Shown one piece after another: positions 1-64,000 of a DNA stretch of 64,000 bases. How positions within the stretch are numbered: the stretch's first letter is position 1; every line of letters starts with the position of its first letter. Source of the stretch: Actinomycetes bacterium (GTDB lineage: Bacteria; Actinomycetota; Acidimicrobiia; Acidimicrobiales; Palsa-688); contig JAKBAM010000001.1 in the NCBI GenBank assembly GCA_021809105.1, positions 310,001-374,000 of the forward strand. The letters are read 5' to 3'. Below the pieces are notes generated by a model. It did not search any database and was not told where the DNA came from. It was given only the letters and a program-made list of their open reading frames with translations. The translations under genes and the position numbers were made by a program.

Positions 1-456
1 CAGGTCGCCGACCTCGGCCAACTAGCCGCCGCCGGCATCGTGGCCGACACCGTCGAGATCGCCTCCTCCTGGTCGGCCCTGACGGGGATCTACCACGACG
101 CCCTGCGTGGCGTGCAGGAGCTCCCAGGCACCCTGGCCGTCAGCGCCCACCAGTCCCACGCCTACCGCGACGGGGCGTGCCTGTACTTCACCTTCGCCGG
201 ACGGCCCGATCCCGCCGCCGCCGAGGCCTACTACTGCTCTGCGTGGGATGCTGTGGTCGGCGCCACGCTCGAGCGCGGCGGCGCGCTCTCGCACCACCAT
301 GGCATCGGGATCAACCGGGGACGGCACATGGCCTCGGCTCTCGAAGGCACACTGCCGATGCTGGCCTCGATCAAAGCCGCGCTCGACCCGCACGGCGTCC
401 TCAACCCCGGAAAGCTGGGCCTCGACTCCCCTTGGGGGCCGCCGCCGTGGCCCTGA
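1..456 (+). CDS. FAD-linked oxidase, C-terminal part (alkyl-DHAP synthase / glycolate oxidase type), 5' end outside window
   Basis: The reading frame is open from base 1 to the TGA at 454-456, giving the last 151 residues of a larger flavoprotein. The motif SHHHGIG near the middle and the ending ALDPHGVLNPGKLGL are the active-site and C-terminal signatures of the FAD-linked oxidase C-terminal domain, closest in style to alkyldihydroxyacetonephosphate synthases. Such enzymes oxidise or add to hydroxy-acid or DHAP substrates using FAD bound by an N-terminal domain not visible here. The next gene encodes an FGGY kinase of glycerol-kinase type, so a shared glycerol or ether-lipid role is plausible but inferred. 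The exact substrate cannot be told from this fragment. Confidence 0.8.
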   Translation, partial: QVADLGQLAAAGIVADTVEIASSWSALTGIYHDALRGVQELPGTLAVSAHQSHAYRDGACLYFTFAGRPDPAAAEAYYCSAWDAVVGATLERGGALSHHHGIGINRGRHMASALEGTLPMLASIKAALDPHGVLNPGKLGLDSPWGPPPWP

Positions 457-568
457 GCCCCATCTGTGTTGATCCACTCCGGAGATCCGTGGGTGGATCA
501 CCACCAGTAGGCTCCCAGGCCGTCCGCGATCACCCCTAGCCGTTCGCAACCACCCGGGGAGGGTTCTC

Positions 569-2011
569 ATCAGCATCCTCGTCATCGATGTCGGCACCAG
601 CAGCATCCGGGCCGCCATCGTCCGCCCAGACAGCACCGTCACCCACGTGGCCCGGCGGTCGCTCAGCCTTTCGGTGCCCATGCCGGGGCTGCTTGAGTTG
701 GACGCCGCAGCCTTGGCCGCGGCGTCGCTCGACGTCGCCCACGAGGTGCTGGCCGCCGCCGGCCCGGTGGAAGCAGTGGGTGTCACGGCGCAACGGGCCT
801 CCACCGTCGCCTGGAGCTCCACCACGGGCGACCCCCTCGGCCCGGCCCTGGGCTGGCAGGACCTGCGCACGGCCGGCACCTGTCTGGAGCTGCAGGCCGA
901 AGGTCTGCGCCTCTCCCCCAACGAGACGGCCACGAAGGCCGCGTGGCTGTTGGATACCTACGACCCGGACCGGTCGCCCGCAACCCGAATCGGGACGGTT
1001 GACAGCTGGCTGGTGTGGACGCTCTCGGGAGGCGGCTCCCACATCACCGATCTGTCCAACGCCGGCGTGACCGGGCTGGTTGCCGACGAGGGCCGGGGGT
1101 GGCGGGAAGACGTCCTCGATCGGCTGCGCATCCCTCACGGGGCCCTACCAGCAGTGGTCGACTCCTCCGGTTGGCTGGCTGAGGCCACGGCCCTACCGGG
1201 ACGGCCTCCGGTGTGTGGCATCGCCGGCGATCAGCAGGCCTCCCTCATGGGCCAGGGCTGCACACGCCCCGGCATGGCAAAGGCCACATTCGGCACCGGC
1301 GGGATGCTCGACATGTGTCTCGGCACGAACCGCCCGACGTTCGACCACCGGGGCGCCGCCGGCACCTTCCCCATCGTGGCATGGCGTCGGGACAGCCGTG
1401 TCACATGGGGGGTCGAGGGCATGATGCTGGCCGCCGGGAGCGCGGTCGATTGGCTGGTGGAGGACCTGGCCATACTGCCCTCGGCGGCCGAGTCGGAGGC
1501 GGTCGCCGCAGGGTGCGACGACACCGGCGGGGTGATCATGGTGCCGGCACTGCTCGGCATGGGTACGCCGCAGTGGGACTTCGGCGCCAGGGGGGCGGTC
1601 CTGGGCTTGACGCGAGGTACCGGCCGCGCACAACTGACCCGTGCGGTGCTCGAAGGGGTGGCGCACGCGGGCGCCGACCTCGTCGAGGCAGCCGAGGCAG
1701 ATACGGACATCCCCATCGAGCGCCTACGCGTCGACGGTGGCATGACCGCGAACGCCGTGTTCCTTCAGGCCCTGGCCGACGCGTGCGACCGGCCCGTCGA
1801 GGTCTCACGGGAGCTGGAGGCTACGACGCTGGGCGCCGGGTACCTGGCCGGACTAGCGGTCGGCACGTGGGGCAGCGACGAGGACGTCGCTGCGGCGTGG
1901 GCACCGAAGAATACCGTCGAGCCAGTCCGGACAGCAGATCGAGACGGCTGGAGGGCTGCGGTCGACCGAGCCCGCCAGTGGTACCCGGAGCTCACCGCTC
2001 TGCAGTTCTGA
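569..2011 (+). CDS. FGGY-family carbohydrate kinase, glycerol kinase-like
   Basis: ATP-dependent sugar/polyol kinase of the FGGY fold, about 480 residues if started at 569, which is the family's usual length. The N-terminal phosphate-binding strand VIDVGTSSIRAAIV lies at about residues 5-18. GIAGDQQASLMGQG is the glycerol-kinase-like central motif, and LRVDGGMTANAVFLQ is the C-terminal adenosine-binding motif. The first ATG (647) would delete the essential N-terminal strand. The only well-placed start after the GGGGAGGG ribosome site (about 556-563) is ATC at 569, with no ATG, GTG or TTG available. Either this is a rare ATC start or a base is wrong. The preceding oxidase gene ends 112 bp upstream. 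Glycerol is the likeliest substrate, but xylulose-like sugars are not excluded. Confidence 0.8.
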   Translation: MSILVIDVGTSSIRAAIVRPDSTVTHVARRSLSLSVPMPGLLELDAAALAAASLDVAHEVLAAAGPVEAVGVTAQRASTVAWSSTTGDPLGPALGWQDLRTAGTCLELQAEGLRLSPNETATKAAWLLDTYDPDRSPATRIGTVDSWLVWTLSGGGSHITDLSNAGVTGLVADEGRGWREDVLDRLRIPHGALPAVVDSSGWLAEATALPGRPPVCGIAGDQQASLMGQGCTRPGMAKATFGTGGMLDMCLGTNRPTFDHRGAAGTFPIVAWRRDSRVTWGVEGMMLAAGSAVDWLVEDLAILPSAAESEAVAAGCDDTGGVIMVPALLGMGTPQWDFGARGAVLGLTRGTGRAQLTRAVLEGVAHAGADLVEAAEADTDIPIERLRVDGGMTANAVFLQALADACDRPVEVSRELEATTLGAGYLAGLAVGTWGSDEDVAAAWAPKNTVEPVRTADRDGWRAAVDRARQWYPELTALQF

Positions 2012-2038
2012 GCTCTGATCGGAACGTATGAGCTCCGA

Positions 2039-2947
2039 TCAGGCCGGCCGGACCACCGGAAGCTTCTGCTGCGCTTCGAGGACCGGCGCCAAGAGATCTC
2101 CCCTTTCCGCCACGCGCGCCAAGGTGGCAGCGGCATCGAAGCGCAGCCCGTCCCCCTTGCCAGCCTCCACGGCAGCCTCCACCTCGTCCCACGTCACCGG
2201 CGTCGACACGCTCGGCGTCCCCCGAGCCCGCAGCGAGTACACCGCCACGGTGGTCTTGGAAGCAGTGTTCTGGCTCCAGTCGATCAGCACCTTTCCGGAC
2301 CGCAGCCTTCTCTCCTGGGTGGTTAGCACCAGGTCCGGGTGAGTTCGTTGCAGCAGCTGGGCCATGGCCAGCGCGAAGCCCCGGCTGCTCTCGTAGTCGA
2401 CGGGGCAGTTGAGTGGCACGTACAACTGCAACCCCTTGCTCCCGGAGGTCTTTACCCACGCCTGCAAGTCGAGATGGTCGAGGGTGTCGCGCAGGAGGAG
2501 CGCCACCCGACCGCAGGTCACGACGTCCGCAGGCGGCCCGGGATCCAGATCGAACACCGTCGCCCTCGGGCGCCCCAAGTCGGGCGCACCGGCGAGGGTG
2601 GGGTGTAGCTCGATGGTAGCCAGGTTGGCCAGCCAAACCAGCGCCGCCGGCTCGTCCACGCTGCAGTACGCGACATCACCCATGGTGATAGTCGGCACCC
2701 AAGCCGGCCTGTGGCTAGGACAGTTTTTCTCGAAGAAGTACTTTGCGTCCACGCCGTTGGGGAAGCGCTTCAACGTCAGGGGCCTCCCTGTGATGTGTGG
2801 CAGCAACACCGGGGCGACGCGTGCGTAGTAGTCGATCATGTCTCCCTTGGTGAAACCCGTCGCCGGCCAAAGAACCTTGTGGAGGTTGGATACCTTCAAT
2901 GTCCGGCCGCCTACCTCGACCTCGGTGCTCTTCGTCGTGGGAGCCAT
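2039..2947 (-). CDS. ligD: LigD-type NHEJ polymerase/primase (PolDom), stand-alone
   Basis: 302-residue archaeo-eukaryotic primase-fold polymerase that fills or extends DNA ends during non-homologous end joining. Visible signatures are LHKVLWP (about residue 22), the phosphate-binding stretch TLKRFPNGVDAKYFFEKNCP, the first two metal ligands in VFDLDPGP (D133, D135), and a third acidic residue in VLIDWSQN (D223). Only the polymerase domain is present. The ligase and phosphoesterase domains of multidomain LigD are absent, so a separate ligase elsewhere must seal ends. It follows ku by 6 bp in the same direction, so the two form an operon. The name is given for the domain, not for full-length LigD. 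Confidence 0.92.
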   Translation of the reverse strand: MAPTTKSTEVEVGGRTLKVSNLHKVLWPATGFTKGDMIDYYARVAPVLLPHITGRPLTLKRFPNGVDAKYFFEKNCPSHRPAWVPTITMGDVAYCSVDEPAALVWLANLATIELHPTLAGAPDLGRPRATVFDLDPGPPADVVTCGRVALLLRDTLDHLDLQAWVKTSGSKGLQLYVPLNCPVDYESSRGFALAMAQLLQRTHPDLVLTTQERRLRSGKVLIDWSQNTASKTTVAVYSLRARGTPSVSTPVTWDEVEAAVEAGKGDGLRFDAAATLARVAERGDLLAPVLEAQQKLPVVRPA

Positions 2948-2953
2948 CCGCAG

Positions 2954-3775
2954 CTACGCCGAAGCCCTCTTACGGTCGCCGCTATCCCGGGTCTCCCGAC
3001 CCCCGGCTGCCGCCAAGCTGGCTTCCAATGCCGCCATGAGATCGACCACCGGCGCCGCCTTCCTGGGAGCCTCGGGAGCTGCGATGGCCTGGCCCTCGGC
3101 CTTGGCCTCGATCAGCTCCAGGACCTTGTCGCGATGCTCGTCGTGGTACTTGCCGGGCTCGAACGCAGCAGTCAGGGACTCGACCAACTTCTCGGCCATG
3201 TCGAGCTCCCGTTTGGAAGGCTTGGTGGCGTCCGTGGTCGGCACTTCCAGATCGTCCGCGGCGACGATCTCGTCTGCGTACAGCATCGTCGAGAGGACCA
3301 GTACGCCGTCGCGTGATCGGATCGCCCCCAAGTACTGCTTGGTTCGCAGTACGAACTTTCCGATGGCCACCTTTCCGGTGCGGGCCATGGTTTCGGCCAG
3401 CAACGCATACGGCTTGTCCGCACGACCGTCGGGGATGAGGTAGTAGCTGTGGTCGTAGTAAAGGGGGTCGATCTGCGACAACTCGACGAACTCTTCTATT
3501 TCGATGCTGCGATCCGCTTCCGGGTCGAGGCTTGCCAGCTCCTCGGGCTCGACCACGACGTAGCGGCCACCACCGAGGTCGTAGCCCTTGACGATGTCGC
3601 TGTATTCGACCTCCTCGCCGTCGATCGAGCAGACCCGCTTCTGATTGACGCGGCCACCGTCCTCCGCGTGGAGCTGGTGAAAGCGGACGTCTTTCGACGA
3701 GGTGGCCGTCACCAGCTTCACGGGGACGTTGACCAGGCCGAAGCTGACCGAGCCGGACCAAATCGCGCGGGGCAT
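2954..3775 (-). CDS. ku: Non-homologous end joining protein Ku
   Basis: Homodimeric DNA-end-binding protein that encircles double-strand ends and recruits LigD. The start is set at ATG 3775 because MPRAIWSGSVSFGLVNVPV is the conserved Ku N-terminus. The longer frame to 3838 adds 21 low-complexity residues without homology. The 273-residue length is usual for bacterial Ku. The beta-barrel core runs over roughly residues 5-190, followed by a helical tail ending in a short basic KRASA stretch that may touch DNA. The polymerase gene follows 6 bp downstream. The nurA gene starts 72 bp away on the opposite strand, so the two repair operons share one divergent promoter region. Confidence 0.95.
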   Translation of the reverse strand: MPRAIWSGSVSFGLVNVPVKLVTATSSKDVRFHQLHAEDGGRVNQKRVCSIDGEEVEYSDIVKGYDLGGGRYVVVEPEELASLDPEADRSIEIEEFVELSQIDPLYYDHSYYLIPDGRADKPYALLAETMARTGKVAIGKFVLRTKQYLGAIRSRDGVLVLSTMLYADEIVAADDLEVPTTDATKPSKRELDMAEKLVESLTAAFEPGKYHDEHRDKVLELIEAKAEGQAIAAPEAPRKAAPVVDLMAALEASLAAAGGRETRDSGDRKRASA

Positions 3776-3847
3776 GGCGCCATTCTTCCCTAACGGACTG
3801 GGGCGCAGTCGTGCCACACGGACGCCGCGGCGTGCCATCCTGGCTCG

Positions 3848-4813
3848 GTGGACATCGAAGCGACGGCCGATCGCCTGGCGTCGCTGCTGCTCGACGGCGG
3901 CGGCGGCCTACGTGAGGCGACCAGCAGTGGACTCGAGTTCGAGGCTTCACTCAGCCTGGAGCCTCTGCAGCGAACCACGGTTCCACCTGACTGTTGGGCC
4001 GTCGACGGAGGCCAGGCGCTCGTCGCCGACGCCCGCAGCCTCCAGGTCTACGCGACGCGAGCCTCGACGGTGCGCTGGCGGAGCAGTCGCACGGTCATGG
4101 AGGACGAGGGGGCGCTGCGGATCCACCTCCTCGGTTCTGGGGAGGAGCGTGCCGCCCTCGCCGCCCTCGAATCCCCTGTCGACCCGAAGGCGGCTGTCGA
4201 CGTCAACCTCCTGCGGGACTGGGGCGAGTGGGAAGCAGTGGCGAGTGCCGTCGAGCTGGCCGAGGCCGGTGGCATGGTGCTGGTAGACGGCGACTTGCAG
4301 CCCGACTGGCGGATCCCGGCCTGGTGGCTGTCGTCTCTGCTGGAGCGGGCGAATTCGCGCCAGGTGGTGCTCGCCGGGGTGACCAAGCACTCTTCGCTGT
4401 CCCGGGGCGGCGCGCCGTTGGTCGGTGCCCTGGAGCAGCAGGCCGCTGCCGAGCTGGGCCGGCGGGCCACGTGGTGGACGCGCGTGGCGAGGACCAGGCC
4501 CGAGGTGGGCTCCGGCCTGCAAGTGGTAGTTGCCCGGCTCGATCCCGACGCCCCGTACGCTTTCCGCGTCGACCTACCGGCCGACTCCGACGCGCCCGCC
4601 GCGCTCGGTGCGTTGTCGGCGCTGTGCGATGACGCAGCGTTCCCGGGTTATCCGTATCCTCTGTCGGTCGCCGATCGGGTGGCAGCGTGCGCGGGATGGG
4701 TCCGCTCCGAGGTGTGGGACCGCATGTCCGAGCGCTTCGACCGCCGCGGTGTGCCAACCGAGGTCAGGGAGCGTGCCTTCGACGACCGCCACCGGATGAT
4801 GGAGAGGGCTTGA
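3848..4813 (+). CDS. nurA: NurA-domain 5'-3' nuclease
   Basis: 321-residue NurA-family nuclease with a GTG start. The RNase-H-like core begins with WAVDGGQAL (metal ligand D53), the family's hallmark strand. Further acidic positions lie in the VDVNLLRDWGEWEAV region and in VLVDGDLQPDW (about residue 147), the usual second metal-binding strand. NurA partners the HerA ATPase in resecting DNA ends, and a HerA-like gene closes this same operon (6822-8468). The stop codon is followed directly by the patatin GTG. Finding NurA-HerA in a bacterium, split by two lipid-enzyme genes and facing ku-ligD, is the notable context. Family assignment rests on motif and partner; the exact nuclease polarity is assumed from the family. 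Confidence 0.85.
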   Translation: MDIEATADRLASLLLDGGGGLREATSSGLEFEASLSLEPLQRTTVPPDCWAVDGGQALVADARSLQVYATRASTVRWRSSRTVMEDEGALRIHLLGSGEERAALAALESPVDPKAAVDVNLLRDWGEWEAVASAVELAEAGGMVLVDGDLQPDWRIPAWWLSSLLERANSRQVVLAGVTKHSSLSRGGAPLVGALEQQAAAELGRRATWWTRVARTRPEVGSGLQVVVARLDPDAPYAFRVDLPADSDAPAALGALSALCDDAAFPGYPYPLSVADRVAACAGWVRSEVWDRMSERFDRRGVPTEVRERAFDDRHRMMERA

Positions 4814-5692
4814 GTGGGAATTCGGCCAGGGAGGACAGTGGCACCTCGGTCCGGCAAACCCATCCGGGGCAGTTACGACACTGCTTTCGTCCTCGGCGGA
4901 GGCGGCGTGCTGGGCTCTGCGGAAGTGGGGATGCTGCAGGCCCTCTTCGACCGGGACATCGTGCCGGACCTGGTGGTCGGTTCGAGCGTCGGAGCCCTCA
5001 ACGGCGCGTTGGTCGCCGCCGATCCGTCGCCCGCGACCATCCAGCGCCTGAGCGACCTGTGGACCGGCCTCTCCAACCGAGCGGTCTTCGGCGGATCGGT
5101 GATCGGCCAGATCGGGACCCTCGCCCGCCACGGCACGCACCTGCACGCCAACCAGCGCCTGCGCCGGCTCATCGACGAGGCTCTCCCCGGGATGCGCATC
5201 GAGGATCTGCCGGTAACCTTCGAGTGCGTTGCTGCGTCCATCGAGGCGGCGTCCGCCCATTGGTTCGATTCCGGCCCGGTCGCCGAAGCGGTGCTGGCCT
5301 CTTGCGCGGTGCCGGGGCTGTTCCCGCCGGTGGAGATCGGAGGCGAGCACTTCCTCGACGGAGGACTGGTCCGGTCCGTGCCGGTCGGACGAGCCGTCGA
5401 GCTCGGCGCGCGTCGAATCTTCATCCTCCACGTAGGCCGCCTAGAGCAACCTCTCAGCCCTCCGACCAAACCCTGGGAGGTGGCCCAGGTGGCATTCGAG
5501 ATCAGCCGCCGCCACCGTTTCGCCGAGGACATGGCCAGCGTGCCAGGAGGAGTCGAGGTCCACCTCCTCCCGACCGGCAGCTCGGCGCGCACGCTCAGCG
5601 TTCGCTACCGCGGGGTGGGTGGGGCAGAGACACGCATAGCGGCGGCCCGCAGCGCTGCGGCCCGCTACCTCGACGCCCAGACCGGGAGCTGA
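4814..5692 (+). CDS. Patatin-like phospholipase
   Basis: 292-residue patatin-family serine hydrolase acting on phospholipid or acyl ester bonds with a Ser-Asp dyad. The glycine-rich oxyanion loop is GGGGVLGSAEVGML (about residues 31-44). The nucleophile elbow is GSSVG with Ser58, and the catalytic Asp182 is in LDGGLVRSVP. All required residues are present. GTG 4814 begins directly after the nurA stop, with no gap, so it is surely cotranscribed and coupled. No signal peptide or membrane segment is seen, suggesting a cytosolic or peripheral enzyme. Its position between a nuclease and an acyltransferase is unusual and may mean membrane remodelling or defence; both are inferences. Confidence 0.9.
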   Translation: MGIRPGRTVAPRSGKPIRGSYDTAFVLGGGGVLGSAEVGMLQALFDRDIVPDLVVGSSVGALNGALVAADPSPATIQRLSDLWTGLSNRAVFGGSVIGQIGTLARHGTHLHANQRLRRLIDEALPGMRIEDLPVTFECVAASIEAASAHWFDSGPVAEAVLASCAVPGLFPPVEIGGEHFLDGGLVRSVPVGRAVELGARRIFILHVGRLEQPLSPPTKPWEVAQVAFEISRRHRFAEDMASVPGGVEVHLLPTGSSARTLSVRYRGVGGAETRIAAARSAAARYLDAQTGS

Positions 5693-5694
5693 GG

Positions 5695-6777
5695 GTGCGG
5701 TTGCCACCCCGGGCCGTCCGGCGAGCGCTCGCGCCTGTCCTATTGGGTTTGGAGGCAGCTCTGCTGGCCTTGTTCGCTGCCGGCACCGTCGTCGGTCTGC
5801 TGCTGGCCCCCCTTACCCGCCGGCGCCGTCCGCTGCGTATCTGCGCTTTCGCCGTCGGCTACCTGTGCATCGACGCTGCGACGGTGGCAGCTGCCTTCGG
5901 CCTGTGGGTGCTTCACGCCAGAGCCAGGCGCAGCCGGGGGGGCAATCGGGAATGGATGGAGGCAAACCGGCGGCTGCTCGGCTGGGCACTGGGGACGATC
6001 CTGGCCTGGGCCGAGCACTGCGGCGGGTTTCGCGTGGTGGAGGAACAGCCGGCAGGCCTGCGGTGGCCCGCCGAAGATACCGTGGCGGCGGGCGTCGACG
6101 TGGCGGGCGTCGACGCGGCCCCCCTCGGCGCGGACATCCCGGTGCTGGTGCTCGCTCGCCACGGCGGTCCGGGCGATTCCTTTGCCCTGGTACACCTCCT
6201 GCTCGAGCACTACCGACGCGGCGTGCGGATCGTCTTGAAAGAGGTCCTTCAGGCCGATCCAGCCCTCGACATCTTGCTCAACCGCCTGGGATGCTGCTTC
6301 CTCCCATCGAGCAGCGGCGCCGGTGACGATCTCTCCGGCCGCCTCGCGGATCTGGCCGGAACGCTCGTAGGGCGCGACACACTCCTGGTGTTCCCCGAAG
6401 GCGGCAATTGGACCCCGCGCCGCCACCATCGGGCGATCCGGCGCCTGCGGGCCGACGGCAAGGCCGAGGCAGCGAACGCTGCCGTGCTGATGACCCACGT
6501 CCTGCCGCCCCGGCCCGCGGGAGTTCTGGCGGTGCTCGATGCCCACCCGGAGCTGCCGGTCGTGCTGGTGGCCCACGCCGGCCTGGACCTGATCACCTCG
6601 GCCGCCGGGATCTGGCGCGCCCTCCCCTTGTCCGTCCCTATGACGGTGCGGGCGTGGCCGGCTTCGCCTTTTCCCACCACCGACGGCGAGGAACGCCTGG
6701 CATGGCTGACAACCGAGTGGGCCGTGGTCGACGAGTGGATCGACCGGCACCGGGCATCGCCAGGGGCCCCGGCCTAG
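5695..6777 (+). CDS. PlsC-like lysophospholipid acyltransferase
   Basis: 360-residue membrane acyltransferase that transfers acyl chains to a lysophospholipid or related acceptor. GTG 5695 is chosen because it lies 2 bp after the patatin stop. The open frame continues far upstream, but only as an out-of-frame copy of patatin coding sequence. Two hydrophobic segments occupy roughly residues 10-75. The catalytic HX4D motif is RHGGPGDS (His156, Asp161), and the acceptor-binding motif is FPEGGNW (about 233-239). Pairing of a phospholipase with an acyltransferase suggests a deacylation-reacylation step on one lipid. The gene is followed by 44 bp and then the HerA ATPase. Confidence 0.85.
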   Translation: MRLPPRAVRRALAPVLLGLEAALLALFAAGTVVGLLLAPLTRRRRPLRICAFAVGYLCIDAATVAAAFGLWVLHARARRSRGGNREWMEANRRLLGWALGTILAWAEHCGGFRVVEEQPAGLRWPAEDTVAAGVDVAGVDAAPLGADIPVLVLARHGGPGDSFALVHLLLEHYRRGVRIVLKEVLQADPALDILLNRLGCCFLPSSSGAGDDLSGRLADLAGTLVGRDTLLVFPEGGNWTPRRHHRAIRRLRADGKAEAANAAVLMTHVLPPRPAGVLAVLDAHPELPVVLVAHAGLDLITSAAGIWRALPLSVPMTVRAWPASPFPTTDGEERLAWLTTEWAVVDEWIDRHRASPGAPA

Positions 6778-6821
6778 CCCGTAGGCAAAGGCCCGTCGCA
6801 CGCGCCTGCGAGAATCGCCCG

Positions 6822-8468
6822 GTGACAGATCACCTCGCGGATATCGAGCCAGCGGCACCCGTGGGTCCGGTCGGCTCACCGATCCGGGGCCGGCTCTTCG
6901 GGCGCAATGTCCTGGAAGGGGTGTTCAGGGCCGCACCCGACGAGGACCTGTTCCTCGGTGAGCTGCTTGTCGGCGTGGACGCCGCTGCGGATCGCCGGTA
7001 TCTGTTCCGGGTCGTCGACGTCACATACGGCACGGAGCACCGTGAGCCGGGGTGGGCGGAGCGCGTCGCCGGCACCTTGCTGGCCGATGACGAGCGGGGC
7101 GAGTCCGGCGCCCACACCTTGCACGACGGGGACCGCCGCACCTACCGGGTGGCGTCGTGTCGCTGTCTCGGTTACCTGGCTCCCCCGGAGGTAGCAGGCG
7201 GTGCCCGCACGGAGTTCCGCAAACCCAAGAGCCTGCCGACGCAGTTCTCCCGGGTGGTGGCGCCCGAGGCTGAGGACTTCACGTTCCTCGCCGCTCGAAT
7301 GGGTGACCTGCCCCTCGGCCGGCTCCGCTCGGGCGAGACCGTCGTCGACTTCACCGTCGGCATACCAGGCGTGTCGTTGGCCAGTCACGTCGGAGTGTTC
7401 GCGACGACTGGCATGGGCAAGTCCAACCTCATGCAGGTACTGGCTGCCGGCGCCATGCGCGCGAACGGTCGATACGGCCTCCTCATCATCGACCCCCACG
7501 GGGAGTACCGCAGCGCCCTCGGACGCCATCCGTGGGCCGGGACGGCCTTGCGGGTCTACGCCAACCGGGCGCTCCCTTCTACCACCTCGCTGCGGATCAG
7601 CTTGGCGGAGCTCACGGTGGACGACTTGCGCACCGCCTACGACTGGAGTCGGCCCCAGGAGGAGGCCCTCTACGAGCTGGAGCGCCGCTACGCCGCGGTG
7701 TCGACCGGCGACGGCTTGGCATGGCTGGCCGACTTCGCTCGCGTCGACGACCTACCTGGCTTCCGGGACGTGGAGCTGTCGTCGCGTGTAGCGCTGAGCA
7801 CCCTGCAGGTCGTCCACCGCCGCGCCCGGCGCATCATCGACCTGCGCTGCGTTGCTACCGACCCGTCGGTCTCTGCCGGGGGACGCATCATCTCCGATCT
7901 CCTGGCCGGGCAAGTAGTACTGGTGGACGTCAGCGGCCTCGGCAGCACCGAGGAAGTCCTCGTCGCCTCGTTCCTGGCCCGGCGGGTCCTGGAGGAGTGG
8001 CAGGGCGCCTACCTCGACGACCCCGACCGCCACGGGCGCATGCCCGTCGTAGCCATCGCCCTCGAGGAGGCCCAGCGGGTCCTCTCCGGTAACAAGGACA
8101 GGGAGTCCAACGTCTTCCCCAGAGTGGCGCGCGAAGGACGTAAGTTCAACGTCGGGCTGTGCGCCATCACCCAGCAGCCGAAGCTGCTCGACGGAGAGCT
8201 ACTCAGCCAGTTCAACACCTTCTTCGTGCTGGGACTGGCCGACGAGCGGGACCGCAACATCCTTCGCTCTGCAGCCAAGCAGGACATCAGCGCCCAGGGG
8301 CCGGAGATCCAGACGCTCATGCCCGGCGAGTGCCTTATCGTCAACCTCAGCGCACCATTCGCAGTCCCGGCCAAGATCGACCTCTATCGGGACGTGGTCC
8401 GGGCCAGCCCTCCCCCTCCCGCCGCACGTCCAGCGGCCAGACCGAACGTGGCTGCGCTGGTGGAGTGA
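6822..8468 (+). CDS. herA: HerA-like hexameric DNA translocase ATPase (DUF87)
   Basis: 548-residue FtsK/HerA-clade ATPase with a GTG start at 6822, the first in-frame start after the plsC stop. The N-terminal HAS-barrel-like region covers about residues 1-130. Walker A is TTGMGKSN with Lys200. IIDPHGEY follows soon after, as in HerA proteins. Walker B is IALEEAQRVL with Glu415/416. A sensor-like Gln-rich segment ITQQPKLL follows, with a C-terminal arginine-containing helix. HerA pumps DNA and activates NurA nuclease for end resection, and the partner gene is at the head of the same operon. HerA-type ATPases also drive several anti-phage systems, so a defence role is possible. Confidence 0.9.
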   Translation: MTDHLADIEPAAPVGPVGSPIRGRLFGRNVLEGVFRAAPDEDLFLGELLVGVDAAADRRYLFRVVDVTYGTEHREPGWAERVAGTLLADDERGESGAHTLHDGDRRTYRVASCRCLGYLAPPEVAGGARTEFRKPKSLPTQFSRVVAPEAEDFTFLAARMGDLPLGRLRSGETVVDFTVGIPGVSLASHVGVFATTGMGKSNLMQVLAAGAMRANGRYGLLIIDPHGEYRSALGRHPWAGTALRVYANRALPSTTSLRISLAELTVDDLRTAYDWSRPQEEALYELERRYAAVSTGDGLAWLADFARVDDLPGFRDVELSSRVALSTLQVVHRRARRIIDLRCVATDPSVSAGGRIISDLLAGQVVLVDVSGLGSTEEVLVASFLARRVLEEWQGAYLDDPDRHGRMPVVAIALEEAQRVLSGNKDRESNVFPRVAREGRKFNVGLCAITQQPKLLDGELLSQFNTFFVLGLADERDRNILRSAAKQDISAQGPEIQTLMPGECLIVNLSAPFAVPAKIDLYRDVVRASPPPPAARPAARPNVAALVE

Positions 8469-8502
8469 CTCCGCCTACCGGCATCCTCTGTAGCGTCGCC
8501 CG

Positions 8503-9003
8503 TCACTCGAAATCGCCGTTGGCGCGCCGAAGGCCGGTGAGCAGCTCCACCAGTGCATCGGTTTGCTCGAGATCGAGCAACGGGTCGGTGAACACTGCCT
8601 GGTTGACCGCCTCAGTCGCCTGCTGGGCCAGCGCCCGCCCCGCGGGCTGGATCTCGGCCAGTGTCGTGCGCCGGTCAGTCGGATGAGCGCGTCGCTCGAT
8701 CAATCCTTCCGCCTCGAGGCGATCGACGGCGTTGGTGACACTGGTCGGATGCACCTGCAGTCGGGCTCCGACTTTGTTGAGCGGCAGGGAGCCGGTGCGG
8801 CTGAACGACAGCAGCATCAGCACCTCGTAGCGGGCGAACGTCAGGCCCAGGGGCCGCAGGACCCGGTCGATTCGACCCAGGTATATCTGCTGGGCGCGGA
8901 AGACCGAGGTCACTGCGGCCATCCCTGGTGCGGCATCCGCCCAGCCGTGCCCGGCCCAGTGGCGGCGGGCCTCGTCGACGGGATCGAAACCGAGCGCCCT
9001 CAC
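8503..9003 (-). CDS. MarR-family transcriptional regulator
   Basis: 166-residue winged-helix regulator. The recognition-helix region reads GARLQVHPTSVTNAVDRLEAEGLIER, followed by the wing HPTDRRTTLAEIQPAGRAL, the standard MarR arrangement. GTG 9003 is preferred because it overlaps the NUDIX stop as GTGA, which implies translational coupling. A longer in-frame start at 9039 would overlap the upstream gene by 40 bp. It is last in a NERD-NUDIX-MarR operon. MarR proteins usually bind palindromes near their own operon and respond to small phenolic or oxidising ligands. No ligand can be inferred. It converges on herA with only 34 bp between the stops. Confidence 0.85.
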   Translation of the reverse strand: MRALGFDPVDEARRHWAGHGWADAAPGMAAVTSVFRAQQIYLGRIDRVLRPLGLTFARYEVLMLLSFSRTGSLPLNKVGARLQVHPTSVTNAVDRLEAEGLIERRAHPTDRRTTLAEIQPAGRALAQQATEAVNQAVFTDPLLDLEQTDALVELLTGLRRANGDFE

Positions 9004-9722
9004 AAGTCCTCCAACAGCGGGTCGAGTAGGAGCCGCCAACCGCGACGACCCGCGGTCAGGCGACGACGGGGACCCGGACGGGCCGGATCAAGGTCCAAGT
9101 CTTCGTAGGCCACGTCACCCTCCCAGAGGGTGCAGACCAAATCCCCCCCCTCATCGAGAACCGCGTGCGTCAGGTACCGTTCGGGCTCCGCGCCGGAGGC
9201 GGCGCGCAAGGCATCGTCCACGCTGGCGTGAGAGCTCAGCCACTTGAGGGTGACCCAGGTCGGCGGGGCCAGCTGCACCTGACCCGCCGCGTGGGTGGCC
9301 AGCATCTCGGCCGCCCGCACCCAGCGATGGTCGCCGACCTCCTCCCGGCTCAACACGATCGGATCCTGGCCGATCACCGGCGCCAGGAAGAACCAGGTCG
9401 AAAACCGTCGCGTCGCCTCGGGGGGAGCCAACCAGAAAGAGAGGGTGACCACCGCCGACGGCTCGATGATCACAGCCGCCTCCTCGGCGGCCTCGCGGAT
9501 CGCGGCGTTACGAGCCGCTGCGATCTCGTCGTCGCCCGGGCCCCAGTCGCCGGGGTCGACCTTGCCGCCAGGGAAAACCCACATACCACCGAATGCGCCC
9601 TTGGGGCTTCGACGTAGGAGCAGCACCTCTGGACCGTCCATACCCGAGCGAAGGCATGCGACCGTGGCCGCCTCCGACGGAGGGTTGGGATCGGGCCCAC
9701 CCGCGAACTCGGGCGAGCTCAA
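9000..9722 (-). CDS. NUDIX hydrolase
   Basis: 240-residue NUDIX protein, a hydrolase of nucleoside diphosphate-linked substrates. The protein opens with a substrate-side strand VACLRSGMDGPEVLLLRRSP. The Nudix helix follows: GGKVDPGD leading, after an insertion, to IREAAEEAAVI, which supplies the metal-binding Glu residues. The insertion between GGKVDPGD and REAAEE is longer than the canonical GX5EX7REUXEEXGU spacing and resembles CoA-pyrophosphatase or NUDT7/19-like members. The TTG start overlaps the NERD stop as TTGA, and the stop overlaps the MarR start. The substrate is unknown. Confidence 0.85.
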   Translation of the reverse strand: MSSPEFAGGPDPNPPSEAATVACLRSGMDGPEVLLLRRSPKGAFGGMWVFPGGKVDPGDWGPGDDEIAAARNAAIREAAEEAAVIIEPSAVVTLSFWLAPPEATRRFSTWFFLAPVIGQDPIVLSREEVGDHRWVRAAEMLATHAAGQVQLAPPTWVTLKWLSSHASVDDALRAASGAEPERYLTHAVLDEGGDLVCTLWEGDVAYEDLDLDPARPGPRRRLTAGRRGWRLLLDPLLEDL

Positions 9723-10462
9723 GGCCGCCCTCTTCGCGAGACCCGGACGGGTCGTCGCGATCTTCCGGTCGCGGTTGCTGCCGGCGGGAAGGCTCGGTCG
9801 AGCTCTTCCCCCAGCGCCGCCACCTCCTCGCGTCGCAGACGGGCAGAATGCCGGCGCAGGCGCAACCGCCTGACCACGGCCGCCGCCGGCAGCACGCGGA
9901 CACCATGGACGAGCCGGCCGCGCGTGGGAAGACCCTCACCGTGCACGGCCAGCAAGGGGCGAACCTCGATGCCGAGCCGCGCTGTGAGAACCGATGCCTC
10001 CCACGCCGCAGGGCCGGTGTCGACGGCGTGATCGCCGGCGCGCACAGACCGCCAGCCCGCACGCAATGGCGCCCTATATGTCTTGGTGTCGATCATCCAG
10101 ACCCCCGTCGGCCCGATGGCAACATGGTCGATGTTGGCAGCGCTGCCCGGCACCCGACGGTCGTGAAAGACCAGCCAGCGCCGTGGCGGCAAGCCTTCCA
10201 ACAGCGCAGCCGTAGCCTGTTCACCCGCCGCCCCGCGTAGCCATCGGGCCGCGTCTGGCGCCGGCCGGGCCATCCAAGCGCCGAGCAGGCCGGCCATGGC
10301 GCTGGCCGCCCTGGCATCCAGAGCGGGGACGACCACTGCGCCCGCCAGGCCACTCCCGAGCAAGCCGGCCTGGACGAGCCGGCGCCAGCGCCGGACATCC
10401 CGGGCGGCGGCGTAGCCGTCGGCGGCCGAGGCCCCGGCGCGGTCTGCAGGATCAGAGCGCAC
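9719..10462 (-). CDS. NERD-domain (nuclease-related) membrane-associated protein
   Basis: 247-residue protein starting at ATG 10462. A hydrophobic stretch near residues 33-60 may anchor it to the membrane. The NERD domain follows. GEQATAALLEGLPPRRWLVFHDRRVPG and IDHVAIGPTGVWMIDTKTY contain the Glu, Asp and DxK-like residues of the PD-(D/E)xK-type fold this domain resembles. NERD proteins are thought to be nucleases, but function is rarely shown. The C-terminal 100 residues contain an arginine-rich region. It heads the NERD-NUDIX-MarR operon and is divergent from sbcD, 77 bp away, in a region otherwise devoted to DNA-end processing. Confidence 0.8.
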   Translation of the reverse strand: MRSDPADRAGASAADGYAAARDVRRWRRLVQAGLLGSGLAGAVVVPALDARAASAMAGLLGAWMARPAPDAARWLRGAAGEQATAALLEGLPPRRWLVFHDRRVPGSAANIDHVAIGPTGVWMIDTKTYRAPLRAGWRSVRAGDHAVDTGPAAWEASVLTARLGIEVRPLLAVHGEGLPTRGRLVHGVRVLPAAAVVRRLRLRRHSARLRREEVAALGEELDRAFPPAATATGRSRRPVRVSRRGRP

Positions 10463-10512
10463 GCCCCGACCCTACCCGCTGGCTGCCAGGGCGAGTTACA
10501 GCGCTGGCATTT

Positions 10513-10538
10513 GTCCCAGGCCTCTGGTTTGCTGGGAC
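10513..10538. repeat. Inverted repeat just before sbcD start
   Basis: Perfect 7-bp arms GTCCCAG (10513-10519) and CTGGGAC (10532-10538) with a 12-bp spacer end one base before the sbcD ATG at 10540. It lies in the 77-bp divergent region between the NERD operon and sbcD. It could be an operator for a dimeric repressor or a hairpin that hides the sbcD start. No ribosome site is obvious between it and the ATG. Function is inferred from position only. Confidence 0.45.
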
Positions 10539-10539
10539 C

Positions 10540-11655
10540 ATGAGAATCGCGGCGATCGGTGACGCCCACCTGGGCCGCAGCTACTACCCAATGACCACCG
10601 CCGCCGGCGTCAACCAGCGAGAGGCGGACTTCGAGCGCGCCTTCACCGCCGCGGTCGACCAAGCCCTTGCCGCAGGGCCGGATCTGATCGTGTGGTTGGG
10701 CGACATCTTCGATCACCCCCGTCCCACCTATCGCTCCTTCCGGGTGGCGCAGGCCGCTCTGTCCCGCATCCGAGAGCATGGGATAGCGGCGGTGGTGATC
10801 ACCGGCAACCACGACACGCCGCGCTTACCGGGCACTGGGAGCCCCTACTCAGCGCTCTCAGATGCCTTCCCCGAGTTCCATTTTGCTCACCGCCTGACCT
10901 ACGAGCGCTTCGACCTCCCCGGGCTTGCCGTCCACGCCGTACCACAGATGCTCAACGTAGAGTCGGCCCTGGAGGCGCTCGACGAGGCCGCCGCCAACCG
11001 CAGCGGCGACCGCACCAACCTGCTCTTGACCCATCCCCGCCTGGCCCAGCTCCAGCCCCGGCACGCCGACATCAACGAGATCGAGGTCGACGCCGGGCGC
11101 CTCCGTTCGGACCTCGTGCTGCTCGGCCATTACCACACATTCGCTGCGGTCTCACCCACCATGTGGTACGCCGGGTCCACCGACACCTTCAGTTTCGCTG
11201 ATGACCCAGAACGGGCCAAGGGCATCGCCGTTCTCGACACCGACTCCGGCGAATGCCGGCACGTGGCAGTACCCGGCAGCCGCCCACTCGTTACCCTCGA
11301 ATCGGTCTACGCCCTCGGCCTATCGCCCGCCGAGCTGTCGGATCGGGTGATGGAGCGAGCCGCTGGCGTCCCCGAAGGAGCGGTGGCCCGGCTCTACCTC
11401 GACGGCGTAGACCCTGAGGGCTACCGCCTGCTCGACATGGCGGCGGTGCACGACGCCGCCAAGGCCGCCCTGTTGCTCAAGCTGGAGCCGCAGTTCGCCT
11501 CGACCACTTTGCTGGCCGAGCTGCCATCGGTCGAGTCTCTGGGTGCCCGCTGGGAGGGGTACCTGGTCGGCCAGGACCTGACCGGACTGGACCGGGACCG
11601 ACTGAGCCGGCTCGGCCACGAGTATCTACAGCGCGCCGTCGAGGCAGCGAGCTAG
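10540..11655 (+). CDS. sbcD: SbcD/Mre11-type exonuclease subunit
   Basis: 371-residue calcineurin-like phosphoesterase, the nuclease subunit of the SbcCD complex that trims blocked or hairpin DNA ends. All phosphoesterase motifs are visible: GDAHLG (D8, H10), LGDIFDHP (D55), TGNHDTPR (N90, H91, D92) and LLGHYHTF (about residue 190). The C-terminal 150 residues form the capping/SbcC-binding part. sbcC follows 19 bp downstream in the same direction. Length is in the normal range for actinobacterial SbcD. It is divergent from the NERD operon. Confidence 0.92.
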   Translation: MRIAAIGDAHLGRSYYPMTTAAGVNQREADFERAFTAAVDQALAAGPDLIVWLGDIFDHPRPTYRSFRVAQAALSRIREHGIAAVVITGNHDTPRLPGTGSPYSALSDAFPEFHFAHRLTYERFDLPGLAVHAVPQMLNVESALEALDEAAANRSGDRTNLLLTHPRLAQLQPRHADINEIEVDAGRLRSDLVLLGHYHTFAAVSPTMWYAGSTDTFSFADDPERAKGIAVLDTDSGECRHVAVPGSRPLVTLESVYALGLSPAELSDRVMERAAGVPEGAVARLYLDGVDPEGYRLLDMAAVHDAAKAALLLKLEPQFASTTLLAELPSVESLGARWEGYLVGQDLTGLDRDRLSRLGHEYLQRAVEAAS

Positions 11656-11674
11656 GCGTGGAAGGGAGGGCGCT

Positions 11675-14005
11675 GTGCTGCTCACCAGGCTGTATCTGAG
11701 GAACTTCCGCGTCTACGAGGACGAGCTCGACCTCGCCCTGCCTCCAGGCCTCGTAGGCATCTTCGGGCCCAACGGCTCGGGCAAGTCGACCCTGCTCGAA
11801 GCCATCCTCTTCACCCTCTGGGGACGGGCTCGAACCGCCAAGGAGGAGATCCGCTCCGCGGGTGTGGGCGGTGACTGCATCACAGAACTCGAGCTCGAGC
11901 ACGAAGGCCACCTCTACGTAGTGCGCCGTTCCCTTTCCGGCATCAACTCCACCCCGAAGGCATCGGTGACATGCGATGGCCTGCAGATAACGGAGGGGGT
12001 GCGCGACGTGGGGCGCTACATCCATTCGCTGCTCGGCATGGATGACACATCGTTCCGAGCGTCGGTCTTCGCGGAGCAGAAGCAGCTCGCTGCCTTCTCC
12101 GGCCAGACTCCGGCGGAGCGGCGAAAGCTGGTGCTTCAGCTGCTCGGCATCACACCGCTCGACGCGGCCCGGGACGATGCCAGGCGCGATGCCCGCACCA
12201 CGAGAGAACGCCACGACCACCTACGCTCGGTTCTGCCCGATCTCAGCGCGCTCACCGTCGCCGCCGAGGATGCCGATGCCGCCGCCGGCGCGGCGGAGGC
12301 GGTCGCCGCGGAGGCACTCCGAGCGGAGGTCACCGCCGCCGCCCGAGCCAACGAGGCCCAGTCTCGCCTCCGCCAGATCGATGCTCTGCGCCAGGTCCAC
12401 GACGGACTGGTAATCGAAGGGCGGGCCGCCCGAGCACATCTCGACCGAGCCACGGAGACGGTGAGCAACCGCCGGCGGGACCTCGACGAACTAGGCGGTG
12501 TCGCGACCCAACTCGCCGAAGCCGAGCGCTCAGTGGAAGGGCTGGCGGCCGACGAGGCCTTGCTACCACCGCTTCGGGCACTCGTCGAAGCCGTCTCGGT
12601 CGTAGTCTCCCTGGAGGTGCCTCCTGCCCCGGCACCACCCGATCCATCCGAGCGGGACGCGGCCGCCAGCGCGGCTCAGGCCGCACGTGGCAGGCTGGCG
12701 GAGGCAGAGGGCGCTCATGGAGCCGTGACCGCCGAGCTGCAGCGGGCCGTCCAGGCGGCCAGCCGCTCCTCCGGTCTGTCGGGCGAGGGGGCCTGCCCCC
12801 TATGCGGTCAAGCGCTGGGCGAAGCGTGGGAACAAGTCCGCGACCATCGGGCGGCAGAGGTAGCCGAGGCAACAGCCCGACTGGAGCGTGTGTCCGCCGA
12901 TCGAGCCGAAGCGGAAGGCGCCGCCTCCGCCGCGCTCGCTTCGCTCGAAGCTGCCGCCAGCGATTATCGGATGGCCGAGGTCGCCAGGGCAGCGTGGGAG
13001 CAGTTGCGGGACCGCCGCAACGAGGCACTTGCCGCGGAAGGAGGCGCCCGTGACGCGCTGGCTGCCATCGACCCCGCCCTCGTCGAGGCCACCGGTCCAG
13101 CCGCGTCCGGCACCGGGCCGGCCGCCCTTGCCGCCCTGGTCGAGGCGACACAGGACCGGGTCCGGGTCAAGCGTCGCTCGGCAGATGCCGCCGAGCGACT
13201 CCGGGGGCGGCTCGAGCAGCGGCCCAGCCTGGAGACGGCCCTGGAGCGTGAGATGGCAATGGCAGCGATCGCCGAAGTCGAAGTTCTGGCTCTGCGAGAC
13301 AAGGTCCGTGGTCTCGGGTTCGACCCACGGGCCCTGGCGACCGCGCAGCAACACGCCTCCGAGGCCGCCGAGGCGGCAGCCTTGGAGGGGCGCCTCGCGC
13401 AAGAGACGCGGGTTGCCGCTGCGACCGCGAGAGCCGTTGCGGGCGGAGCGCAGACCCGCTTGGCCGATGCGGTCACCCAACACGCCACGCTCAGCCAGTT
13501 GGCCACCGACAGCCGGCACCTGTCCCGCCTGGCAGATCTGCTCTCGGAGTTTCGCAACGCTGTCGTCGCCTCCGTCGGGCCCCGCCTGGCCCTGCAGGCT
13601 GCCGAGTTGTTCGCCGAGCTGACCGACCACGAGTACGACGAGCTTCAGGTAGACCCGGAAACCTACGGGCTGCAGATCTCCGACGGCGGACGGGTGTACG
13701 GGTTGGACCGCTTCTCCGGATCGGAGGTGGACCTGGCGAACTTGGCCCTGAGGGTGGCCATAAGCGAGCACATCCGCTTCCAGTCCGGCGGTTCGGTAGG
13801 TCTCCTAGTGCTCGACGAGGTATTCGGTCCGCTCGATGACGAGCGCAAGGAGCGGATGCTCGGGGCACTCGAGCGTCTGAAAGGACGCTTCCGCCAGGTG
13901 CTGGTCGTCACCCACGACAACACGATCAAAGAGCAGCTTCCCAGCGCCATCGAGGTGGTCAAACGTCCAGGCCGACGAGCCACCGCTCGAGTGTTGGCTG
14001 GCTGA
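11675..14005 (+). CDS. sbcC: SbcC/Rad50-type ATPase
   Basis: 776-residue SMC-like ATPase that clamps DNA and opens the SbcD active site. GTG 11675 follows a strong GAAGGGAGGG ribosome site. Walker A is FGPNGSGKSTLLE (Lys37). The zinc-hook CPLCG lies at residues 374-377, almost exactly mid-protein, flanked by Ala/Glu/Arg-rich coiled coils. The signature FSGSEVDLANLALR and Walker B LLVLDEVFGPLDD are near the C-terminus, followed by the D-loop and H-loop VVTHD. The protein is shorter than E. coli SbcC (about 1048 residues), meaning shorter coiled-coil arms. It forms an operon with sbcD. Confidence 0.92.
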   Translation: MLLTRLYLRNFRVYEDELDLALPPGLVGIFGPNGSGKSTLLEAILFTLWGRARTAKEEIRSAGVGGDCITELELEHEGHLYVVRRSLSGINSTPKASVTCDGLQITEGVRDVGRYIHSLLGMDDTSFRASVFAEQKQLAAFSGQTPAERRKLVLQLLGITPLDAARDDARRDARTTRERHDHLRSVLPDLSALTVAAEDADAAAGAAEAVAAEALRAEVTAAARANEAQSRLRQIDALRQVHDGLVIEGRAARAHLDRATETVSNRRRDLDELGGVATQLAEAERSVEGLAADEALLPPLRALVEAVSVVVSLEVPPAPAPPDPSERDAAASAAQAARGRLAEAEGAHGAVTAELQRAVQAASRSSGLSGEGACPLCGQALGEAWEQVRDHRAAEVAEATARLERVSADRAEAEGAASAALASLEAAASDYRMAEVARAAWEQLRDRRNEALAAEGGARDALAAIDPALVEATGPAASGTGPAALAALVEATQDRVRVKRRSADAAERLRGRLEQRPSLETALEREMAMAAIAEVEVLALRDKVRGLGFDPRALATAQQHASEAAEAAALEGRLAQETRVAAATARAVAGGAQTRLADAVTQHATLSQLATDSRHLSRLADLLSEFRNAVVASVGPRLALQAAELFAELTDHEYDELQVDPETYGLQISDGGRVYGLDRFSGSEVDLANLALRVAISEHIRFQSGGSVGLLVLDEVFGPLDDERKERMLGALERLKGRFRQVLVVTHDNTIKEQLPSAIEVVKRPGRRATARVLAG

Positions 14006-14178
14006 GCCGGCCCTTTCCCACCCGACACCACGCCCGCCCACAGTCTACGGAGCACCCGACCGGGGGCGGCCTCCAACGGAGCAGCAGCCCCCGGGCAGGC
14101 AGACGTGTGAAGTTTCGCTCACGCGGAGGAGACCGACCCCGACTCGTTGCTCGCGGTCACATCGACCATCAGTCCACC

Positions 14179-14604
14179 TCAGACCGTGATGGCTTGCCGA
14201 TCCTCCGCAGAGGTTGAGATGGAGATTTTGCGCGGCTTGGCCTTCTCGGCGACGGGGATCGTCAAGCGCAACACCCCTGCGTCGTAGGAGGCGGCTATTT
14301 TTTCGTTGTCGAGGGTGTCACCAAGGATCACTTGCCGGCTGAACACTCCACGCGGACGCTCAGCGGCTACGAGCTCCACATCTGGTCCGGTCGACGCCGG
14401 ACGTTCGGCCCGGACGGTCAACACATTGCGCTCGACGTCGAGATCGATGCTCCCGGGGTCAACCCCTGGCAGGTCGAACTCGACCACGAACTCAGTGCCC
14501 GAACGCCAAGCATCCATCGGCATTGCCGCCGGCCTGGCCACGGTGCCGAACACCTGCTCCGCGAGGCGATCGAACTGACGGAACGGATCCGTGCGAACCA
14601 GCAT
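14179..14604 (-). CDS. hsp20: Hsp20/alpha-crystallin small heat-shock protein
   Basis: 141-residue ATP-independent holdase chaperone. The start at ATG 14604 is chosen because it is preceded by a near-perfect GAAGGAGGT ribosome site and gives the typical N-terminus [20 protein letters not shown]. The longer frame to 14706 runs through the promoter. The alpha-crystallin domain spans about residues 38-135, with [20 protein letters not shown] and the ending [18 protein letters not shown] (the A-x-x-x-n-G-v-L element). The divergent MerR/HspR-like gene at 14720 is its likely repressor. Confidence 0.92.
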
Positions 14605-14667
14605 CGCTGCTACCTCCTTCGACGAGGACGTTCTGCACGCCCTATCTATGGTGATCACGACAGATTT

Positions 14668-14697
14668 GTTATACCCTGATAGCCATGTTGCATGCAA
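14668..14697 (-). promoter_or_regulatory. Probable hsp20 promoter with palindromic operator over -35
   Basis: On the minus strand, TTGCAT (14697-14692) and TATAAC (14673-14668) are separated by 18 bp, a good sigma70-like -35/-10 pair for hsp20. The perfect 10-bp palindrome TTGCATGCAA (14688-14697) covers the -35 box, so a dimer bound there would block RNA polymerase. An 8-bp palindrome GTGATCAC (14651-14658) lies downstream of the -10. No classical HAIR element (CTTGAGT-N7-ACTCAAG) is present, so the regulator may read a different site. Confidence 0.5.
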
Positions 14698-14719
14698 GCG
14701 AGTCACTGGAAATTTTCTC

Positions 14720-15040
14720 GTGAGACCGAAGCGTGACTCGGGCAGAGGTGTCTACGGGATCTCCGTCGCCGCCGACCTGGCGGGCAGCGCTCCGCAGAAC
14801 CTGCGGCTCTATGAAGCCCGGGGCCTGCTCAGTCCGGCTCGAAGCGACGGGGGCACCCGCCGCTACAGCGACGACGACCTCGACAAGATTCGCGAGATCG
14901 GCAGGCTTCTCCAAGACGGCCTCAACCTGGCCGGCATCGCCGCCGTACTGTCCTTGCAAGCCACCAACCAGGCCCTCAGAGTGGAACTCGAGCACGCCCT
15001 TCAAAACGCGAAGCATCGAGGCATCTCACATAACGAATGA
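14720..15040 (+). CDS. MerR-family HspR-like repressor
   Basis: 106-residue MerR-type DNA-binding protein. GTG 14720 is chosen because the conserved domain begins right after it: [30 protein letters not shown], then [19 protein letters not shown] and [15 protein letters not shown]. The GGTRRYS wing and NLAGI helix are characteristic of HspR, the heat-shock repressor of actinobacteria. A short Glu/Ala-rich C-terminal helix could dimerise. It is divergent from hsp20 with a 115-bp shared control region, implying that it represses hsp20 and perhaps itself. It is smaller than most HspR proteins and is not beside dnaK here. Confidence 0.82.
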
Positions 15041-15114
15041 CCCGTTGGACGCCGAGAGCCCAGATCTGTAGCTAGCCCACGCGAGCGAGTTCAAGCAGAA
15101 CAATGCCAACGGCG

Positions 15115-15354
15115 TCAGATGGCGAGTCGGCGCACTCCAGGCCACACTCGCCCCGAATCCCCCACGCCGCGTGGTTCCGGCTGGTGGCTACAGCGCCTAG
15201 AGGTTCCCCGATCCAGGGGCCGCAGTCGACCGCCGCAGTCAGGACACCAGCGCCAGATCGCGTCTACCCGTTCCCCGCATCCGTCGCACTCCACCGTCCC
15301 GAGCCTCCGTCCTAGCCATCGCTTCGGTAGCCGAGCGATACCCCCGTCACCCAA
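15115..15354 (-). CDS. Possible small zinc-ribbon protein
   Basis: Open frame of 79 codons with TTG at 15354, or about 59 codons from GTG 15292. It carries a clean zinc-ribbon pattern CDGCG, eleven residues later CPDCG, then a basic tail ending near SRRCSHQPEPRG. The spacing matches treble-clef or ribbon metal sites. No ribosome site is obvious and the tail looks low-complexity. It is therefore either a genuine small metal-binding protein or a remnant of a longer one at the edge of the mobile region. Function is unknown. Confidence 0.35.
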   Translation of the reverse strand: MGDGGIARLPKRWLGRRLGTVECDGCGERVDAIWRWCPDCGGRLRPLDRGTSRRCSHQPEPRGVGDSGRVWPGVRRLAI

Positions 15355-15731
<377 letters not shown>

Positions 15732-15749
15732 GATGGATGGCCATCCATC
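15732..15749. repeat. Perfect 18-bp palindrome
   Basis: GATGGATGG joined directly to its reverse complement CCATCCATC, with no spacer. It lies 24 bp before the 178-bp integrase-upstream repeat. It may be a recombination-accessory or repressor site of the element. It is not found beside the second repeat copy at 23.4 kb. Confidence 0.5.
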
Positions 15750-15773
15750 CGGACTCCAGCAATGGGCCGGTGG

Positions 15774-15951
15774 ACAGAATCCCGCCTACAGGCCGACTCA
15801 CCGTCACCACACCCGCCGATCGCGCTAAAACAGCCTCTGGCTTGCCGGTTTGTCCTCACCGCTGGTGCCCGCGGTGACCGAAACACACCGCTGTAGTCCT
15901 CGAAGCTGAGAATTTTTGAGGACTGATCCTGGGGTCCGGAAGGTGGTCCGG
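15774..15951. repeat. 178-bp integrase-upstream repeat, copy A
   Basis: Matches 23478-23655 base for base except at two positions (CTAAAACAG versus CTAAACCAG, and CCGCTG versus CCGGTG). It lies just upstream of the broken integrase gene. It includes a hairpin-capable pair AGTCCTC (15895-15901) and GAGGACT (15918-15924) around an AATTTTT run. Homology continues more loosely into the integrase start. Likely the conserved integrase promoter / attP-arm region of a family of elements. Confidence 0.85.
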
Positions 15952-15970
15952 ACAGCAGCGGGAGACGACG

Positions 15971-17051
15971 ATGGCCAGCATCGACAAGCGGCCCGACGGG
16001 GGCTACAGGGCCCGGTGGCGCGAGTACCCGGGCGGTCCGCAACGGACCCGGCAGTTCGACCGGAAGGGGACGCCGACCGCTTCCTCGACGGGATCCGCGG
16101 CGACCTCGCCCACGGCGTCTACGTCGACCCGGCCGGCGCCCGGATCCTCTTCCGCGACGTCGCCGAGAGCTGGCGGGCCACCCAGGTGCACCGGCCCAGC
16201 ACGGCTGCCCAGGCCGAGAGCTACCTCCGCATCCATGCATACCCGACCCTCGGGCACCGGCCCATGGGCGCCATCCGTCGCAGCGAGATCCAAGCCTAGG
16301 TCAAGGCACTCAGCGCCAAACTCGCCCCCGGCTCCGTCGAGGTCGTGTTTCGATGGGTCTCGACAATCTTCAAGTCCGCGGTCGGCGACCGGATCATCGC
16401 CGCGTCACCGTGCATCCGGATCGCTCTCCCCAAGCGCGCCGACACCGAGGTCGTACCCCTCGGCGTCAGCGAGGTCTCGGCGCTAGCCGATACCGTCCCC
16501 GACCGCTACCGAGGCCTGATCGTCTTTGCGGCGGGGATGGGGCTGCGCCAGGGCGAGTGCTTCGGTCTCACCGTCGACCGGCTCGACTTCCTCCGCCGGA
16601 CCGTGCGGGTCGACCGCCAGCTCCTCTCGGCACGCGGCGGCGTGCCCGAGTTCGGGCCCCCCAAGAGCAAGGCCGGGTTCCGCACCGTGCCCATACCGGA
16701 GTAGTTGGCTCCGCCCTCGCCGTGCACCTGGCCCGCTACGGGCAGGGCCGGCCGGACTGGTCTTCGTCAACACCATCGGCCATCCCCTCCGCCGCAACAC
16801 CGCCGGGTCGATGTGGCACCGCGCCGCCGCCTCGTCCGGCCTGCCCAAGTGGGCAACATTTCACGATCTCCGGCACTTGTACGCCTCGCAGTTTCGCCCG
16901 GGGTTGCTCGGTCAAGGCGGTGCAGAAGCGTCTCGGCCACCAGTCGGCCATGGAGGCTCTCGACACCTACGGCCACCTTTGGCCCGACAGCGACGACGAG
17001 ATCCGCGTGGCCGTCGACGACATCCTTGCCGGGCTCGCCGTCGCGCGCTGA
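15971..17051 (+). pseudogene. Tyrosine recombinase (phage-type integrase), disrupted
   Basis: Pieces of one integrase appear in order but in different frames. The N-terminal segment is MASIDKRPDGGYRARWREYP. After a frameshift near 16063 come DGIRGDLAHGVYVDP and the SAM-like core-binding domain. Then there is a TAG at about 16297-16299, the catalytic region GMGLRQGECFGL (Arg), a TAG at 16702-16704, another shift, the FHDLRHLYAS box (His, Arg, His), and finally GHQSAMEALDTYGHLWP with the nucleophilic Tyr. All catalytic residues survive, but at least three frame breaks and two stops prevent a full product. A tRNA T-arm-like sequence follows the end by 18 bp, consistent with an old tRNA-targeted integration. 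Confidence 0.88.
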
Positions 17052-17069
17052 GCTCGGGACCTTGGAGCC

Positions 17070-17094
17070 GGGGGTTCGAATCCCCCCTTTCCCG
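17070..17094 (+). other. tRNA 3'-end-like attachment site remnant
   Basis: GGGGG-TTCGAAT-CCCCC (17070-17086) is a perfect tRNA T-arm with the consensus loop. It is followed by CTTTCCC (17087-17093) and G, in the position of a 3' acceptor strand. No matching 5' acceptor (GGGAAAG), D-arm or anticodon arm lies upstream, where integrase coding sequence runs instead. It is therefore a 3' half only, as expected for an attachment-site copy left by a tRNA-targeting integrase. The partner site is not seen in this window. Confidence 0.6.
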
Positions 17095-17108
17095 ACTCGT
17101 AGAAGTGC

Positions 17109-17465
17109 ATGACCGGCCGGCGCCATGTCGTGCCTGCCTTCGTCGCTGACAGCCCAGCGGCCACCGGCGAGATCCCTCCCGAGCGAGCGGGCAGCGCCAC
17201 GGTGGCGACGACCCGGTACTCCATGCTTGTCGCCGCCCAGACCGGTGGACCAGAGGACGTGCAGCTGGCATCCTCGCCTGAGGTCCGAGGTCGCGACGAC
17301 CTGGGCAACGAGGAGCTCGAACGCCTTCGCAAGGACTATTTCGCCCGCCCCCGCGCTTGCCTGCGGGCCTCCCCGCTCCCCAAGACCTTCGGCTGGGGTC
17401 TGCAGTACGACGCGGACTGCCGGATCACCCTGCACGCCGTCGACTCTGCGAGTACGCGCGGCTGA
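17109..17465 (+). CDS. DUF6157-family protein
   Basis: 118-residue small protein of unknown function. The core GEIPPERAGSATVATTRYSMLVA, then DLGNEELERLRKDYFARPRACLRASPLPKTFGWGLQYDADCRITLHAV, matches the pattern I know for DUF6157 proteins. ATG 17109 is the first start after an in-frame TAG at 17100. The start lies 15 bp after the tRNA-like remnant, so the original 5' end could have been replaced by element insertion, although the core appears complete. No membrane segment or signal is visible. It may be cargo or a chromosomal flank of the integrated element. Confidence 0.65.
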   Translation: MTGRRHVVPAFVADSPAATGEIPPERAGSATVATTRYSMLVAAQTGGPEDVQLASSPEVRGRDDLGNEELERLRKDYFARPRACLRASPLPKTFGWGLQYDADCRITLHAVDSASTRG

Positions 17466-17632
17466 GCAGCGATCGGGCCCTCAACCATCTCCGGGCGATG
17501 CGATCGAGCCGCGAGCGCACCTGAGGCCGCTCCTGAGGTCATCCTCTGCCGTTCCGATCGCGGATCCCCGATCGGCACCGAAGAGTTCGCGCTGGGGCCG
17601 GAGCCGGTACGGGGACGCGCCAGACTGCCGGG

Positions 17633-18916
17633 GTGTCGTTTCCCGCCGACCGACTGCCGGACGTCTTGGAGATACGCCCGTTGGCCGCGCCGCCCGACGC
17701 CGTCCTCATCCCACCTGGGTCCAAGAGCCTGACCAACCGGGCCCTGCTGTGCGCCGCCATGGCCGACGGTGAAAGCCGCGTGGCCGGCGTGCTCTTCGCC
17801 GACGACACCCGGGCAATGCTCGGCGCCATCGCCGCGCTGGGTGCCGAGGTCAGCGCCGACGAGGCCTCTTCGACCGTGCACGTCACCGGCGCCGACCCGA
17901 CGATAAGGTCCCGCCCGGCGGCGGTCGATGCCGGCCAGTCGGGCACCACATCGCGCTTCGTCATGCCGGCGGTCTCCCTCGCTTCGACTCGCGGGACAGT
18001 AGACGGTGGCCCCCAACTGCGCAGCCGGCCGTTCGGGCCGCTCCTCCACGCGCTGCGCGCCCTCGGGGTCACGATCGAGGACCTCGGCACGCCTGGTCGG
18101 CTACCGGTCGGGATCACTGGCCCGGCACGCGGAGGGCCGGTGTCGCTGGCCGGCCATTTGTCGAGCCAGTTCCTTTCTGGCCTGCTCCTTGCCGGGCCGC
18201 TGATGCCTCAGGGCCTCGAGATACGCCTCGAGACGCCACTGGTCTCCGTGCCCTATGTCCGCATGACCGAGGGGGTCATGTCCGCCTTTGGCGTCGAGGT
18301 CGTTAACCTCGCTGTGGCGCCCGCGGCGTACCGGGCGACGGACTACCAGGTCGAGCCGGACGCCAGCGCCGCCTCCTACCTCCTCGCCGCGGCCGCCATC
18401 ACCGGTGGCCGGGTACGAGTCGAGGGTCTGGGCACGGCCAGCGCCCAGGGCGACGTCGGCTTCGCGGACGTCTTGGAGCAGATGGGGGCGACGGTCGAGC
18501 GGACCACTACGTCCATCACCGTCACCGGTGGGGACCGGCTGCAGGGGATCGATGTTGACCTGTCAGACCTCTCTGACACCGCCCAGACGCTGGCTGCGGT
18601 CGCAGTCTTTGCCGACGGCCCGACACGCGTGCGCGGCATCGGCTTCATCCGAGGCAAGGAGACCAACCGGATCCGCGCCGTCGTGACCGAGCTGCGCCGG
18701 GCTGGGATCGACGCCCGTGAGGACGACGACGGCTTCACGATCCAGCCCGGAGAGCCCGAGCCAACCCGCTTCCGCACCTATGACGACCATCGGATGGCGA
18801 TGAGCTTCGCCCTGATCGGCCTGCGCAGCCCGGGCATCGAGATCGCCGACCCCGCCTGTGTCGCCAAGACCTACCCCCGCTACTTCGACGACCTCAGGCG
18901 TCTCGCGGAACGATGA
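17633..18916 (+). CDS. aroA: 3-phosphoshikimate 1-carboxyvinyltransferase (EPSP synthase)
   Basis: 427-residue enzyme joining PEP to shikimate-3-phosphate, step six of the shikimate pathway. GTG start. Key features are PPGSKSLTNRALL (Lys31, Arg36), the PEP-site loop DAGQSGTTSRF, LSSQFLSGLLLAGPL, the DLSDLSDTAQTLA acidic segment, IGFIRGKETNRI and YDDHRMAMSFAL near the C-terminus. The loop that in E. coli reads LGNAGTA is GQSGTT here, as in some actinobacterial-type enzymes. A second, decayed aroA copy lies 6 kb away on the other strand. This copy looks intact and functional, though it sits inside the mobile-element-scarred region rather than with other aro genes. Confidence 0.94.
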   Translation: MSFPADRLPDVLEIRPLAAPPDAVLIPPGSKSLTNRALLCAAMADGESRVAGVLFADDTRAMLGAIAALGAEVSADEASSTVHVTGADPTIRSRPAAVDAGQSGTTSRFVMPAVSLASTRGTVDGGPQLRSRPFGPLLHALRALGVTIEDLGTPGRLPVGITGPARGGPVSLAGHLSSQFLSGLLLAGPLMPQGLEIRLETPLVSVPYVRMTEGVMSAFGVEVVNLAVAPAAYRATDYQVEPDASAASYLLAAAAITGGRVRVEGLGTASAQGDVGFADVLEQMGATVERTTTSITVTGGDRLQGIDVDLSDLSDTAQTLAAVAVFADGPTRVRGIGFIRGKETNRIRAVVTELRRAGIDAREDDDGFTIQPGEPEPTRFRTYDDHRMAMSFALIGLRSPGIEIADPACVAKTYPRYFDDLRRLAER

Positions 18917-19060
18917 GACAGACCAGGGCGAGTTTGAGGCTGCGCTGGCGTTCGTGGTACGGAGGACCTCTCCGCTTGGGAAGCTCCCCGTCGTGTCCGG
19001 CAGCTGGACGGACCGACGGAACCGGCCCGAGCCGGCGACGGCGGTCCCTTACCCTTCGTC

Positions 19061-19593
19061 ATGAGGGGATCCGTCAGCGGGACGGTCGCCCACCTGCGGG
19101 CGGCGATGACCCGTAGCCTCCCGCAGGTGGAGCGGGTAGTCGTCCTCGGCTGCGGTGGCGCGGGCAAGTCGACGTTCGCCTTGCATCTCTCCCAAATCAC
19201 CCGGCTGCCGGTTATCGAGCTTGATCGGCACTTCTGGAGCGACGACCTCGTGCCACTGCCAGTCGATGCCTGGGTCAAAGTGCAGGAAGAGCTCGCTGCC
19301 TCTGACCGGTGGATCATGGACGGCGACCTCGGGCCCTATGACGCCCCTGCGGTCCGGCTGCATAGAGCCGACACGGTAGTGGTCCTCGATCTGTCCCTGG
19401 CGCGGTGCGGATGGCGAGCGGCGCGGCGCTCACGCGAGCGCCTGGACTTTTGTGGTGGCTCCTCACCTGGCGCTGGCGCAGCCGCATCCTTGATGCAGTA
19501 GACGCTCACGCCCCGCTTGCGGATCTCCGCGTCCTACGCAGCCCGGCCCAAGTGGGCCGCTTCCTCGCCGCGGCCCAGACTGCCACGACATAA
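19061..19593 (+). pseudogene. P-loop kinase (adenylate-kinase/FlaR-like), frameshifted
   Basis: The frame from ATG 19061 encodes RVVVLGCGGAGKSTFALHLS (Walker A), LPVIELDRHFWSDDL and the WIMDGDLGPYD segment. It reads through RRSRERLDF and then into nonsense ending at 19501. The expected continuation LLWWLLTWRWRSR and VRVLRSP-like end (here RVLRSPAQVGRFLA) is found in the overlapping frame ending at 19593. A single indel near 19440-19455 therefore splits the gene. Intact relatives are about 170-180 residues and are annotated as topology-modulation or adenylate-kinase-like proteins. Either an old pseudogene or a base error. A TTACCCT -10-like box lies close to the start. Confidence 0.7.
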
Positions 19594-19657
19594 TGACGCC
19601 GTACCGATGGTCGCACGGAAGCCCTGAATTCTTGATCGGCTCAGCTGAAGGTTCGGG

Positions 19658-20617
19658 TTGCCTATCCGCTGTGCCCCTGTGCCCTACGGCTTGGGTGTGC
19701 CGTCACCGGAGGCTGAGATCGAGGTCGACGAGGCGACGGTCAGGGACCTGCTGGCCGCTCAGCACCCTGACCTGGCAGGGCTGCGCCTGCGCCTCCTCGA
19801 CGCCGGTTGGGACAACATCTTGTGGCGCGCCGGTGACGACTTGGTGGTGCGCCTTCCACGGCGGCAAGCGGCCGCCGAACTTGTCTTGAACGAGCAGCGG
19901 TGGCTTCCTGAGCTGGCCCCTGTTCTTCCCTTGCCGGTCCCGGCCCCGTTGCGTACCGGGCGTCCCAACGCTGTCTACCCGTGGGCATGGTCGGTTGTCC
20001 CCTGGATCGACGGCGTCCCCGGCGACCGGGTCGCGAGCATCGACCCGGCAGCCACAGCGGAGCGGCTCGGATCTTTCCTTCGTGCCTTGCATCAGCCGGC
20101 CAACCCCGCCGCTCCGATCAGCCGGTGGCGGGGCGTTCCACTCGCCCGGCGTGCCGATACTTTCGAGGAGCGCCTGAACACCCTCGCAGGCGCAGTCGAC
20201 GCTGGCCGTCTTCGATCGGTGTGGCGCCTGGCGCTCGACGCCCCCGCTTTCGGAGGGCCGCCCCGTTGGTTGCACGGCGACCTTCATCCGGCCAACACCC
20301 TGTTCCAGGATGCGACTCTCGCAGCGGTCATCGACTTCGGCGACGTCTGCGCAGGCGACCCCGCCACCGACCTCGCAGCAGCGTGGATGCTCCTCCCCGC
20401 CCTGTCCATCCCCGACTTCTTCGACGCCTACGGGGCCAACAGCGACGACGGGGGCTTGTATCGCCGTGCCATCGGCTGGGCCGTCCTGTTCGCCTTGATG
20501 CTCCTGCAGATCGGGCTCGACGACAAGCCTACCTACGCCACGGTCGCACGGGCCACCATCGAACGCATCGACGCCGGCTCCGACAGCCGGGCCACCCAAC
20601 CACTGTCGGAGCCGTAA
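19658..20617 (+). CDS. Aminoglycoside phosphotransferase (APH/choline kinase)-family protein
   Basis: 319-residue protein-kinase-like small-molecule phosphotransferase. The Brenner motif LHGDLHPANTLF holds the catalytic Asp. VIDFGDVCAGDPATDLAAAW holds the metal-binding Asp, and an N-terminal lobe contains DNILWRAGDDLVVRLPRR. Start is uncertain: TTG 19658 or GTG 19697. The domain begins around IEVDEATVRDLL, so the shorter version also suffices. Such genes phosphorylate aminoglycosides, macrolides or unknown metabolites, and the specificity cannot be told here. It lies among mobile-element remnants, which suits an acquired resistance-like gene, but resistance is not shown. Confidence 0.82.
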   Translation: MPIRCAPVPYGLGVPSPEAEIEVDEATVRDLLAAQHPDLAGLRLRLLDAGWDNILWRAGDDLVVRLPRRQAAAELVLNEQRWLPELAPVLPLPVPAPLRTGRPNAVYPWAWSVVPWIDGVPGDRVASIDPAATAERLGSFLRALHQPANPAAPISRWRGVPLARRADTFEERLNTLAGAVDAGRLRSVWRLALDAPAFGGPPRWLHGDLHPANTLFQDATLAAVIDFGDVCAGDPATDLAAAWMLLPALSIPDFFDAYGANSDDGGLYRRAIGWAVLFALMLLQIGLDDKPTYATVARATIERIDAGSDSRATQPLSEP

Positions 20618-20816
20618 AGGCGACCCGCTGGGGGGCATCGCCCAGCCAGGCAACGGAGCCCGGCTCTCGACGCGCACTCGCGATCCTCGTACCTGCGCTG
20701 GGTCACCAGTCTCCCGTGAGCCGAACCTGCTGTGGCGACGGACATGACTGTTTGCGGCGGGCGGTGGCGGGCGTCCCGGTGGGGTGTGCCGTGCGGAACG
20801 CCCGCGGCGGTGCCGC

Positions 20817-21258
20817 TCAGCTGGCCGGGCGAGTGTCGATGCGTGCTCGGTCCTGTTCGCGCTGGATGGCCCGGTAGACGGTGGAACGGGCCACACCGAA
20901 CAGCTCCGCGACCATCGCCAACACGTTGAACAGCAGCCTGCCGACCGCGTCTGTGGGGTCGTAGACAGACCCGCCGAGACTGAGACGAACCGACCGTGCA
21001 GTGAGTTCATCGGCGATAGCCCGAGCGTCGAGGAGGGACCGGCGAGACGGTCGAGCTTGGTGACCACCAAGGTGTCACCGGCCCGCCAAGCCGCCAGAGC
21101 CTCCGCAGCCCGGGGCGGTCCCGGTTGGTGCCGGTGAGGCCGTAGTCCACGTAGACCCGCTCAGCGGTCACCCCTAAGGCGACGAGTCCGTCGCGTTGGG
21201 CGGTGAGGTCCTGGGCGTCGGCAGAGCATCGGGCGTAACCGACAAGCAATGCGCTCAT
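20817..21258 (-). pseudogene. Serine recombinase (resolvase/invertase), disrupted
   Basis: From ATG 21258 the catalytic domain reads VGYARCSADAQDLTAQRDGL (nucleophile Ser in ARCSAD) and YVDYGLTGTNRDRPGL, then loses frame. A second frame continues with GDTLVVTKLDRLA, and a third with ARAIADELTARSVRLSLGGSVYDPTDAVGRLLFNVLAMVAE. The text then jumps directly to LFGVARSTVYRAIQR and the stop near 20817. The long E-helix between LAMVAE and the C-terminal helix-turn-helix is missing, so there are two frame breaks plus an internal deletion. It cannot be active. It is the remains of a Tn3-type resolvase or related element. Confidence 0.8.
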
Positions 21259-21384
21259 CGCGCACCTCCTTCGATGGGCCGGCCCGAAGCGGGTCTCCAG
21301 TCACCGGCGGCTGCCGCAGCGCTGAAGCAAGACTCCGATCCGACGACCCCCATCACCAGGGGCCAATCGGCCGGCGCGACCACA

Positions 21385-21413
21385 CCTTTACTTCTCGCCC
21401 GCTATAGTAAAGG
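21385..21413 (+). promoter_or_regulatory. vapBC promoter/operator with 8-bp inverted repeat
   Basis: CCTTTACT (21385-21392) and AGTAAAGG (21406-21413) are perfect 8-bp arms separated by 13 bp. TATAGT (21403-21408), a good -10 box, overlaps the right arm, and the vapB ATG is at 21416. Transcription would therefore start at or next to the ATG, giving a leaderless mRNA. The repeat is a natural site for VapB or VapBC to bind and block its own promoter. Confidence 0.65.
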
Positions 21414-21415
21414 CC

Positions 21416-21634
21416 ATGACCAGGGTCTCCTCCAAGAACCAGGTGACGCTCCCGGTCGATGCCCTGAGGACCGCAGGACTGCGACCGGGCGACGAGGTGA
21501 CGGTGCGGCCGGCTGGCGCCGGCGAGATCGTGATAGCGGCTCGGGTTTCCCGGGTGCGTCGCCACGCCGGCATCGCTACCGGGATCTATCGAGCCGAGGA
21601 ACTTGACCAGCTGCGGGACGAGTGGGACCGCTGA
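21416..21634 (+). CDS. vapB: VapB-type antitoxin, SpoVT/AbrB fold
   Basis: 72-residue swapped-hairpin AbrB-type DNA-binding antitoxin. The N-terminal half TRVSSKNQVTLPVDALRTAGLRPGDEVTV is the SpoVT/AbrB strand-loop pattern (K-x-Q-V-T-L-P). The C-terminal tail GIATGIYRAEELDQLRDEWDR is the toxin-embracing segment. It overlaps the toxin gene by 13 bp. An 8-bp inverted repeat and a -10 box sit directly before the start, fitting autorepression and a leaderless transcript. A second partial PIN toxin at the window end is unrelated in position. Confidence 0.88.
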   Translation: MTRVSSKNQVTLPVDALRTAGLRPGDEVTVRPAGAGEIVIAARVSRVRRHAGIATGIYRAEELDQLRDEWDR

Positions 21635-22008
21635 TCCTCGACGCCAGCGTCCTCATCGGGCTGCTCGACGACGCAGATGCTCATCATCAGCGTGCAGTAG
21701 ACGACGTCGAAGCGGCCGACGAGGCTTCGATGGACCTTTTCGCTCCAGCGAGCGCCTATAGCGAGGCGATGGTGGCCTTCGCGCGTGTGGCTCGCATCCG
21801 TGACGCCCGCGAGGCGATCGCTGCCATGGGTATCCGCGTGTCACCCCTGGACGGCAAGACGGCCGAACGTGCCGCCGAACTCCGGGCCCGTCACGATCGT
21901 CTCCGCTTGCCCGATGCGATCGTCCTGGCTACGGCTCGTGAGCTAGGCGGGCAACTGCTGAGCTACGACGAGCGTCTCGCTCGTTATGCCAGCGTCGACG
22001 ACGACTGA
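21622..22008 (+). CDS. vapC: VapC-type PIN-domain ribonuclease toxin
   Basis: 128-residue PIN-domain toxin, an RNase usually targeting tRNA or rRNA. Metal-binding acidic residues are visible in LILDASVLIGLLD (first Asp), ASAYSEAMVAF (Glu), RLRLPDAIVLATA (Asp), and the final YDERLARYA. GTG 21622 starts within the end of vapB, so the two are translationally coupled. All catalytic positions are present and the gene looks intact, unlike most neighbours in this scarred region. The RNA target cannot be inferred. Confidence 0.88.
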   Translation: MGPLILDASVLIGLLDDADAHHQRAVDDVEAADEASMDLFAPASAYSEAMVAFARVARIRDAREAIAAMGIRVSPLDGKTAERAAELRARHDRLRLPDAIVLATARELGGQLLSYDERLARYASVDDD

Positions 22009-22187
22009 CAGCGCCCGATCGGCGATCGGCATCCGGGCACGGCGGTGGGGCGCTCCGGGAGAGTTGCCTATGGCGTCCCTTCAGGCGACGCCCGGCGGAT
22101 GGTGATCGCCGCGGTGGCCACGGCAACGACCGTACTGGCGTCACCGACTAGCTCAGCGGCGGGGAAGACGACGCCTACGGTGAGGGG

Positions 22188-22361
22188 ATGCTGCTGGCGG
22201 CCACCGACGCCCTGCTCCGACGCCCTCGGAGAGTGCTCGTCGCGGGCACCTCGGGTGCCGGCAAGACGTCTCTAGCAGTGCGACTCGGACAGGCGCTGGA
22301 ACTGCCGCATGTGGAGATCGACGCCCTCTTCCACGGGCCAGGCCGGGGCAGCCGGCCGTAG
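22188..22361 (+). pseudogene. Truncated P-loop kinase, N-terminal fragment
   Basis: 57 codons encoding LLRRPRRVLVAGTSGAGKTSLAVRLG (Walker A) and LPHVEIDALFHGPG, then a stop. This is the first third of an adenylate-kinase-like P-loop family related in plan to the frameshifted kinase at 19061-19593. The family normally continues for another 100 or more residues. Coding similarity ends at 22361, where unrelated sequence leading to the excisionase gene begins, so an insertion or deletion cut the gene. Confidence 0.6.
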
Positions 22362-22389
22362 CTGGCCGGGAGGGTCGTAGGGCGGGTGG

Positions 22390-22581
22390 TTGGGGTACGC
22401 CGTCGACACCCTCCCGCAGCTCCTCACCATCGACCAGCTCGCCGAACAGCTCGGCATCACCGTCCGCCACGTCCGCCGGCTCATCGCCGAACGACGTGTC
22501 CCCTACCTCAAGGTCGGCAAGCTCGTTCGCTTCGATCCCGCCGAGATCGCCGCCTGGCTCGATCGGCACCGCGTCGCGTGA
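22390..22581 (+). CDS. Excisionase-type helix-turn-helix protein
   Basis: 63-residue MerR-like HTH (Xis, HTH_17) protein. TIDQLAEQLGITVRHVRRLIAERRVPYLKVGKLVRFDPAEIAAWLDRH is the complete domain. Such proteins bend attachment-site DNA for excision, or act as small repressors. The TTG start at 22390 is the only upstream start in frame. GTG or ATG are lacking, so the true start may differ by a few codons. It is probably the orphaned excisionase of one of the integrase elements here, since the integrase gene at 15971 is broken and no other intact integrase is in the window. Confidence 0.75.
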   Translation: MGYAVDTLPQLLTIDQLAEQLGITVRHVRRLIAERRVPYLKVGKLVRFDPAEIAAWLDRHRVA

Positions 22582-22670
22582 GTCCACTCGCAGCCAACCA
22601 AGAAGGCCGGCGAGGCCTTCTCGACTGTCCTGCTGGCAGTGCGCCGGCCGTCGCCCGATACCATGACGGC

Positions 22671-22901
22671 ATGCTCGCGGACCTGCCGGATCGGATAAGC
22701 ATCGATCCCCAGGTCTGCTTCGGGAAGCCCGTCATCAAGGGGACCCGTATCTGGGTGGAGCTGATCCTCTCCTTGATGGCGGACGGGAGCAGCGCCGAGG
22801 AGATCCTCCGCGACTACCCTCAGCTGTCCGACGAAGACCTGCGTGCCAGCCTCGCCTACGGAGCCAGCCTGGCCGCCGGCCACTTCGTCGACGTGGCGTG
22901 A
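22671..22901 (+). CDS. DUF433 antitoxin
   Basis: 76-residue DUF433 protein with a HTH-like fold. RISIDPQVCFGKPVIKGTRIWVELILSLMADGSSAEEILRDYPQLSDEDLRASLAYGA is the full family pattern (G-x-P-x-I-x-G-T-R-I). DUF433 genes almost always pair with a DUF5615 PIN-like toxin. Here that gene follows with a GTGA overlap at 22898-22901, confirming coupling. ATG 22671 is used; an upstream out-of-frame ATG at 22663 is ignored. Confidence 0.88.
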   Translation: MLADLPDRISIDPQVCFGKPVIKGTRIWVELILSLMADGSSAEEILRDYPQLSDEDLRASLAYGASLAAGHFVDVA

Positions 22902-23197
22902 AGCTCAAGCTCGACGAAAACCTCGGGATCCGACACCGCGAGCAACTACAGCGCGCCGGCCACGACGTCGACACGGTTCACGACGAGCAACTCTCCGGCG
23001 CCCCAGACCCCGACGTACTGGAGGCCGCCGTCGCTGCGGGCCGAGCCCTGGTGACCCTCGACGTCGACTTCGCCAACCCGATCCACTTCCCGCCCCAGCG
23101 GACCGCCGGCATCGCCGTGCTGCGGGTCCGCGAGCGATTCAGCGGCAGGGACATCGAGCAACTCATCGACCACCTCATCCGAGGACTTGCCCGATAG
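22898..23197 (+). CDS. DUF5615 PIN-like toxin, ended early by in-frame TAG
   Basis: 99-residue PIN-like (Mut7-C type) predicted RNase toxin. MKLKLDENLGIRHREQLQRAGHDVDTV opens with the DEN metal-binding motif, and LVTLDVDFANPIHFPP holds the second acidic pair. GTG 22898 overlaps the DUF433 stop. After the TAG at 23195-23197 the same frame stays open to 23287 and encodes PMEGRLWIVREDRIRQYEP. I recognise the LWIV-R-x-R-I/V pattern as a usual C-terminal ending of this family. The TAG therefore probably replaced a sense codon such as CAG. The metal site is intact, so the shortened protein may or may not be active. Confidence 0.8.
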   Translation: MKLKLDENLGIRHREQLQRAGHDVDTVHDEQLSGAPDPDVLEAAVAAGRALVTLDVDFANPIHFPPQRTAGIAVLRVRERFSGRDIEQLIDHLIRGLAR

Positions 23198-23401
23198 CCC
23201 ATGGAGGGACGACTCTGGATCGTCCGGGAAGACCGGATCCGCCAGTACGAGCCATCCGCCCGCAAACCGTCCGCCAACGAGCCATGACGGTCGCCCGTCG
23301 CGATGCCGAACGGTCCAACCGGTGACCCTCCGTGGGCTGCGGTGACCTCCCCGAAGCTGGCCTGGCGGTGGACGACCGGCCAGCTCCTCGCCTCGACGAG
23401 C

Positions 23402-23430
23402 TGAGGACCAATTGAGGACCAATTGAGGAC
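23402..23430. repeat. Three 11-bp tandem TGAGGAC repeats
   Basis: TGAGGAC occurs at 23402, 23413 and 23424, exactly 11 bp apart, with CAAT/CCAAT linkers. The same heptamer recurs at 23621 inside repeat copy B and at 15917 in copy A. Phase-matched short direct repeats upstream of an integrase resemble arm-type integrase-binding sites. Confidence 0.6.
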
Positions 23431-23477
23431 TCAGGAAGATTTTCGACCGCGAAAGTGCAGGTCAGGCGCCCGATCGC

Positions 23478-23655
23478 ACAGAATCCCGCCTACAGGCCGA
23501 CTCACCGTCACCACACCCGCCGATCGCGCTAAACCAGCCTCTGGCTTGCCGGTTTGTCCTCACCGCTGGTGCCCGCGGTGACCGAAACACACCGGTGTAG
23601 TCCTCGAAGCTGAGAATTTTTGAGGACTGATCCTGGGGTCCGGAAGGTGGTCCGG
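23478..23655. repeat. 178-bp integrase-upstream repeat, copy B
   Basis: Second copy of 15774-15951 with two mismatches, same orientation, offset 7704 bp. Homology continues for about 75 more bases at lower identity into an integrase N-terminal fragment. The copy of the rest of the integrase is missing, so this is the left end of a second, deleted element. Confidence 0.85.
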
Positions 23656-23680
23656 GTAGCAGCGGGAGGCAAACACGGGG

Positions 23681-23731
23681 AGCATCGACAAGCGGCCGGA
23701 CGGGCGCTACCGGGCACGGTGGCGGGAGTAC
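23681..23731 (+). pseudogene. Integrase N-terminal fragment (second copy)
   Basis: SIDKRPDGRYRARWREY is encoded here, matching the integrase at 15971 (SIDKRPDGGYRARWREY). Similarity stops abruptly at about 23731 and unrelated sequence follows. No start codon corresponding to the ATG of the first copy survives. It is a remnant only. Confidence 0.7.
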
Positions 23732-23945
23732 CTGTTGACGGCCAACGGGAGCTCCCCGCTGGCGGTCATGACGGGCCACCACACCATGTGGTCGGCGGCC
23801 GGCACCGTGATCACGCTTGACTGCCGCTCCGAACTCTGCTCGGTTGACAGCCGCGCCTTACGCCCGCTCCAGTTCCTCGGTGCGTGTTCTGATCGGCGCC
23901 GCCGGTCATACATGCCCTCGGTAGACTCAGGTGGTGGGGCGTCGG

Positions 23946-24512
23946 ATGGCAGGGATTCGGAATCCCTGGGCTAGCGATGAGGGCTACACGCCACTAAGCG
24001 GTACCCCTGTGCGGTCATACCGATTCGCTGCCTATGGCGGGTTCGCCGTTGCTGCCGCAGTCATTGGTATTGGCGCCTGGGTCTTGACAGCCCAGCCTGG
24101 CCGGCTCGCCGGGGGAGACCCCGGTGGTCGTGTCCTGGCGCAGATCGCTCCCGTGGCGGACGCCACGCCAGACGGGGTCAAGGTGAACTACCGAAACCTT
24201 TCCGAACCGCAGGTCGATTCGTGCGACGGACGGGCCTCGACTCGGGGGTGGTCGTCGGTGGTGGTGCAGGTCAACTTCGACTGGACCGGACCGCCGCAAC
24301 AGGTCATCGCACTGGTTGACCAGAAGATGCAGGCCCTCAGCTGGGCCCGGGGGCCGAGCGGCGAGAGCGACTTCCTACCGTCACAGGAGTGGGACAAGCA
24401 GCTCACCAACGGGACTACTGCCCATACCGATCTAGCAGTCTCACCCGATCCAAAGAGCTGGACGCTCATTACGTTCGCACAGCCTCAAGGAGGGCAAGTC
24501 AGCGGATGTTAG
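23946..24512 (+). CDS. Membrane-anchored protein of unknown function
   Basis: 188-residue protein with a single transmembrane helix near residues 25-50 (FAVAAAVIGIGAWVLTA) after a short cytoplasmic N-terminus. The extracytoplasmic domain contains two Cys (SCDG and the final GC). I do not recognise the family. ATG 23946 is chosen because TAGACT (23922-23927) could be a -10 box placing transcription start after the alternative GTG at 23931. The sequence is less GC-extreme than its neighbours, which fits horizontal origin. It lies between two integrase fragments, so it is probably cargo of the second element. Confidence 0.55.
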   Translation: MAGIRNPWASDEGYTPLSGTPVRSYRFAAYGGFAVAAAVIGIGAWVLTAQPGRLAGGDPGGRVLAQIAPVADATPDGVKVNYRNLSEPQVDSCDGRASTRGWSSVVVQVNFDWTGPPQQVIALVDQKMQALSWARGPSGESDFLPSQEWDKQLTNGTTAHTDLAVSPDPKSWTLITFAQPQGGQVSGC

Positions 24513-24693
24513 GCCGGACCAGCCGCCCGTAACGGTCATCTGCGCCAGGTTGGTGCTCGCATCTTGTGTTCCTCGACGGAGAGCCGACCGACGGCTAGGG
24601 GCGCTCCCGGGAAGTTCCTCCAGACCGAGTGGTCACTTGCGGTGACGACCAGTCCGCCGCCGGGGAGGTTCCGATGCGGCAGTCGGGGAAATC

Positions 24694-24858
24694 ATGCTGG
24701 CCGCCTACAAGTACCCCGGCGGTCCCCAGCGGACCCGGCAGTTCGACCGGAAGGGCGACGCCGCCCGCTTCCTCGACGGGATCCGCGGCGACCTTGCCCA
24801 CGGGGTCAACGTCGACCCCGCCGGGGGCCGGATCCTCCTCTGGGACGGCTCTTTATGA
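24694..24858 (+). pseudogene. Integrase N-terminal fragment (third copy)
   Basis: 54 codons encode YPGGPQRTRQFDRKGDAARF then LDGIRGDLAHGVNVDPAGGR, colinear with residues 19-60 of the integrase at 15971 but in a single open frame. It confirms that copy 1 lost bases near 16063 (RKG then DADRF). Homology ends around 24845 and a stop follows. The domain with the catalytic residues is absent. Confidence 0.75.
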
Positions 24859-24991
24859 GGGGGGCCGTAGGGCCGTTACCATCGGCGCGGGCCGGGCCCG
24901 TTTTGCTGCCGGACACGAAGGGGAGACTCGCCCGGAGAACGGCCTCGTGCCAATCAAGGCCGGCTCCTCCTGCCCACGCCAGGACAGGTTC

Positions 24992-25843
24992 CTATGGGTG
25001 TCCTGCGAGGCGCTCAAGGTCGTTGAAGTAGTGGGGGTAGGTCTTGGCGACACAGCCGGGGTCGGCGATCTCGATGCCCGGGCTGTGCAGGCCGATCAGG
25101 GCGAAGCTCATCGCCATGCGGTGGTCGTCGTAGGTGCGGGAAAGGGTCGGCTTGGGCTTCCCGGGCTGGACCATGAAGCCGTCGTATACGTCGACTCCCC
25201 GCAGCCGGTCCGATCCCGTGACAGTGATCGAGGTGAGGGTGCGGTCGACTGTTGCGCCCATCTGCTCCAAGACGTCCGCAAAGCGGGCATCGCCCTGGGC
25301 GCTGGAGGTGCCGAGACCGTCGATTCGGACCCGTCCACCGGTGATCGCGGCTGCGGCAAGGAAGTAGGAGGCTGCGGTGGCGTCCGGCTCGACGCGATAG
25401 TCGGTCGCCGTGTACGCGGTGGGCGCCACGGCCAGATCGTCGACTTCGACTCCGAAAGCGGCCATCACCGCCTCGGTCAGACGGACATAGGGCACCGAGA
25501 CCAGCGGGCCTTCGAGGCGTAACCCGACGTAGGGGAGGTGGGCGCTACGGGCCATGAGCACCAACGGTGCGTGGAGCACGAAGGAGAAGCGCTCGGCGGG
25601 TACCTCCGCTCGGGGCAGGCCCACGATCTCGGCCGCCAGGTCGACAGAGGCGGTGATCGGCGATCTGCCCGAGTGAATCGCACCTTCCCCTGTGCGACCG
25701 CCGAGCCCACAGGACGCCAACTCGGCGCTCCCCGCCGCCGGCTCGTCAAGACCGGCCGGAGAGGGCCGATCAGCCAGTTCCGCAGTGGTCGCGGGCCGCC
25801 GCGTGCAGGCGTCCGGACATCGTCTGACGGCCGCCTGGAGCAA
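24992..25843 (-). pseudogene. Decayed second EPSP synthase (aroA) copy in chimeric frame
   Basis: From about 25525 downstream the frame matches the C-terminal half of the intact AroA at 17633: PLVSVPYVRLTEAVMAAFGVEV, DYRVEPDATAASYFLAAAAI, QGDARFADVLEQMGATVDRT, then YDDHRMAMSFALIGLHSPGIE and KTYPHYFNDLERLA. About 60 residues between GVDV and YDGF are deleted in frame, removing the segment with DLSDTAQ and IRGKETNRI. The N-terminal half, including the GSKS site, is missing. The first ~106 codons (25526-25843) encode unrelated, unrecognised sequence with VLHAPLVLMARS. It cannot catalyse the EPSPS reaction. Divergence from the intact copy is considerable, so it is not a recent tandem duplicate. 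Confidence 0.8.
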
Positions 25844-25907
25844 GACATCCGACCGCCCGCAACGGGATCCTTGCGAGATGATGGCGTTGGCTGGCCATCA
25901 TGGTCTG

Positions 25908-26402
25908 GTGAGTGACACGTTCCCGAGCCCCACGTTGCCGGCTTCTTCCACAGCCGAGGTGTTCCTCGGGTACCTGGACTTCTTCCGGGGTCGGATCGTC
26001 GCCAAGGTCGAGGGCCTGGGTGAAGCCGAGCAGCGGCGCAGTCGCCTGCCCTCGGGCTGGACTCCCCTGGAGCTGGTGAAGCACCTCACCTTTGTCGAGC
26101 TGCGCTGGCTCGAGTGGGGCTTCGAGGGCCGCCAGGTGGACGACCCGTGGGGAGACGAGCGAGACCAGCGCTGGTACGTGCCGCCCGGTGAGACAGCCGA
26201 GACCCTCCTTGCCGAGCTGCGCGCACAGGCCGTCCGCAGCCGGGCGATCATCGGCTCCCACGACTTGGCGGAGATTGGCCGGCCGGGTCCGCGTTGGGAT
26301 GGTGCCGAGCCGGCGAGCCTCGAACGGATCCTCTTCCACCTACTCCAGGAGTACGCCCGCCACCTCGGGCACCTTGACATCGTCGCCGAGCTGGCTGACT
26401 GA
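25908..26402 (+). CDS. DinB/DUF664-family protein
   Basis: 164-residue four-helix-bundle protein of the DinB-like / DUF664 group, often thiol-dependent metalloenzymes in actinobacteria. Helix one is EVFLGYLDFFRGRIVAKVEGL. The metal-site His residues fit WTPLELVKHLTFVELRWLEWGF (His in KHL) and the final LQEYARHLGHLDIVAEL (two His). This is the H...HxxxH pattern of the family. GTG 25908 directly precedes the domain; longer in-frame starts add unrelated residues. The substrate is unknown. It is separate from the neighbouring aroA remnant (opposite strand) and looks intact. Confidence 0.8.
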   Translation: MSDTFPSPTLPASSTAEVFLGYLDFFRGRIVAKVEGLGEAEQRRSRLPSGWTPLELVKHLTFVELRWLEWGFEGRQVDDPWGDERDQRWYVPPGETAETLLAELRAQAVRSRAIIGSHDLAEIGRPGPRWDGAEPASLERILFHLLQEYARHLGHLDIVAELAD

Positions 26403-26629
26403 CCAGCCGGCGAGTAGTCGTAGCCGCGCCGCTTGATCGTCGCTAGCAACGCATCCCCGCCTCCAGCGGCGGACCCGTGGTCGGCCCGGCTCTACGTCAG
26501 CGCCGGGCGGCCAACAGGGACCTGCACGGCGTCAGCGAGGCATTCTTCGGTCCCGGCCAGCGATCGGTGGGTCAGGTCGCCATGATCGCAGCACCGTCCA
26601 ACTCCTGTGTCAGGGCGTCGGCAAGACCA

Positions 26630-27019
26630 CGATGGCGCACCGACCTGGCAGCCGACGCGGTGACCCTCGACCGCTTCCATCGCCACCATGCGGTGGTCGA
26701 GCTCGCCATCTGGGACCTGAAGGAGAACTCCGGTCTCGGCCACCCTTCTGGGCGTTTCGCTGCCAACAGCGCGTGGCTGGCCTGTGCGGTGCTCGCCCAC
26801 AACCTGATCCGCTGGACCACCACGCTCGGCGGCCTCACCCCCGACGACCAGACCTACACCGTCGGACGCACCCACCGGGTCCGTCACGTGCCCATGCCAG
26901 CACGACTCGTCAACCGGGCCGGAACCCTCACCCTGCGCGCACCGACACGCTGGCCATGGGCGTCCGAGTTCACCAAGGCGCTCGGCGCTCTCCGCCTTCT
27001 CGAGCCTGCCACCGGCTGA
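26630..27019 (+). mobile_element. IS1380-type transposase C-terminal remnant
   Basis: RFHRHHAVVELAIWDLKENSGLGHPSGRF, then ANSAWLACAVLAHNLIRWT, is the C-terminal catalytic region of IS1380-family DDE transposases (the Glu in LKEN is the third acidic residue). The N-terminal DNA-binding part and first catalytic Asp are missing. The frame upstream to 26477 has no recognisable transposase sequence. No terminal inverted repeats were found. It is a dead fragment marking the right side of the scarred region. Confidence 0.75.
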
Positions 27020-27198
27020 ACCCACCACCCGACGGCCCTGACGGCCCGTCACACGCTCACCCAGCCGTCGACAGTCGACCAAACGCACGAGCCATGGCGA
27101 ACAACGCCCCCAAGGCAACTCAACGTCATTCAACCGATCAGCTCAACCTTGAACGGCCATTCCCGGCGACCGCCCACCGCGTCGCGGTGGATCGAGGC

Positions 27199-27996
27199 TT
27201 AGACCCTGGCGGTGTCCTTACGGAAACGCCAGATGGCACCGCCGGTGAAGAGGGTAAGCCATGCCACGAGGTTGGCCGCCCAGGTCCAGTCGAAGGTGCC
27301 TTGGACCAGGGGGAAATGGACCACCTGGTTCAGTCCGTAGAGCGGCGTGTAGGTGGCGAGCACCCGAAGCGGGTGGGAGAACTGGCTGAGCGGAATGAAC
27401 AAACCGCCCCCGAACGAGAACAGCATCAGAGCGAAGCCGATCAGCTGCATGACGTTCTCCGACGGCAGGAGGTAGCCGACGAAGAGCCCGAACGCTGCGA
27501 AGAGGAGCGAACCGATCCACAGTGCCGCTCCGGTCGCCACCCACAACCAGACCGGCATGGATGGCTTGTGGGTGAGGATGCCGACGATATAGACCGCAAG
27601 CACCGCTGCGAGGCCGAGCACGAGCGCAGTGGCCATCTTTATGGCGATGTAGGCGGCGGGCTGCAGCGGGGTTATGCGCAGCTGGCGGCTCCAGCCCGAC
27701 AAGCGCTCCACCGAGACCATCGCCCCGCCGCTCGAAGTGGCGAGCACCGCCCCGTACAGGGCCATGGAGATCATGACAAATGCCGACTCGTTTCCCTGTC
27801 CGACACGGTGGGATGCATACGAGCTGTTGAGGCCGAAGATCAGAAAGAAGAACACTGGGAACAGCACCGTGAAGACCAGCGTGCGCCGGTTGCGCAAGAG
27901 GCGGCGCACCTCCAGGCGGACGATGGCTGCTTTGAAGCCACCAAAGGGCGGGGTGACCCGGTCTACCGGATCGACTGGGACCGGAACGGCGCTCAT
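27199..27996 (-). CDS. ABC-2 type transporter permease
   Basis: 265-residue membrane component of an exporter, with six predicted hydrophobic segments. It begins with FKAAIVRLEVRRLLRNRRTLVFTVLFPVFFFLIFG, the standard ABC-2 N-terminus. ATG 27996 overlaps the ATPase stop (ATGA), so the two are coupled. Such DrrB-like permeases export drugs, lipids or polysaccharide precursors. The substrate is unknown. No two-component regulator of the kind that often accompanies these exporters is adjacent here. Confidence 0.88.
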   Translation of the reverse strand: MSAVPVPVDPVDRVTPPFGGFKAAIVRLEVRRLLRNRRTLVFTVLFPVFFFLIFGLNSSYASHRVGQGNESAFVMISMALYGAVLATSSGGAMVSVERLSGWSRQLRITPLQPAAYIAIKMATALVLGLAAVLAVYIVGILTHKPSMPVWLWVATGAALWIGSLLFAAFGLFVGYLLPSENVMQLIGFALMLFSFGGGLFIPLSQFSHPLRVLATYTPLYGLNQVVHFPLVQGTFDWTWAANLVAWLTLFTGGAIWRFRKDTARV

Positions 27997-28967
27997 CGCC
28001 CCGCTCCTTGGTGATCTGGTGAGCTCAGACGTGCAGGACCCTCGGACCCGGTGAGCGCCACGAACGCTTCCTCCAATCCGATGGTGGTGATCTCCAGGTC
28101 CTTGGCCCCGGTGACGGTCAACAGGTAGCGAGCCACCGCGTCGCTGTCGGCGCAGTGCACCACGACACTGACACCCCTAACCTCTACATGGTCCACCCCC
28201 GGGAGTGATCGCAGAGCGGCCTCGTCGGCGCGAGGAAGGGTGGCGCGCACTGTGCGACCCGAGGCCATGGCCTTCACTTCGGCTGCGGTGCCATCCGCCA
28301 CGATCTCACCCTTTCTGACCAGCACGACACGATCCGCGTAGGCGTCGGCCTCCTCCAAGTAGTGCGTGGCGAAGAGAATGGTGCGACCAGCTTGGGCGTC
28401 GTGGCGGATAGCCGCCCAAAAGCTGCGCCGGCCCTCGACATCCATGCCCTGGGTCGGCTCGTCGAGCAGTAGCAATTCCGGGTCCGGCAGCAAGGCCATG
28501 GCGAAACGGAGCCGTTGCTGCTCGCCGCCTGAGCACTTGCCCACCAAGCGCCCGGCGATCGAAGTTATCCCAGCGCGTTCCATGACCTCGCCAACTGGCC
28601 GGGTGCCACCGAAGAGGTGGGCCGTGTAGGCGATTGTCTCGGCCACGGTGAGATCCTTCAGGAGTCCTCCGGTTTGCATGACCGCTGAGACGAGCCCCTT
28701 CCGCACTGCATCTCGGGGATCAGCACCGTAGACGACCACGGTGCCGGCGCTCGGCTCGGAGAGCCCGAGGACCATGTCGATGGTCGTGGTCTTGCCCGCC
28801 CCGTTCGGTCCTAGGAAGGCGACGACCTCGCCAGGATCGACGCGAAGATCCAGGCCACGCACGGCTTCGACCGCTCCGAAGTGCTTCCGCACACCCGACA
28901 GCTCGATCGCCGGCGGTGACGAGAACGCGGCGCCAGGGCCCTCGGCTCGCGAGCCCATCACGTCCAC
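27993..28967 (-). CDS. ABC transporter ATP-binding protein (DrrA-like)
   Basis: 324-residue ATPase. Walker A FLGPNGAGKTTT (Lys59), Q-loop near VMQTGG, signature CSGGEQQRLRFAMALL (Cys replaces the usual Leu of LSGGQ), Walker B LLLLDEPTQGMD and H-loop FATHYLEEAD are all visible. The C-terminal ~80 residues form the DUF4162-like extension common in DrrA-type ATPases. It drives the permease encoded immediately downstream. The start may instead be at 28958 (second Met region). It functions on the inner face of the membrane. Confidence 0.9.
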   Translation of the reverse strand: MDVMGSRAEGPGAAFSSPPAIELSGVRKHFGAVEAVRGLDLRVDPGEVVAFLGPNGAGKTTTIDMVLGLSEPSAGTVVVYGADPRDAVRKGLVSAVMQTGGLLKDLTVAETIAYTAHLFGGTRPVGEVMERAGITSIAGRLVGKCSGGEQQRLRFAMALLPDPELLLLDEPTQGMDVEGRRSFWAAIRHDAQAGRTILFATHYLEEADAYADRVVLVRKGEIVADGTAAEVKAMASGRTVRATLPRADEAALRSLPGVDHVEVRGVSVVVHCADSDAVARYLLTVTGAKDLEITTIGLEEAFVALTGSEGPARLSSPDHQGAGR

Positions 28968-29132
28968 TCGGCCCCGCGGAAACTACACATGGCGCCGCCT
29001 CCTCTATCAGCGTGTCCGTCGCGAGGACGCGCAAGTCGTTACCGTACCGGACCCCGGGGGCCGCTGCCGGAGCTCCGGCGACGGCACGGGTGTCGCAGAC
29101 CTACGGGTCCGCCCGAATACGCTGGGGTCATC

Positions 29133-29546
29133 ATGCCTAGACCGCACCCGCCCCGCGTCGACGCCTGTCGTCGTCCGCTGCGGGCGGGACATCGAATGGC
29201 GACGCTCGGCGTCGCCCTCTCGGTCGCCGTGCTCGTCGTGCGCCTAGTCCTGCTGCCGGGCGTTCCTGCGATGGGACGGGCGGGCCTGGCGGCAGGAGCG
29301 GCGCCCTCCGCCTCGAACGTGCAGGCGGCGTCGATGGAGACCCTCAGCGTGCAGACTTCACCCACGAGCGGCCCCCGCCTTCACACAACCGCCGGGGGAG
29401 CCGAGATGTTGGCGGCCCGCTCCCCGGTGACCGTGGATGCCAGCCGTGGGCGGTTGACACCAGCCCACCCCCGACCAACGGCATCAAGGGCCGAGGCCGC
29501 TGGATGGTCGAGTCGCGGGCCGCCGAGCCGGCTGACGCTGCGATGA
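29133..29546 (+). CDS. Small single-pass membrane or secreted protein, unknown
   Basis: 137 codons from ATG 29133. A basic N-terminus (PRPHPPRVDACRRPLRAGHR) is followed by one hydrophobic helix at about 23-45 (LGVALSVAVLVVRLVLLPGV), then a Ser/Thr/Ala/Pro-rich disordered tail. A TACGCT -10-like box 11 bp upstream could give a nearly leaderless transcript. I recognise no family, and coding bias is weak in the tail. It may be a lineage-specific envelope peptide or a spurious frame. Confidence 0.4.
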   Translation: MPRPHPPRVDACRRPLRAGHRMATLGVALSVAVLVVRLVLLPGVPAMGRAGLAAGAAPSASNVQAASMETLSVQTSPTSGPRLHTTAGGAEMLAARSPVTVDASRGRLTPAHPRPTASRAEAAGWSSRGPPSRLTLR

Positions 29547-29640
29547 CCGTCACCTAGAGACGCCCCCAGGGGTGCTGGCGGTCCAGTCCGAACCGCCGTC
29601 CGCGCCGCCCGGCGCGGACCCACCTATAGGACATCATGCC

Positions 29641-30522
29641 GTGACCACTGCCCCACCACACGACCGTGCCCCGGGGAGTCGCAATCTCCCGCTGACCATC
29701 CCGCCACCCAACTCGGGTAGGCGCGGCATGTCCCCCCGGCCTAGCGCCGTTCCCAGCCGCCCCTCCTGGCGCAAGGAGGTTGCGCTGATTGCCGCCTTCT
29801 ACGTCGTCTACACCGCCATCCGCGACCTGCGCGGCACCCGGCCGGTGTCAGCCTCCCTGGCCTTCGCCAACGCCCGGAAGGTGATAAGCCTCGAACGAAC
29901 GCTCGGGGTGTTCCGCGAGGCGCAGATCCAGCACTGGGTGCTTCACGACCGGCTCGTGGTAGAGGCGCTCGACGTGTGGTACGCCACCACCCATTTCGTG
30001 GTGACTGCAGCGGTGCTCATCGGGCTGTTCTTCCGCCACCCGTCCGCCTACCGCCCCTGGCGGAACATCCTGGCGTTCTCCACCGCCGTGGCCCTGGTCG
30101 GCTTTGCCGTCTTCCCACTGATGCCACCACGACTACTCCCGAGCGCGTACGGCTTCACCGACACGCTCAAGACGGTCGGAGGCCTGTGGGATTTCGACTC
30201 GGGTCCGATGCCCCACATCTCAGACCAATTCGCAGCCATGCCGAGCCTGCACTTCGCCTGGGCTCTCTGGTCGGGGTTGGCGTTGTTCGCCGTTGCCCGC
30301 CGGCGGTGGGCGAAGATCGCAGCGCTGGCCTACCCGGCGGTGACGCTCGTGTGCGTCATCGTGACCGCCAACCACTACTTCACCGACACCGTGGCGGGTG
30401 CGGGGATCGTCGCCGCCGGCTACGCCGCTTCGGCCGCTTGGTCCTCGCGACGCAGCCTTCGCCTCCTGACCCCCGGGCCGCAAGCCCCGGGAGCCGACTT
30501 GCTCGATCCACTTGATCCGTAA
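29641..30522 (+). CDS. PAP2-superfamily membrane phosphatase/transferase (Aur1-like)
   Basis: About 293-residue integral membrane protein of the phosphatidic acid phosphatase type 2 fold, closest to the inositolphosphotransferase/Aur1-like branch. Motifs seen are FAAMPSLHFAWAL (C2-like, PSLH) and TANHYFTDTVAGAGIV (C3-like, H-x-x-x-D). At least five hydrophobic helices are present. The first two C1 residues are less clear. GTG 29641 has TATAGG about 12 bp upstream; an alternative GTG at 29572 adds 23 Pro-rich residues, and the membrane domain starts near 29760. It may hydrolyse or exchange head groups on lipid phosphates. Confidence 0.8.
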   Translation: MTTAPPHDRAPGSRNLPLTIPPPNSGRRGMSPRPSAVPSRPSWRKEVALIAAFYVVYTAIRDLRGTRPVSASLAFANARKVISLERTLGVFREAQIQHWVLHDRLVVEALDVWYATTHFVVTAAVLIGLFFRHPSAYRPWRNILAFSTAVALVGFAVFPLMPPRLLPSAYGFTDTLKTVGGLWDFDSGPMPHISDQFAAMPSLHFAWALWSGLALFAVARRRWAKIAALAYPAVTLVCVIVTANHYFTDTVAGAGIVAAGYAASAAWSSRRSLRLLTPGPQAPGADLLDPLDP

Positions 30523-30639
30523 GAACAAAGTCGGCACCGAGGCTTGTCCCCGGCGCCACTCCCAGGCGGCCTTGCGTTCATCTGCGCTGTCTACGGTCCC
30601 ATCTGCCGTCACCTCCACCGGCAAACGAAAGGGACCTAG

Positions 30640-31725
30640 ATGACCGTTCGACGTAGGCGCCGCGCCATTACCACCAGCAGCGCAGCAGTCGCCGCCAGCC
30701 TGTTGGCCGCGGCGTGCGGCTCGAGCAGCCCGACGCGTGCCGCAACAGCGGCCGCCACCTCCTCTGCGGCAGTCCCCCTCACTGTTTACTCGGCGCAGGG
30801 TTACGACTCGAAGGTCACCGCCGCATTCACCGAGGCGACCGGCATCAAGGTGAAGTTGGACGACGACAGCACCGGCCCGCTGCTCACCAAGATCGCCGCC
30901 GAGCGCAACAACCCCCAGTGGGGACTTCTCTGGGTGGACGGCGACACCGCCTTCGCCGCCCTCGACAAGCAGGGCCAGCTTCTGGACTACTCGCCGCCCG
31001 TCACTCTAAATGCACCGGGTCGGGCCCTGGTCCCGGCCGATCACTCCTACGTACCGGTGTCCACCACCGTGATGGCCGCTTTGATCTACAACGCTGCAAA
31101 GGTTTCCGCGGTCCCGACCTCCTATCAGGACCTCTTGACCGCACCGTACAAGGGCAAGGTCGGGATGAACGACCCCTCGCAGTCCGGTCCGACCTATCCG
31201 TTCATCGCCGGTCTGATGGATCAACTCGGAGGGACGGCGAACGGAGTCCGGGCCGGCGAGGCGTACCTCACCCGGCTCAAGGCGAATGGCCTGCAGGTCT
31301 TCCCGACCAACGGCGACACCCTCCACGCCCTCGAGACAGGGCAGATCGACTACGGGTTGATCCAGAGCTCGGCTGCGACAGGAGAGGTGGCGAAGTCAAC
31401 CGTGAGCGCCGCCTTCGAACCGCGGATCGTCTACCTTCCCAAGTCGACCCTCCTGCCTGGGGTCATCGGGATCGACAAAGCGGCGCCCCCCGCCGAGCAG
31501 GCCGAGGCAAAGAGGTTCATCCAGTACGTGCTCTCCCCCGCTGGCCAGCACGTCATGCAGACCGGCGATCCGACGGGCGACTCGCTCTACTGGCCCGTGG
31601 TGCCCGGCATCACCGCAGTCTCAGGGCTCCCCGCCTTCCCGAGCAGGTACCAGAGGATCGACCCTTACTTCTGGGGACCCCTCGAAGGCCAGGTCAACAC
31701 GTTCTTCGACACGAATATCAAGTAG
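30640..31725 (+). CDS. Ferric-iron-type ABC transporter substrate-binding lipoprotein
   Basis: 361-residue FbpA-like periplasmic-binding protein. A Tat/Sec-like signal (RRRRAITTSSAAVAASLLAAACGSS) with lipobox LAAAC at about residues 22-26 implies lipid anchoring outside the membrane. The mature part begins PLTVYSAQGYDSKVTAAF, the usual start of type 2 iron/thiamine binding proteins. Conserved YIQS-like Tyr ligands of iron-binding FbpA are not certain here, so iron is inferred from the permease and ATPase family. It heads a three-gene operon with permease (6 bp gap) and ATPase. Confidence 0.85.
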   Translation: MTVRRRRRAITTSSAAVAASLLAAACGSSSPTRAATAAATSSAAVPLTVYSAQGYDSKVTAAFTEATGIKVKLDDDSTGPLLTKIAAERNNPQWGLLWVDGDTAFAALDKQGQLLDYSPPVTLNAPGRALVPADHSYVPVSTTVMAALIYNAAKVSAVPTSYQDLLTAPYKGKVGMNDPSQSGPTYPFIAGLMDQLGGTANGVRAGEAYLTRLKANGLQVFPTNGDTLHALETGQIDYGLIQSSAATGEVAKSTVSAAFEPRIVYLPKSTLLPGVIGIDKAAPPAEQAEAKRFIQYVLSPAGQHVMQTGDPTGDSLYWPVVPGITAVSGLPAFPSRYQRIDPYFWGPLEGQVNTFFDTNIK

Positions 31726-31731
31726 CTGCGG

Positions 31732-33522
31732 GTGATCACTCTCACCCCCCGCCGAACCCCCGCTGAGTCCGACCTGTCACCGGACCTCCGTGGGCGCGGG
31801 TACAGGTTGGCGATGGCTCTATCGCGAGCTCGCGGCGCACCACTTGCAATCTTCTGGTCCCTGGTCGTCGCCATCCTCGTGTTGCCGATCGCATTGTTCT
31901 TGCTCGTCGCCTTCTCGCCTCGGCTGCTTTCACAAGGGCCACAATGGATCTCCCTGACGGGATTTCGAGAAGCCCTGAGCGGTCCGCTGCTGCACGCCGC
32001 GCTCGACTCGTTGATGGTCGGCATCCTGAGCGCAGCAGCGGCGACGACGATCGGCTTCGCTACCGCATGGCTGGTCCTCCGGACCGACGTGCCCGCCCGC
32101 GGCTTGTGGACGGGTGGGATGTTCGCTCTCCTGCTGGCCCCCTCCTACCTGGTCGCGCTCGGGTGGGAGCGGCTCCTCGAACCGTCGGGGGTCTTGGACA
32201 TCATCGGCATCGGTGCCGGCACCGTACGCCACTCCTTCTACGGTCCGGTCGGCATAGTTGTCGTGCTCACGACCAAAGGTGTGCCCTTTGCCTACCTAGC
32301 CATCTCCAACGCGCTCCGAGGTCTGGGCGAGGAGCTCGAGATGGCGGTGAGGGTCCACGGGGGCCGGGCCCGCGACGCCGGGAGGATCGTGGTCTCCCTC
32401 CTCGCGCCAGCGGTGTGGTCAGCCCTGGCCATCGTGTTCGCAGAGTCGATCAGCGACTTCGGTGTCGCAGCCACCCTTGCCAACGACGCTCACTTCCCGA
32501 TCGCCACGTTCACGCTGTACAACGCGGTGGACAACTTCCCGATCAACTTCCCGGTCGCAGCGGCCATCGGTTGGATCCTCATGACGATGGCCGGGTTGGC
32601 GCTCGCCTGCCAGTCGCGGGCGCTCAGGGGCCGTTGCTATCGCGTGATCGGTGGCCGCACCCGGCCGGCACGCCGCCAGCGGTTGCACGCACCGGCCCGT
32701 GCAGCTGCCCTGGCCGGTCTGAGCCTGCTACTGCTCGTCGGGCTCGGGATCCCGGCCTTCGGCGCCCTGTCGGCCTCACTCATCAAAGATCTGGGGTCCC
32801 TGGCCTCCAGCCACGGCCTCACGTTGTCCAACTACCGGCGGGCTCTCGACAGCCCGGCTCTTCGCGAACCGCTCCTCTTCTCCGCCCGGCTCGCCGCCAT
32901 CACCGCCACTTTGACCACTGTCGTAGGCGCGGTGTCTGCCCGGGTCCTCGCCGACAGGAGCAGTCGTCTCTCGGCGCGGGTACTCGACCTGCTCCTCCTC
33001 ACAGCCGTTGCGCTCCCGGGCATCGTGTTCGCGGCCGGGTACATCTTCACCTACAACCTGCCGGCGGCGAATGCGTTGGGCCTCCACCTCTACGAGACCA
33101 CGACTCTCCTGGTCTTGGCCTACCTGGCCACCGCGCTACCTGCCACGGCTCGCGTCCTCCTCGGCCCCTTCGGCCAGGTGCAGCACTCCCTGGGCGAGGC
33201 CGGGCGGGTCCACGGCGACGGGAGCGGCGCAGCTTGGGTCCGAACCGTCCTGCCCGTTCTCATCCGCCCCCTGCTGTCGGCTTGGATCCTGACATACTGC
33301 GCCACCCTCCTCGAGTTGCCCGTCTCCCAGCTCCTGTACCCACCCAACCACCCGCCGATATCGGTAGGCATCACCAAGGCCCTGGCCAACTATGACTTCG
33401 GCGGAGGGACTGCAATGGAGGTGATCGCCATCCTCTTCGCCCTCGCCGTTGTGGCGGTCGCATGGGGACTCTTCGCGCTCATAGCGCCGGCGGGCTGGCG
33501 GAAGCTCGGGAGGAGCCGATGA
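31732..33522 (+). CDS. Fused ABC transporter permease (FbpB-like)
   Basis: 596-residue permease carrying two binding-protein-dependent transport domains in tandem, as in FbpB/ThiP. About twelve hydrophobic helices are present, six per half. Each half has an EAA-type coupling loop, for example LGEELEMAVRVHGGRARDAG in the first and LGEAGRVHGDGSGAAWV in the second. GTG 31732 is 6 bp after the binding-protein stop. The final codons overlap the ATPase start. The likely substrate is ferric iron, but thiamine, putrescine or phosphonate type cargo is not ruled out. Confidence 0.88.
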   Translation: MITLTPRRTPAESDLSPDLRGRGYRLAMALSRARGAPLAIFWSLVVAILVLPIALFLLVAFSPRLLSQGPQWISLTGFREALSGPLLHAALDSLMVGILSAAAATTIGFATAWLVLRTDVPARGLWTGGMFALLLAPSYLVALGWERLLEPSGVLDIIGIGAGTVRHSFYGPVGIVVVLTTKGVPFAYLAISNALRGLGEELEMAVRVHGGRARDAGRIVVSLLAPAVWSALAIVFAESISDFGVAATLANDAHFPIATFTLYNAVDNFPINFPVAAAIGWILMTMAGLALACQSRALRGRCYRVIGGRTRPARRQRLHAPARAAALAGLSLLLLVGLGIPAFGALSASLIKDLGSLASSHGLTLSNYRRALDSPALREPLLFSARLAAITATLTTVVGAVSARVLADRSSRLSARVLDLLLLTAVALPGIVFAAGYIFTYNLPAANALGLHLYETTTLLVLAYLATALPATARVLLGPFGQVQHSLGEAGRVHGDGSGAAWVRTVLPVLIRPLLSAWILTYCATLLELPVSQLLYPPNHPPISVGITKALANYDFGGGTAMEVIAILFALAVVAVAWGLFALIAPAGWRKLGRSR

Positions 33523-34673
33523 CCAACGACCCGGGACCGGCACGTGGCCACGAGGTGTTGATCAAAGGCGTCGAAAAGCGCTACGGCAAGGCGCCTGCGT
33601 TGGCGGGCGTCGACCTGGAGATCGGCGCGGGACGCTTCGTGGTGCTCCTCGGGCCGTCCGGATCAGGCAAATCGACCCTCGCCCGTTGCCTGGCTGGCAT
33701 CGAACGCATCGACGGCGGGACCGTCTGCCTCGCGGGAGCGCTAGTGGACGATGGCCGGCGCCACCTGCCGCCGGATCGCCGCAACCTCGCCATGGTGTTC
33801 CAGGACTACGCCCTGTGGCCCCACCTGAACGTCGCTGGGAACGTCGGCTACGCACTCCGGCGACGCAAACTGCCCGGGCGCGAAGTCGACCGGCGCGTCG
33901 CGGAGGCTTTGCAGCGGATGGGACTGTCGGCCTTGCAGAAGCGCTATCCCCACGAGCTGTCCGGGGGCGAGCAGCAACGCGTCTCGCTCGCCCGCGCCGT
34001 GGTGGGGCAACCGGGCCTGCTCCTCTTCGACGAGCCCCTCTCCAACCTCGACGCCGACCTTCGCGAGCGCCTCCGGGTAGAGATCGCGACGATGACGCGC
34101 GAGAGCGGAGCTACGGCCGTTTACATCACCCACGACCAATCCGAGGCGTTCGCCCTCGCCGACGAGATCGTCATCCTCGCAGAGGGCAGGATCGTCCAAG
34201 CAGGCGCGCCCGAGGAGATCTACCACCGTCCCGTCAACCCGTTCGTCGCCCGGTTCACCGGTGTAGCCGGAGAGCTCGCCGGGACCGTCAGAGACGTCGA
34301 CGGTGACACGGTAGGCGTCGACGTCGCTGGGGTCAGGTTGTCGGCCCGACCGGGCGATGCCCTCACTCCGGGCGACCGCGCCCACGTGCTCATCCGGCCC
34401 GCGGCCACCAGCCTGCACGACTCGTGGCCGGGGCCATCAGGATCCCTCGCCGGCACGGTGATCGACGTCGCATACCGCGGTAGGGGCTACGACCACGTCA
34501 TCGACTGCGCGGGGGGCACTCTTGCCGCAGTCTTCTCCCCCACCCGGAGGAGCCGAGGGAGCGCGGTCTCAGTGCGCATTGACGCGACCGGGTGCAGCGC
34601 CTACCGCACCGGTAGCAACTTTTCCACCAATGGTCATCCGGGAGAACTAACACCCGTTAGACTGACAGCATGA
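33519..34673 (+). CDS. ABC transporter ATP-binding protein (FbpC/PotA-like)
   Basis: 384-residue ATPase. ATG 33519 is chosen because it overlaps the permease stop and follows a GGGAGGAG ribosome site. Walker A is LLGPSGSGKSTLAR (Lys51), signature LSGGEQQRVSLARAVV, Walker B LLLFDEPLSNLD, H-loop YITHDQSEAFAL. The C-terminal TOBE-like domain (about 240-384) contains FTGVAGELAGTV and HVLIRPAATSLH and is where transport inhibition by substrate can occur. With the two upstream genes it forms a complete importer. Confidence 0.9.
   Translation: MTNDPGPARGHEVLIKGVEKRYGKAPALAGVDLEIGAGRFVVLLGPSGSGKSTLARCLAGIERIDGGTVCLAGALVDDGRRHLPPDRRNLAMVFQDYALWPHLNVAGNVGYALRRRKLPGREVDRRVAEALQRMGLSALQKRYPHELSGGEQQRVSLARAVVGQPGLLLFDEPLSNLDADLRERLRVEIATMTRESGATAVYITHDQSEAFALADEIVILAEGRIVQAGAPEEIYHRPVNPFVARFTGVAGELAGTVRDVDGDTVGVDVAGVRLSARPGDALTPGDRAHVLIRPAATSLHDSWPGPSGSLAGTVIDVAYRGRGYDHVIDCAGGTLAAVFSPTRRSRGSAVSVRIDATGCSAYRTGSNFSTNGHPGELTPVRLTA
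34647..34660. promoter_or_regulatory. 14-bp inverted repeat before leader ORF
   Basis: CTAAC-ACCC-GTTAG (34647-34660) is followed by a TAGACT -10-like box (34658-34663) and ATG at 34670. It overlaps the 3' end of the upstream ATPase gene (stop 34671-34673). A dimeric repressor bound here would block the promoter of the COG4280 operon. Confidence 0.4.
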
Positions 34674-34714
34674 CGTCGGCGGCGACTTTCCAGGCTGGGA
34701 GGCCGGGGCGATGA
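34670..34714 (+). CDS. 14-codon leader peptide ORF coupled to the COG4280 gene
   Basis: ATG 34670 to TGA 34712-34714 encodes a 14-residue peptide, MTSAATFQAGRPGR. Its stop overlaps the ATG of the next gene (34711) as ATGA. No strong ribosome site lies before the downstream ATG other than GGGAGG within the small frame, so translation of the membrane protein may depend on this leader. Its own start overlaps the upstream stop codon as ATGA too. Could be chance, given its small size. Confidence 0.4.
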   Translation: MTSAATFQAGRPGR

Positions 34715-35481
34715 GCGGTGGTGCTCTGTTCGTGGCGGTGTTCCTGGCCTGTGCGGTCGAAGCGGTCGAAGCGACCACGATCGTCCTGGCCGCCGGGACC
34801 ACGCGCAACTGGAGATCAGCTCTCTTCGGCGTCGGCGCCGGCCTCGGAGTGCTGGCCGTGATCGTGGCGGCTTTGGGCCCGGCCCTCTCAGCTGTCCCAC
34901 TCCGCAGCCTGCGCCTGGTTGTGGGCGGCCTGCTGCTCGTCTTCGGGCTCCAGTGGCTGCGCAAGGCGATCCTCCGGGCCAGCGGCCACAAAGCCCTCCA
35001 CGACGAGGCGCAGATCTACCTCGACGAGGTCGCCGCCGCTCGAGAGGCATCCACCGAGCGCCGGGGCGCCGTACCCGATTGGTACGCCTTCACGCTGTCC
35101 TTCAAGGGCGTCGTCCTCGAAGGCCTCGAAGTGGCTTTCATCGCGCTCACCTTTGGCAGCAACCAACACGACATCCCGCTTGCAGCTCTGGCAGCCGTCA
35201 CCGCAGTGCTGGTGATCGTCGCCGCCGGCGCCGCAGTGCGCGCCCCGCTCGCCCGAGTCCCGGAGAACACCATGAAGTTCGTCGTCGGCGTCATGCTGAC
35301 TTCGTTCGGAGCGTTCTGGGGTGCCGAGGGGGCGGGTGCCCGCTGGCCGGGGAACGATGCCGCCCTGCTCGCAATGGTCCCGTCCTTCGCCCTGTTCGGC
35401 TTGGCCCTTACCGCCTGGCTCCGCCGGACGGGCGACTCGAAGTCGGGGCCGTCCCCGGCCGTCACCGAGGTGGTGTCATGA
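34711..35481 (+). CDS. COG4280-type multi-pass membrane protein
   Basis: 256-residue membrane protein with six or seven hydrophobic helices. The opening ALFVAVFLACAVEAVEATTIVLAAGTTRNW carries paired acidic residues in a helix (CAVEAVEATT), repeated in the second half as LEGLEVAFIALTFG. This internal two-fold E-x-x-E plan resembles cation transporters of the TMEM165/UPF0016 kind. I recognise it as COG4280; the transported ion is not known. A small membrane protein gene overlaps its end (ATGA). A ChrB-like gene converges on the pair. Confidence 0.75.
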   Translation: MSGGALFVAVFLACAVEAVEATTIVLAAGTTRNWRSALFGVGAGLGVLAVIVAALGPALSAVPLRSLRLVVGGLLLVFGLQWLRKAILRASGHKALHDEAQIYLDEVAAAREASTERRGAVPDWYAFTLSFKGVVLEGLEVAFIALTFGSNQHDIPLAALAAVTAVLVIVAAGAAVRAPLARVPENTMKFVVGVMLTSFGAFWGAEGAGARWPGNDAALLAMVPSFALFGLALTAWLRRTGDSKSGPSPAVTEVVS

Positions 35482-35687
35482 CCGGTCGCCTGAAAGCCTT
35501 CGGGGCATTCTGGTACGACTTCGTCGTAGGTGACGACTGGCGGGTGGCGCTCGGCGTGGTACTGGCCCTGGCCGTCACTTACGGCATCAGCCAAACCTCG
35601 GTGCCCGCCTGGTGGCTCGTGCCATCGGCAGTCGCCGTGCTGCTGCCCTTCAGCCTCTGGAGAGCGGTCCATCGTTCACGGGGCTGA
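35478..35687 (+). CDS. Small two-helix membrane protein
   Basis: 69-residue protein, MTGRLKAFGAFWYDFVVGDD then two hydrophobic helices (VALGVVLALAVTYGI and WWLVPSAVAVLLPFSLW). ATG 35478 overlaps the COG4280 stop, showing coupling. It is a likely accessory subunit of that membrane protein. I recall similar small proteins containing FVVGDDWR next to COG4280 genes, but the function is unknown. Confidence 0.75.
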   Translation: MTGRLKAFGAFWYDFVVGDDWRVALGVVLALAVTYGISQTSVPAWWLVPSAVAVLLPFSLWRAVHRSRG

Positions 35688-35703
35688 CGCGCGCCCCACG
35701 CAG

Positions 35704-36270
35704 TCAATGGGCGTCGGCGTCTCGGGCATACACCTGGTTGGCATACTCCTCCAGCGAAGCCGCACATGCCGCGAGCGCCTCCTCCGCCTCCCTCCGCCCG
35801 GGTGACTTGAAGACATCCCGCGCCTGGACCTTCGAGCACCAGTTCTGGAGCTTGACGAGGTCGACCTCGTTCTCCTCCAGTTCCGCGAAGGTGAAGTGAT
35901 CAGACGCGTGCTCCTTGGCCACCTGGACCAGGAAGTCCTTGGCGCGGTCGACTATCTCCTCGTACTCATCGTCGCGGGCCGCCTGGAAGGCAGCCAGCAC
36001 CTCGTCCTCGCCGGCCAAGGCCTTGCACTCGAGCAGCACCGCCGTCCCCGACATCTCGATGATCTCATGGCGCAACCTGCGTAAGGCCCGCTCTCCGGAA
36101 GGGGTGGCAGGCATAGCCGCCGCAGAGCTTTGGAGGTAGATGGCGCCGAGGCTCTTTAGGCGCCGCCACACCGTCGCTCGCAGGCGCGTCGGCTCCGACG
36201 GTACCCGGTACACGAGGAGGAGCCAACCGGTCGGCAGCGATCGGTCGGACGTTTCGGCGCTGTCGGACAC
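35704..36270 (-). CDS. ChrB N-terminal-domain protein
   Basis: 188-residue protein. GTG 36270 is chosen because the conserved part starts soon after: GWLLLVYRVPSEPTRLRATVWRRLKSLGAIYLQSSAAAMP, the signature of the ChrB N-terminal domain found in chromate-resistance regulators. The longer frame to 36486 overlaps the divergent membrane gene and is basic low-complexity. The C-terminal half is helical, Glu/Ala-rich. No ChrA chromate transporter is adjacent, so a metal or oxyanion stress role together with the COG4280 genes is speculative. Confidence 0.75.
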   Translation of the reverse strand: MSDSAETSDRSLPTGWLLLVYRVPSEPTRLRATVWRRLKSLGAIYLQSSAAAMPATPSGERALRRLRHEIIEMSGTAVLLECKALAGEDEVLAAFQAARDDEYEEIVDRAKDFLVQVAKEHASDHFTFAELEENEVDLVKLQNWCSKVQARDVFKSPGRREAEEALAACAASLEEYANQVYARDADAH

Positions 36271-36395
36271 CCTCCGATTCTGCCTGCCCGGCGGCGGAAG
36301 GGTGGACGTGGATCTGCAGGATCGATGGCTCCAGCGGATCTCCAGGCTCGCGACCATCCGGACCACGGGCCCGGTGATGCGGCAACCTTGGGGGC

Positions 36396-37217
36396 ATGAC
36401 CGACGTCGCACCGCCAGGCGAGGACGGGCGGGAACAGACCGCCGGCCGCGCCGCTCCCCACGAGATGACTCGCGCCGTCTCTGCACTCCGCGAGCATCTT
36501 GAAGCCCTCGAGCGGGTGCTTGACGGCGAGACGGGGGCTCCGGCGCCCGTGGGGGGGCGTCGGGGCGCCGGGTGGTCGCGCCCGGCCCCGGGCGAGGAGC
36601 GTTGGCCCGTGGCGGGCGCCCTCCTCATCGCCATTCTCCTGCAGGTGGCATTACCCGAGCGGCTCACCATCGGCCCCAGGTGGCTACTGCCAGCCCTGGA
36701 GGGCGCCATGGCGATCGGCTTGACAGCCGCCAATCCGCGGCGCATCGACCGCCGGTCCAACGCGCTGCGAGCCGCCAGCGTGACCCTGATCGCCCTGGCC
36801 TCCCTCGCCAACGGCTGGTCCTCCTACGAGCTGATCAAGGGCATCATCAACGGCACCGAGGGCAAGGTGGCTGGCCCGCTGCTGGCATCGGGCGCCAGCA
36901 TCTACCTGACGAACATCATCGTCTTCGCCCTCTGGTACTGGGAGTGGGACCGCGGCGGACCCGTGGCCCGGGCGTCCGCCCTCCGGCCCTATCCCGACCT
37001 GCTGTTCCCCCAGATGAGCCAGAGCCACCTGGCCCCCGACAACTGGCGCCCGAGGTTCGTCGACTACCTCTACGTCTCCTACACCAATGCCACCGCATTC
37101 AGCCCCACCGACACGATGCCCCTAGCCGTGTGGACGAAGCTGATGTTCCTCGCACAGTCCGCCGTAGCGCTGGTCACCGTGGCGCTGGTCGTGGCCCGAG
37201 CGGTCAACATCCTCTGA
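36396..37217 (+). CDS. Multi-pass integral membrane protein (DUF1345-like)
   Basis: 273-residue protein. The first 70 residues are hydrophilic and include MTRAVSALREHLEALERVLD, a likely coiled coil. Five or six helices follow from about residue 72. The C-terminal SYTNATAFSPTDTMPLAVWTKLMFLAQSAVALVTVALVVARAVNIL resembles DUF1345-like proteins and pore-type ends in which TDTMPLS precedes the last helix. Role unknown. It is divergent from the ChrB-like gene with 125 bp between. Confidence 0.7.
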   Translation: MTDVAPPGEDGREQTAGRAAPHEMTRAVSALREHLEALERVLDGETGAPAPVGGRRGAGWSRPAPGEERWPVAGALLIAILLQVALPERLTIGPRWLLPALEGAMAIGLTAANPRRIDRRSNALRAASVTLIALASLANGWSSYELIKGIINGTEGKVAGPLLASGASIYLTNIIVFALWYWEWDRGGPVARASALRPYPDLLFPQMSQSHLAPDNWRPRFVDYLYVSYTNATAFSPTDTMPLAVWTKLMFLAQSAVALVTVALVVARAVNIL

Positions 37218-37225
37218 CCAAGGAC

Positions 37226-38197
37226 CTAACGGTGGCCCGCGCTCCGTTCGAGCAGCATCCGATGGTGCTCAAAGAAGGCCACTGCGGCATCGAGCTGCTG
37301 CGATGCTGCGAGCAAGTCGCCGAGAGGTAGGGAGACACCCCGGAAGGCCGGATCCCGCCACTCGCTCGTCGAGAGGCAGCCTTTTTCGCCCTCCGTCACG
37401 TACAGGTAGGGCCCGTCGTGGTCCGCGTCTCCCGGCGACGCCCCAAAGGTCCCGGCGGCCCGCCCGGCCCCCAACTCGACAGAGAGGTCGAAGTGCTCGG
37501 GCCACAGTTGCACGCGCCGCCGGCCGTAGTCCGGCTCACCGACACGCACCTCCTCGAGGACCCGGGTGGAGAAGCCGAACCACTCTCCCACCCATGCTGC
37601 GGCGTCAGCACTCAGGTCCAGGGGCTCGGAGGGATCGGCGGCCCGATCCGGCTTGTACAGCTCCGCCGGAGCGCCGAGCGGGCCTCCCAACCATTCGGCG
37701 GCCCCGCCCAGCGTGGCGGGGACCGTCCCCTCCGCGACATCGCCGGCCTGGCGCACGAGGATCCCGTCGACCACCCTGGCTTGGCGGTCCCCCCGCGCGA
37801 AGGGTGTCCCGAAACCGCCCAGCGTCCAACGCAGCCCGATGCGCCCCTGCGCCCGGTATCTCCATGGCGCCAGCACGTGCTGGGCCACCTGGTGCAAACT
37901 GGCAACGGTTGCGGGCAGGGACGTCGGGGCCGGCGTCAGGGGACCCAAGCCGGCCAGCCAGCGCGCCCGGCACCAAGGCAGCAGATGCGGCGCGTCTTCG
38001 CAGAGGGACTCCCACGTAAGGTCCCCCGTACCGAGTGGCGAAAGGATCGCCAGCGCGCCTCTTACGCCGGCCGCGACCGGGTCAGGAGCGAGGAACGGGT
38101 CGTCCCTGCGCTCCGGCCCTGAGGGCTCGAGCACCCTCGTGTCGAAGCGACCAGAGGTGACCTGACCCGCTTCTGCGCCGGCGTCGCGAGCCGGCAC
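37226..38197 (-). CDS. Conserved-looking protein of unknown function
   Basis: 323-residue soluble protein. I do not recognise the family. It is Trp-, Leu- and Pro-rich (LTWESLCEDAPHLLPWCRARWL; LAPWRYRAQGRIGLRWTLGGFGTPF). An acidic motif DGPYLYVTEGEK and an ending AVAFFEHHRMLLERSAGHR are other landmarks. Good codon bias and length support a real gene. It is 24 bp upstream of the ferredoxin gene on the same strand (the ferredoxin lies further right and is transcribed first). The pair may be an operon with the histidine phosphatase and MFS genes. Confidence 0.65.
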   Translation of the reverse strand: MPARDAGAEAGQVTSGRFDTRVLEPSGPERRDDPFLAPDPVAAGVRGALAILSPLGTGDLTWESLCEDAPHLLPWCRARWLAGLGPLTPAPTSLPATVASLHQVAQHVLAPWRYRAQGRIGLRWTLGGFGTPFARGDRQARVVDGILVRQAGDVAEGTVPATLGGAAEWLGGPLGAPAELYKPDRAADPSEPLDLSADAAAWVGEWFGFSTRVLEEVRVGEPDYGRRRVQLWPEHFDLSVELGAGRAAGTFGASPGDADHDGPYLYVTEGEKGCLSTSEWRDPAFRGVSLPLGDLLAASQQLDAAVAFFEHHRMLLERSAGHR

Positions 38198-38221
38198 CGG
38201 ACCGACCCACGCCGACGCGGG

Positions 38222-38413
38222 TCAGCCCTCGATCTTGATCGCGCCCTTTGGGCAGCGCGTGACAGCCTCTTCGACCTTGGAACGCAGCCCCTCCGACGGT
38301 TCCTCCTGGAGGAGGTAGAGGAAGTCGTCATCACGCACCTCGAAAACCTCCGGCGCCGCTTCCATGCACAATGCGTTGCTCTCGCACAGGTCGAAGTCGA
38401 CGACAACCCTCAT
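38222..38413 (-). CDS. 3Fe-4S (single-cluster) ferredoxin
   Basis: 63-residue low-molecular-weight ferredoxin. Cluster ligands are Cys10, Cys16 (DLCESNALCMEAAPEVF) and the C-terminal Cys in TRCPKGAIKI. The CxxxxxC pattern with one remote Cys is typical for 3Fe-4S ferredoxins that feed electrons to actinobacterial cytochromes P450. The P450 at 58350-59600 is a possible partner though 20 kb away. The gene is in line with neighbours 38.5-40.4 kb on the same strand. Confidence 0.9.
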   Translation of the reverse strand: MRVVVDFDLCESNALCMEAAPEVFEVRDDDFLYLLQEEPSEGLRSKVEEAVTRCPKGAIKIEG

Positions 38414-38468
38414 GTGGCAATCCCTCCTGCGGTTGGACTGGCCTCACCCTAGCGGCGCTGCCACCGGG

Positions 38469-39053
38469 TCAGTCGGACGGCCGGTGGTGGATCTCGTTGA
38501 AGCTTCGCAGCGACGGTCGACCGTCGGGGCCCGCGCCGATCCGGCTCACCGACGCCACCTCGACGAACATCCTCCAGACGGATTCCCGTTCCGCCCCGAG
38601 CGCCCAGGCAACCGCAGCCTTGATCGGCGAGACATGGCTGACGACAACCACGTCGCGCTGGGCCGCCTCGAGCCAGATCTCCTCGCACGCCTCTTCCACT
38701 CTCTCGGCCACCTGCTCCAGGGACTCCCCGCCTTCGGGAGCCCAGCGGACGTCGTCGCGCATCGGGGAGAACACGTCGGACTGGACCTCCTCGATCGGCA
38801 GCCCGTCGTGGATCCCGTAGTCGACTTCGATCCACCGGTCGTCGATGATGATCGGCGGTCCGAGCGTCTCGGCGGTCTGGCAGGCCCGCAGCAGGGGGCT
38901 GGAGATCACCCGAACCGCGCCCTTCAGGTATGGCACCGACCCGAGGGCCGCAGCCTGCCGCCGGCCAAGAGGATCGAGGGGGACGTCAAGTCGCCCGAGA
39001 AGACGATGGGAGGCATTGCTGGCTGTCCGGCCGTGGCGCAGGAGGATCAGCAC
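38469..39053 (-). CDS. Histidine phosphatase / phosphoglycerate mutase-family protein
   Basis: 194-residue protein with LILLRHGRTASNASHRLLGRLDVPLDPLGRRQA at the N-terminus (catalytic His in RHG), an acidic residue near GGESLEQVAERVEEA, and the second His in VVSHVSPIKAAVAWAL. Family members act as phosphoglycerate mutases, cobalamin phosphatases or broad phosphatases. The GTG start lies inside the 3' end of the MFS gene (68-bp overlap). Substrate unknown. Confidence 0.88.
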   Translation of the reverse strand: MLILLRHGRTASNASHRLLGRLDVPLDPLGRRQAAALGSVPYLKGAVRVISSPLLRACQTAETLGPPIIIDDRWIEVDYGIHDGLPIEEVQSDVFSPMRDDVRWAPEGGESLEQVAERVEEACEEIWLEAAQRDVVVVSHVSPIKAAVAWALGAERESVWRMFVEVASVSRIGAGPDGRPSLRSFNEIHHRPSD

Positions 39054-40374
39054 GGCCAGTCACCGTACCGGGTGCTCCGGTCACCAGGTCGGCGATCACG
39101 GCATCGACTCCGAAGACGGGATCGGGGCCGGGTGAAGGACGGGGGGCTGCAGCAGCTTCCCGTCGCCGGAGGCTCCACCACCCGAAGGCCACGGCGACGG
39201 CGATCGCCACCGCGCCGAGACCCAGGCCGAAGCGCGCGCCGAAGGCACCGGCGACGATGCCGACGACGGGGCCCCCGACCGGGGTCGAGCCGAGAAATGC
39301 CACCGACCACAGAGACATCACCCGACCTCGCATGGAGGGGTCGGCGCTGAGCTGCAGGGTGCTGTTGCCGATAGCCAAGAAGCTGACAGACGCCCCACCC
39401 ACGAGGAGGAGGGCACCGACCTCGAACAGGGGGGTGGGCGCCAGAGCGGCCAGGACCATGACCAGGCCGAAGACGACCGCCACCCCGAGCAGCCGGCGCG
39501 AACCCGTCCGAGGCCTACCTGCCACCATGAGGCCGCCGACGACCGCCCCGATGCCCTGGGCGGAGTTGAGCAAGCCGTACAGCGGGGCGCCCCCGTGGAA
39601 GACGTGGTCGGCCACCAACGGCAGGCTGACTTGGAACTCGTAGGCCAGGCATCCGATGAGGGCCATCATGAGCAGAGCATCACGAAGCACCGGTGTCCGG
39701 GCAACGTATCGGAAGCCTTCCATCAGCTGACCCTTGGCTCGTGGCGCTATCGGGGCCGGGGTCAGCTCCTCTTGTCGGATCGCCTTCAGGCCCCCGAGGA
39801 CGAACACGAACGACACGGCGTTGATCAGGAAGCACCAGCCGCTGCCGACGGTGGCGATGAGGATCCCGCCGATCGCCGGACCGACGGCGCGAGCCACATT
39901 GACCATGACGGAGTTGAGGGTGACGGCGTTCGGCAGCTCGTCGCGCCCGACCATCTCGACGATGAAGGTCTGGCGAGTCGGATTATCTACCATGTTGACG
40001 AAGCCGAGCGAGCACGCCACCACGTAGATCTCCCAGAGGTGCAGGTGACCGGTGAGCTCGAGCACCGCCAGGACCAGTGCCTGTAAACCGGCCAGGCCCT
40101 GCGTCCAGAAAAGGATCCGGTACTTGCCGAAGCGATCGGCGATGGTGCCTCCAACCGGTCCGAACAGCAGGATCGGCAAGGTCTGTAGAGCCACCACCAG
40201 TCCGAGGTCGACCCCCGAGCCGGTCAGTTGGAGCACCAACCACGCTTGGGTGGTGGTTTGCATCCAGGTGCCGATCATCGACACGCTCTGCCCGGCGAAG
40301 TAACAGCGATAGTTGCGCACCCTCAATGAGGAGAAGGTGCGCTCTACGGCGGCGGGGACGCGCGGCGATCTCAT
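38986..40374 (-). CDS. MFS transporter
   Basis: 462-residue major facilitator superfamily protein with about twelve helices. It starts SLRVRNYRCYFAGQSVSMIGTWMQ, typical of MFS_3 (enterobactin/multidrug exporter-like) members, followed by LQTLPILLFGPVGGTIADRFGKYR (motif A region, G-x-x-x-D-R). Likely export of small molecules or siderophores. The promoter region upstream holds the palindrome at 40401-40415, so a repressor probably controls it. Its C-terminus is Arg/Pro-rich and overlaps the downstream phosphatase gene. Confidence 0.9.
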   Translation of the reverse strand: MRSPRVPAAVERTFSSLRVRNYRCYFAGQSVSMIGTWMQTTTQAWLVLQLTGSGVDLGLVVALQTLPILLFGPVGGTIADRFGKYRILFWTQGLAGLQALVLAVLELTGHLHLWEIYVVACSLGFVNMVDNPTRQTFIVEMVGRDELPNAVTLNSVMVNVARAVGPAIGGILIATVGSGWCFLINAVSFVFVLGGLKAIRQEELTPAPIAPRAKGQLMEGFRYVARTPVLRDALLMMALIGCLAYEFQVSLPLVADHVFHGGAPLYGLLNSAQGIGAVVGGLMVAGRPRTGSRRLLGVAVVFGLVMVLAALAPTPLFEVGALLLVGGASVSFLAIGNSTLQLSADPSMRGRVMSLWSVAFLGSTPVGGPVVGIVAGAFGARFGLGLGAVAIAVAVAFGWWSLRRREAAAAPRPSPGPDPVFGVDAVIADLVTGAPGTVTGRADPPAPRPDSQQCLPSSSRAT

Positions 40375-40400
40375 GCGATTAATGGGTGAGCCTCGGTATC

Positions 40401-40415
40401 GTTAGCTGTGCTAAC
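40401..40415. promoter_or_regulatory. Palindromic operator upstream of MFS gene
   Basis: GTTAGC-TGT-GCTAAC (40401-40415) has perfect 6-bp arms and sits 27 bp upstream of the MFS start at 40374. It partly resembles the centre of DtxR/IdeR/MntR-type boxes (GTTAG...CTAAC) but lacks the full 19-bp consensus. No regulator gene is adjacent. Confidence 0.5.
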
Positions 40416-40483
40416 CAAGTGTACCAGCCCCACCCTCGCCGAGGCGGGGGCTCGCGGCAGGGTGGGCTTCGCCTGCTCAGGGC

Positions 40484-41203
40484 CTATTGGACGAGGATGC
40501 GTCCGCACTCGTCGCAGTGCATCACCGCCTCGGCTGGAGCGTGGCGTATTCGGTCGAGCTCCATCGACGGCAGCGTCAGGTGGCACCCACCGCAACGAGT
40601 CCCGACGAGCCGGGCTGCGCCGATACCACCGGAGCGGGACCGGATTCGCTCGTAGTCTGCCAATAGCTCGGGTGGGACCGCCTCGGCTGCGTCGGCCCGC
40701 TGGGCCACCAGCTCCTCCAGTTCCTCGCCAACGCCGCTCTGCGCCCGGTTGAGCGCCGCGACAGCCGCAATCCTGCTCTCACCCAGCGCTACGAGCTCCT
40801 CCTCGGCTGCTGCAATGAGGGCGTCGAACGGCTCCCGCTCGTCCAGCACCTCCAGGATCCGGTCCTCCAGATCCGACGCCCGGACCTTCAGGGCCTCCAC
40901 GTCTGCAACCATTGCCTGGAGGTCGCGAGCGGCGGAGACCTCGCCGCTGTACATCCGGGCGCTGACCGTCTTGGACCGCTCCTCGGTGGCAGCCAGCTCG
41001 CCTTCTAGATGCGCTTGGCGCTGCCCGACCTCGTCCCGCGCAGGTACCGCGCCATCGCGGCGTGCCAGCACGGCAGAGACTCGGGTATCGATCTCGGCTA
41101 GTGCGACGGCCTCCGGCAGACGAGCCAACAGGTGGCGGTGCTGGTCGATGGAGGTGTCGAGGCGCTGCACCTCGAGGAGGGCGTCGAACTGTGGTGCGGC
41201 CAC
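40484..41203 (-). CDS. C4 zinc-ribbon coiled-coil protein (CT398-like)
   Basis: 239-residue protein. GTG 41203 is chosen because the recognisable domain begins at once: VAAPQFDALLEVQRLDTSIDQ. Residues 10-170 are a long coiled coil rich in Ala, Glu and Arg. The C-terminal ribbon carries RCGGCHLTLPS and HCDECGRILVQ, four Cys for one zinc. The architecture matches the CT398/DUF164-like family, whose members have been linked to secretion or RNA-related roles, but none is established here. The longer frame to 41806 is a shadow of the PBP gene. Confidence 0.85.
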   Translation of the reverse strand: MAAPQFDALLEVQRLDTSIDQHRHLLARLPEAVALAEIDTRVSAVLARRDGAVPARDEVGQRQAHLEGELAATEERSKTVSARMYSGEVSAARDLQAMVADVEALKVRASDLEDRILEVLDEREPFDALIAAAEEELVALGESRIAAVAALNRAQSGVGEELEELVAQRADAAEAVPPELLADYERIRSRSGGIGAARLVGTRCGGCHLTLPSMELDRIRHAPAEAVMHCDECGRILVQ

Positions 41204-41243
41204 TGCGAAGGGTGCCCTTCTCCTCTGCGTTCGGACGGCGAGC

Positions 41244-43355
41244 CTAGCCGCTACCCGCCTGGAAGCCGCCAATGTTGTTCTGTCCGCCATTGCTGCCGGG
41301 GGGCGACGTGGAATTGCCTGGGTAGCCACCGTGTGCGCTCTTGTCGTCGATCGCCAGCTGGGGCGAGGTGATGTACTTCGCCGACGGCAAGGCCGCGTAA
41401 TCGACTGGCACGAACTGCTGGACAGGCGTGCTCGCGAGGGCCACCTGCATGAAGTCATGCCAGGTGCGCGTGGGGTACATGCCTCCGTACACCGGCGTAC
41501 CTCCGACGATGACGTTGCGGGTGCTCTGCGGATTGCCCATCCACACCGTGGCTTCCAGCTGGGGAACGAAACCGTTGAACCAGGCGTCCGTCGGCCCGTT
41601 GGTGGTGCCGGTCTTGCCGGCGACGGGCCGGTTGTAGAGCGCGGCAGCAGTGCCCGTGCCCGAGGACACGACGGCGTTGAGGCACAGCTCGACCTCGGCG
41701 GCGATCTGGGTCGAAAACACCCGGCGTCCCTTGCTGGCACCTCTGAACACGACGCTGCCGGACCGGTCGGAGATGTGGTCCACGAAGCTGGGCGCGTGGT
41801 AGACACCGCCGTCCGCCACGGTGGCGTAGGCCGACGCGATGTCGATCGGATGTACCCCGAGGCTGCCCAGGATCATCGACGGGACATAGCTGGACTGCCC
41901 GGTCGCCGTGTCCTTGATCGCCAACGGGGTCGTGATGCCCATTTGCTGGGCCACCGAGGCGATCGCCGGCAGCCCCACCTCGTGCCCGAGGCGGAGGTAG
42001 CCACAGTTGAGCGACTGCGCAGTGGCCACCACCAGGCTGACGGTCCCACCGGTGCCGTTGCCCTCGTCGTTGGTCGGGGCCTTCCCACCCGGTGGCCCGC
42101 CGAGGGACGGCGGCACGAAATCGTTGTTGCCGGGGAAGGCGATGGCGCAGGGAGCGGTGGCGTCGATCGTGTCGAGGGGCGAGTACCCGGCCTCCAGGGC
42201 AGCTACGAGGGTGAAGAGCTTGAAGCCCGATCCCGGCTGGCGGGTCCCCTGCGTCACCACGTTGAACTGCGCAGAGCTGCCGGTGGCACTGCCGCCCACC
42301 ATGGCGCGGACCTTTCCGGTAGCCGGGTCGATGACTACCATGGCCTGCTCGAATCCGCCATTGTTGGCCGGGGTGTCCTGAGCGATGGTGGCCTCCGCCA
42401 ACCGCTGCAGGTTGGGGTCGTAGTCCGTATAGATCTTCAAGCCGCCCTCGAACAGTGCCTGGTACCGCTCTGCGTAGTTGCCGCCAATGGGGCTGTTGGC
42501 GCCGAGCATCTCGTTGATGACTTCGCGGACGTAGTAGTTGGTGGTCACGTCGGCGGACGCCGGTGGCTTGGTCAGCGCAGTCGGCAGGGCTGTGGCGTTC
42601 GCCGCGTTCGCCTGGGCCTGGGTGATGTCCTTGTAGTGGACCATCCGGGACAGGACCTCGGAGCGGCGGGTACGGGCGTTCAGCGGATACTGGAAGGGGT
42701 CGTAGCCGTTGGGGTTTTGGATAAGGCCGGCCAGGAGGGCCGCCTGCGGCAGTGTCACCTGGCTGACGTCCTCGTTGAAGTAGACGTTGGCAGCGGCCTG
42801 GACGCCGTAGGCGCTGTTGCCCAGGTAGATGATATTGAGGTACGCCTGCAGGATCTGGTTCTTGGAATACTTCTGCTGCATCCGCTCCGCCAGTACCGCC
42901 TCCTTGATCTTCCGGGAGATCTTGCGCTCAGAGCTGAGATAGGTCTGCTTGACGAGCTGCTGGGTGATGGTGGAACCGCCCTGGAGGCCTCCGCCGCTCG
43001 CCGAGTCTGCCGCGAGGGCCCGCACTGCCGATGGGATGTCGATGCCACCGTGTATGTAGAAGCGGGCATCCTCGGTGTCGAGCACGGCCTTCACCAGCGT
43101 CTTCGACACCTGGCTGAGCTGGACGGGCCGGCGGATCTCGGGTCCCCTCAGGGTGGCCAGCACCGTCGTCCCGTCGTCGGCGTAAACAGTCGACCCTTCG
43201 AGGGTCGAGGTGCCGATCGGCAACAGCGGCATTGCCTGGGCGCTCGAGGCATGCGAGATCAATCCCCGCCCGAGAGCCGTCACGCCCGTCACCGTGCCTG
43301 CCAGCACGACTGCCGCCGAGGCGACAACGAGGATGAGGCGAACGAACCGGCGCAC
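41244..43355 (-). CDS. Class A penicillin-binding protein (bifunctional peptidoglycan synthase)
   Basis: 703-residue membrane-anchored enzyme polymerising and cross-linking peptidoglycan. One N-terminal helix (LILVVASAAVVLAGTVTGV). The GT51 glycosyltransferase has the catalytic Glu95 in DTEDARFYIHGGID and GGSTITQQLVKQ. The transpeptidase has SxxK in PGSGFKLFT (Ser376, Lys379), SxN in QSLNCG (Ser448), and KTG in GKTGTTNGPTD (Lys581). The C-terminal tail is Gly/Ser/Pro/Asn-rich and extracellular. It matches actinobacterial PonA1-like proteins. The acyl-CoA dehydrogenase gene lies divergent, 125 bp away. Confidence 0.93.
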   Translation of the reverse strand: MRRFVRLILVVASAAVVLAGTVTGVTALGRGLISHASSAQAMPLLPIGTSTLEGSTVYADDGTTVLATLRGPEIRRPVQLSQVSKTLVKAVLDTEDARFYIHGGIDIPSAVRALAADSASGGGLQGGSTITQQLVKQTYLSSERKISRKIKEAVLAERMQQKYSKNQILQAYLNIIYLGNSAYGVQAAANVYFNEDVSQVTLPQAALLAGLIQNPNGYDPFQYPLNARTRRSEVLSRMVHYKDITQAQANAANATALPTALTKPPASADVTTNYYVREVINEMLGANSPIGGNYAERYQALFEGGLKIYTDYDPNLQRLAEATIAQDTPANNGGFEQAMVVIDPATGKVRAMVGGSATGSSAQFNVVTQGTRQPGSGFKLFTLVAALEAGYSPLDTIDATAPCAIAFPGNNDFVPPSLGGPPGGKAPTNDEGNGTGGTVSLVVATAQSLNCGYLRLGHEVGLPAIASVAQQMGITTPLAIKDTATGQSSYVPSMILGSLGVHPIDIASAYATVADGGVYHAPSFVDHISDRSGSVVFRGASKGRRVFSTQIAAEVELCLNAVVSSGTGTAAALYNRPVAGKTGTTNGPTDAWFNGFVPQLEATVWMGNPQSTRNVIVGGTPVYGGMYPTRTWHDFMQVALASTPVQQFVPVDYAALPSAKYITSPQLAIDDKSAHGGYPGNSTSPPGSNGGQNNIGGFQAGSG

Positions 43356-43480
43356 GGGCCCATGAGCGTATAGGGGGTCGCGCCGTCGGGCTCGGCACCT
43401 CTGCGGGGTTCCGCCGCCGCGACGCTACGCTGCGGGGGTAGCAACCGAGGTGCAGCCCGGCGAGCAGGAGGGTAAAGGAC

Positions 43481-44680
43481 ATGAGCGCGACCACTACCGT
43501 GTCGACCGACGAGCAGCGGGTCGTGGACCGGGTCGCCCATCTCTTGGCCACCCACGATCCGACCTCGACAGACGCACGCGCCTTTCTCGGAGCCCAGTTC
43601 GACGCCGGCCTGGCGTGGGTGCACTTTCCCGAAGGCCATGGCGGTCTCGGACTGTCGAGGAAGCTGCAGCCCCTGATCAACGAGAGATTGCGCGCTGCCG
43701 GCGCTCCCAACCTCGTGGCCCGCAACCCGATCGGCTACGGCATGGCGGCGCCGACCATCCTCACCCACGGCTCCGAAGACCAGAAGGCCCGGTACCTACG
43801 TCCGCTTTTCACCTGTGAGCACATCTGGTGCCAGCTGTTCTCCGAGCCGGGTGCCGGCTCCGACGTTGCCGGCCTGACGACCCGGGCGGTCCGGGACGGA
43901 GAAGAATGGATCGTCAACGGGCAGAAGGTGTGGACCACCTTGGCGCACACCTCGAGCTACGGCATGCTCCTGGCCCGCACCGACTCCGAGGCCGAGAAGC
44001 ACAGGGGCCTCACCTACTTCGTCGCTGACATGCACGCCGCCGGCGTCGAGGTGCGGCCGCTGCGCCAGATGACCGGTGATGCAGAGTTCAACGAGGTGTA
44101 CCTGACCGATGTCCGTATCCCCGATCGCGAGCGCCTGAGCGATGTGGGTGCGGGGTGGTCAGGGGCGATCACCACTCTCATGAACGAGCGGGTCTCCATC
44201 GGCGGATCGGTAGGCGGGCAGGGATCGGGAGCCATCGGCTCGGCCCTGGCGCTCTGGGAGAAGTCCACCACCCGCACACCAGTCCAGCGGGCGCAGCTGG
44301 CGTCGCTATGGATAGAGGCAGAGGCTCTGCGCCTGACGAGCATGCGAGCAGCCGCCAACGCAGTCGCCGGCACCCCCGGCCCCGAAGGGTCGACGTCCAA
44401 GCTGCACTTCGCCGAGCTCAACAAGCGGATCTACGAGTTCTGCGTCGATCTGCTCGGCCCCGAGGGCATGCTCTACGACAGCTACGAGATGCGGAGACCG
44501 GACGACGCCGGCGGGTTCGGTGGCATCCCCGCTCGTTACTTTCTCCGGTCGCGGGCGAACTCCATCGAGGGCGGCACGTCAGAGATCATGCGCAACATTC
44601 TCGGCGAGCGGGTTCTCGGCCTCCCCGGCGAGCCCCGCACCGACAAGGGCCGTCCCTGGTCAGAGGTGGCGCGCAACTGA
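43481..44680 (+). CDS. Acyl-CoA dehydrogenase
   Basis: 399-residue FAD-dependent enzyme that introduces a 2,3 double bond in acyl-CoA. The FAD/substrate motif CQLFSEPGAGSDVAGLTTRAV and the middle beta domain WIVNGQKVWTTLAHTSSYGMLLARTD are present. The C-terminal helix bundle ends with the FAD-contact segment NSIEGGTSEIMRNILGERVLGLP. A Glu catalytic base is expected in this last region (GGTSEI). Near the gene start an RBS AGGAGGGTAAAGG is seen. Chain-length specificity cannot be told. Confidence 0.92.
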   Translation: MSATTTVSTDEQRVVDRVAHLLATHDPTSTDARAFLGAQFDAGLAWVHFPEGHGGLGLSRKLQPLINERLRAAGAPNLVARNPIGYGMAAPTILTHGSEDQKARYLRPLFTCEHIWCQLFSEPGAGSDVAGLTTRAVRDGEEWIVNGQKVWTTLAHTSSYGMLLARTDSEAEKHRGLTYFVADMHAAGVEVRPLRQMTGDAEFNEVYLTDVRIPDRERLSDVGAGWSGAITTLMNERVSIGGSVGGQGSGAIGSALALWEKSTTRTPVQRAQLASLWIEAEALRLTSMRAAANAVAGTPGPEGSTSKLHFAELNKRIYEFCVDLLGPEGMLYDSYEMRRPDDAGGFGGIPARYFLRSRANSIEGGTSEIMRNILGERVLGLPGEPRTDKGRPWSEVARN

Positions 44681-44707
44681 CGTGAGGCGCCTGCCACCCC
44701 TCCGCGC

Positions 44708-46336
44708 TCATCCTTCCAGCCACGCCACGGCCTTCTTGCGCGACACCGGCCTCCAGGCGCGTCGCCACGACGACCGGAGTAGGTCGGCCTGGGCTTCTTC
44801 CAGGGCGATCAGCTGTCCTGCCGCCAGGGCGACCGCCGCCGACGCGCCTGATCCGACCCGACGCAGCCAGGTGGCAGCTACGACAGCGTCGTGGAGATTC
44901 CCGAGCACCGCCTGGAGGTCGGCGGCCGCTCGACCCATCGACTTGGCCTCCTTACCGCATACGGGCGTCGCGGTCTCGCAGCCGTAGCGCAGGCGCTTGG
45001 CGAAGAGGCGAACCTGGTGCAGGGCATCGTCGGAGGGAGCCTCGCCGAGCGCCCTCACTGCCCCCGCAAGGTGCCTCATGGGGCGAGCCACCGCAGCAGG
45101 GAGGACCTTGCGAGCGCGGAGGTCACCCGGGGCTCGCACCGCGCAGCCGCCGGGCGCCGGCGCTCCCGCAGGGGAGGGCTCTGCCTCCTCCACGACCGGC
45201 GGCGCCGTCGCATCTGCGACAGCCGGCTCCCGCCGCGGCGCCATCGGCGGATCCGCTACGGCTGCCGCCAACCGGTCGAGCAGCGCCGCGTAGCGGGGGG
45301 AGCACATGGACGCCACCAGAGCCTCGCGCGCGACAACCCGCTCTGCCCGCAGCGTTGCCAGGAGCGCCTCAACGGCCGGACCGTCATCGTCGGAGAGCAA
45401 GGCACCTGATGCGCGAAGGCGGTCGGTGAGGACGTCTGCGTCTCGGACTGCCCCGAGAGCGCCAGCCAGCCACCCCAGCTCCCGGCGCGCGGCCCGCACC
45501 CAGTCCCGATCCATTGAGCGCCGCAGTAGGCGCAAGTCCGACCGCAGACGCCGGGTGGCGACCCGGGCCTGGTGCACATCCTCGATGTCTTCGTCCAGGT
45601 GGATCCCGGCGTGGTGATCCACGATCCGCAGGTACCCATCGGCGAGCGCGGAGCGGACGATCTCAGTCATGGTCGCCTGACGCGACAGTGGCAAGGCCAC
45701 CACATCGGGCGGCGCCGATGCCGGCGCGCCGAGCGCCTTGACGACCTTTGCGCGATCGTCTCCACGGTGGGCCCCGGCGCGCTCCAACCTCTCCACCACT
45801 TCTTCGACCAGCCTCCGGCCGGCCGATCCGGCGACCTCCAACTCGAGCTCCCGGAAGCGGGCTGCCAGGCGGGGCCCCTCCATGACCGACACCACGTCGT
45901 CGTCGAGCTCGATCAACTGCCTGCCGCCGGAATCGCAGAGCATGATGCGCTGGCGGACCGTGACCAGCCGGGCGACCACCTCTAGGGGGACGCTGCGCCG
46001 CCAGCCAATCACCAGGGCGTCGACGTCGGCCGGCATCTCCTCCACGGATCCGCTCCAACGCATCTCACGCCGGACGACCATGGCTCCGTCCGGCGCCAGA
46101 GGCAACTTCAAGGTCCACTCGGAGACCACCGGCGACCCGCTCTCGACCTCATGGCGATGGCGCAGCGTGACCCCCGAGCGCATCAACCGCAGGTCCGGGG
46201 TATCGACGTAAGAGGCAGTCAGCCGGCGCTCGGCACGAGGTGATGCGGTGATCCCGGCTTCGCCGGTCAGGTCGGGCAGGACGAATCCCACCCCCGCCTC
46301 GAGCTTGACTTCCGACTCGACCGAGCGCTGGGCCAT
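44708..46336 (-). CDS. CYTH-CHAD domain protein
   Basis: 542-residue two-domain protein. The CYTH (triphosphate tunnel) domain, about residues 1-200, opens with ESEVKLEAG, the ExExK phosphate-binding signature. It also contains RHRHEV, EWTLKLPL and REMRWSG basic residues. The CHAD domain, about 225-540, is helical with the conserved His/Arg positions VHQARVATRRLRSDLRLLR and HQVRLFAKRLRYGCETA. CHAD domains bind polyphosphate, and CYTH enzymes hydrolyse triphosphates, so a role in polyphosphate metabolism or granules is likely. Acidic/Pro-rich insert near residue 380. Confidence 0.9.
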   Translation of the reverse strand: MAQRSVESEVKLEAGVGFVLPDLTGEAGITASPRAERRLTASYVDTPDLRLMRSGVTLRHRHEVESGSPVVSEWTLKLPLAPDGAMVVRREMRWSGSVEEMPADVDALVIGWRRSVPLEVVARLVTVRQRIMLCDSGGRQLIELDDDVVSVMEGPRLAARFRELELEVAGSAGRRLVEEVVERLERAGAHRGDDRAKVVKALGAPASAPPDVVALPLSRQATMTEIVRSALADGYLRIVDHHAGIHLDEDIEDVHQARVATRRLRSDLRLLRRSMDRDWVRAARRELGWLAGALGAVRDADVLTDRLRASGALLSDDDGPAVEALLATLRAERVVAREALVASMCSPRYAALLDRLAAAVADPPMAPRREPAVADATAPPVVEEAEPSPAGAPAPGGCAVRAPGDLRARKVLPAAVARPMRHLAGAVRALGEAPSDDALHQVRLFAKRLRYGCETATPVCGKEAKSMGRAAADLQAVLGNLHDAVVAATWLRRVGSGASAAVALAAGQLIALEEAQADLLRSSWRRAWRPVSRKKAVAWLEG

Positions 46337-46359
46337 CGAGCCAGAGTAGGACCGCCCGA

Positions 46360-49143
46360 CTATCCGCTGTTGCGCAGACCGGTGGCCAAGCCGTTGAGGG
46401 TCAACTGGATCCCCGTCTCGACGACCGGCGAGCGGTCACCGCCCCGCCATCTTCGCAGCAGCTCCACCTGGAGGTGGTTGAGGGGATCGAGGTACGGAAC
46501 CCGGTTCCGCAGGCCCTGGGCCAAACCCGGATCGTGGGAGAGTAGGTCCTCGCTCCCGTAGATCTTCCGCAAGGAGGCGACGCTGCGTTCGTGTTCCGCG
46601 GCCAGCCGGGACCACACCGAATACCGCAGGTCGTCGTCTGGGACCAGGGCGGAGTACCGCTCGGCGATGGACAGGTCGGTCTTGGCGAGCACCATCGCCA
46701 TGTTGGACAGCACCGAGCGCCAGAACCCCCATCGGAGGTGCATCGCCTGCAGCTCCTCCAGCCTCCCTGGGCCGCCGGCCATGAACTCCGACAGCGCCGT
46801 GCCCGCTCCGTACCACCCGGGCACCATGAGCCGGCTCTGGCTCCAGCTGAACACCCATGGAATGGCGCGCAGGTCCTCCACCCGTTCCGACGGCCTCCGC
46901 GCCGCGGGTCGACTGCCGATGTTCAACTCCGATATCTCTCGCACCGGCGTGGCCGTGCGGAACCAGTCCACGAAACCCGGGGTGCCGTAGACGAGGCTGC
47001 GGTACTCGGCCATCGACCGGGCCGCCAGCGCCGCGGCCACAGTATGGAAGCGGGCGGCATCCGCGCCGAGCTCGTCGGGATCAGCGGCGGTCGCCTCGAG
47101 GGCGGCCGCCACCAGCGCCTCCAGGCCGCGGCGGGCGTGGGGAGGGTCGGAGTACTGCGCAGCTATGACTTCACCCTGCTCGGTGATTCGCACTGCGCCT
47201 TGCACGCTGCCGGGCGGTTGGGCGACGATCGCATCGTAGGCCGGACCGCCGCCCCGGCCGACTGCGCCACCTCGGCCGTGGAAGAGCCGCAGGCGCACGC
47301 CCGCTGCTCGAGTCGCCGCCACCAGGTCCATCTCTGCTTGATGGAGCGCCCAGTTGGAGGCCAGGTACCCGCCGTCCTTGTTGGAGTCGGAATAGCCGAT
47401 CATGACTTCTTGCCATCCGCCGGCGTCGAGCACCGCGCGCCGCCACAGTGGTAGGCCGAGGAGGGCTTCCACGGTACGGCCGGCGTTGGCCAAGTCATCG
47501 ATGGTCTCGAACAGCGGGACTATCGAGGGGCCCAGACGCAGCACCTGCCCCTCTGCCTCCGGCCGGCACAGACCGACTTCCTTGCAGAGGACTGCCACCT
47601 CCAGCACGTCGCTGACCGACTCGGCCTTGGAGATCACGTAGTTGGCTACGACGGCGGGCCCCAGGCGGCGCACCGCGCTTGCTGCCTCCGTCAGGATGGC
47701 GAGTTCTCCGGCGGCCTGATCGGAGTAGGTGACGTAAGGGGAATGAAGCGGTCGTAGACGGGTCAGCTCCCCGGTCAGGAGCTCGACGCGCGCTGCCTCC
47801 TCGAGCCTCAGGTAGCTGTCGGTCTCCCCCGCTCGGGCCAGCAGCTCCGAGATGACCACCTCGTGCACGTCCGAGTTCTGCCGGAGGTCCATGCTGGTCA
47901 GGTGGAAGCCGAAGATCTCGACTCCCCGGCGCACCGGAGCCACCCTCGCGCGCGCCAGTGCTCCCGCTCCGTGACGCTCTAGCGAGTCCTCCACCGCCCG
48001 AAGGTCGTCGACCAGCTCCCCCGACGATGCGTAAGGCTCGAGGCGGGCCCGGGGCTCGGCTTCCGGGATGGTGCCGAGAGCGGCCAGCGCTGAGGCCGCC
48101 GAGCGGGCATAGCACCCGTTCATGGCCCTGCGGTACGGTTCGTTGGACCGGAAGGGCGAATCGTCGCCGGAGCCCTCCGCCAACGCTTCCACCGCCGGGG
48201 TGGCCCCGACCAGATCCCCGGACATCGATAGCTCGATGGCCAGACGGCGCAGGGCTCCCAAGTGGTGGGCGAAGGCTGTCGACGCTTGGCGCTCTACGGC
48301 GGCGGCCAGCACCTCCGCCGTCACGAACGGATTGCCGTCGCGGTCACCGCCAATCCAAGAGCCCATCCTCACCACAGGCTGGATCGCTTCCATCTCCGCG
48401 CCGGCCAGCTCGCCGAGGCCTCGCTCGTAATCGGCCTGCAGCTTCGGTATCTCGGCGAAGAGCGACGCATCGTAATAGTGCAGCGCCTGGTTGATCTCGT
48501 CGCGTACCCGAGGCCGCGAAGGGCGGAGGATCGCTGTCTGCCACAGAGCCAAGATCTCCACCCGGAGGGCGCCCTCCCACTCCGAGGCGTCCGCCTCGTC
48601 CATTCCGCCCCGGTCCCGCTCGCCGAGGAGCCGGCCGATCTCCCGGGTGCGGTTGAGGGCTGTTCGTCGACGCACCTCAGTCGGGTGAGCGGTCAGGACC
48701 GGCGTGACCGCGACGCTTGCACCGAGGACCGCCACGTCGTGGCGGGAGCGGGTCCCCGCGCCAAGGCGCTGGAAGGCGTGGGCGAGAGTACCTGGCGCCC
48801 CCCCGGACCCCGCCGTCCGCCGCTCCAGACGCGTCGCCCGGTTGGCCGCTACGTCCTCGGCCACGTTGGCCAGCAACGAGAAATAGCTGAACGCTCTCAC
48901 CAGGGGGAGGATCCACTCATCTGCCACGCCGCCCAGGAGCGCCACCAGCTGGCCCGCATCCGCGGTACCCCTCCGCTCTCCCGTGGCGGCTCGGCGGACC
49001 GCTTCGACCAGCTCGAAGACCTCGAGACCGGCCTGGTCCTGTATGACCTCACCCAGCAGGCGCCCGAGAAGACGGATGTCGGCGGAGGCCGACGGATCGG
49101 TCGAGGGGGGCTCCACCTGCCCAGTATCGTCCAACCCGATCAA
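46360..49143 (-). CDS. ppc: Phosphoenolpyruvate carboxylase
   Basis: 927-residue anaplerotic enzyme that converts PEP plus bicarbonate to oxaloacetate. The catalytic VLTAHPTEVRRRT (His153), the GGDRDGNPFV substrate motif, GYSDSNKDGGYLASNWAL, FHGRGGAVGRGGGPAY (Arg-rich loop) and the C-terminal VLSNMAMVLAKTDL and LRNRVPYLDPLNHLQ are all present. The extreme C-terminal RNSG is like the usual RNTG. TTG 49143 overlaps the PP2C stop (TTGA). Full length, so functional. Confidence 0.95.
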   Translation of the reverse strand: MIGLDDTGQVEPPSTDPSASADIRLLGRLLGEVIQDQAGLEVFELVEAVRRAATGERRGTADAGQLVALLGGVADEWILPLVRAFSYFSLLANVAEDVAANRATRLERRTAGSGGAPGTLAHAFQRLGAGTRSRHDVAVLGASVAVTPVLTAHPTEVRRRTALNRTREIGRLLGERDRGGMDEADASEWEGALRVEILALWQTAILRPSRPRVRDEINQALHYYDASLFAEIPKLQADYERGLGELAGAEMEAIQPVVRMGSWIGGDRDGNPFVTAEVLAAAVERQASTAFAHHLGALRRLAIELSMSGDLVGATPAVEALAEGSGDDSPFRSNEPYRRAMNGCYARSAASALAALGTIPEAEPRARLEPYASSGELVDDLRAVEDSLERHGAGALARARVAPVRRGVEIFGFHLTSMDLRQNSDVHEVVISELLARAGETDSYLRLEEAARVELLTGELTRLRPLHSPYVTYSDQAAGELAILTEAASAVRRLGPAVVANYVISKAESVSDVLEVAVLCKEVGLCRPEAEGQVLRLGPSIVPLFETIDDLANAGRTVEALLGLPLWRRAVLDAGGWQEVMIGYSDSNKDGGYLASNWALHQAEMDLVAATRAAGVRLRLFHGRGGAVGRGGGPAYDAIVAQPPGSVQGAVRITEQGEVIAAQYSDPPHARRGLEALVAAALEATAADPDELGADAARFHTVAAALAARSMAEYRSLVYGTPGFVDWFRTATPVREISELNIGSRPAARRPSERVEDLRAIPWVFSWSQSRLMVPGWYGAGTALSEFMAGGPGRLEELQAMHLRWGFWRSVLSNMAMVLAKTDLSIAERYSALVPDDDLRYSVWSRLAAEHERSVASLRKIYGSEDLLSHDPGLAQGLRNRVPYLDPLNHLQVELLRRWRGGDRSPVVETGIQLTLNGLATGLRNSG

Positions 49144-49844
49144 GCCTCGAGGTGGGCGCCCGGCGCCGTCTCAGGAGGGATGGCCCAGACGGCTACCAGC
49201 GTTCGGTCGTCGTGCACACCTCGGCGGGAGAAGTCGACGACGAGCGCCAGGTCCAAGGGGTCGGGCGCAGAGGCCAGTGCCGCAGCCAGTCCCGGCGCCA
49301 CGGTGGTCGGCCCATCACGGAGCGGATCGGCGATCCCGTCGGTGACCAGGACCAGCACGTCGCCGAGTCCGAGCTCGAGCTCGGCCACCTCCACCGCCGG
49401 TGTCTCCGCTGGAAGGGCCGAGGTGGCCGTGCGGATCGAGCCGACATCGGAGTCGGGCAGCCACACCTCCCGCCATGCCCCACCGGAGAGGATGAAGGCG
49501 CTCGAGTCACCGATGCGAGCAATGGCACCCCTTCCCGTCGCGTCGAGGAGGGCTATCACCAACGTGGTCGCACCTCCTCCGGCGTTGCGGACCGCCACGT
49601 TGGCGGCACCGATCGCCCGGACAACCTCCTCGCGGCCTGTCCCATCCGCGGCCGCCTCCAGGGCATACCTCGTACCCGCTTCGACCGCTGAGGCTGAGGC
49701 AGCTCCCGCTCCGGGACTGCTGCTGACGCCGTCGGCGATGGCGACGGCCAAGTGGCTGCCATCCCGGCGCCAGCCATAAGCGTCTTCCGGGCCGCCGCCC
49801 GAAGTTCGGTGACGGGTACCGCTCAGGGAGGCGGCCCGCACCAA
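49140..49844 (-). CDS. PP2C-family protein phosphatase
   Basis: 234-residue metal-dependent Ser/Thr phosphatase. Motifs are LAVAIADGVSSSPGAGAAS (DG), TTLVIALLDATGRGAIARIGDSSAFI (GDS), LVLVTDGIADPL (DG) and VHDDRTLVAVW (DD). These supply the full set of metal ligands. TTG 49844 is the only normal start after the last in-frame stop. The 127 bp upstream of it are open and look coding, so a non-standard start may lie further out. It sits between the VWA gene and ppc and is the phosphatase of a VWA/kinase/phosphatase triad. Confidence 0.85.
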   Translation of the reverse strand: MVRAASLSGTRHRTSGGGPEDAYGWRRDGSHLAVAIADGVSSSPGAGAASASAVEAGTRYALEAAADGTGREEVVRAIGAANVAVRNAGGGATTLVIALLDATGRGAIARIGDSSAFILSGGAWREVWLPDSDVGSIRTATSALPAETPAVEVAELELGLGDVLVLVTDGIADPLRDGPTTVAPGLAAALASAPDPLDLALVVDFSRRGVHDDRTLVAVWAIPPETAPGAHLEA

Positions 49845-49971
49845 CCACGCTTCGCTGTCCCCGCCGTCCGCCCGGATGGCAGCCCCCGACGCCGAGGCTG
49901 TGGACCGCAGCGCCCAGGGAGCGAGTGCTGCCGGCGACGGGCGCCCCCAGACCTGGCGGCCGAGCCGTCGA

Positions 49972-50679
49972 TCAGTCGAGCTGATCGACGGGAATCGGGG
50001 TCATGCCCGGGACATCGGGCGGGGTGAGCTGCGCCTCACCGCTGTACACACTGGCCGAGGAGCTGACGATGGAGGAGATCAACCCCTTCATGAGCTTGGG
50101 TACGACGGCGGCGGGCTCGGCTCCCTCCTCGGCAATGAACGCCCGGTCGGGCTTGCCTTCCACCACTGAGGCCAAGACCGCGGGGTCGGCATGACCAAAG
50201 CCGAACGCCAAGATGTTGGGCCGGCGCCTCCACGTCGGGTCGACCACGCGTGCATGCGCCGCACGCCATCTGGCTTCCTCGTCGGTCGGGCGACCGTCGG
50301 ATATGAACACCACCGCCGGCCGATACCAACGGTCGCCGCTGGCTCGGCTGGTGTGGTAGTCGGTCTCGATCACCTGGCGCAGGTGCTCGAACGCTGCCCC
50401 GTAGGAGGTACGGCCCTCGGCGCGAACCTCGGGCACCGCCTCGACCAGGCTCAAGTCGGACAGCGGGAGCACGGTGCGGGCCACATCGGAGAACGTCACC
50501 ACCGCGAAGCGAACCACCTCCGCGATGGCGGGATCATCGCCCACGCTCGAGCGGAGCTCCGGCATCTGACGGTTGATGCTGTCGATCGGCGCACCCGCCA
50601 TGGATGCTGAGACGTCGAGACACAAGTAGAAGGGAAAGACCGCGTAACGCTCTTCCACGCCGACGGGCTCGCTGTTCAT
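49972..50679 (-). CDS. VWA-domain protein (TerY-like)
   Basis: 235-residue von Willebrand factor A protein with intact MIDAS: CLDVSASMAG (DxSxS), EGRTSYGAAF (Thr) and VVFISDGRPTDEE (Asp). The whole protein is one domain, as in TerY proteins. TerY-like VWA proteins occur with a kinase-like protein and a PP2C phosphatase in the TerY-P triad. Both are the direct neighbours here. They are thought to sense or signal metal, oxidative or phage stress. The gap to the kinase gene is 43 bp. Confidence 0.88.
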   Translation of the reverse strand: MNSEPVGVEERYAVFPFYLCLDVSASMAGAPIDSINRQMPELRSSVGDDPAIAEVVRFAVVTFSDVARTVLPLSDLSLVEAVPEVRAEGRTSYGAAFEHLRQVIETDYHTSRASGDRWYRPAVVFISDGRPTDEEARWRAAHARVVDPTWRRRPNILAFGFGHADPAVLASVVEGKPDRAFIAEEGAEPAAVVPKLMKGLISSIVSSSASVYSGEAQLTPPDVPGMTPIPVDQLD

Positions 50680-50722
50680 GAAGCTCTCACGGTACTCAAC
50701 GCCGGCGGGGAGCCCAAGAGGG

Positions 50723-52096
50723 TCAGATCCCGAGGAATGGACTGACGATCATGGCGAAGAGCAGCAGCCCAACGCATGCCACGACGAAGTCGACCACGGC
50801 GCAGACCGCGGCGCGCCGCGCCCCGACCGACCGGCGCCCGGGAGTCCCGAGAGCGCTCCCGGCCCAGCGGTGGAGGGACTTCCATCCCGCGAACGCCCTG
50901 CGCAAGCCGGCCATGGCTTGCGCCGAGAGGGGCAAGTGGGCCGGCGGCGCGGCGGGAGGCGGCGTGGACGCCTGGCTGCCACGCGCTCCGCCAGCAGCAG
51001 GGATATGGCCGCCGGATGCTACCGGCCGGTGAAACGTCCACATTTCTGTCCTGGGCCGAGCCGGCCGGGGTCGCACCGCAACATCCGGTGCGGATGGCCC
51101 CACGATCGGTTCACCTGGAATGGAGGATGCTCCGCTCCCCTGCGCTGCGTGAACCGCTTCGAGGACCGCCGAGGCCCCGAGGCCGATCAGCACGTCGGAG
51201 AGCGCGGCTGACCACGTCGAGGCCGGCGGCCTGAGACCGGCCATGGAGGAGAGCCCTCGACCAAGCATCGCCCACAAGGGAGCGTCGGGCGCCATTGCCG
51301 GATTACGCAGTACCGCCGAGGGCAATGCCAGCTCCACCTCCACCGTTTCTGCCATCCTCTGACGCTTCTGGACGGGGAAGTGGCCTGCTCCGACGACCCG
51401 CAGGAAGATGAGCGCCAAGGAGTAGCGATCGCTGGCGAACCCGGGATTGCCGCCTGCCGGTACTGTCGGATCGTCCCAGTTGGGAGTCATCGCCCGCCGG
51501 CGCCCCGGCGCTCCCAGGGGTGCCCCAGTAGGTCCGAAGCGCTCACCGTTGTCGCAGTCAAGGAGAAAGACCTCCGGACCGCGCCGCGTGGACCACAAGA
51601 CGTTCTTGGCGGACAAGTCGCCATGACCCACGGAGGGACGGGCGTGCTCGAGCACTTCGAGTGTCCTCGCCAGGGCATAGACCAGACCGATGCGAGCGGC
51701 GTCCCCCTGGCCCGGCAGCACCAACCCGTAGGCCGCCGCCCGCCGCACCGGGTCGGCGGTGAGGTAACTGAGGGTCGCCAAGCGTGCGATGCCATCGCGG
51801 TGGCGCAGGGAGAAGCGTCTGGGGGCGCGCGCCATCAGCAGCCCGTCAGCCAGGCCCGGGGCAGCGCCCCGCACGACGCTCTGCGGCCATGCGGTGGCCA
51901 GGCGGACCCGCGTGGCCATGACTGGGTCCAGCGAGCCGCTCGCCGAAGCCCACACCACGAGATCCCGCAAGCTGCTCGCGTCGACCGGACGCCGATATTC
52001 CTTGAACAGGATCCCCGGACGGTCCAGGACCTCGAATACCCGCCCCTCGCCTCCCTCCGCCACCATGGCACCGAGGCGAAGGTCCGCACGCGCCAC
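50723..52096 (-). CDS. Protein-kinase-like protein with C-terminal membrane helix
   Basis: 457 residues from GTG 52096. Longer frames are copies of the VIT1 gene. The N-lobe has GGEGRVFEVLDRPGILFKEYRRP (glycine loop, Lys). The catalytic loop VGHGDLSAKNVLWS gives HGDLxxxN. The metal site is LLDCDN rather than DFG, so activity may be altered. Beyond residue ~330 come Pro/Ala-rich linkers and one C-terminal helix CAVVDFVVACVGLLLFAMIV. This resembles the helix-hairpin-helix-lacking kinases of TerY-P triads. It is upstream of VWA and PP2C genes on the same strand. Confidence 0.8.
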   Translation of the reverse strand: MARADLRLGAMVAEGGEGRVFEVLDRPGILFKEYRRPVDASSLRDLVVWASASGSLDPVMATRVRLATAWPQSVVRGAAPGLADGLLMARAPRRFSLRHRDGIARLATLSYLTADPVRRAAAYGLVLPGQGDAARIGLVYALARTLEVLEHARPSVGHGDLSAKNVLWSTRRGPEVFLLDCDNGERFGPTGAPLGAPGRRRAMTPNWDDPTVPAGGNPGFASDRYSLALIFLRVVGAGHFPVQKRQRMAETVEVELALPSAVLRNPAMAPDAPLWAMLGRGLSSMAGLRPPASTWSAALSDVLIGLGASAVLEAVHAAQGSGASSIPGEPIVGPSAPDVAVRPRPARPRTEMWTFHRPVASGGHIPAAGGARGSQASTPPPAAPPAHLPLSAQAMAGLRRAFAGWKSLHRWAGSALGTPGRRSVGARRAAVCAVVDFVVACVGLLLFAMIVSPFLGI

Positions 52097-52113
52097 CTCC
52101 AGAGGTGCTCCGA

Positions 52114-52902
52114 TCAGCTCGTCCCCACTCCCAACAGCGCGCCGACACCGAATGTGATGCCGGCCGACACAGCCGCGGCGGCCAGCTGGCGGACGGCGAC
52201 GCGTGCCTTGCCCCGCCCGCTGAAGGATCCGATGGCGGCACCGAGGATCGTGGCCACCACTGCACCGATGATGATCGATGCGATGACGGCGGGCGCGCCG
52301 TGCGTGAAGAACCAAGGCAGCAGCGGCAGGAGAGCCCCGATCCCGAACGACAAGAACGACGCGGCGGCGGCGCGGCTGGCCTGGGCCTGCTGGTCGGGGT
52401 CCACTCCGAGCTCCAGGCGGGTGTGTGTGTCCAGCGCCACCGCCGGGTTGGACGACAGGATCCGGGCCACGGCTTCAGCATCCTCGGGGCTGACACCGCG
52501 CGCCCGGTACATGGCAGCCAGCTCCCGCTGCTCGGCCTCGGGCTCGTCGGCCAGCTCTGCTCGCTCTACGGCGATCTCACGCGCCACCAGCTCCTGTTGG
52601 GCCCGAACCGACACCAGCTCGCCGGCAGCCATCGAGCAGGCGCCGGCCAGCATGCCGGCGATGCCCGCCAGGCGGACCGCCCCGCCGGCCGAGTTGCCAC
52701 CGGCAACCCCGAGCACCAACGAGACGTTGGTGATCAGGCCGTCCCCGGCCCCGAGGACTCCCGCGCGGAAGGTGCCCCCTTGCACATCGCGGTGGCGGTT
52801 GGGTAGCGGCACCGCTCCTCTGGTCAACCGGTGCAAGATGGCCAGAGGTCCGCTGTGCGCAAGCGAGTCGGCGACAGGAGCCATGCCACCAGCATCGCCC
52901 AC
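52114..52902 (-). CDS. VIT1/CCC1-family membrane transporter
   Basis: 262-residue protein of the vacuolar iron transporter family, which exports Fe2+ or Mn2+. The first helix region GVLGAGDGLITNVSLVLGVAG and MLAGACSMAAGELVSVRAQQELVAREI match the family, with Asp and Glu in the metal path. Four or five helices are visible; the cytosolic acidic segment DEPEAEQRELAAMYRARGVSPEDAEAVA is the usual metal-binding loop. Start could be the second Met (52884). It precedes the kinase/VWA/PP2C triad on the same strand, and 18 bp separate it from the chosen kinase start. Confidence 0.9.
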   Translation of the reverse strand: MGDAGGMAPVADSLAHSGPLAILHRLTRGAVPLPNRHRDVQGGTFRAGVLGAGDGLITNVSLVLGVAGGNSAGGAVRLAGIAGMLAGACSMAAGELVSVRAQQELVAREIAVERAELADEPEAEQRELAAMYRARGVSPEDAEAVARILSSNPAVALDTHTRLELGVDPDQQAQASRAAAASFLSFGIGALLPLLPWFFTHGAPAVIASIIIGAVVATILGAAIGSFSGRGKARVAVRQLAAAAVSAGITFGVGALLGVGTS

Positions 52903-52986
52903 GCGGGAGCCCTTCGCCCATTTCGGTTTACCGAGGTTCGCCCTTCGGCGCGCCGAACACCGCCAAGACTCCCGTGCGCCCCCGTG

Positions 52987-54858
52987 TCACCAAGTGTCGA
53001 TGCAAGGCCGCTTGCGCCCGCTGCGAGGGGCCGGCGGAGGCGCCACCGCCAAGAGACGGGCTAGGTGATCGCGAGTGGCAGCAGGGTCGATCACGTCATC
53101 GACTTCGAAGTAGGTCGCCACGTTGAGCGCGCCACCCCTCTCGTACATGTCGGCCACCAGTCGATCGTAGGTCGCCTGGCGCTCGGCCGGATCTGCGATC
53201 GCCTCCAGCTCGCGTCGGAACCCCAACCGCACCGCCCCCTCCAGCCCCATCCCACCCAACTCACCGCTCGGCCAAGCCACCGTGCTGACCGGGACGTGGA
53301 GATGGCCTGCCGCCATGGCCTGGGCTCCGAGACCGTAGGCCTTGCGCAGGACGACCGTGAGGACCGGCACGGTCAAGCTTGCGCCGGTCACGAACATGCG
53401 CCCGAAGTGACGGACCTGGGCGTGGCTTTCTGCTGCGGGGCCCACCATGAAGCCGGGGGTGTCACAAAGGGTGACGATCGGTAGGTCGAAGGCGTCACAC
53501 AGCTGCCAGAAGCGGGCCGCCTTATCCGCCCCGTCGCTGTCGATGGCCCCACCGAGGTGGCGGGGATCGTTGGCGACCACTCCGACGGGACGACCCTCTA
53601 TGCGGGCCAAGGCGGTGACGATGCCGAGCCCGAACCCGTGGCGCAGCTCCAGCACAGATCCCCGATCGGCCACAGTTGCAATGACGTGGCGAACGTCGTA
53701 CACCCGCACGCGGTCCTCCGGCACGGCCTCGCGAAGGGACTCCTGTGGATCGTGCTCCCATCCTGCGGTCCGCCCCTGGAAGTACGAGAGGTAACGGCGT
53801 GCCACCCCTACGGCCTCGGCCTCGTCGGCGACGGCAACATCCACCACACCGCTGGCCACGTGCACATCGAGCGGACCGATCTCGTCGGCGGAGAAAAGCC
53901 CCAACCCACCGCCCTCGATCATCGCAGGGCCGGCCATGCCGATCGACGAGCCAGCGGTGGCTATGAGCACGTCGCAGCACCCGAGGAGGGCCGCATTGCC
54001 CGCGAAGCTGCGCCCGGCTCCGATGCCCACCAGTGGCACTAGGCCGGAGAGGCCGGCGAAACGGGAGAAGGCTTCCGTGTCGAGACCTGAGACAGCCGGG
54101 ACGTCCGTATCCCCCGGCCTTCCCCCTCCACCTTCCCCGAATAGGACGACCGGCAGGCGGAGGCGCCCGGCCAACTCGAAGAGGCGGTCCTTCTTACGGT
54201 GGCCCTGGTGGCCCTGGGTCCCGGCGAGGACCGTGTAGTCGTAGGCGGCCACGGCGCACCCCGCCGCCGCCTTCCCGAAGATGCCGGCGTTGACAGTACC
54301 CACGCCGGTGATCAGGCCGTCGGCGGGAGTGTCGGCGACCAGCACCTCGAGGGGCCGGCGGCGGCGCTGCGAAGCCACCGCCAGGCCTCCGTACTCGGTG
54401 AAGCTGCCTGCGTCACACAGGTCGGCGACGTTCTCCCTCGCGGTGCGCATCCCTCGCTCATGGCGGCGAGTAACCGCCGCCGGACGGGCAGCGTCGGCCA
54501 GCATTGCGTGGCGGTCCACGACACGAGCCAGGTCCGCTCGGGGCGCCCCCGTACCGCGCCCGGCGTCAGCGCGACCCCGTGCCGCGCTGGCACCGGAAGC
54601 GCCGCCAGGCGTGGGTCTCGTCGGGGCCGTGTCCAGCCGGAGCAGCACATCGCCCGCAGCCACCACGTCACCGGCGGCAGCCCGCACATCGATCACCACG
54701 CCGGCGGCCGGTGCCTCGACGCCATGGTGCATCTTCATCGATTCGAGGATCGCCACAGTGTCTCCGGCCGCCACCGCGATACCGGGCGCGACGCTCAGCT
54801 CGACGACGGTTGCCTGCATGGGCGCTCGCACCGGCAATGGTCCCGCGTCGGCGTGCAC
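52987..54858 (-). CDS. Biotinyl-domain/carboxyltransferase fusion (acyl-CoA carboxylase subunit)
   Basis: 623-residue fusion from GTG 54858. Residues ~5-80 are a biotin/lipoyl attachment domain with the biotinylation motif ESMKMHH (Lys). A Pro/Ala linker follows, then the carboxyltransferase domain in two halves: GIFGKAAAGCAVAAYDYTVLAGTQGHQGHRKKDRL through GSSIGMAGPAMIEGGG, and IVTLCDTPGFMVGPAAESHAQVRHFGRM. It would move CO2 from biotin to an acyl-CoA. The biotin carboxylase subunit is not encoded nearby and must be elsewhere. Fusion of BCCP at the N-terminus of CT is less common than separate or BC-BCCP arrangements. Confidence 0.85.
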   Translation of the reverse strand: MHADAGPLPVRAPMQATVVELSVAPGIAVAAGDTVAILESMKMHHGVEAPAAGVVIDVRAAAGDVVAAGDVLLRLDTAPTRPTPGGASGASAARGRADAGRGTGAPRADLARVVDRHAMLADAARPAAVTRRHERGMRTARENVADLCDAGSFTEYGGLAVASQRRRRPLEVLVADTPADGLITGVGTVNAGIFGKAAAGCAVAAYDYTVLAGTQGHQGHRKKDRLFELAGRLRLPVVLFGEGGGGRPGDTDVPAVSGLDTEAFSRFAGLSGLVPLVGIGAGRSFAGNAALLGCCDVLIATAGSSIGMAGPAMIEGGGLGLFSADEIGPLDVHVASGVVDVAVADEAEAVGVARRYLSYFQGRTAGWEHDPQESLREAVPEDRVRVYDVRHVIATVADRGSVLELRHGFGLGIVTALARIEGRPVGVVANDPRHLGGAIDSDGADKAARFWQLCDAFDLPIVTLCDTPGFMVGPAAESHAQVRHFGRMFVTGASLTVPVLTVVLRKAYGLGAQAMAAGHLHVPVSTVAWPSGELGGMGLEGAVRLGFRRELEAIADPAERQATYDRLVADMYERGGALNVATYFEVDDVIDPAATRDHLARLLAVAPPPAPRSGRKRPCIDTW

Positions 54859-54896
54859 CCCCGAAGCGTGCCCGCAGCGGCGGTACCCCGCAACCG

Positions 54897-56390
54897 TCAG
54901 CCGTCGAGAGTGAAGCTGCCGTCGCCGATCCAGGCCGTGGGCAGGGGCCGGTCGACCTCGCCACCGGAGAGGACCGCCATCACGTCCGGGTCGCGGCTGG
55001 CGCCCACCACCCGAGAATCGCCGGCTGTGCGCCCGTAGGCGTACGCCACCTCGGGGGCGCCGGTCCGGGCGTGCATCACGGTCCACGCCTCGAGTCGCGC
55101 CGTCCCTTGCCATCCCGGCGGGGCTAGGGGACGGTCCGTGACAGCGTCCGCCACCCGCTGGGGATGCCCGAAGCGGGGCTGGCCCTTCGGCGGGAACGCC
55201 GCGTACACACCGGCTGCGTGCTTGGTCAGGTGGCCGCCGTTGGCTGTGCAGAGCCCGTAGGCGTCGGGCTGGTGGCGGAGCCGTTCGACCATCGCGGCCA
55301 CGCTGTGGCTCACGTAGTTGTTCCACGGGCCGCCGGCGAAGGTCAGCCCTCCGGTCACGGTCAATTCTCGGTCCAGACCGAGGCCGAGCTCGGCCGCCGC
55401 CACCTGCACAGCCGAGGGAAAGCAAGAGTACAGGTCCACCAGGGCGACGTCATCGATCCCGATGCCTGCCAGGCGCAACGTGGCGACCCCGACGGCACGT
55501 ATGGCGGGAGAGGCGTCCAGCCGGTCCCGCCGGATGACGTCGACCTGATCGCTGGCGTGAGCACCGGCGTGGAGGAACACCCAGCGGTCACAAGGGATCC
55601 CGGCCGCGGCGGCAGTCTCGACCGAGCAAATCAGCAGCGCCGCGGCCTGATCGACACTGCTGTTGGAGTTCATACGCTTCGGATACGGCCAACCGATCAT
55701 GCGATTGACGGGGCTCGGCGCGGCGATCTCGTCTGCGCTGAGCGGCGACCGGATCGCTGCGTGGGGGTTTCCGGCGGCCACCGCAGAGAACCCGGCCCAC
55801 AGCCTGGCGACCGCCGCCATGTGCACAGCCGGGGGAATGCCGTCGGAGGCTGCGCTGAGCATCAGCGCCGTCTCGAACATCGGGTAGAACTGCACCGGAG
55901 CGACCAACCCGAGCGCCGCTTCCTCGGGCGTGGCCATCGACAGCTCCTCGCCCAGGGTTGCGCTCGGGGACGCTTCTGCGGATTGCTGAGACCACGGTGG
56001 CCTTTCACCGCGGGCCCTGTACCACGAGCGGGTGCGCCACGACTCGGCTCCCCCGATCAGCGCAGCGTCGAGCCGGCCGGCCAGGATCTCCTCGGCTGTG
56101 CGGTTGAGCAGCACCTGGGGCGTGTTGCCGCCTGGGGTGGTGGTGACGGTCTGGCGTGGGCTGGCCCCGACGAGCTCGCCTACTAGCGCCCCGGGGTCAG
56201 GGTAGGCCCGAGTCAGCAGGTTGACGACCCGGATCGAGTCGAGTCTCGCCAACATCCCCGGCGCCCCGGCATCTGATGCGGCCCGTCGAGCCGCCGAGGC
56301 CAGGAGCGCCACTGGCTCGGGCGCTGGCAGCTCGGGCTGGCTGATCTGCCCGACGCCGACAATGACCGGTGTGCGAGGATCGAGGGCCAT
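54897..56390 (-). CDS. Thiolase-like protein, TLP1 type
   Basis: 497-residue thiolase-superfamily protein. The position of the first catalytic Cys is replaced by GGNTPQ (TTTPGGNTPQVLLN). AGLCTANGGHLTKHAAG-like (here YGLCTANGGHLTKHAAG) keeps the C-terminal Cys-Asn-Gly-Gly-His element, and the extra C-terminal region of about 100 residues is that of TLP1 proteins. TLP1 members are common in mycobacteria and may have lost normal thiolase activity. It is between a true thiolase (22 bp upstream) and the carboxyltransferase gene (38 bp downstream). Function in fatty-acid or sterol-side-chain metabolism is possible. Confidence 0.85.
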   Translation of the reverse strand: MALDPRTPVIVGVGQISQPELPAPEPVALLASAARRAASDAGAPGMLARLDSIRVVNLLTRAYPDPGALVGELVGASPRQTVTTTPGGNTPQVLLNRTAEEILAGRLDAALIGGAESWRTRSWYRARGERPPWSQQSAEASPSATLGEELSMATPEEAALGLVAPVQFYPMFETALMLSAASDGIPPAVHMAAVARLWAGFSAVAAGNPHAAIRSPLSADEIAAPSPVNRMIGWPYPKRMNSNSSVDQAAALLICSVETAAAAGIPCDRWVFLHAGAHASDQVDVIRRDRLDASPAIRAVGVATLRLAGIGIDDVALVDLYSCFPSAVQVAAAELGLGLDRELTVTGGLTFAGGPWNNYVSHSVAAMVERLRHQPDAYGLCTANGGHLTKHAAGVYAAFPPKGQPRFGHPQRVADAVTDRPLAPPGWQGTARLEAWTVMHARTGAPEVAYAYGRTAGDSRVVGASRDPDVMAVLSGGEVDRPLPTAWIGDGSFTLDG

Positions 56391-56412
56391 AGCGCGAGGC
56401 TAGGCGCAGCGG

Positions 56413-57609
56413 TCAGCCCAGCCGCTCGATGATTGTGGCGTTGGCCATTCCGCCGCCTTCGCACATCGTCTGCATGCCGTAGCGGCCTCCCGTGCGCTCC
56501 AGCTCGCAGAGCAGCGTCGCCATGAGCTTGGTACCCGAGGCGCCGAGGGGGTGTCCCAAAGCGATGGCCCCGCCGTTGACGTTGACCTTGGCCATGTCTG
56601 GGTGGTGCTCCTTCTCCCAGGCCAGCACCACTGAGGCGAAGGCCTCGTTGATCTCGACCAGGTCGATGTCGTCGAGCGTGAGCTTGGCCTTCTCGAGGAC
56701 CTTGGTCGTGGCCGGGATGGGACCTGTGAGCATGATCACGGGGTCGACGCCGGCCAGGGCGAACGCGTGGAACCGGGCTCGAGGAGTGAAGCCGAGCGCC
56801 GCCGCTTTCTCCTCGCTCATCACCAGCACCGCCGACGCACCGTCGGTGATCTGCGAGCTGTTTCCCGCGGTGACCTTGCCGTCGGACTTGAACGCCGGTT
56901 TGAGGTTGGCCAGGGTCTCGGCGGTGGTGCCCGGGCGAAGGCCCTCGTCCTCGGTCACCAACTGGCCGGACTCGATGATGTTTCCGCTCTCCTTGTCCTT
57001 GAGCCGCTCCTTGACCGGCAGGATCTCCCTCTCGAAGCGGCCTTCGGTGGTGGCAGCCTGCGCGCGCGACTGGCTGAGGGCCCCGAAGGCGTCGAGGTCG
57101 GCGCGAGACAGGTCCCATCTGTCGGCGATCATCTCCGCGGAGATGCCCTGGGGCACCAGGCCGCCGACCGGTTCGTAGCGCCGCCCCAGCCTCGGCCCAA
57201 AGGGCACACCTACGTTGGGGACCGTGGCGCTGGCGCCCATGGGCACCACACTCATGACCTCCACGCCGGCGGCGATGACCACGTCATAGGCACCGGCCAT
57301 GACGCCCTGCGCCGCGAAGTGGGCAGCCTGCTGAGAAGAGCCGCACTGGCGATCGATGGTGGTGCCGACGACGTCCTCGGGGAATCCGGCGGCGAGAGCG
57401 GCATTGCGGGCAATGTTGATGCCCTGCGCGCCCACCTGCATCACGCAACCCATGATCACGTCCTCGACCAGCGCCGGGTCCAGGTCGTTGCGAAGAACCA
57501 GCGCCTGCAAGGTTTCTGCAGCCAAGTCCACCGGGTGCCATCCTGAGAGCTTGCCGTTGCGCCTGCCACCGGGTGTGCGTACGACATCGACGATCACCGC
57601 TGTGGTCAT
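56413..57609 (-). CDS. Acetyl-CoA C-acyltransferase (thiolase)
   Basis: 398-residue thiolase that cleaves 3-ketoacyl-CoA or condenses acyl-CoAs. The nucleophile is in DRQCGSSQQAAHFAAQ, the second site in VNGGAIALGHPLGASGTKL (His), and the second Cys in MQTMCEGGGMANA (CxG). Complete length. It is divergent from the TetR gene across 103 bp that contain a 24-nt motif shared with the P450 promoter. It likely forms an operon with the TLP1 and carboxyltransferase genes. Confidence 0.93.
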   Translation of the reverse strand: MTTAVIVDVVRTPGGRRNGKLSGWHPVDLAAETLQALVLRNDLDPALVEDVIMGCVMQVGAQGINIARNAALAAGFPEDVVGTTIDRQCGSSQQAAHFAAQGVMAGAYDVVIAAGVEVMSVVPMGASATVPNVGVPFGPRLGRRYEPVGGLVPQGISAEMIADRWDLSRADLDAFGALSQSRAQAATTEGRFEREILPVKERLKDKESGNIIESGQLVTEDEGLRPGTTAETLANLKPAFKSDGKVTAGNSSQITDGASAVLVMSEEKAAALGFTPRARFHAFALAGVDPVIMLTGPIPATTKVLEKAKLTLDDIDLVEINEAFASVVLAWEKEHHPDMAKVNVNGGAIALGHPLGASGTKLMATLLCELERTGGRYGMQTMCEGGGMANATIIERLG

Positions 57610-57645
57610 GTGTGATCTCCTCTCCTGAAACCGGGGGGCAACCGT

Positions 57646-57669
57646 AGAAACGATACCGGCATCTCAGTT
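57646..57669. promoter_or_regulatory. Shared 24-nt regulatory motif, thiolase/TetR intergenic copy
   Basis: AGAAACGATACC-N4-TCTCAGTT lies between the divergent thiolase and TetR genes. The same 20 fixed bases with the same 4-bp gap occur at 59641-59664, upstream of the P450 and PspA-like genes. The motif is an imperfect inverted arrangement (AACTGAGA on one strand, AAACGATAC on the other). It is a good candidate operator for the TetR protein. Confidence 0.6.
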
Positions 57670-57712
57670 TTGCGGTTGCGGCCGCGGCGCCCTTGCGTAC
57701 CATCGAGGTCCC

Positions 57713-58339
57713 ATGATCGTCGACCCAGGAGCGGCGACGGGCCGCAGCACCGGCTCTCCCTCCCGCCGGGAACAGACCAAGCAGGTCAACCGCGCCCGAC
57801 TCTACGACGCCGCCTTGGAGCTGTTCGCCGAGCGGGGGTACTCGGCCGCGACCGTCGAAGACATCTGCGGGCGGGCGCGCGTTGGAAGGGCGACCTTCTT
57901 CAGGCTCTACGGCACCAAGTCCGGCCTGCTCGAGGAGTTCAACCGTCGGCTGGCCCGGGAAGCGCGCCGCCGGGTCGAGCAACTGCCAGCCGCCACAACG
58001 AGCGAAGCGCTCTCTGAGATACAGAGGGCAATCAGCGATGCCTGGTCCTCTGCGGGTGCCGGCTTGCAGGAGATGGCCGAGGAGTACATCCACACCGTCT
58101 CTCTGGCGGTGGGCGCCGGCGCCAGCCAGCCCGATCTGCACGCACTGGTCTCCTCTATCGTCCGCGCCGGGCAGAGCCGAGGCGAGGTGGTGGCCAAGCC
58201 GAACCCCGACTTCATCGCCTGGGTGATGATCGCCGCCCTGTGCAGCGCCGCCGCCACCTGGCTCGGTGCCCCCGAGACCATGCGCCGGCGCAGCACCGAG
58301 ACTCTGCATCTGTTGTTCTCAGGCATGCTCGCCGAATAG
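57713..58339 (+). CDS. TetR-family transcriptional regulator
   Basis: 208-residue regulator. The N-terminal HTH is visible: REQTKQVNRARLYDAALELFAERGYSAATVEDICGRARVGRATFFRLYGTKSGLLEEFNRRL. The remaining helical C-terminal domain binds an inducer; it is Ala-rich, with a possible pocket around EEYIHTVSLAVGAGA. It is divergent from a thiolase operon and converges on a P450, and a 24-nt motif is found at both promoters. The inducer is presumably a CoA thioester or lipid. This is inferred. Confidence 0.9.
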   Translation: MIVDPGAATGRSTGSPSRREQTKQVNRARLYDAALELFAERGYSAATVEDICGRARVGRATFFRLYGTKSGLLEEFNRRLAREARRRVEQLPAATTSEALSEIQRAISDAWSSAGAGLQEMAEEYIHTVSLAVGAGASQPDLHALVSSIVRAGQSRGEVVAKPNPDFIAWVMIAALCSAAATWLGAPETMRRRSTETLHLLFSGMLAE

Positions 58340-58349
58340 GGGGTTCGGC

Positions 58350-59600
58350 TCAGCCGCCGAGGCGGACGGGCAACCGCTTGATCCCGTTGATGAACGAAGA
58401 CTGCAGTTGCGACGGCGCCGCGCTCACCGCCAGATCGGGGTATCGACTGAAAAGCTCGCGGAACATGACGGTCACCTCGCGACGGGCCAGGTGGGCGCCC
58501 AGGCAGAAGTGTGGGCCGGGCCCGCCGAAGCCGACGTGAGGGTTGGGCTGGCGGCGGACGTCGAAGCGCTGGGCGCTGTCGAACACCGACTCGTCACGGT
58601 TGGCCGCCCCGTAGAGGAGGAGGACCTTGTCGCCGGCGTGCAGCTCGGTGGCCCCCAAAGTGACTTCCTGGGTCACGGTGCGACGCATCGAGATGACTGG
58701 CGACGACCAGCGAACGATCTCGTCGACGGCAGCTGGGGCCAGAGCATCGAAATCGTGGACCCAGATCGTCCGCTGGTCCGGGTGCTCGGCGAACGCCCAT
58801 ACCCCGTGGGCGATGGCCGTGCGGGTTGTCTCGCTACCGGCGACGAGGAGCAGGATGAAGAACGACACGACCTCTTGGTCGGTGATCGCCTCGCCCTCCA
58901 CCTCGGCGTGGATCAAGGCTGACACGAGGTCGTCGGTGGGCTCACGGCGACGGGCGGCGGCGATCGGCTGCATCAAGGCAGAGAGTCCGATACCGGCTTC
59001 AAGGATGGCGGTGCCGAAGTCCTTGCCCGGCGGGAGGAAGTCAGGGTCCCCACCCGAGAGGATGGTGTTGGCAGCCTGCAGGACCATGCCTCGCTCGCTG
59101 CGTGGCACCCCCATGATGTCGAGGATGACCAGGAGTGGAAAGGGCGCAGCGATGTCGCCCACCAACTCCACGCAGCTTTGGTCGATGCCGTCGAGGATCT
59201 CCACGGCCGTGCGCTCCACCTGATCGAGTATGCGCTGCAACATGCGCGGGGTGAACGCCTGCGACACGATGCGGCGCAAGCGGGCGTGGCGAGGGTCGTC
59301 CATGTTGATGAGCGACCCGTAGAACTCGTTGAGGTCGGGCGGCATGTCGGTGACACTCGTGGCACCCTCGCCGGAGCAGAACACCCCCGGCCTCCGGGAT
59401 ACCTCCAGGACATCGGCGTGGCGCACTACCGCGTAGTACCCGGCGCCCTTGACCGCTCCGGTGCTCGGCAGGGGCTCGGGCTCGTCGAAGAACGCCAGCG
59501 TCTCGTGGTCCCTGAGCAGCTTGTAGGCGCGCTCCCGCTCGGCCCAGGGCCGGCTCCAGAACCTGGGCGCCGACAGGTCGATGTCGATTCCCTGGATCAC
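58350..59600 (-). CDS. Cytochrome P450
   Basis: 416-residue soluble bacterial P450. GTG 59600 gives the normal length; the longer frame to 59768 runs into the divergent promoter. The heme-binding loop FGGPGPHFCLGAHLARRE has the thiolate Cys366. The I-helix is FILLLVAGSETTRTAIAHG (acid-alcohol replaced by Glu-Thr-Thr). The K-helix ExxR is in VDEIVRW and the meander follows. Close to CYP125/142-like steroid or CYP124-like lipid hydroxylases in style, but subfamily is not assigned. Redox partners are absent nearby; a ferredoxin lies at 38222. Confidence 0.92.
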   Translation of the reverse strand: MIQGIDIDLSAPRFWSRPWAERERAYKLLRDHETLAFFDEPEPLPSTGAVKGAGYYAVVRHADVLEVSRRPGVFCSGEGATSVTDMPPDLNEFYGSLINMDDPRHARLRRIVSQAFTPRMLQRILDQVERTAVEILDGIDQSCVELVGDIAAPFPLLVILDIMGVPRSERGMVLQAANTILSGGDPDFLPPGKDFGTAILEAGIGLSALMQPIAAARRREPTDDLVSALIHAEVEGEAITDQEVVSFFILLLVAGSETTRTAIAHGVWAFAEHPDQRTIWVHDFDALAPAAVDEIVRWSSPVISMRRTVTQEVTLGATELHAGDKVLLLYGAANRDESVFDSAQRFDVRRQPNPHVGFGGPGPHFCLGAHLARREVTVMFRELFSRYPDLAVSAAPSQLQSSFINGIKRLPVRLGG

Positions 59601-59640
59601 AGTCAAGGCTGTCCTCCTCGTCCCAACGCCAGCCTGCCGC

Positions 59641-59664
59641 AGAAACGATACCCTAGTCTCAGTT
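59641..59664. promoter_or_regulatory. Shared 24-nt regulatory motif, P450/PspA-like copy
   Basis: AGAAACGATACC-N4-TCTCAGTT, matching the thiolase/TetR copy at 57646-57669 in sequence, spacing and orientation. It lies 41 bp upstream of the P450 start and 104 bp upstream of the PspA-like start. This suggests common control of P450 and thiolase operons. Confidence 0.6.
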
Positions 59665-59767
59665 GACTCAGGCACGGGGTGCGGCGATGATCGGCGTGAA
59701 CTGTGCTGCGGTTGGCGCGATGCTGGTGCGGAAAACCGATCCACCGGTGGCAAAGGAGCAGCCCTCA

Positions 59768-60580
59768 ATGTCGTGGGGCAAGATGTTCAAACGGGCGAAC
59801 AGCTACGCCCAAGCCAAGGCCCAGACCACACTCGACGCTCACGCTGATCCGAAGGTGCAGCTCGAGCAGGCCATCAGCGAGCTGCAGGCTCATCACCGCG
59901 ACCTGGAGGCGGCAGCCAGCCGGGTGATCGCCCAGGACAAGCTGGGCAAGATGCGCCTGGCGGAGCTGTCCACCCAGGAGGCCCGGTACACGAAGTCGGC
60001 CGTGGCCGCTCAGCAGCAGGGCAACATCGATGCAGCCCGGACTTTCGCCACCAAGATCGCGGGGTTGCGCGACCAGATCCAAGGGCTGACCACCCAGATC
60101 CCGCAGCTGGAAGCCGCCGCGGCCGATGCCCGCCAGGCAGTGTCGGAGTCGGCGTTCCAGCTGCAGCAGAAGGTCAGCGAGCGTTCCACCATCCGGGCGC
60201 AGATCGACCAGACCCGCATGCAGCAGCAGATGGCTGCCAGCATGAAGCAGGTTTCCGACCTGACGGGGAGCGGCAACGCTCCGAGCTTCGACGAGATCCG
60301 CCAGAAGGTGGCAGGCCAGTTTGCCGAGGCTCAGGCCCAGACGGAGCTGTCGAGCGCCAGCCCTGAGGTGCAGGAGATGCATGTGCACCATGCCGAGCTG
60401 ACCATCGAAGCCGACGCCATCCTGGCGGAGCTCAGCGCAGGAACGGCACAGGCGGCGGTGGAAGCGGGCAACGGCCCCCCCGACGCGGCAACCCCCGAGT
60501 TGTCAGCTCCCGGGACCATCCACCCACCTGTCGCCGAGGCAGACAGCGAAGAGGAAGGCAGCGCAGCCGCCAAGCCATGA
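59768..60580 (+). CDS. PspA/IM30-family coiled-coil protein
   Basis: 270-residue protein. ATG 59768 has AAAGGAG 10 bp upstream, and MSWGKMFKRANSYAQAKAQ is a normal PspA-like start; the frame to 59663 is upstream leader. A long coiled coil runs from about 25 to 190 (Gln/Ala-rich, for example KVQLEQAISELQAHHRDLEAAASRV). The C-terminal ~90 residues are acidic and Pro-rich. PspA proteins stabilise membranes under stress and form ESCRT-III-like rods. It is divergent from the P450 and thus shares the motif-containing control region. Confidence 0.85.
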   Translation: MSWGKMFKRANSYAQAKAQTTLDAHADPKVQLEQAISELQAHHRDLEAAASRVIAQDKLGKMRLAELSTQEARYTKSAVAAQQQGNIDAARTFATKIAGLRDQIQGLTTQIPQLEAAAADARQAVSESAFQLQQKVSERSTIRAQIDQTRMQQQMAASMKQVSDLTGSGNAPSFDEIRQKVAGQFAEAQAQTELSSASPEVQEMHVHHAELTIEADAILAELSAGTAQAAVEAGNGPPDAATPELSAPGTIHPPVAEADSEEEGSAAAKP

Positions 60581-60598
60581 CACGGCCGTGGTCGGCCG

Positions 60599-61402
60599 TC
60601 ATCTGCTGGCGCAGGCGGCGGTGATCGGCGACAGCCTCCTCGCTTCGATACCCCGTAGGTCACCCTCCTCGTCGACATGACGTCGGGGTGGCCCGAAGCC
60701 CGCCGCAGCCAGCGGCCCGGCGAGTGCTCGATCCTGGTCGCCGCCCAGCTCTAGCAACAGGGTCCCTCCCGGTCGCAGGAGGCGGGCACCCACCGCAAGC
60801 GCCTCCAGCAGCAGCCGCAGGCCCGCTGGCCCGCCGTCGAGCGCCAGCCGGGGCTCGTGGTCGAGCACGTCGCGCGGCAGGTACACGAGCGCATCAGTGG
60901 GGACATAGGGCACGATGGCGATGACGACATCGCAAGCGCCGGTAACGATGCCGGGAAGCGGGTCGCCCATGTGCCCCTCGTATACCTCTACCCCGTTCGC
61001 AGCGGCACAGTGGCAGGCACGCGGGTCGATGTCGGTGGCCACCACCCTCGCCCGGGGGCGGCTCCGCTGCATCGCGAGGGCGATGGCGCCCGATCCGGTA
61101 CACAGGTCGACGGCTAGACCTCCCTCGGGCAGCAGGTCCACGGCCCTGGCCGCCAGCCGATTCGACTCCCATCGCGGCACGTAGACACCGGGCTCGACCA
61201 CGACCCAGGCCCCAGCGAACCTCGTCCCTCCGGTGATCCACGCCAGCGGCTCTCCCGTCTCTCTCCGAGCCGCGAGGGCGTCGAGAGCAGCCGGATCTCC
61301 TGCTGCAGCCAGAGCCAGCTCCGACGCCTCCTCCTCAGGAGCAACGCAGCCGGCCCGGCGCAGTCGTTCCATCAAGGCGTCGAAGGCGGTGGAAGGGTCC
61401 AA
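60599..61402 (-). CDS. PrmC/HemK-like methyltransferase (putative protein N5-glutamine MTase)
   Basis: 267-residue SAM-dependent methyltransferase. The SAM motif VDLCTGSGAIALAMQ, an acidic ATDIDPRACHCAAANG, and the substrate-side motif, here VIAIVPYVPTDAL instead of canonical NPPY, are visible. The GGPAGL and LLLELGGDQ motifs of PrmC are present. The altered NPPY suggests the paralogue group annotated as putative N(5)-glutamine methyltransferase rather than release-factor PrmC. TTG start at 61402, 3 bp after the stop of the damaged MBL gene in the same direction. Confidence 0.82.
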   Translation of the reverse strand: MDPSTAFDALMERLRRAGCVAPEEEASELALAAAGDPAALDALAARRETGEPLAWITGGTRFAGAWVVVEPGVYVPRWESNRLAARAVDLLPEGGLAVDLCTGSGAIALAMQRSRPRARVVATDIDPRACHCAAANGVEVYEGHMGDPLPGIVTGACDVVIAIVPYVPTDALVYLPRDVLDHEPRLALDGGPAGLRLLLEALAVGARLLRPGGTLLLELGGDQDRALAGPLAAAGFGPPRRHVDEEGDLRGIEARRLSPITAACASR

Positions 61403-61405
61403 GCG

Positions 61406-62156
61406 TCACCGGCTGGAGCTCGCAGAGCCCCGGCCGGCCGGGTCGGACCCCGTCCGCATCAGGGATCCCGCCATGCGCTCCAAGCTGGATCCCTTGCCTC
61501 CCACAACGGCGAACGCCGACTCCGTCAGCTCGCGCCGACGACCCCAGGCCGCAGAAGCAAGCCGGGTGAGTGGCGGGTTCCGGAGGGGGAAGCAGCCGAG
61601 CTCGCAGACACTGAGGACACCCCAGAACAGGAAGTCGGTCTGGGCTCCCCCTTCGTTGAGCTCGATCGAGAGGCGCATGGAGATGTGAATGAAGTTGACG
61701 ATCTTGCGCTCCATGGCATCCGCCAGCAGGCCCGGAGGCGTGCGCACCGGGCTCGACCAGTCGCCAGGACGCTGCCCCGTCCGGTGCACCCGACGGTGCC
61801 GGACGTCTATGGCCCAGTATTCGTCACCGACCTCGAAGACGACCTGCCCCTTGAAGAGCCGCCGGACAGGGAAGGGGAGCGCAGCCGCGAAGGCCCCGAA
61901 GAACTCGGCGCGGGCGGAAAGCCCCCTGGCCGCGTCTCGGAAATCGACCAGATATCCTTGCCGGGAGATCAGCTCGAGATCGTGGGGATCCCGAGCCTGG
62001 TAGCAGCCCGGAGGGGCCTGTGCCGCCGAGTAGTTCTTCAGCATCAGGGTGACCGGCCCGTGATCGTCGAGGATTTGCCCGCTTCCGGATCTTGCAGTCG
62101 TTCAGGTCAGCTACAACCGTGTCGCCGCGCCGGACAACGATGGCGCTGTCGTCCAC
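61406..62156 (-). pseudogene. MBL-fold (UDP-MurNAc hydroxylase-like) protein, truncated and frameshifted
   Basis: Two frames together encode a family I know: DDSAIVVRRGDTVVADLNDCKI (from about 62156) and, after a shift near 62065, DDHGPVTLMLKNYSAAQAPPGCYQARDPHDLELISRQGYLVDF. The C-terminal domain follows (FHISMRLSIEL-like, here FIHISMRLSIEL, and LERMAGSL). In intact relatives an N-terminal metallo-beta-lactamase core with H-x-H-x-D-H motifs precedes this and it is missing here. It is a remnant about 250 codons long. The longest uninterrupted frame is 61406-62044. A small truncated protein might still be made. Confidence 0.65.
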
Positions 62157-62237
62157 GCCGTACCTGATCGGTCAGCCGTCTCCTCCCGCGCGTCGCTCGG
62201 ACCAGGTCAGCCATCGCCGGTCACCATAGCGTTCGCC

Positions 62238-63782
62238 TCACGGTTGGAGGCTCCCCGGCGCCCTCCGGGCCAGCACCAAGGCCAGTAGGCCGGAGGCGAT
62301 CATCAGCGCGGCGGCGAGGGCCATGACCATGTCGAGACCGGAGGAGAACGACGATGCCGCCGCATTGAGCACCTCGTTGACGATCTTGGCGATCGGCCCG
62401 GTCTTCGGCAGCGTGCTGGAGCTGGTGTTCGCCGACCCCGTGGTCACCGCGATGATCACCTCGTTACGCAAGGCGGAGGGCAGTCCGGGTATACCGGCCA
62501 ACCGGTGCATCAGGTTGGTGGTGAGCTGAGCGTTGATGATCGCTCCGAGCACGGTGACTCCGACGACTGCGCCCAGCTCGCGGCTGGTGTTGACCGCCGA
62601 GGCTGCCATCCCAGACCTGGCGGCAGGCACCGCGCTCAGCACCGCTGCTGTAGCCCCGACCATGACCAGGCCCAGGCCCGCACCCACGATCGACAGGCTC
62701 CACCCGAAGAGCCCCACGCCGGAGTTGGGGGTGATGAAGGAGTTGGTGAGGAGGATCCCCGCGCCAGCCACCAGACCGCCGACTGTCATCGGGCGCCCAG
62801 GACCGACCCGCGCGATCCAGCGGCCCGAGAGAGCCGACGCAACGATCAGGCACACCGCCATCGGAGCGAAGTCAAGTGCCAGGTGGAACGAAGAGGTATT
62901 GCCGAGAAGCTCCACGAACAACGGGACGAAGAAGAACACGGCAAACGTGGAGAAGAACCCGGTGAACGCGATGACCATGCCGGCCGTGAAACCACCGTTG
63001 CGGAAGAAACGGAGATCGAGCGCCGGTTCTTCGGCTCGCCGCTCCACCGAGACGAAGATCACGCCAGCGACGACAGCCGCGGCGTAGAGGCCGATGATCC
63101 ACCAGGTGCGGTATCCCTCCGTCTCACCGAAGATCGTGGCGAAGACCGCTGCGGTCACCGCTGTCGCCGCCCAGAAGAACCCACCTTCGTCCAGCCGACG
63201 CCGGCTGTCGGATGTGATCTCAGGCAGCACCTCGCCGACGCCGACCAGCGCGACCACGCCGACAACGACGTTGAAGACGAAAACGGCTCGCCAGGACCAG
63301 ATCCCGACCAGTACCCCGCCGATCACCGGCCCTGCGGCGAGGGCCAATCCCGATATGGCAGACCACACACCGAGGGCCTGAGCCCGATCGGCCCGGTCGG
63401 GATACAGCTGACGGATCATGGACAGGGTGCCTGGCTCGGACGCCGCCGCCCCGATGCCCATGACCACCCGTCCCGCGATGAGCATGCCGCTGCTCACTGC
63501 AAAGGCTCCGATGACCGAACCGGCGGTGAAGACGACCAGGCCAATGATCATGATCTTCCGTCGACCGACGTGGTCGCCGATAGTTCCGAAGGCGAGCATC
63601 AGACCCGCGAAGGCCAGGGCGTAGCCGCTCACGACCCACTGGAGGGCTTGGATCCCGGCATGCAAGTCGCTCTGCACGCTCGATAGGGCCACCGCCACGA
63701 TCGTGTTGTCCAAAAAGGTCACGAACAGGACGAGGGTGATAACGGCCAAAGACAGGCGCGGACGAAAGATTTGGCTCGGCAC
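62238..63782 (-). CDS. MFS exporter, DHA2 (EmrB/QacA) type
   Basis: 514-residue 14-helix drug:proton antiporter. The first helix VITLVLFVTFLDNTIVAVALSSV contains the conserved Asp of DHA2 members (LDNTIV). Motif A is FGTIGDHVGRRKIMIIGL, and motif C is ISGLALAAGPVIGGVLVGIWSWRAVFVFN. These fit 14-TMS drug or lipid exporters. No regulator is adjacent. Upstream, 92 bp separate it from the partial PIN toxin gene. Confidence 0.92.
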   Translation of the reverse strand: MPSQIFRPRLSLAVITLVLFVTFLDNTIVAVALSSVQSDLHAGIQALQWVVSGYALAFAGLMLAFGTIGDHVGRRKIMIIGLVVFTAGSVIGAFAVSSGMLIAGRVVMGIGAAASEPGTLSMIRQLYPDRADRAQALGVWSAISGLALAAGPVIGGVLVGIWSWRAVFVFNVVVGVVALVGVGEVLPEITSDSRRRLDEGGFFWAATAVTAAVFATIFGETEGYRTWWIIGLYAAAVVAGVIFVSVERRAEEPALDLRFFRNGGFTAGMVIAFTGFFSTFAVFFFVPLFVELLGNTSSFHLALDFAPMAVCLIVASALSGRWIARVGPGRPMTVGGLVAGAGILLTNSFITPNSGVGLFGWSLSIVGAGLGLVMVGATAAVLSAVPAARSGMAASAVNTSRELGAVVGVTVLGAIINAQLTTNLMHRLAGIPGLPSALRNEVIIAVTTGSANTSSSTLPKTGPIAKIVNEVLNAAASSFSSGLDMVMALAAALMIASGLLALVLARRAPGSLQP

Positions 63783-63874
63783 AACTGGGCAAACTACCCA
63801 CTACTACCGCCGCGCCTGACGACCCGAGCTAGCCGCAGCAATGGCTCAGGCCCCCCCAACGCAATCGCTTGGGC

Positions 63875-64000
63875 TCATCGTGGACTCTCGACGACCAGGC
63901 CAAGCTCCTGGGCGGCGTCCGCCATCCGACCGTCGTAGGTGACGACAGCCCGTAGGTCCGCTCCAACGACCTGTGCGGCCGCAAGGTGAATCGCATCGAG
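63875..64000 (-). CDS. PIN-domain toxin (VapC-like), C-terminal part, 5' end outside window
   Basis: The last 41 codons of a minus-strand gene that starts beyond base 64000. LDAIHLAAAQVVGADLRAVVTYDGRMADAAQELGLVV is the classic C-terminal VapC segment, with the metal-binding Asp in LDAIHLA and the final Asp in TYDGR. The partner antitoxin would be upstream (higher coordinates). Stop is TGA at 63877-63875. Confidence 0.8.
   Translation of the reverse strand, partial: LDAIHLAAAQVVGADLRAVVTYDGRMADAAQELGLVVESPR

Follow-up and report, generated by a model that had tools for sequence, protein, structure and literature searches.

What does a three-gene phosphorylation switch control when it lies beside a metal transporter? 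Such a locus, with genes for a kinase-like protein, a VWA protein and a PP2C phosphatase, is found in a window (the whole stretch of 64,000 nucleotides analysed here) from a relative of the actinobacterium Acidiferrimicrobium. A preliminary description had assigned it to the TerY-P type and had suggested a possible metal-responsive switch controlling transport or PEP metabolism.

Gene order and gene products

Reading of the ORFs, all of which were confirmed at the coordinates first assigned to them, gave the head-to-tail order VIT1, kinase, VWA, PP2C and ppc on the minus strand, and seven window genes were scanned with Pfam. The gene directly upstream of the triad (52114..52884, minus strand) encodes a VIT1/CCC1-family divalent metal transporter, as had been claimed (Pfam VIT1, E 2.7e-57, a full-length match over profile positions 1-213 of 214); its start is ATG 52884, GTG 52902 being also possible. 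The following gene (50723..52096, minus strand) encodes a YegI-like protein-kinase-fold protein of 457 aa with a GTG start, most likely GTG 52096; the mechanical ORF start, TTG 52315, falls inside VIT1. Next come a stand-alone VWA protein of the YegL/TerY-like kind (49972..50679, minus strand; Pfam VWA, E 1.6e-11) and a PphC-like PP2C-type Ser/Thr phosphatase (49140..49844, minus strand; Pfam PP2C_2, E 5.2e-19). The single strand order of the triad was thus borne out by ORFs and Pfam together, the kinase being identified by its model. The phosphoenolpyruvate carboxylase gene ppc (46360..49143, minus strand; Pfam PEPcase, E 3.4e-285, and an NCBIfam equivalog) overlaps the PP2C stop by the four bases TTGA if it begins at TTG 49143, an unproven start on which the coupling described earlier depends. 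A CYTH-CHAD protein (Pfam CHAD, E 1.6e-49, plus CYTH) is encoded at 44708..46336, also on the minus strand.

Rfam at its gathering threshold returned RNase P as the sole match in the window, with no manganese riboswitch near the locus, and nothing in the loci of 11 relatives. Control by a manganese riboswitch was rejected on these results.

The residues DCDN at the DFG position of the kinase, where DCD replaces DFG, were read straight from the sequence. An alignment of 24 of the 27 kinase-bearing genomes of the host family (G006, which is frame-broken, and G008 and G023, which are cut by contig ends, were left out, while the G020 row was retained although it has no N-terminus) showed that H158, G159, D160, N165, D180, C181 and D182 were invariant and that K32 was nearly so. 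The substitution noted in the preliminary description therefore stands as a reading but is family-typical rather than aberrant, and decay was rejected, since D-C-D was invariant in all 24 members and Escherichia coli YegI reads D-S-D at this position. Addition of two distant Nocardia proteins (22-23% identical) left D180 invariant, but not C181 and D182.

The window kinase had no Pfam match at 1e-3, Pkinase included. Among the 24 family members, APH was matched by 16 (best E 1.5e-5), TCAD9 by eight (best E 0.0012) and Pkinase by one. The AlphaFold2 model (pLDDT 86.1, pTM 0.77) nevertheless places the protein in the protein-kinase fold, with a Foldseek E of 1.6e-8 against protein kinases and a VIA Z of 19.7 over 257 residues, a listing from which a family may be missing without being excluded; the structure alignment set the window protein beside 21 others from related loci. 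In the model, the C-terminal region consists of a disordered linker and two helices. The last 36 residues (422-457; 50726..50833, minus strand) are predicted to form a single membrane anchor: the 19-residue mean hydropathy reaches 2.77 from residue 433, the model has a helix at 422-455, and a basic flank lies just before and at the start of this helix. Hydropathy and model agree on the C-terminal membrane helix reported earlier, which is a predicted tail anchor, and a hydrophobic tail was also seen in the aligned family members.

The other two active sites had been described as intact, and comparison with relatives confirmed it. The MIDAS residues D22, S24, S26, T91 and D128 of the VWA protein, which is 32% identical to E. 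coli YegL, were invariant in 15 of 15 aligned proteins (14 from the family and YegL itself). The acidic residues D38, D169, D212 and D213 of the phosphatase were invariant in 12 aligned proteins, hand-chosen rather than comprising every copy. An hhalign comparison of this phosphatase with PphC gave Prob 92.5 over 62 columns only; both are PP2C proteins.

The transporter aligns to the solved VIT1 structure 6iu3 with an E of 2.5e-25. Counted along this alignment, it keeps D43, M80, E102, E105, E113, E116 and E153, while E72 is changed to G and M149/M150 to H/T. According to the sections of PMC10794610 on which our residue roles rest, D43, M80 and E72 are translocation residues, and E72 is also variable in other VIT-type proteins. 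A loss of metal-binding glutamates in the linked copies had been suspected and was dropped once the residues were mapped to 6iu3. In a tree of 14 linked and 18 unlinked VIT1 proteins, a sample of the copies that drew a warning for four long branches, the linked ones split from the unlinked ones with a support of 85/92, below the 95/80 star of the tool. Inspection of these proteins by eye revealed no Ser/Thr special to the linked copies; the linked copies and most unlinked ones share a Thr in the cytoplasmic domain. The window copy is the sole VIT1 match in its genome. A search for plasmid relatives gave two matches, both confined to the VIT1 region, at 67-69% identity, one of them in an 11.85 Mb record, and this lead was rejected.

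Neighbours of the triad in related genomes

The preliminary description had proposed neighbour conservation as a check. Of the 32 genomes searched in the host family, 27 carry the kinase gene, which is more than a chance occurrence, and VIT1 lay directly upstream of it in 16 of the 26 genomes readable there (15 on a single contig, while G020 rests on a pair of matches on contig C353). The other ten, G021 among them, carry a 2-hydroxyacid dehydrogenase gene in the place of VIT1, so that the triad as such can do without VIT1. G014 is unreadable upstream because of a contig end, and that 83%-complete genome had no VIT1 match. Whichever upstream gene is present, it is only a short distance from the kinase gene; for VIT1, the spacing ranged from -4 to 108 nt across 13 measured genomes. 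Two groups on the VWA tree (which has no row for G024) have different upstream genes, and the downstream genes vary. The locus looks vertically inherited, and the VIT1-linked genomes, being related by descent, do not count as independent cases. When 18 triad or VWA loci in 17 further genomes of this phylum were searched by tblastn, neither VIT1 nor GDT1 was found in the fetched stretches, some of which ended at contig ends.

Downstream of PP2C, where the contigs of G002, G027, G029 and G030 end too soon, ppc was found in four genomes only, from two genera: that of the window, G001, G014 and G023. This corresponds to 4 of the 12 VIT1-group genomes readable there, and ppc was not seen after PP2C in the dehydrogenase group. 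In five relatives from four genera, the next same-strand gene after PP2C is GDT1, whose family is that of Mn/Ca-type antiporters and is the second divalent-cation transporter family beside the triad. GDT1 matches occurred in 23 of the 26 genomes searched, but beside the triad in these five only; the GDT1 of the window's own genome is on another contig. In G004 and G018, an unlinked VIT1 that belongs to another group is separated by 1.2-3.4 kb from a GDT1 match, with no triad there.

Ppx/GppA is encoded downstream of the triad in seven genomes (five genera) and a CHAD protein near it in three. CHAD, described in the literature as a polyphosphate-binding domain, was found in 17 of the 20 genomes searched, and the three are among those 17. 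In G008 the order is VWA-PP2C-GDT1-CHAD-PPX, and its CHAD protein is homologous to the window CYTH-CHAD protein, itself the only CHAD match in its genome. In G031, a TnpB-like ORF follows VWA, and PP2C was not found. Thus ppc is a lineage-specific neighbour and CYTH-CHAD a lineage-variable one.

Possible outputs of the switch

The VIT1 and GDT1 neighbours bear on the output, suggesting a metal-related one, rather than on the metal-responsive input first proposed, and the conserved pairing of switch and transporter hints that the switch controls metal balance. We tentatively prefer, at somewhat less than even confidence, to see the locus as a phospho-switch of the YegI/PphC/YegL type whose kinase is tethered to the membrane and whose likely output is control of divalent-cation export through VIT1. 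The C-terminal helix would hold the kinase in the membrane, leaving its catalytic domain on the cytoplasmic side, and the enzyme would autophosphorylate at Ser/Thr and also phosphorylate such residues in a partner, either VIT1 or a neighbouring membrane protein; PP2C would strip off the phosphate, and the MIDAS VWA protein may act as a Mg/Mn-dependent adaptor joining kinase and target. Since the kinase would expose next to nothing on the outer side of the membrane, its signal is expected either in the cytosol or from a partner in the membrane. In this Acidimicrobiaceae branch, the output would most likely be control of Fe2+/Mn2+ export via the neighbouring VIT1; in some relatives GDT1 may be a further output, and polyphosphate, which binds the same ions, may be involved. 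A stronger version, in which VIT1-KIN-VWA-PP2C-(GDT1)-(CHAD)-(PPX) would be a dedicated cation-polyphosphate homeostasis operon, the VWA-directed, tail-anchored kinase gating Fe2+/Mn2+ efflux by VIT1 Ser/Thr phosphorylation and the sister group being re-wired to the 2-hydroxyacid dehydrogenase, strikes us as unlikely.

The triad could instead be a stress or envelope switch of general use in the family, associated with the membrane, whose neighbours (VIT1, the dehydrogenase, ppc, GDT1, Ppx) are transcribed with it as bystanders and owe their place to vertical descent. We hold this to be possible, if less likely than not: the triad kinase persists while the genes on both sides change, and a shared promoter would explain the closeness of either upstream gene, but the flanking of the triad by two divalent-cation transporter families in several genomes of one group is unfavourable to hitchhiking alone, and it also counts against this reading that the linked copy is the single VIT1 match of the window's genome. 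Loss of phosphoryl transfer, with a pseudokinase that binds nucleotide and switches by binding, would fit the missing DFG and the Pfam profile of the protein and its relatives; it appears quite improbable given the conserved phosphotransfer residues and the reported activity of YegI, which likewise has no DFG.

Plant PEP carboxylase is regulated via Ser phosphorylation, a parallel that, with the TTGA overlap and the recurrence of ppc in three other genomes, could point to PEP carboxylase as the target. We consider this most unlikely, in view of the restriction of ppc to two genera and its absence after PP2C in the dehydrogenase group. An anti-phage or DNA-processing module has precedents in the TerY-P triads that accompany CoCoNuT restriction systems and in the TerY-P-like modules whose kinase carries an OB-fold and which are stand-alone defence systems, both according to passages of PMC11090510. 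It is barely credible here: the best PADLOC matches had E values of 0.01 (mad6, kinase) and 0.029 (PP2C), no nuclease, helicase or restriction domain was found among the seven scanned window genes, and the locus appears to have been inherited vertically. On the evidence of the genes around the triad, divalent-metal homeostasis is the context with the better support. The conserved VIT1 linkage, together with GDT1 beside PP2C in five relatives, makes the metal-transport half of the original proposal reasonable, whereas its PEP half is weakly supported. If the stronger operon reading is true, it would give the YegI/TerY-P-like triad a physiological target outside defence. The conserved genomic partner narrows the search for targets to the membrane proteins VIT1 and GDT1, and the two family groups, with the same switch and a different neighbour, form a natural comparison.

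Comparison with known systems

Assignment to the TerY-P type held in part: the triad is TerY-P-like, but, as judged from its genes, not a canonical TerY-P/ter system. TerY-like VWA, PP2C and a Ser/Thr kinase adjoin here as in the triad that later papers credit to Anantharaman et al. (2012). The canonical kinase, as described by PMC11090510, carries a zinc ribbon fused to its C-terminus; the window kinase has none, with two Cys in residues 320-457, and none of the scanned neighbours is a DNA-processing partner. The proposed search for other ter genes returned no TerD or TerC match in the window's genome (92% complete), genes that are not obligatory for every TerY-P triad. Ter-system membership was rejected on the missing TerD, TerC and zinc ribbon. 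One narrow literature search found no paper naming 'TerY' and 'VIT1' together.

Actinobacterial sets of a kinase with TM helices, PP2C and stand-alone vWA, which an excerpt of Kaur et al. (2020, PMC7159879) places near GAP1-N2, resemble the window triad. The Pfam scan of seven window genes brought up no GAP1-N2 partner; VIT1 is there instead, with GDT1 and polyphosphate genes in relatives. Compared with the solved VIT1 (6iu3/6iu4) and bacterial VIT/CCC1 transporters, the window copy shares the family, D43, M80 and the metal-binding-domain glutamates and differs at the three changed positions, and the linked copies form a group of their own.

A close counterpart is E. coli YegI-PphC-YegL, which has the same three components, and the triad is a YegI/PphC/YegL-type module. 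The window kinase aligned with YegI by hhalign (Prob 92.7, E 4.1e-7, 268 columns), and YegI further resembles it in a GGEG loop and in lacking DFG, in whose place YegI reads D-S-D. YegI has been reported, in the portions of the literature drawn on here, to be membrane-bound and active, and a 2020 text (PMC7535926) calls its in vivo function unknown in the part cited. However, the gene order differs, no VIT1 is among the 17 annotated features around yegI, and YegI (648 aa) has an internal hydrophobic stretch followed by a long part with a sub-threshold HHH match, whereas the window kinase ends in its predicted membrane helix. The three-gene phosphorylation switch is already a known kind, of which the window holds a variant beside VIT1.

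Gene layout and the kinase-like protein

All genes of the locus lie on the minus strand of the window: VIT1 (52884-52114), the kinase-like gene (52096-50723), the VWA gene (50679-49972), the PP2C gene (49844-49140), ppc (49143-46360) and a CYTH-CHAD gene (46336-44708). The coordinates and motifs of the preliminary description, which had seen here a TerY-P-like triad beside VIT1 and ppc, were correct. The mechanical ORF of the kinase begins within VIT1, and the GTG at 52096, 17 bases past the VIT1 stop, is the likelier start. An ORF with carboxyl-transferase and biotin-attachment domains is located upstream of VIT1 (52987-55425, minus strand); on the side matching this ORF, a same-genus genome gave only a short 50% match. 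A bacterial RNase P class A RNA is present at 15435-15804 of the plus strand (240.6 bits).

The window kinase had no Pfam match at 1e-3, and at an E of 0.1 the 24 members of its family matched APH (16/24), TCAD9 (8/24), Kdo (5/24) and Pkinase (1/24). Searches with its AlphaFold2 model (22 sequences, pLDDT 86.1, pTM 0.77) returned protein kinases with both Foldseek (best E 1.6e-8, RIPK2, with CTR1 and BRI1 also listed) and VIA (Z 19.7, 257 residues, 3.5 A). Alignment of the 24 members showed that H158, G159, D160, N165, D180, C181 and D182 are invariant and that G15, G16, E17, G18 and K32 are nearly so. The family profile matched E. coli YegI over 268 columns (Prob 92.7, E 4.1e-7); YegI has I-D-S-D-S where DFG is expected, and the title of a cited reference calls it a kinase "lacking conserved motifs".

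In the AlphaFold2 model, residues 351-380 are predicted to be disordered and are followed by helices at 390-417 and 422-455; hydropathy shows the latter to be strongly hydrophobic, with a basic segment before it, and the aligned family members likewise show a hydrophobic tail. The positive-inside rule, by which membrane proteins are oriented, would place the catalytic domain in the cytoplasm and leave hardly any of the protein beyond the membrane, an arrangement that does not resemble a receptor kinase carrying a sensor outside the cell.

The MIDAS residues of the VWA protein were invariant in 14 family members and in YegL, and the acidic residues of PP2C in 12 aligned members, while the PP2C-family profile matched PphC partially, with 62 columns aligned.

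Distribution and upstream neighbours

The window source is taken to belong to the class Acidimicrobiia. The kinase was present in 28 of 99 genomes, namely 27 of the 32 of the host family, Acidimicrobiaceae, and one weak match elsewhere in the order; for the five host-family genomes lacking it, completeness is 61-89%. The VWA protein was found in 26/32 host-family genomes, and in 12/12 of those with completeness of at least 90% and contamination of at most 5%.

The gene directly upstream of the kinase was VIT1 in 16 genomes (read from a single contig in 15, and in G020 through two matches on another contig) and a 2-hydroxyacid dehydrogenase in 10, G014, whose upstream gene was not readable, being outside both counts. 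In the midpoint-rooted VWA tree, nine dehydrogenase genomes fell on one side of a branch supported at 100/100 and the remaining 15 rows on the opposite side, with G020 in the VIT1 group and G021 in the dehydrogenase group. Nine dehydrogenase-group loci (L031, L034, L048, L049, L051, L052, L054, L055 and L056) have a distinct context that comprises the 2-hydroxyacid dehydrogenase and the triad, a reverse-strand Lgt-like gene, an alpha-amylase-family gene and, in several genomes, an MMPL transporter, the Lgt and TreY names being assigned by eye. In G009 (L033, 4007-5200, kinase orientation), 1.48 kb separates the kinase and VWA genes and contains a 398-aa reverse ORF, perhaps an inserted element.

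VIT1 matches occurred in 29/32 host-family genomes, often as extra unlinked copies; the window's genome has no VIT1 match besides its linked copy. Linked copies and 18 unlinked ones fell on opposite sides of a moderately supported branch (85/92; recovered in 83% of bootstrap trees). Comparison with the solved VIT1 (6iu3) showed that the window protein keeps D43, M80, E102, E105, E113, E116 and E153 but carries G in place of E72 and H/T in place of M149/M150; roles of these residues are treated in passages of PMC10794610.

In a sample of 395 other genomes of the phylum, the kinase and VWA profiles matched 5 and 17, respectively. By tblastn, 10 of the 18 loci from the 17 VWA-matching genomes had all three components side by side, and neither VIT1 nor GDT1 was seen in the stretches examined, several of which end at contig ends. 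A YegL-PphC-YegI set without VIT1 is also present at a further locus of the order (G041). In this sample, therefore, linkage to VIT1 seems peculiar to the host family. Beside the triad of G256, elsewhere in the phylum, two ORFs of ~90 aa (L122, 7385-7943) are WXG100-like by eye and recall the link between TerY-P and type VII described in PMC4978471.

Downstream neighbours and the possible metal link

Twelve VIT1-group genomes were readable beyond PP2C, G014 being included by its tree position. The gene after PP2C was ppc in G000 (the window's genome), G001, G014 and G023, while GDT1 (PF01169) was the next same-strand gene in G006, G007, G008, G010 and G020. Ppx/GppA was found downstream in G006, G008, G010, G013, G015, G020 and G022, and CHAD in G000, G001 and G008, the last with the order VWA-PP2C-GDT1-CHAD-PPX. 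In G031 (L038, 1-1515, minus strand), a Cas12f1/TnpB-like ORF follows VWA at the expected place of PP2C.

According to PMC8236900 and PMC10148156, GDT1 proteins transport Mn2+ or Ca2+, which the yeast proteins exchange for H+; according to PMC6537752, CHAD domains bind polyphosphate. VIT1 in 16 genomes and GDT1 in five are conserved neighbours that hint at a link between the triad and metals. However, GDT1 matches were found in 23/26 genomes searched, so that most copies, the window genome's included, are away from the triad, and CHAD adjoins the triad in only 3/17 CHAD-bearing genomes; both observations count against such a link. An unlinked VIT1 of another group lies 3.4 kb from a GDT1 match in G004 and 1.2 kb from a partial one in G018. 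Control of PEP carboxylase by the triad, also proposed, is weakly supported. A narrow literature search for "TerY" and "VIT1" together found no paper, and the pairing may nonetheless be published.

Relation to known systems

There is good support for identifying the triad as a YegI-type switch. A canonical TerY-P identity failed, since neither a zinc ribbon on the kinase nor ter genes (TerD, TerC) in the genome were found. The triad would work like a TerY-P triad, yet is nearer to the YegI/PphC/YegL set of E. coli and to the kinase-TM sets described in actinobacteria by Kaur et al. than to canonical TerY-P.
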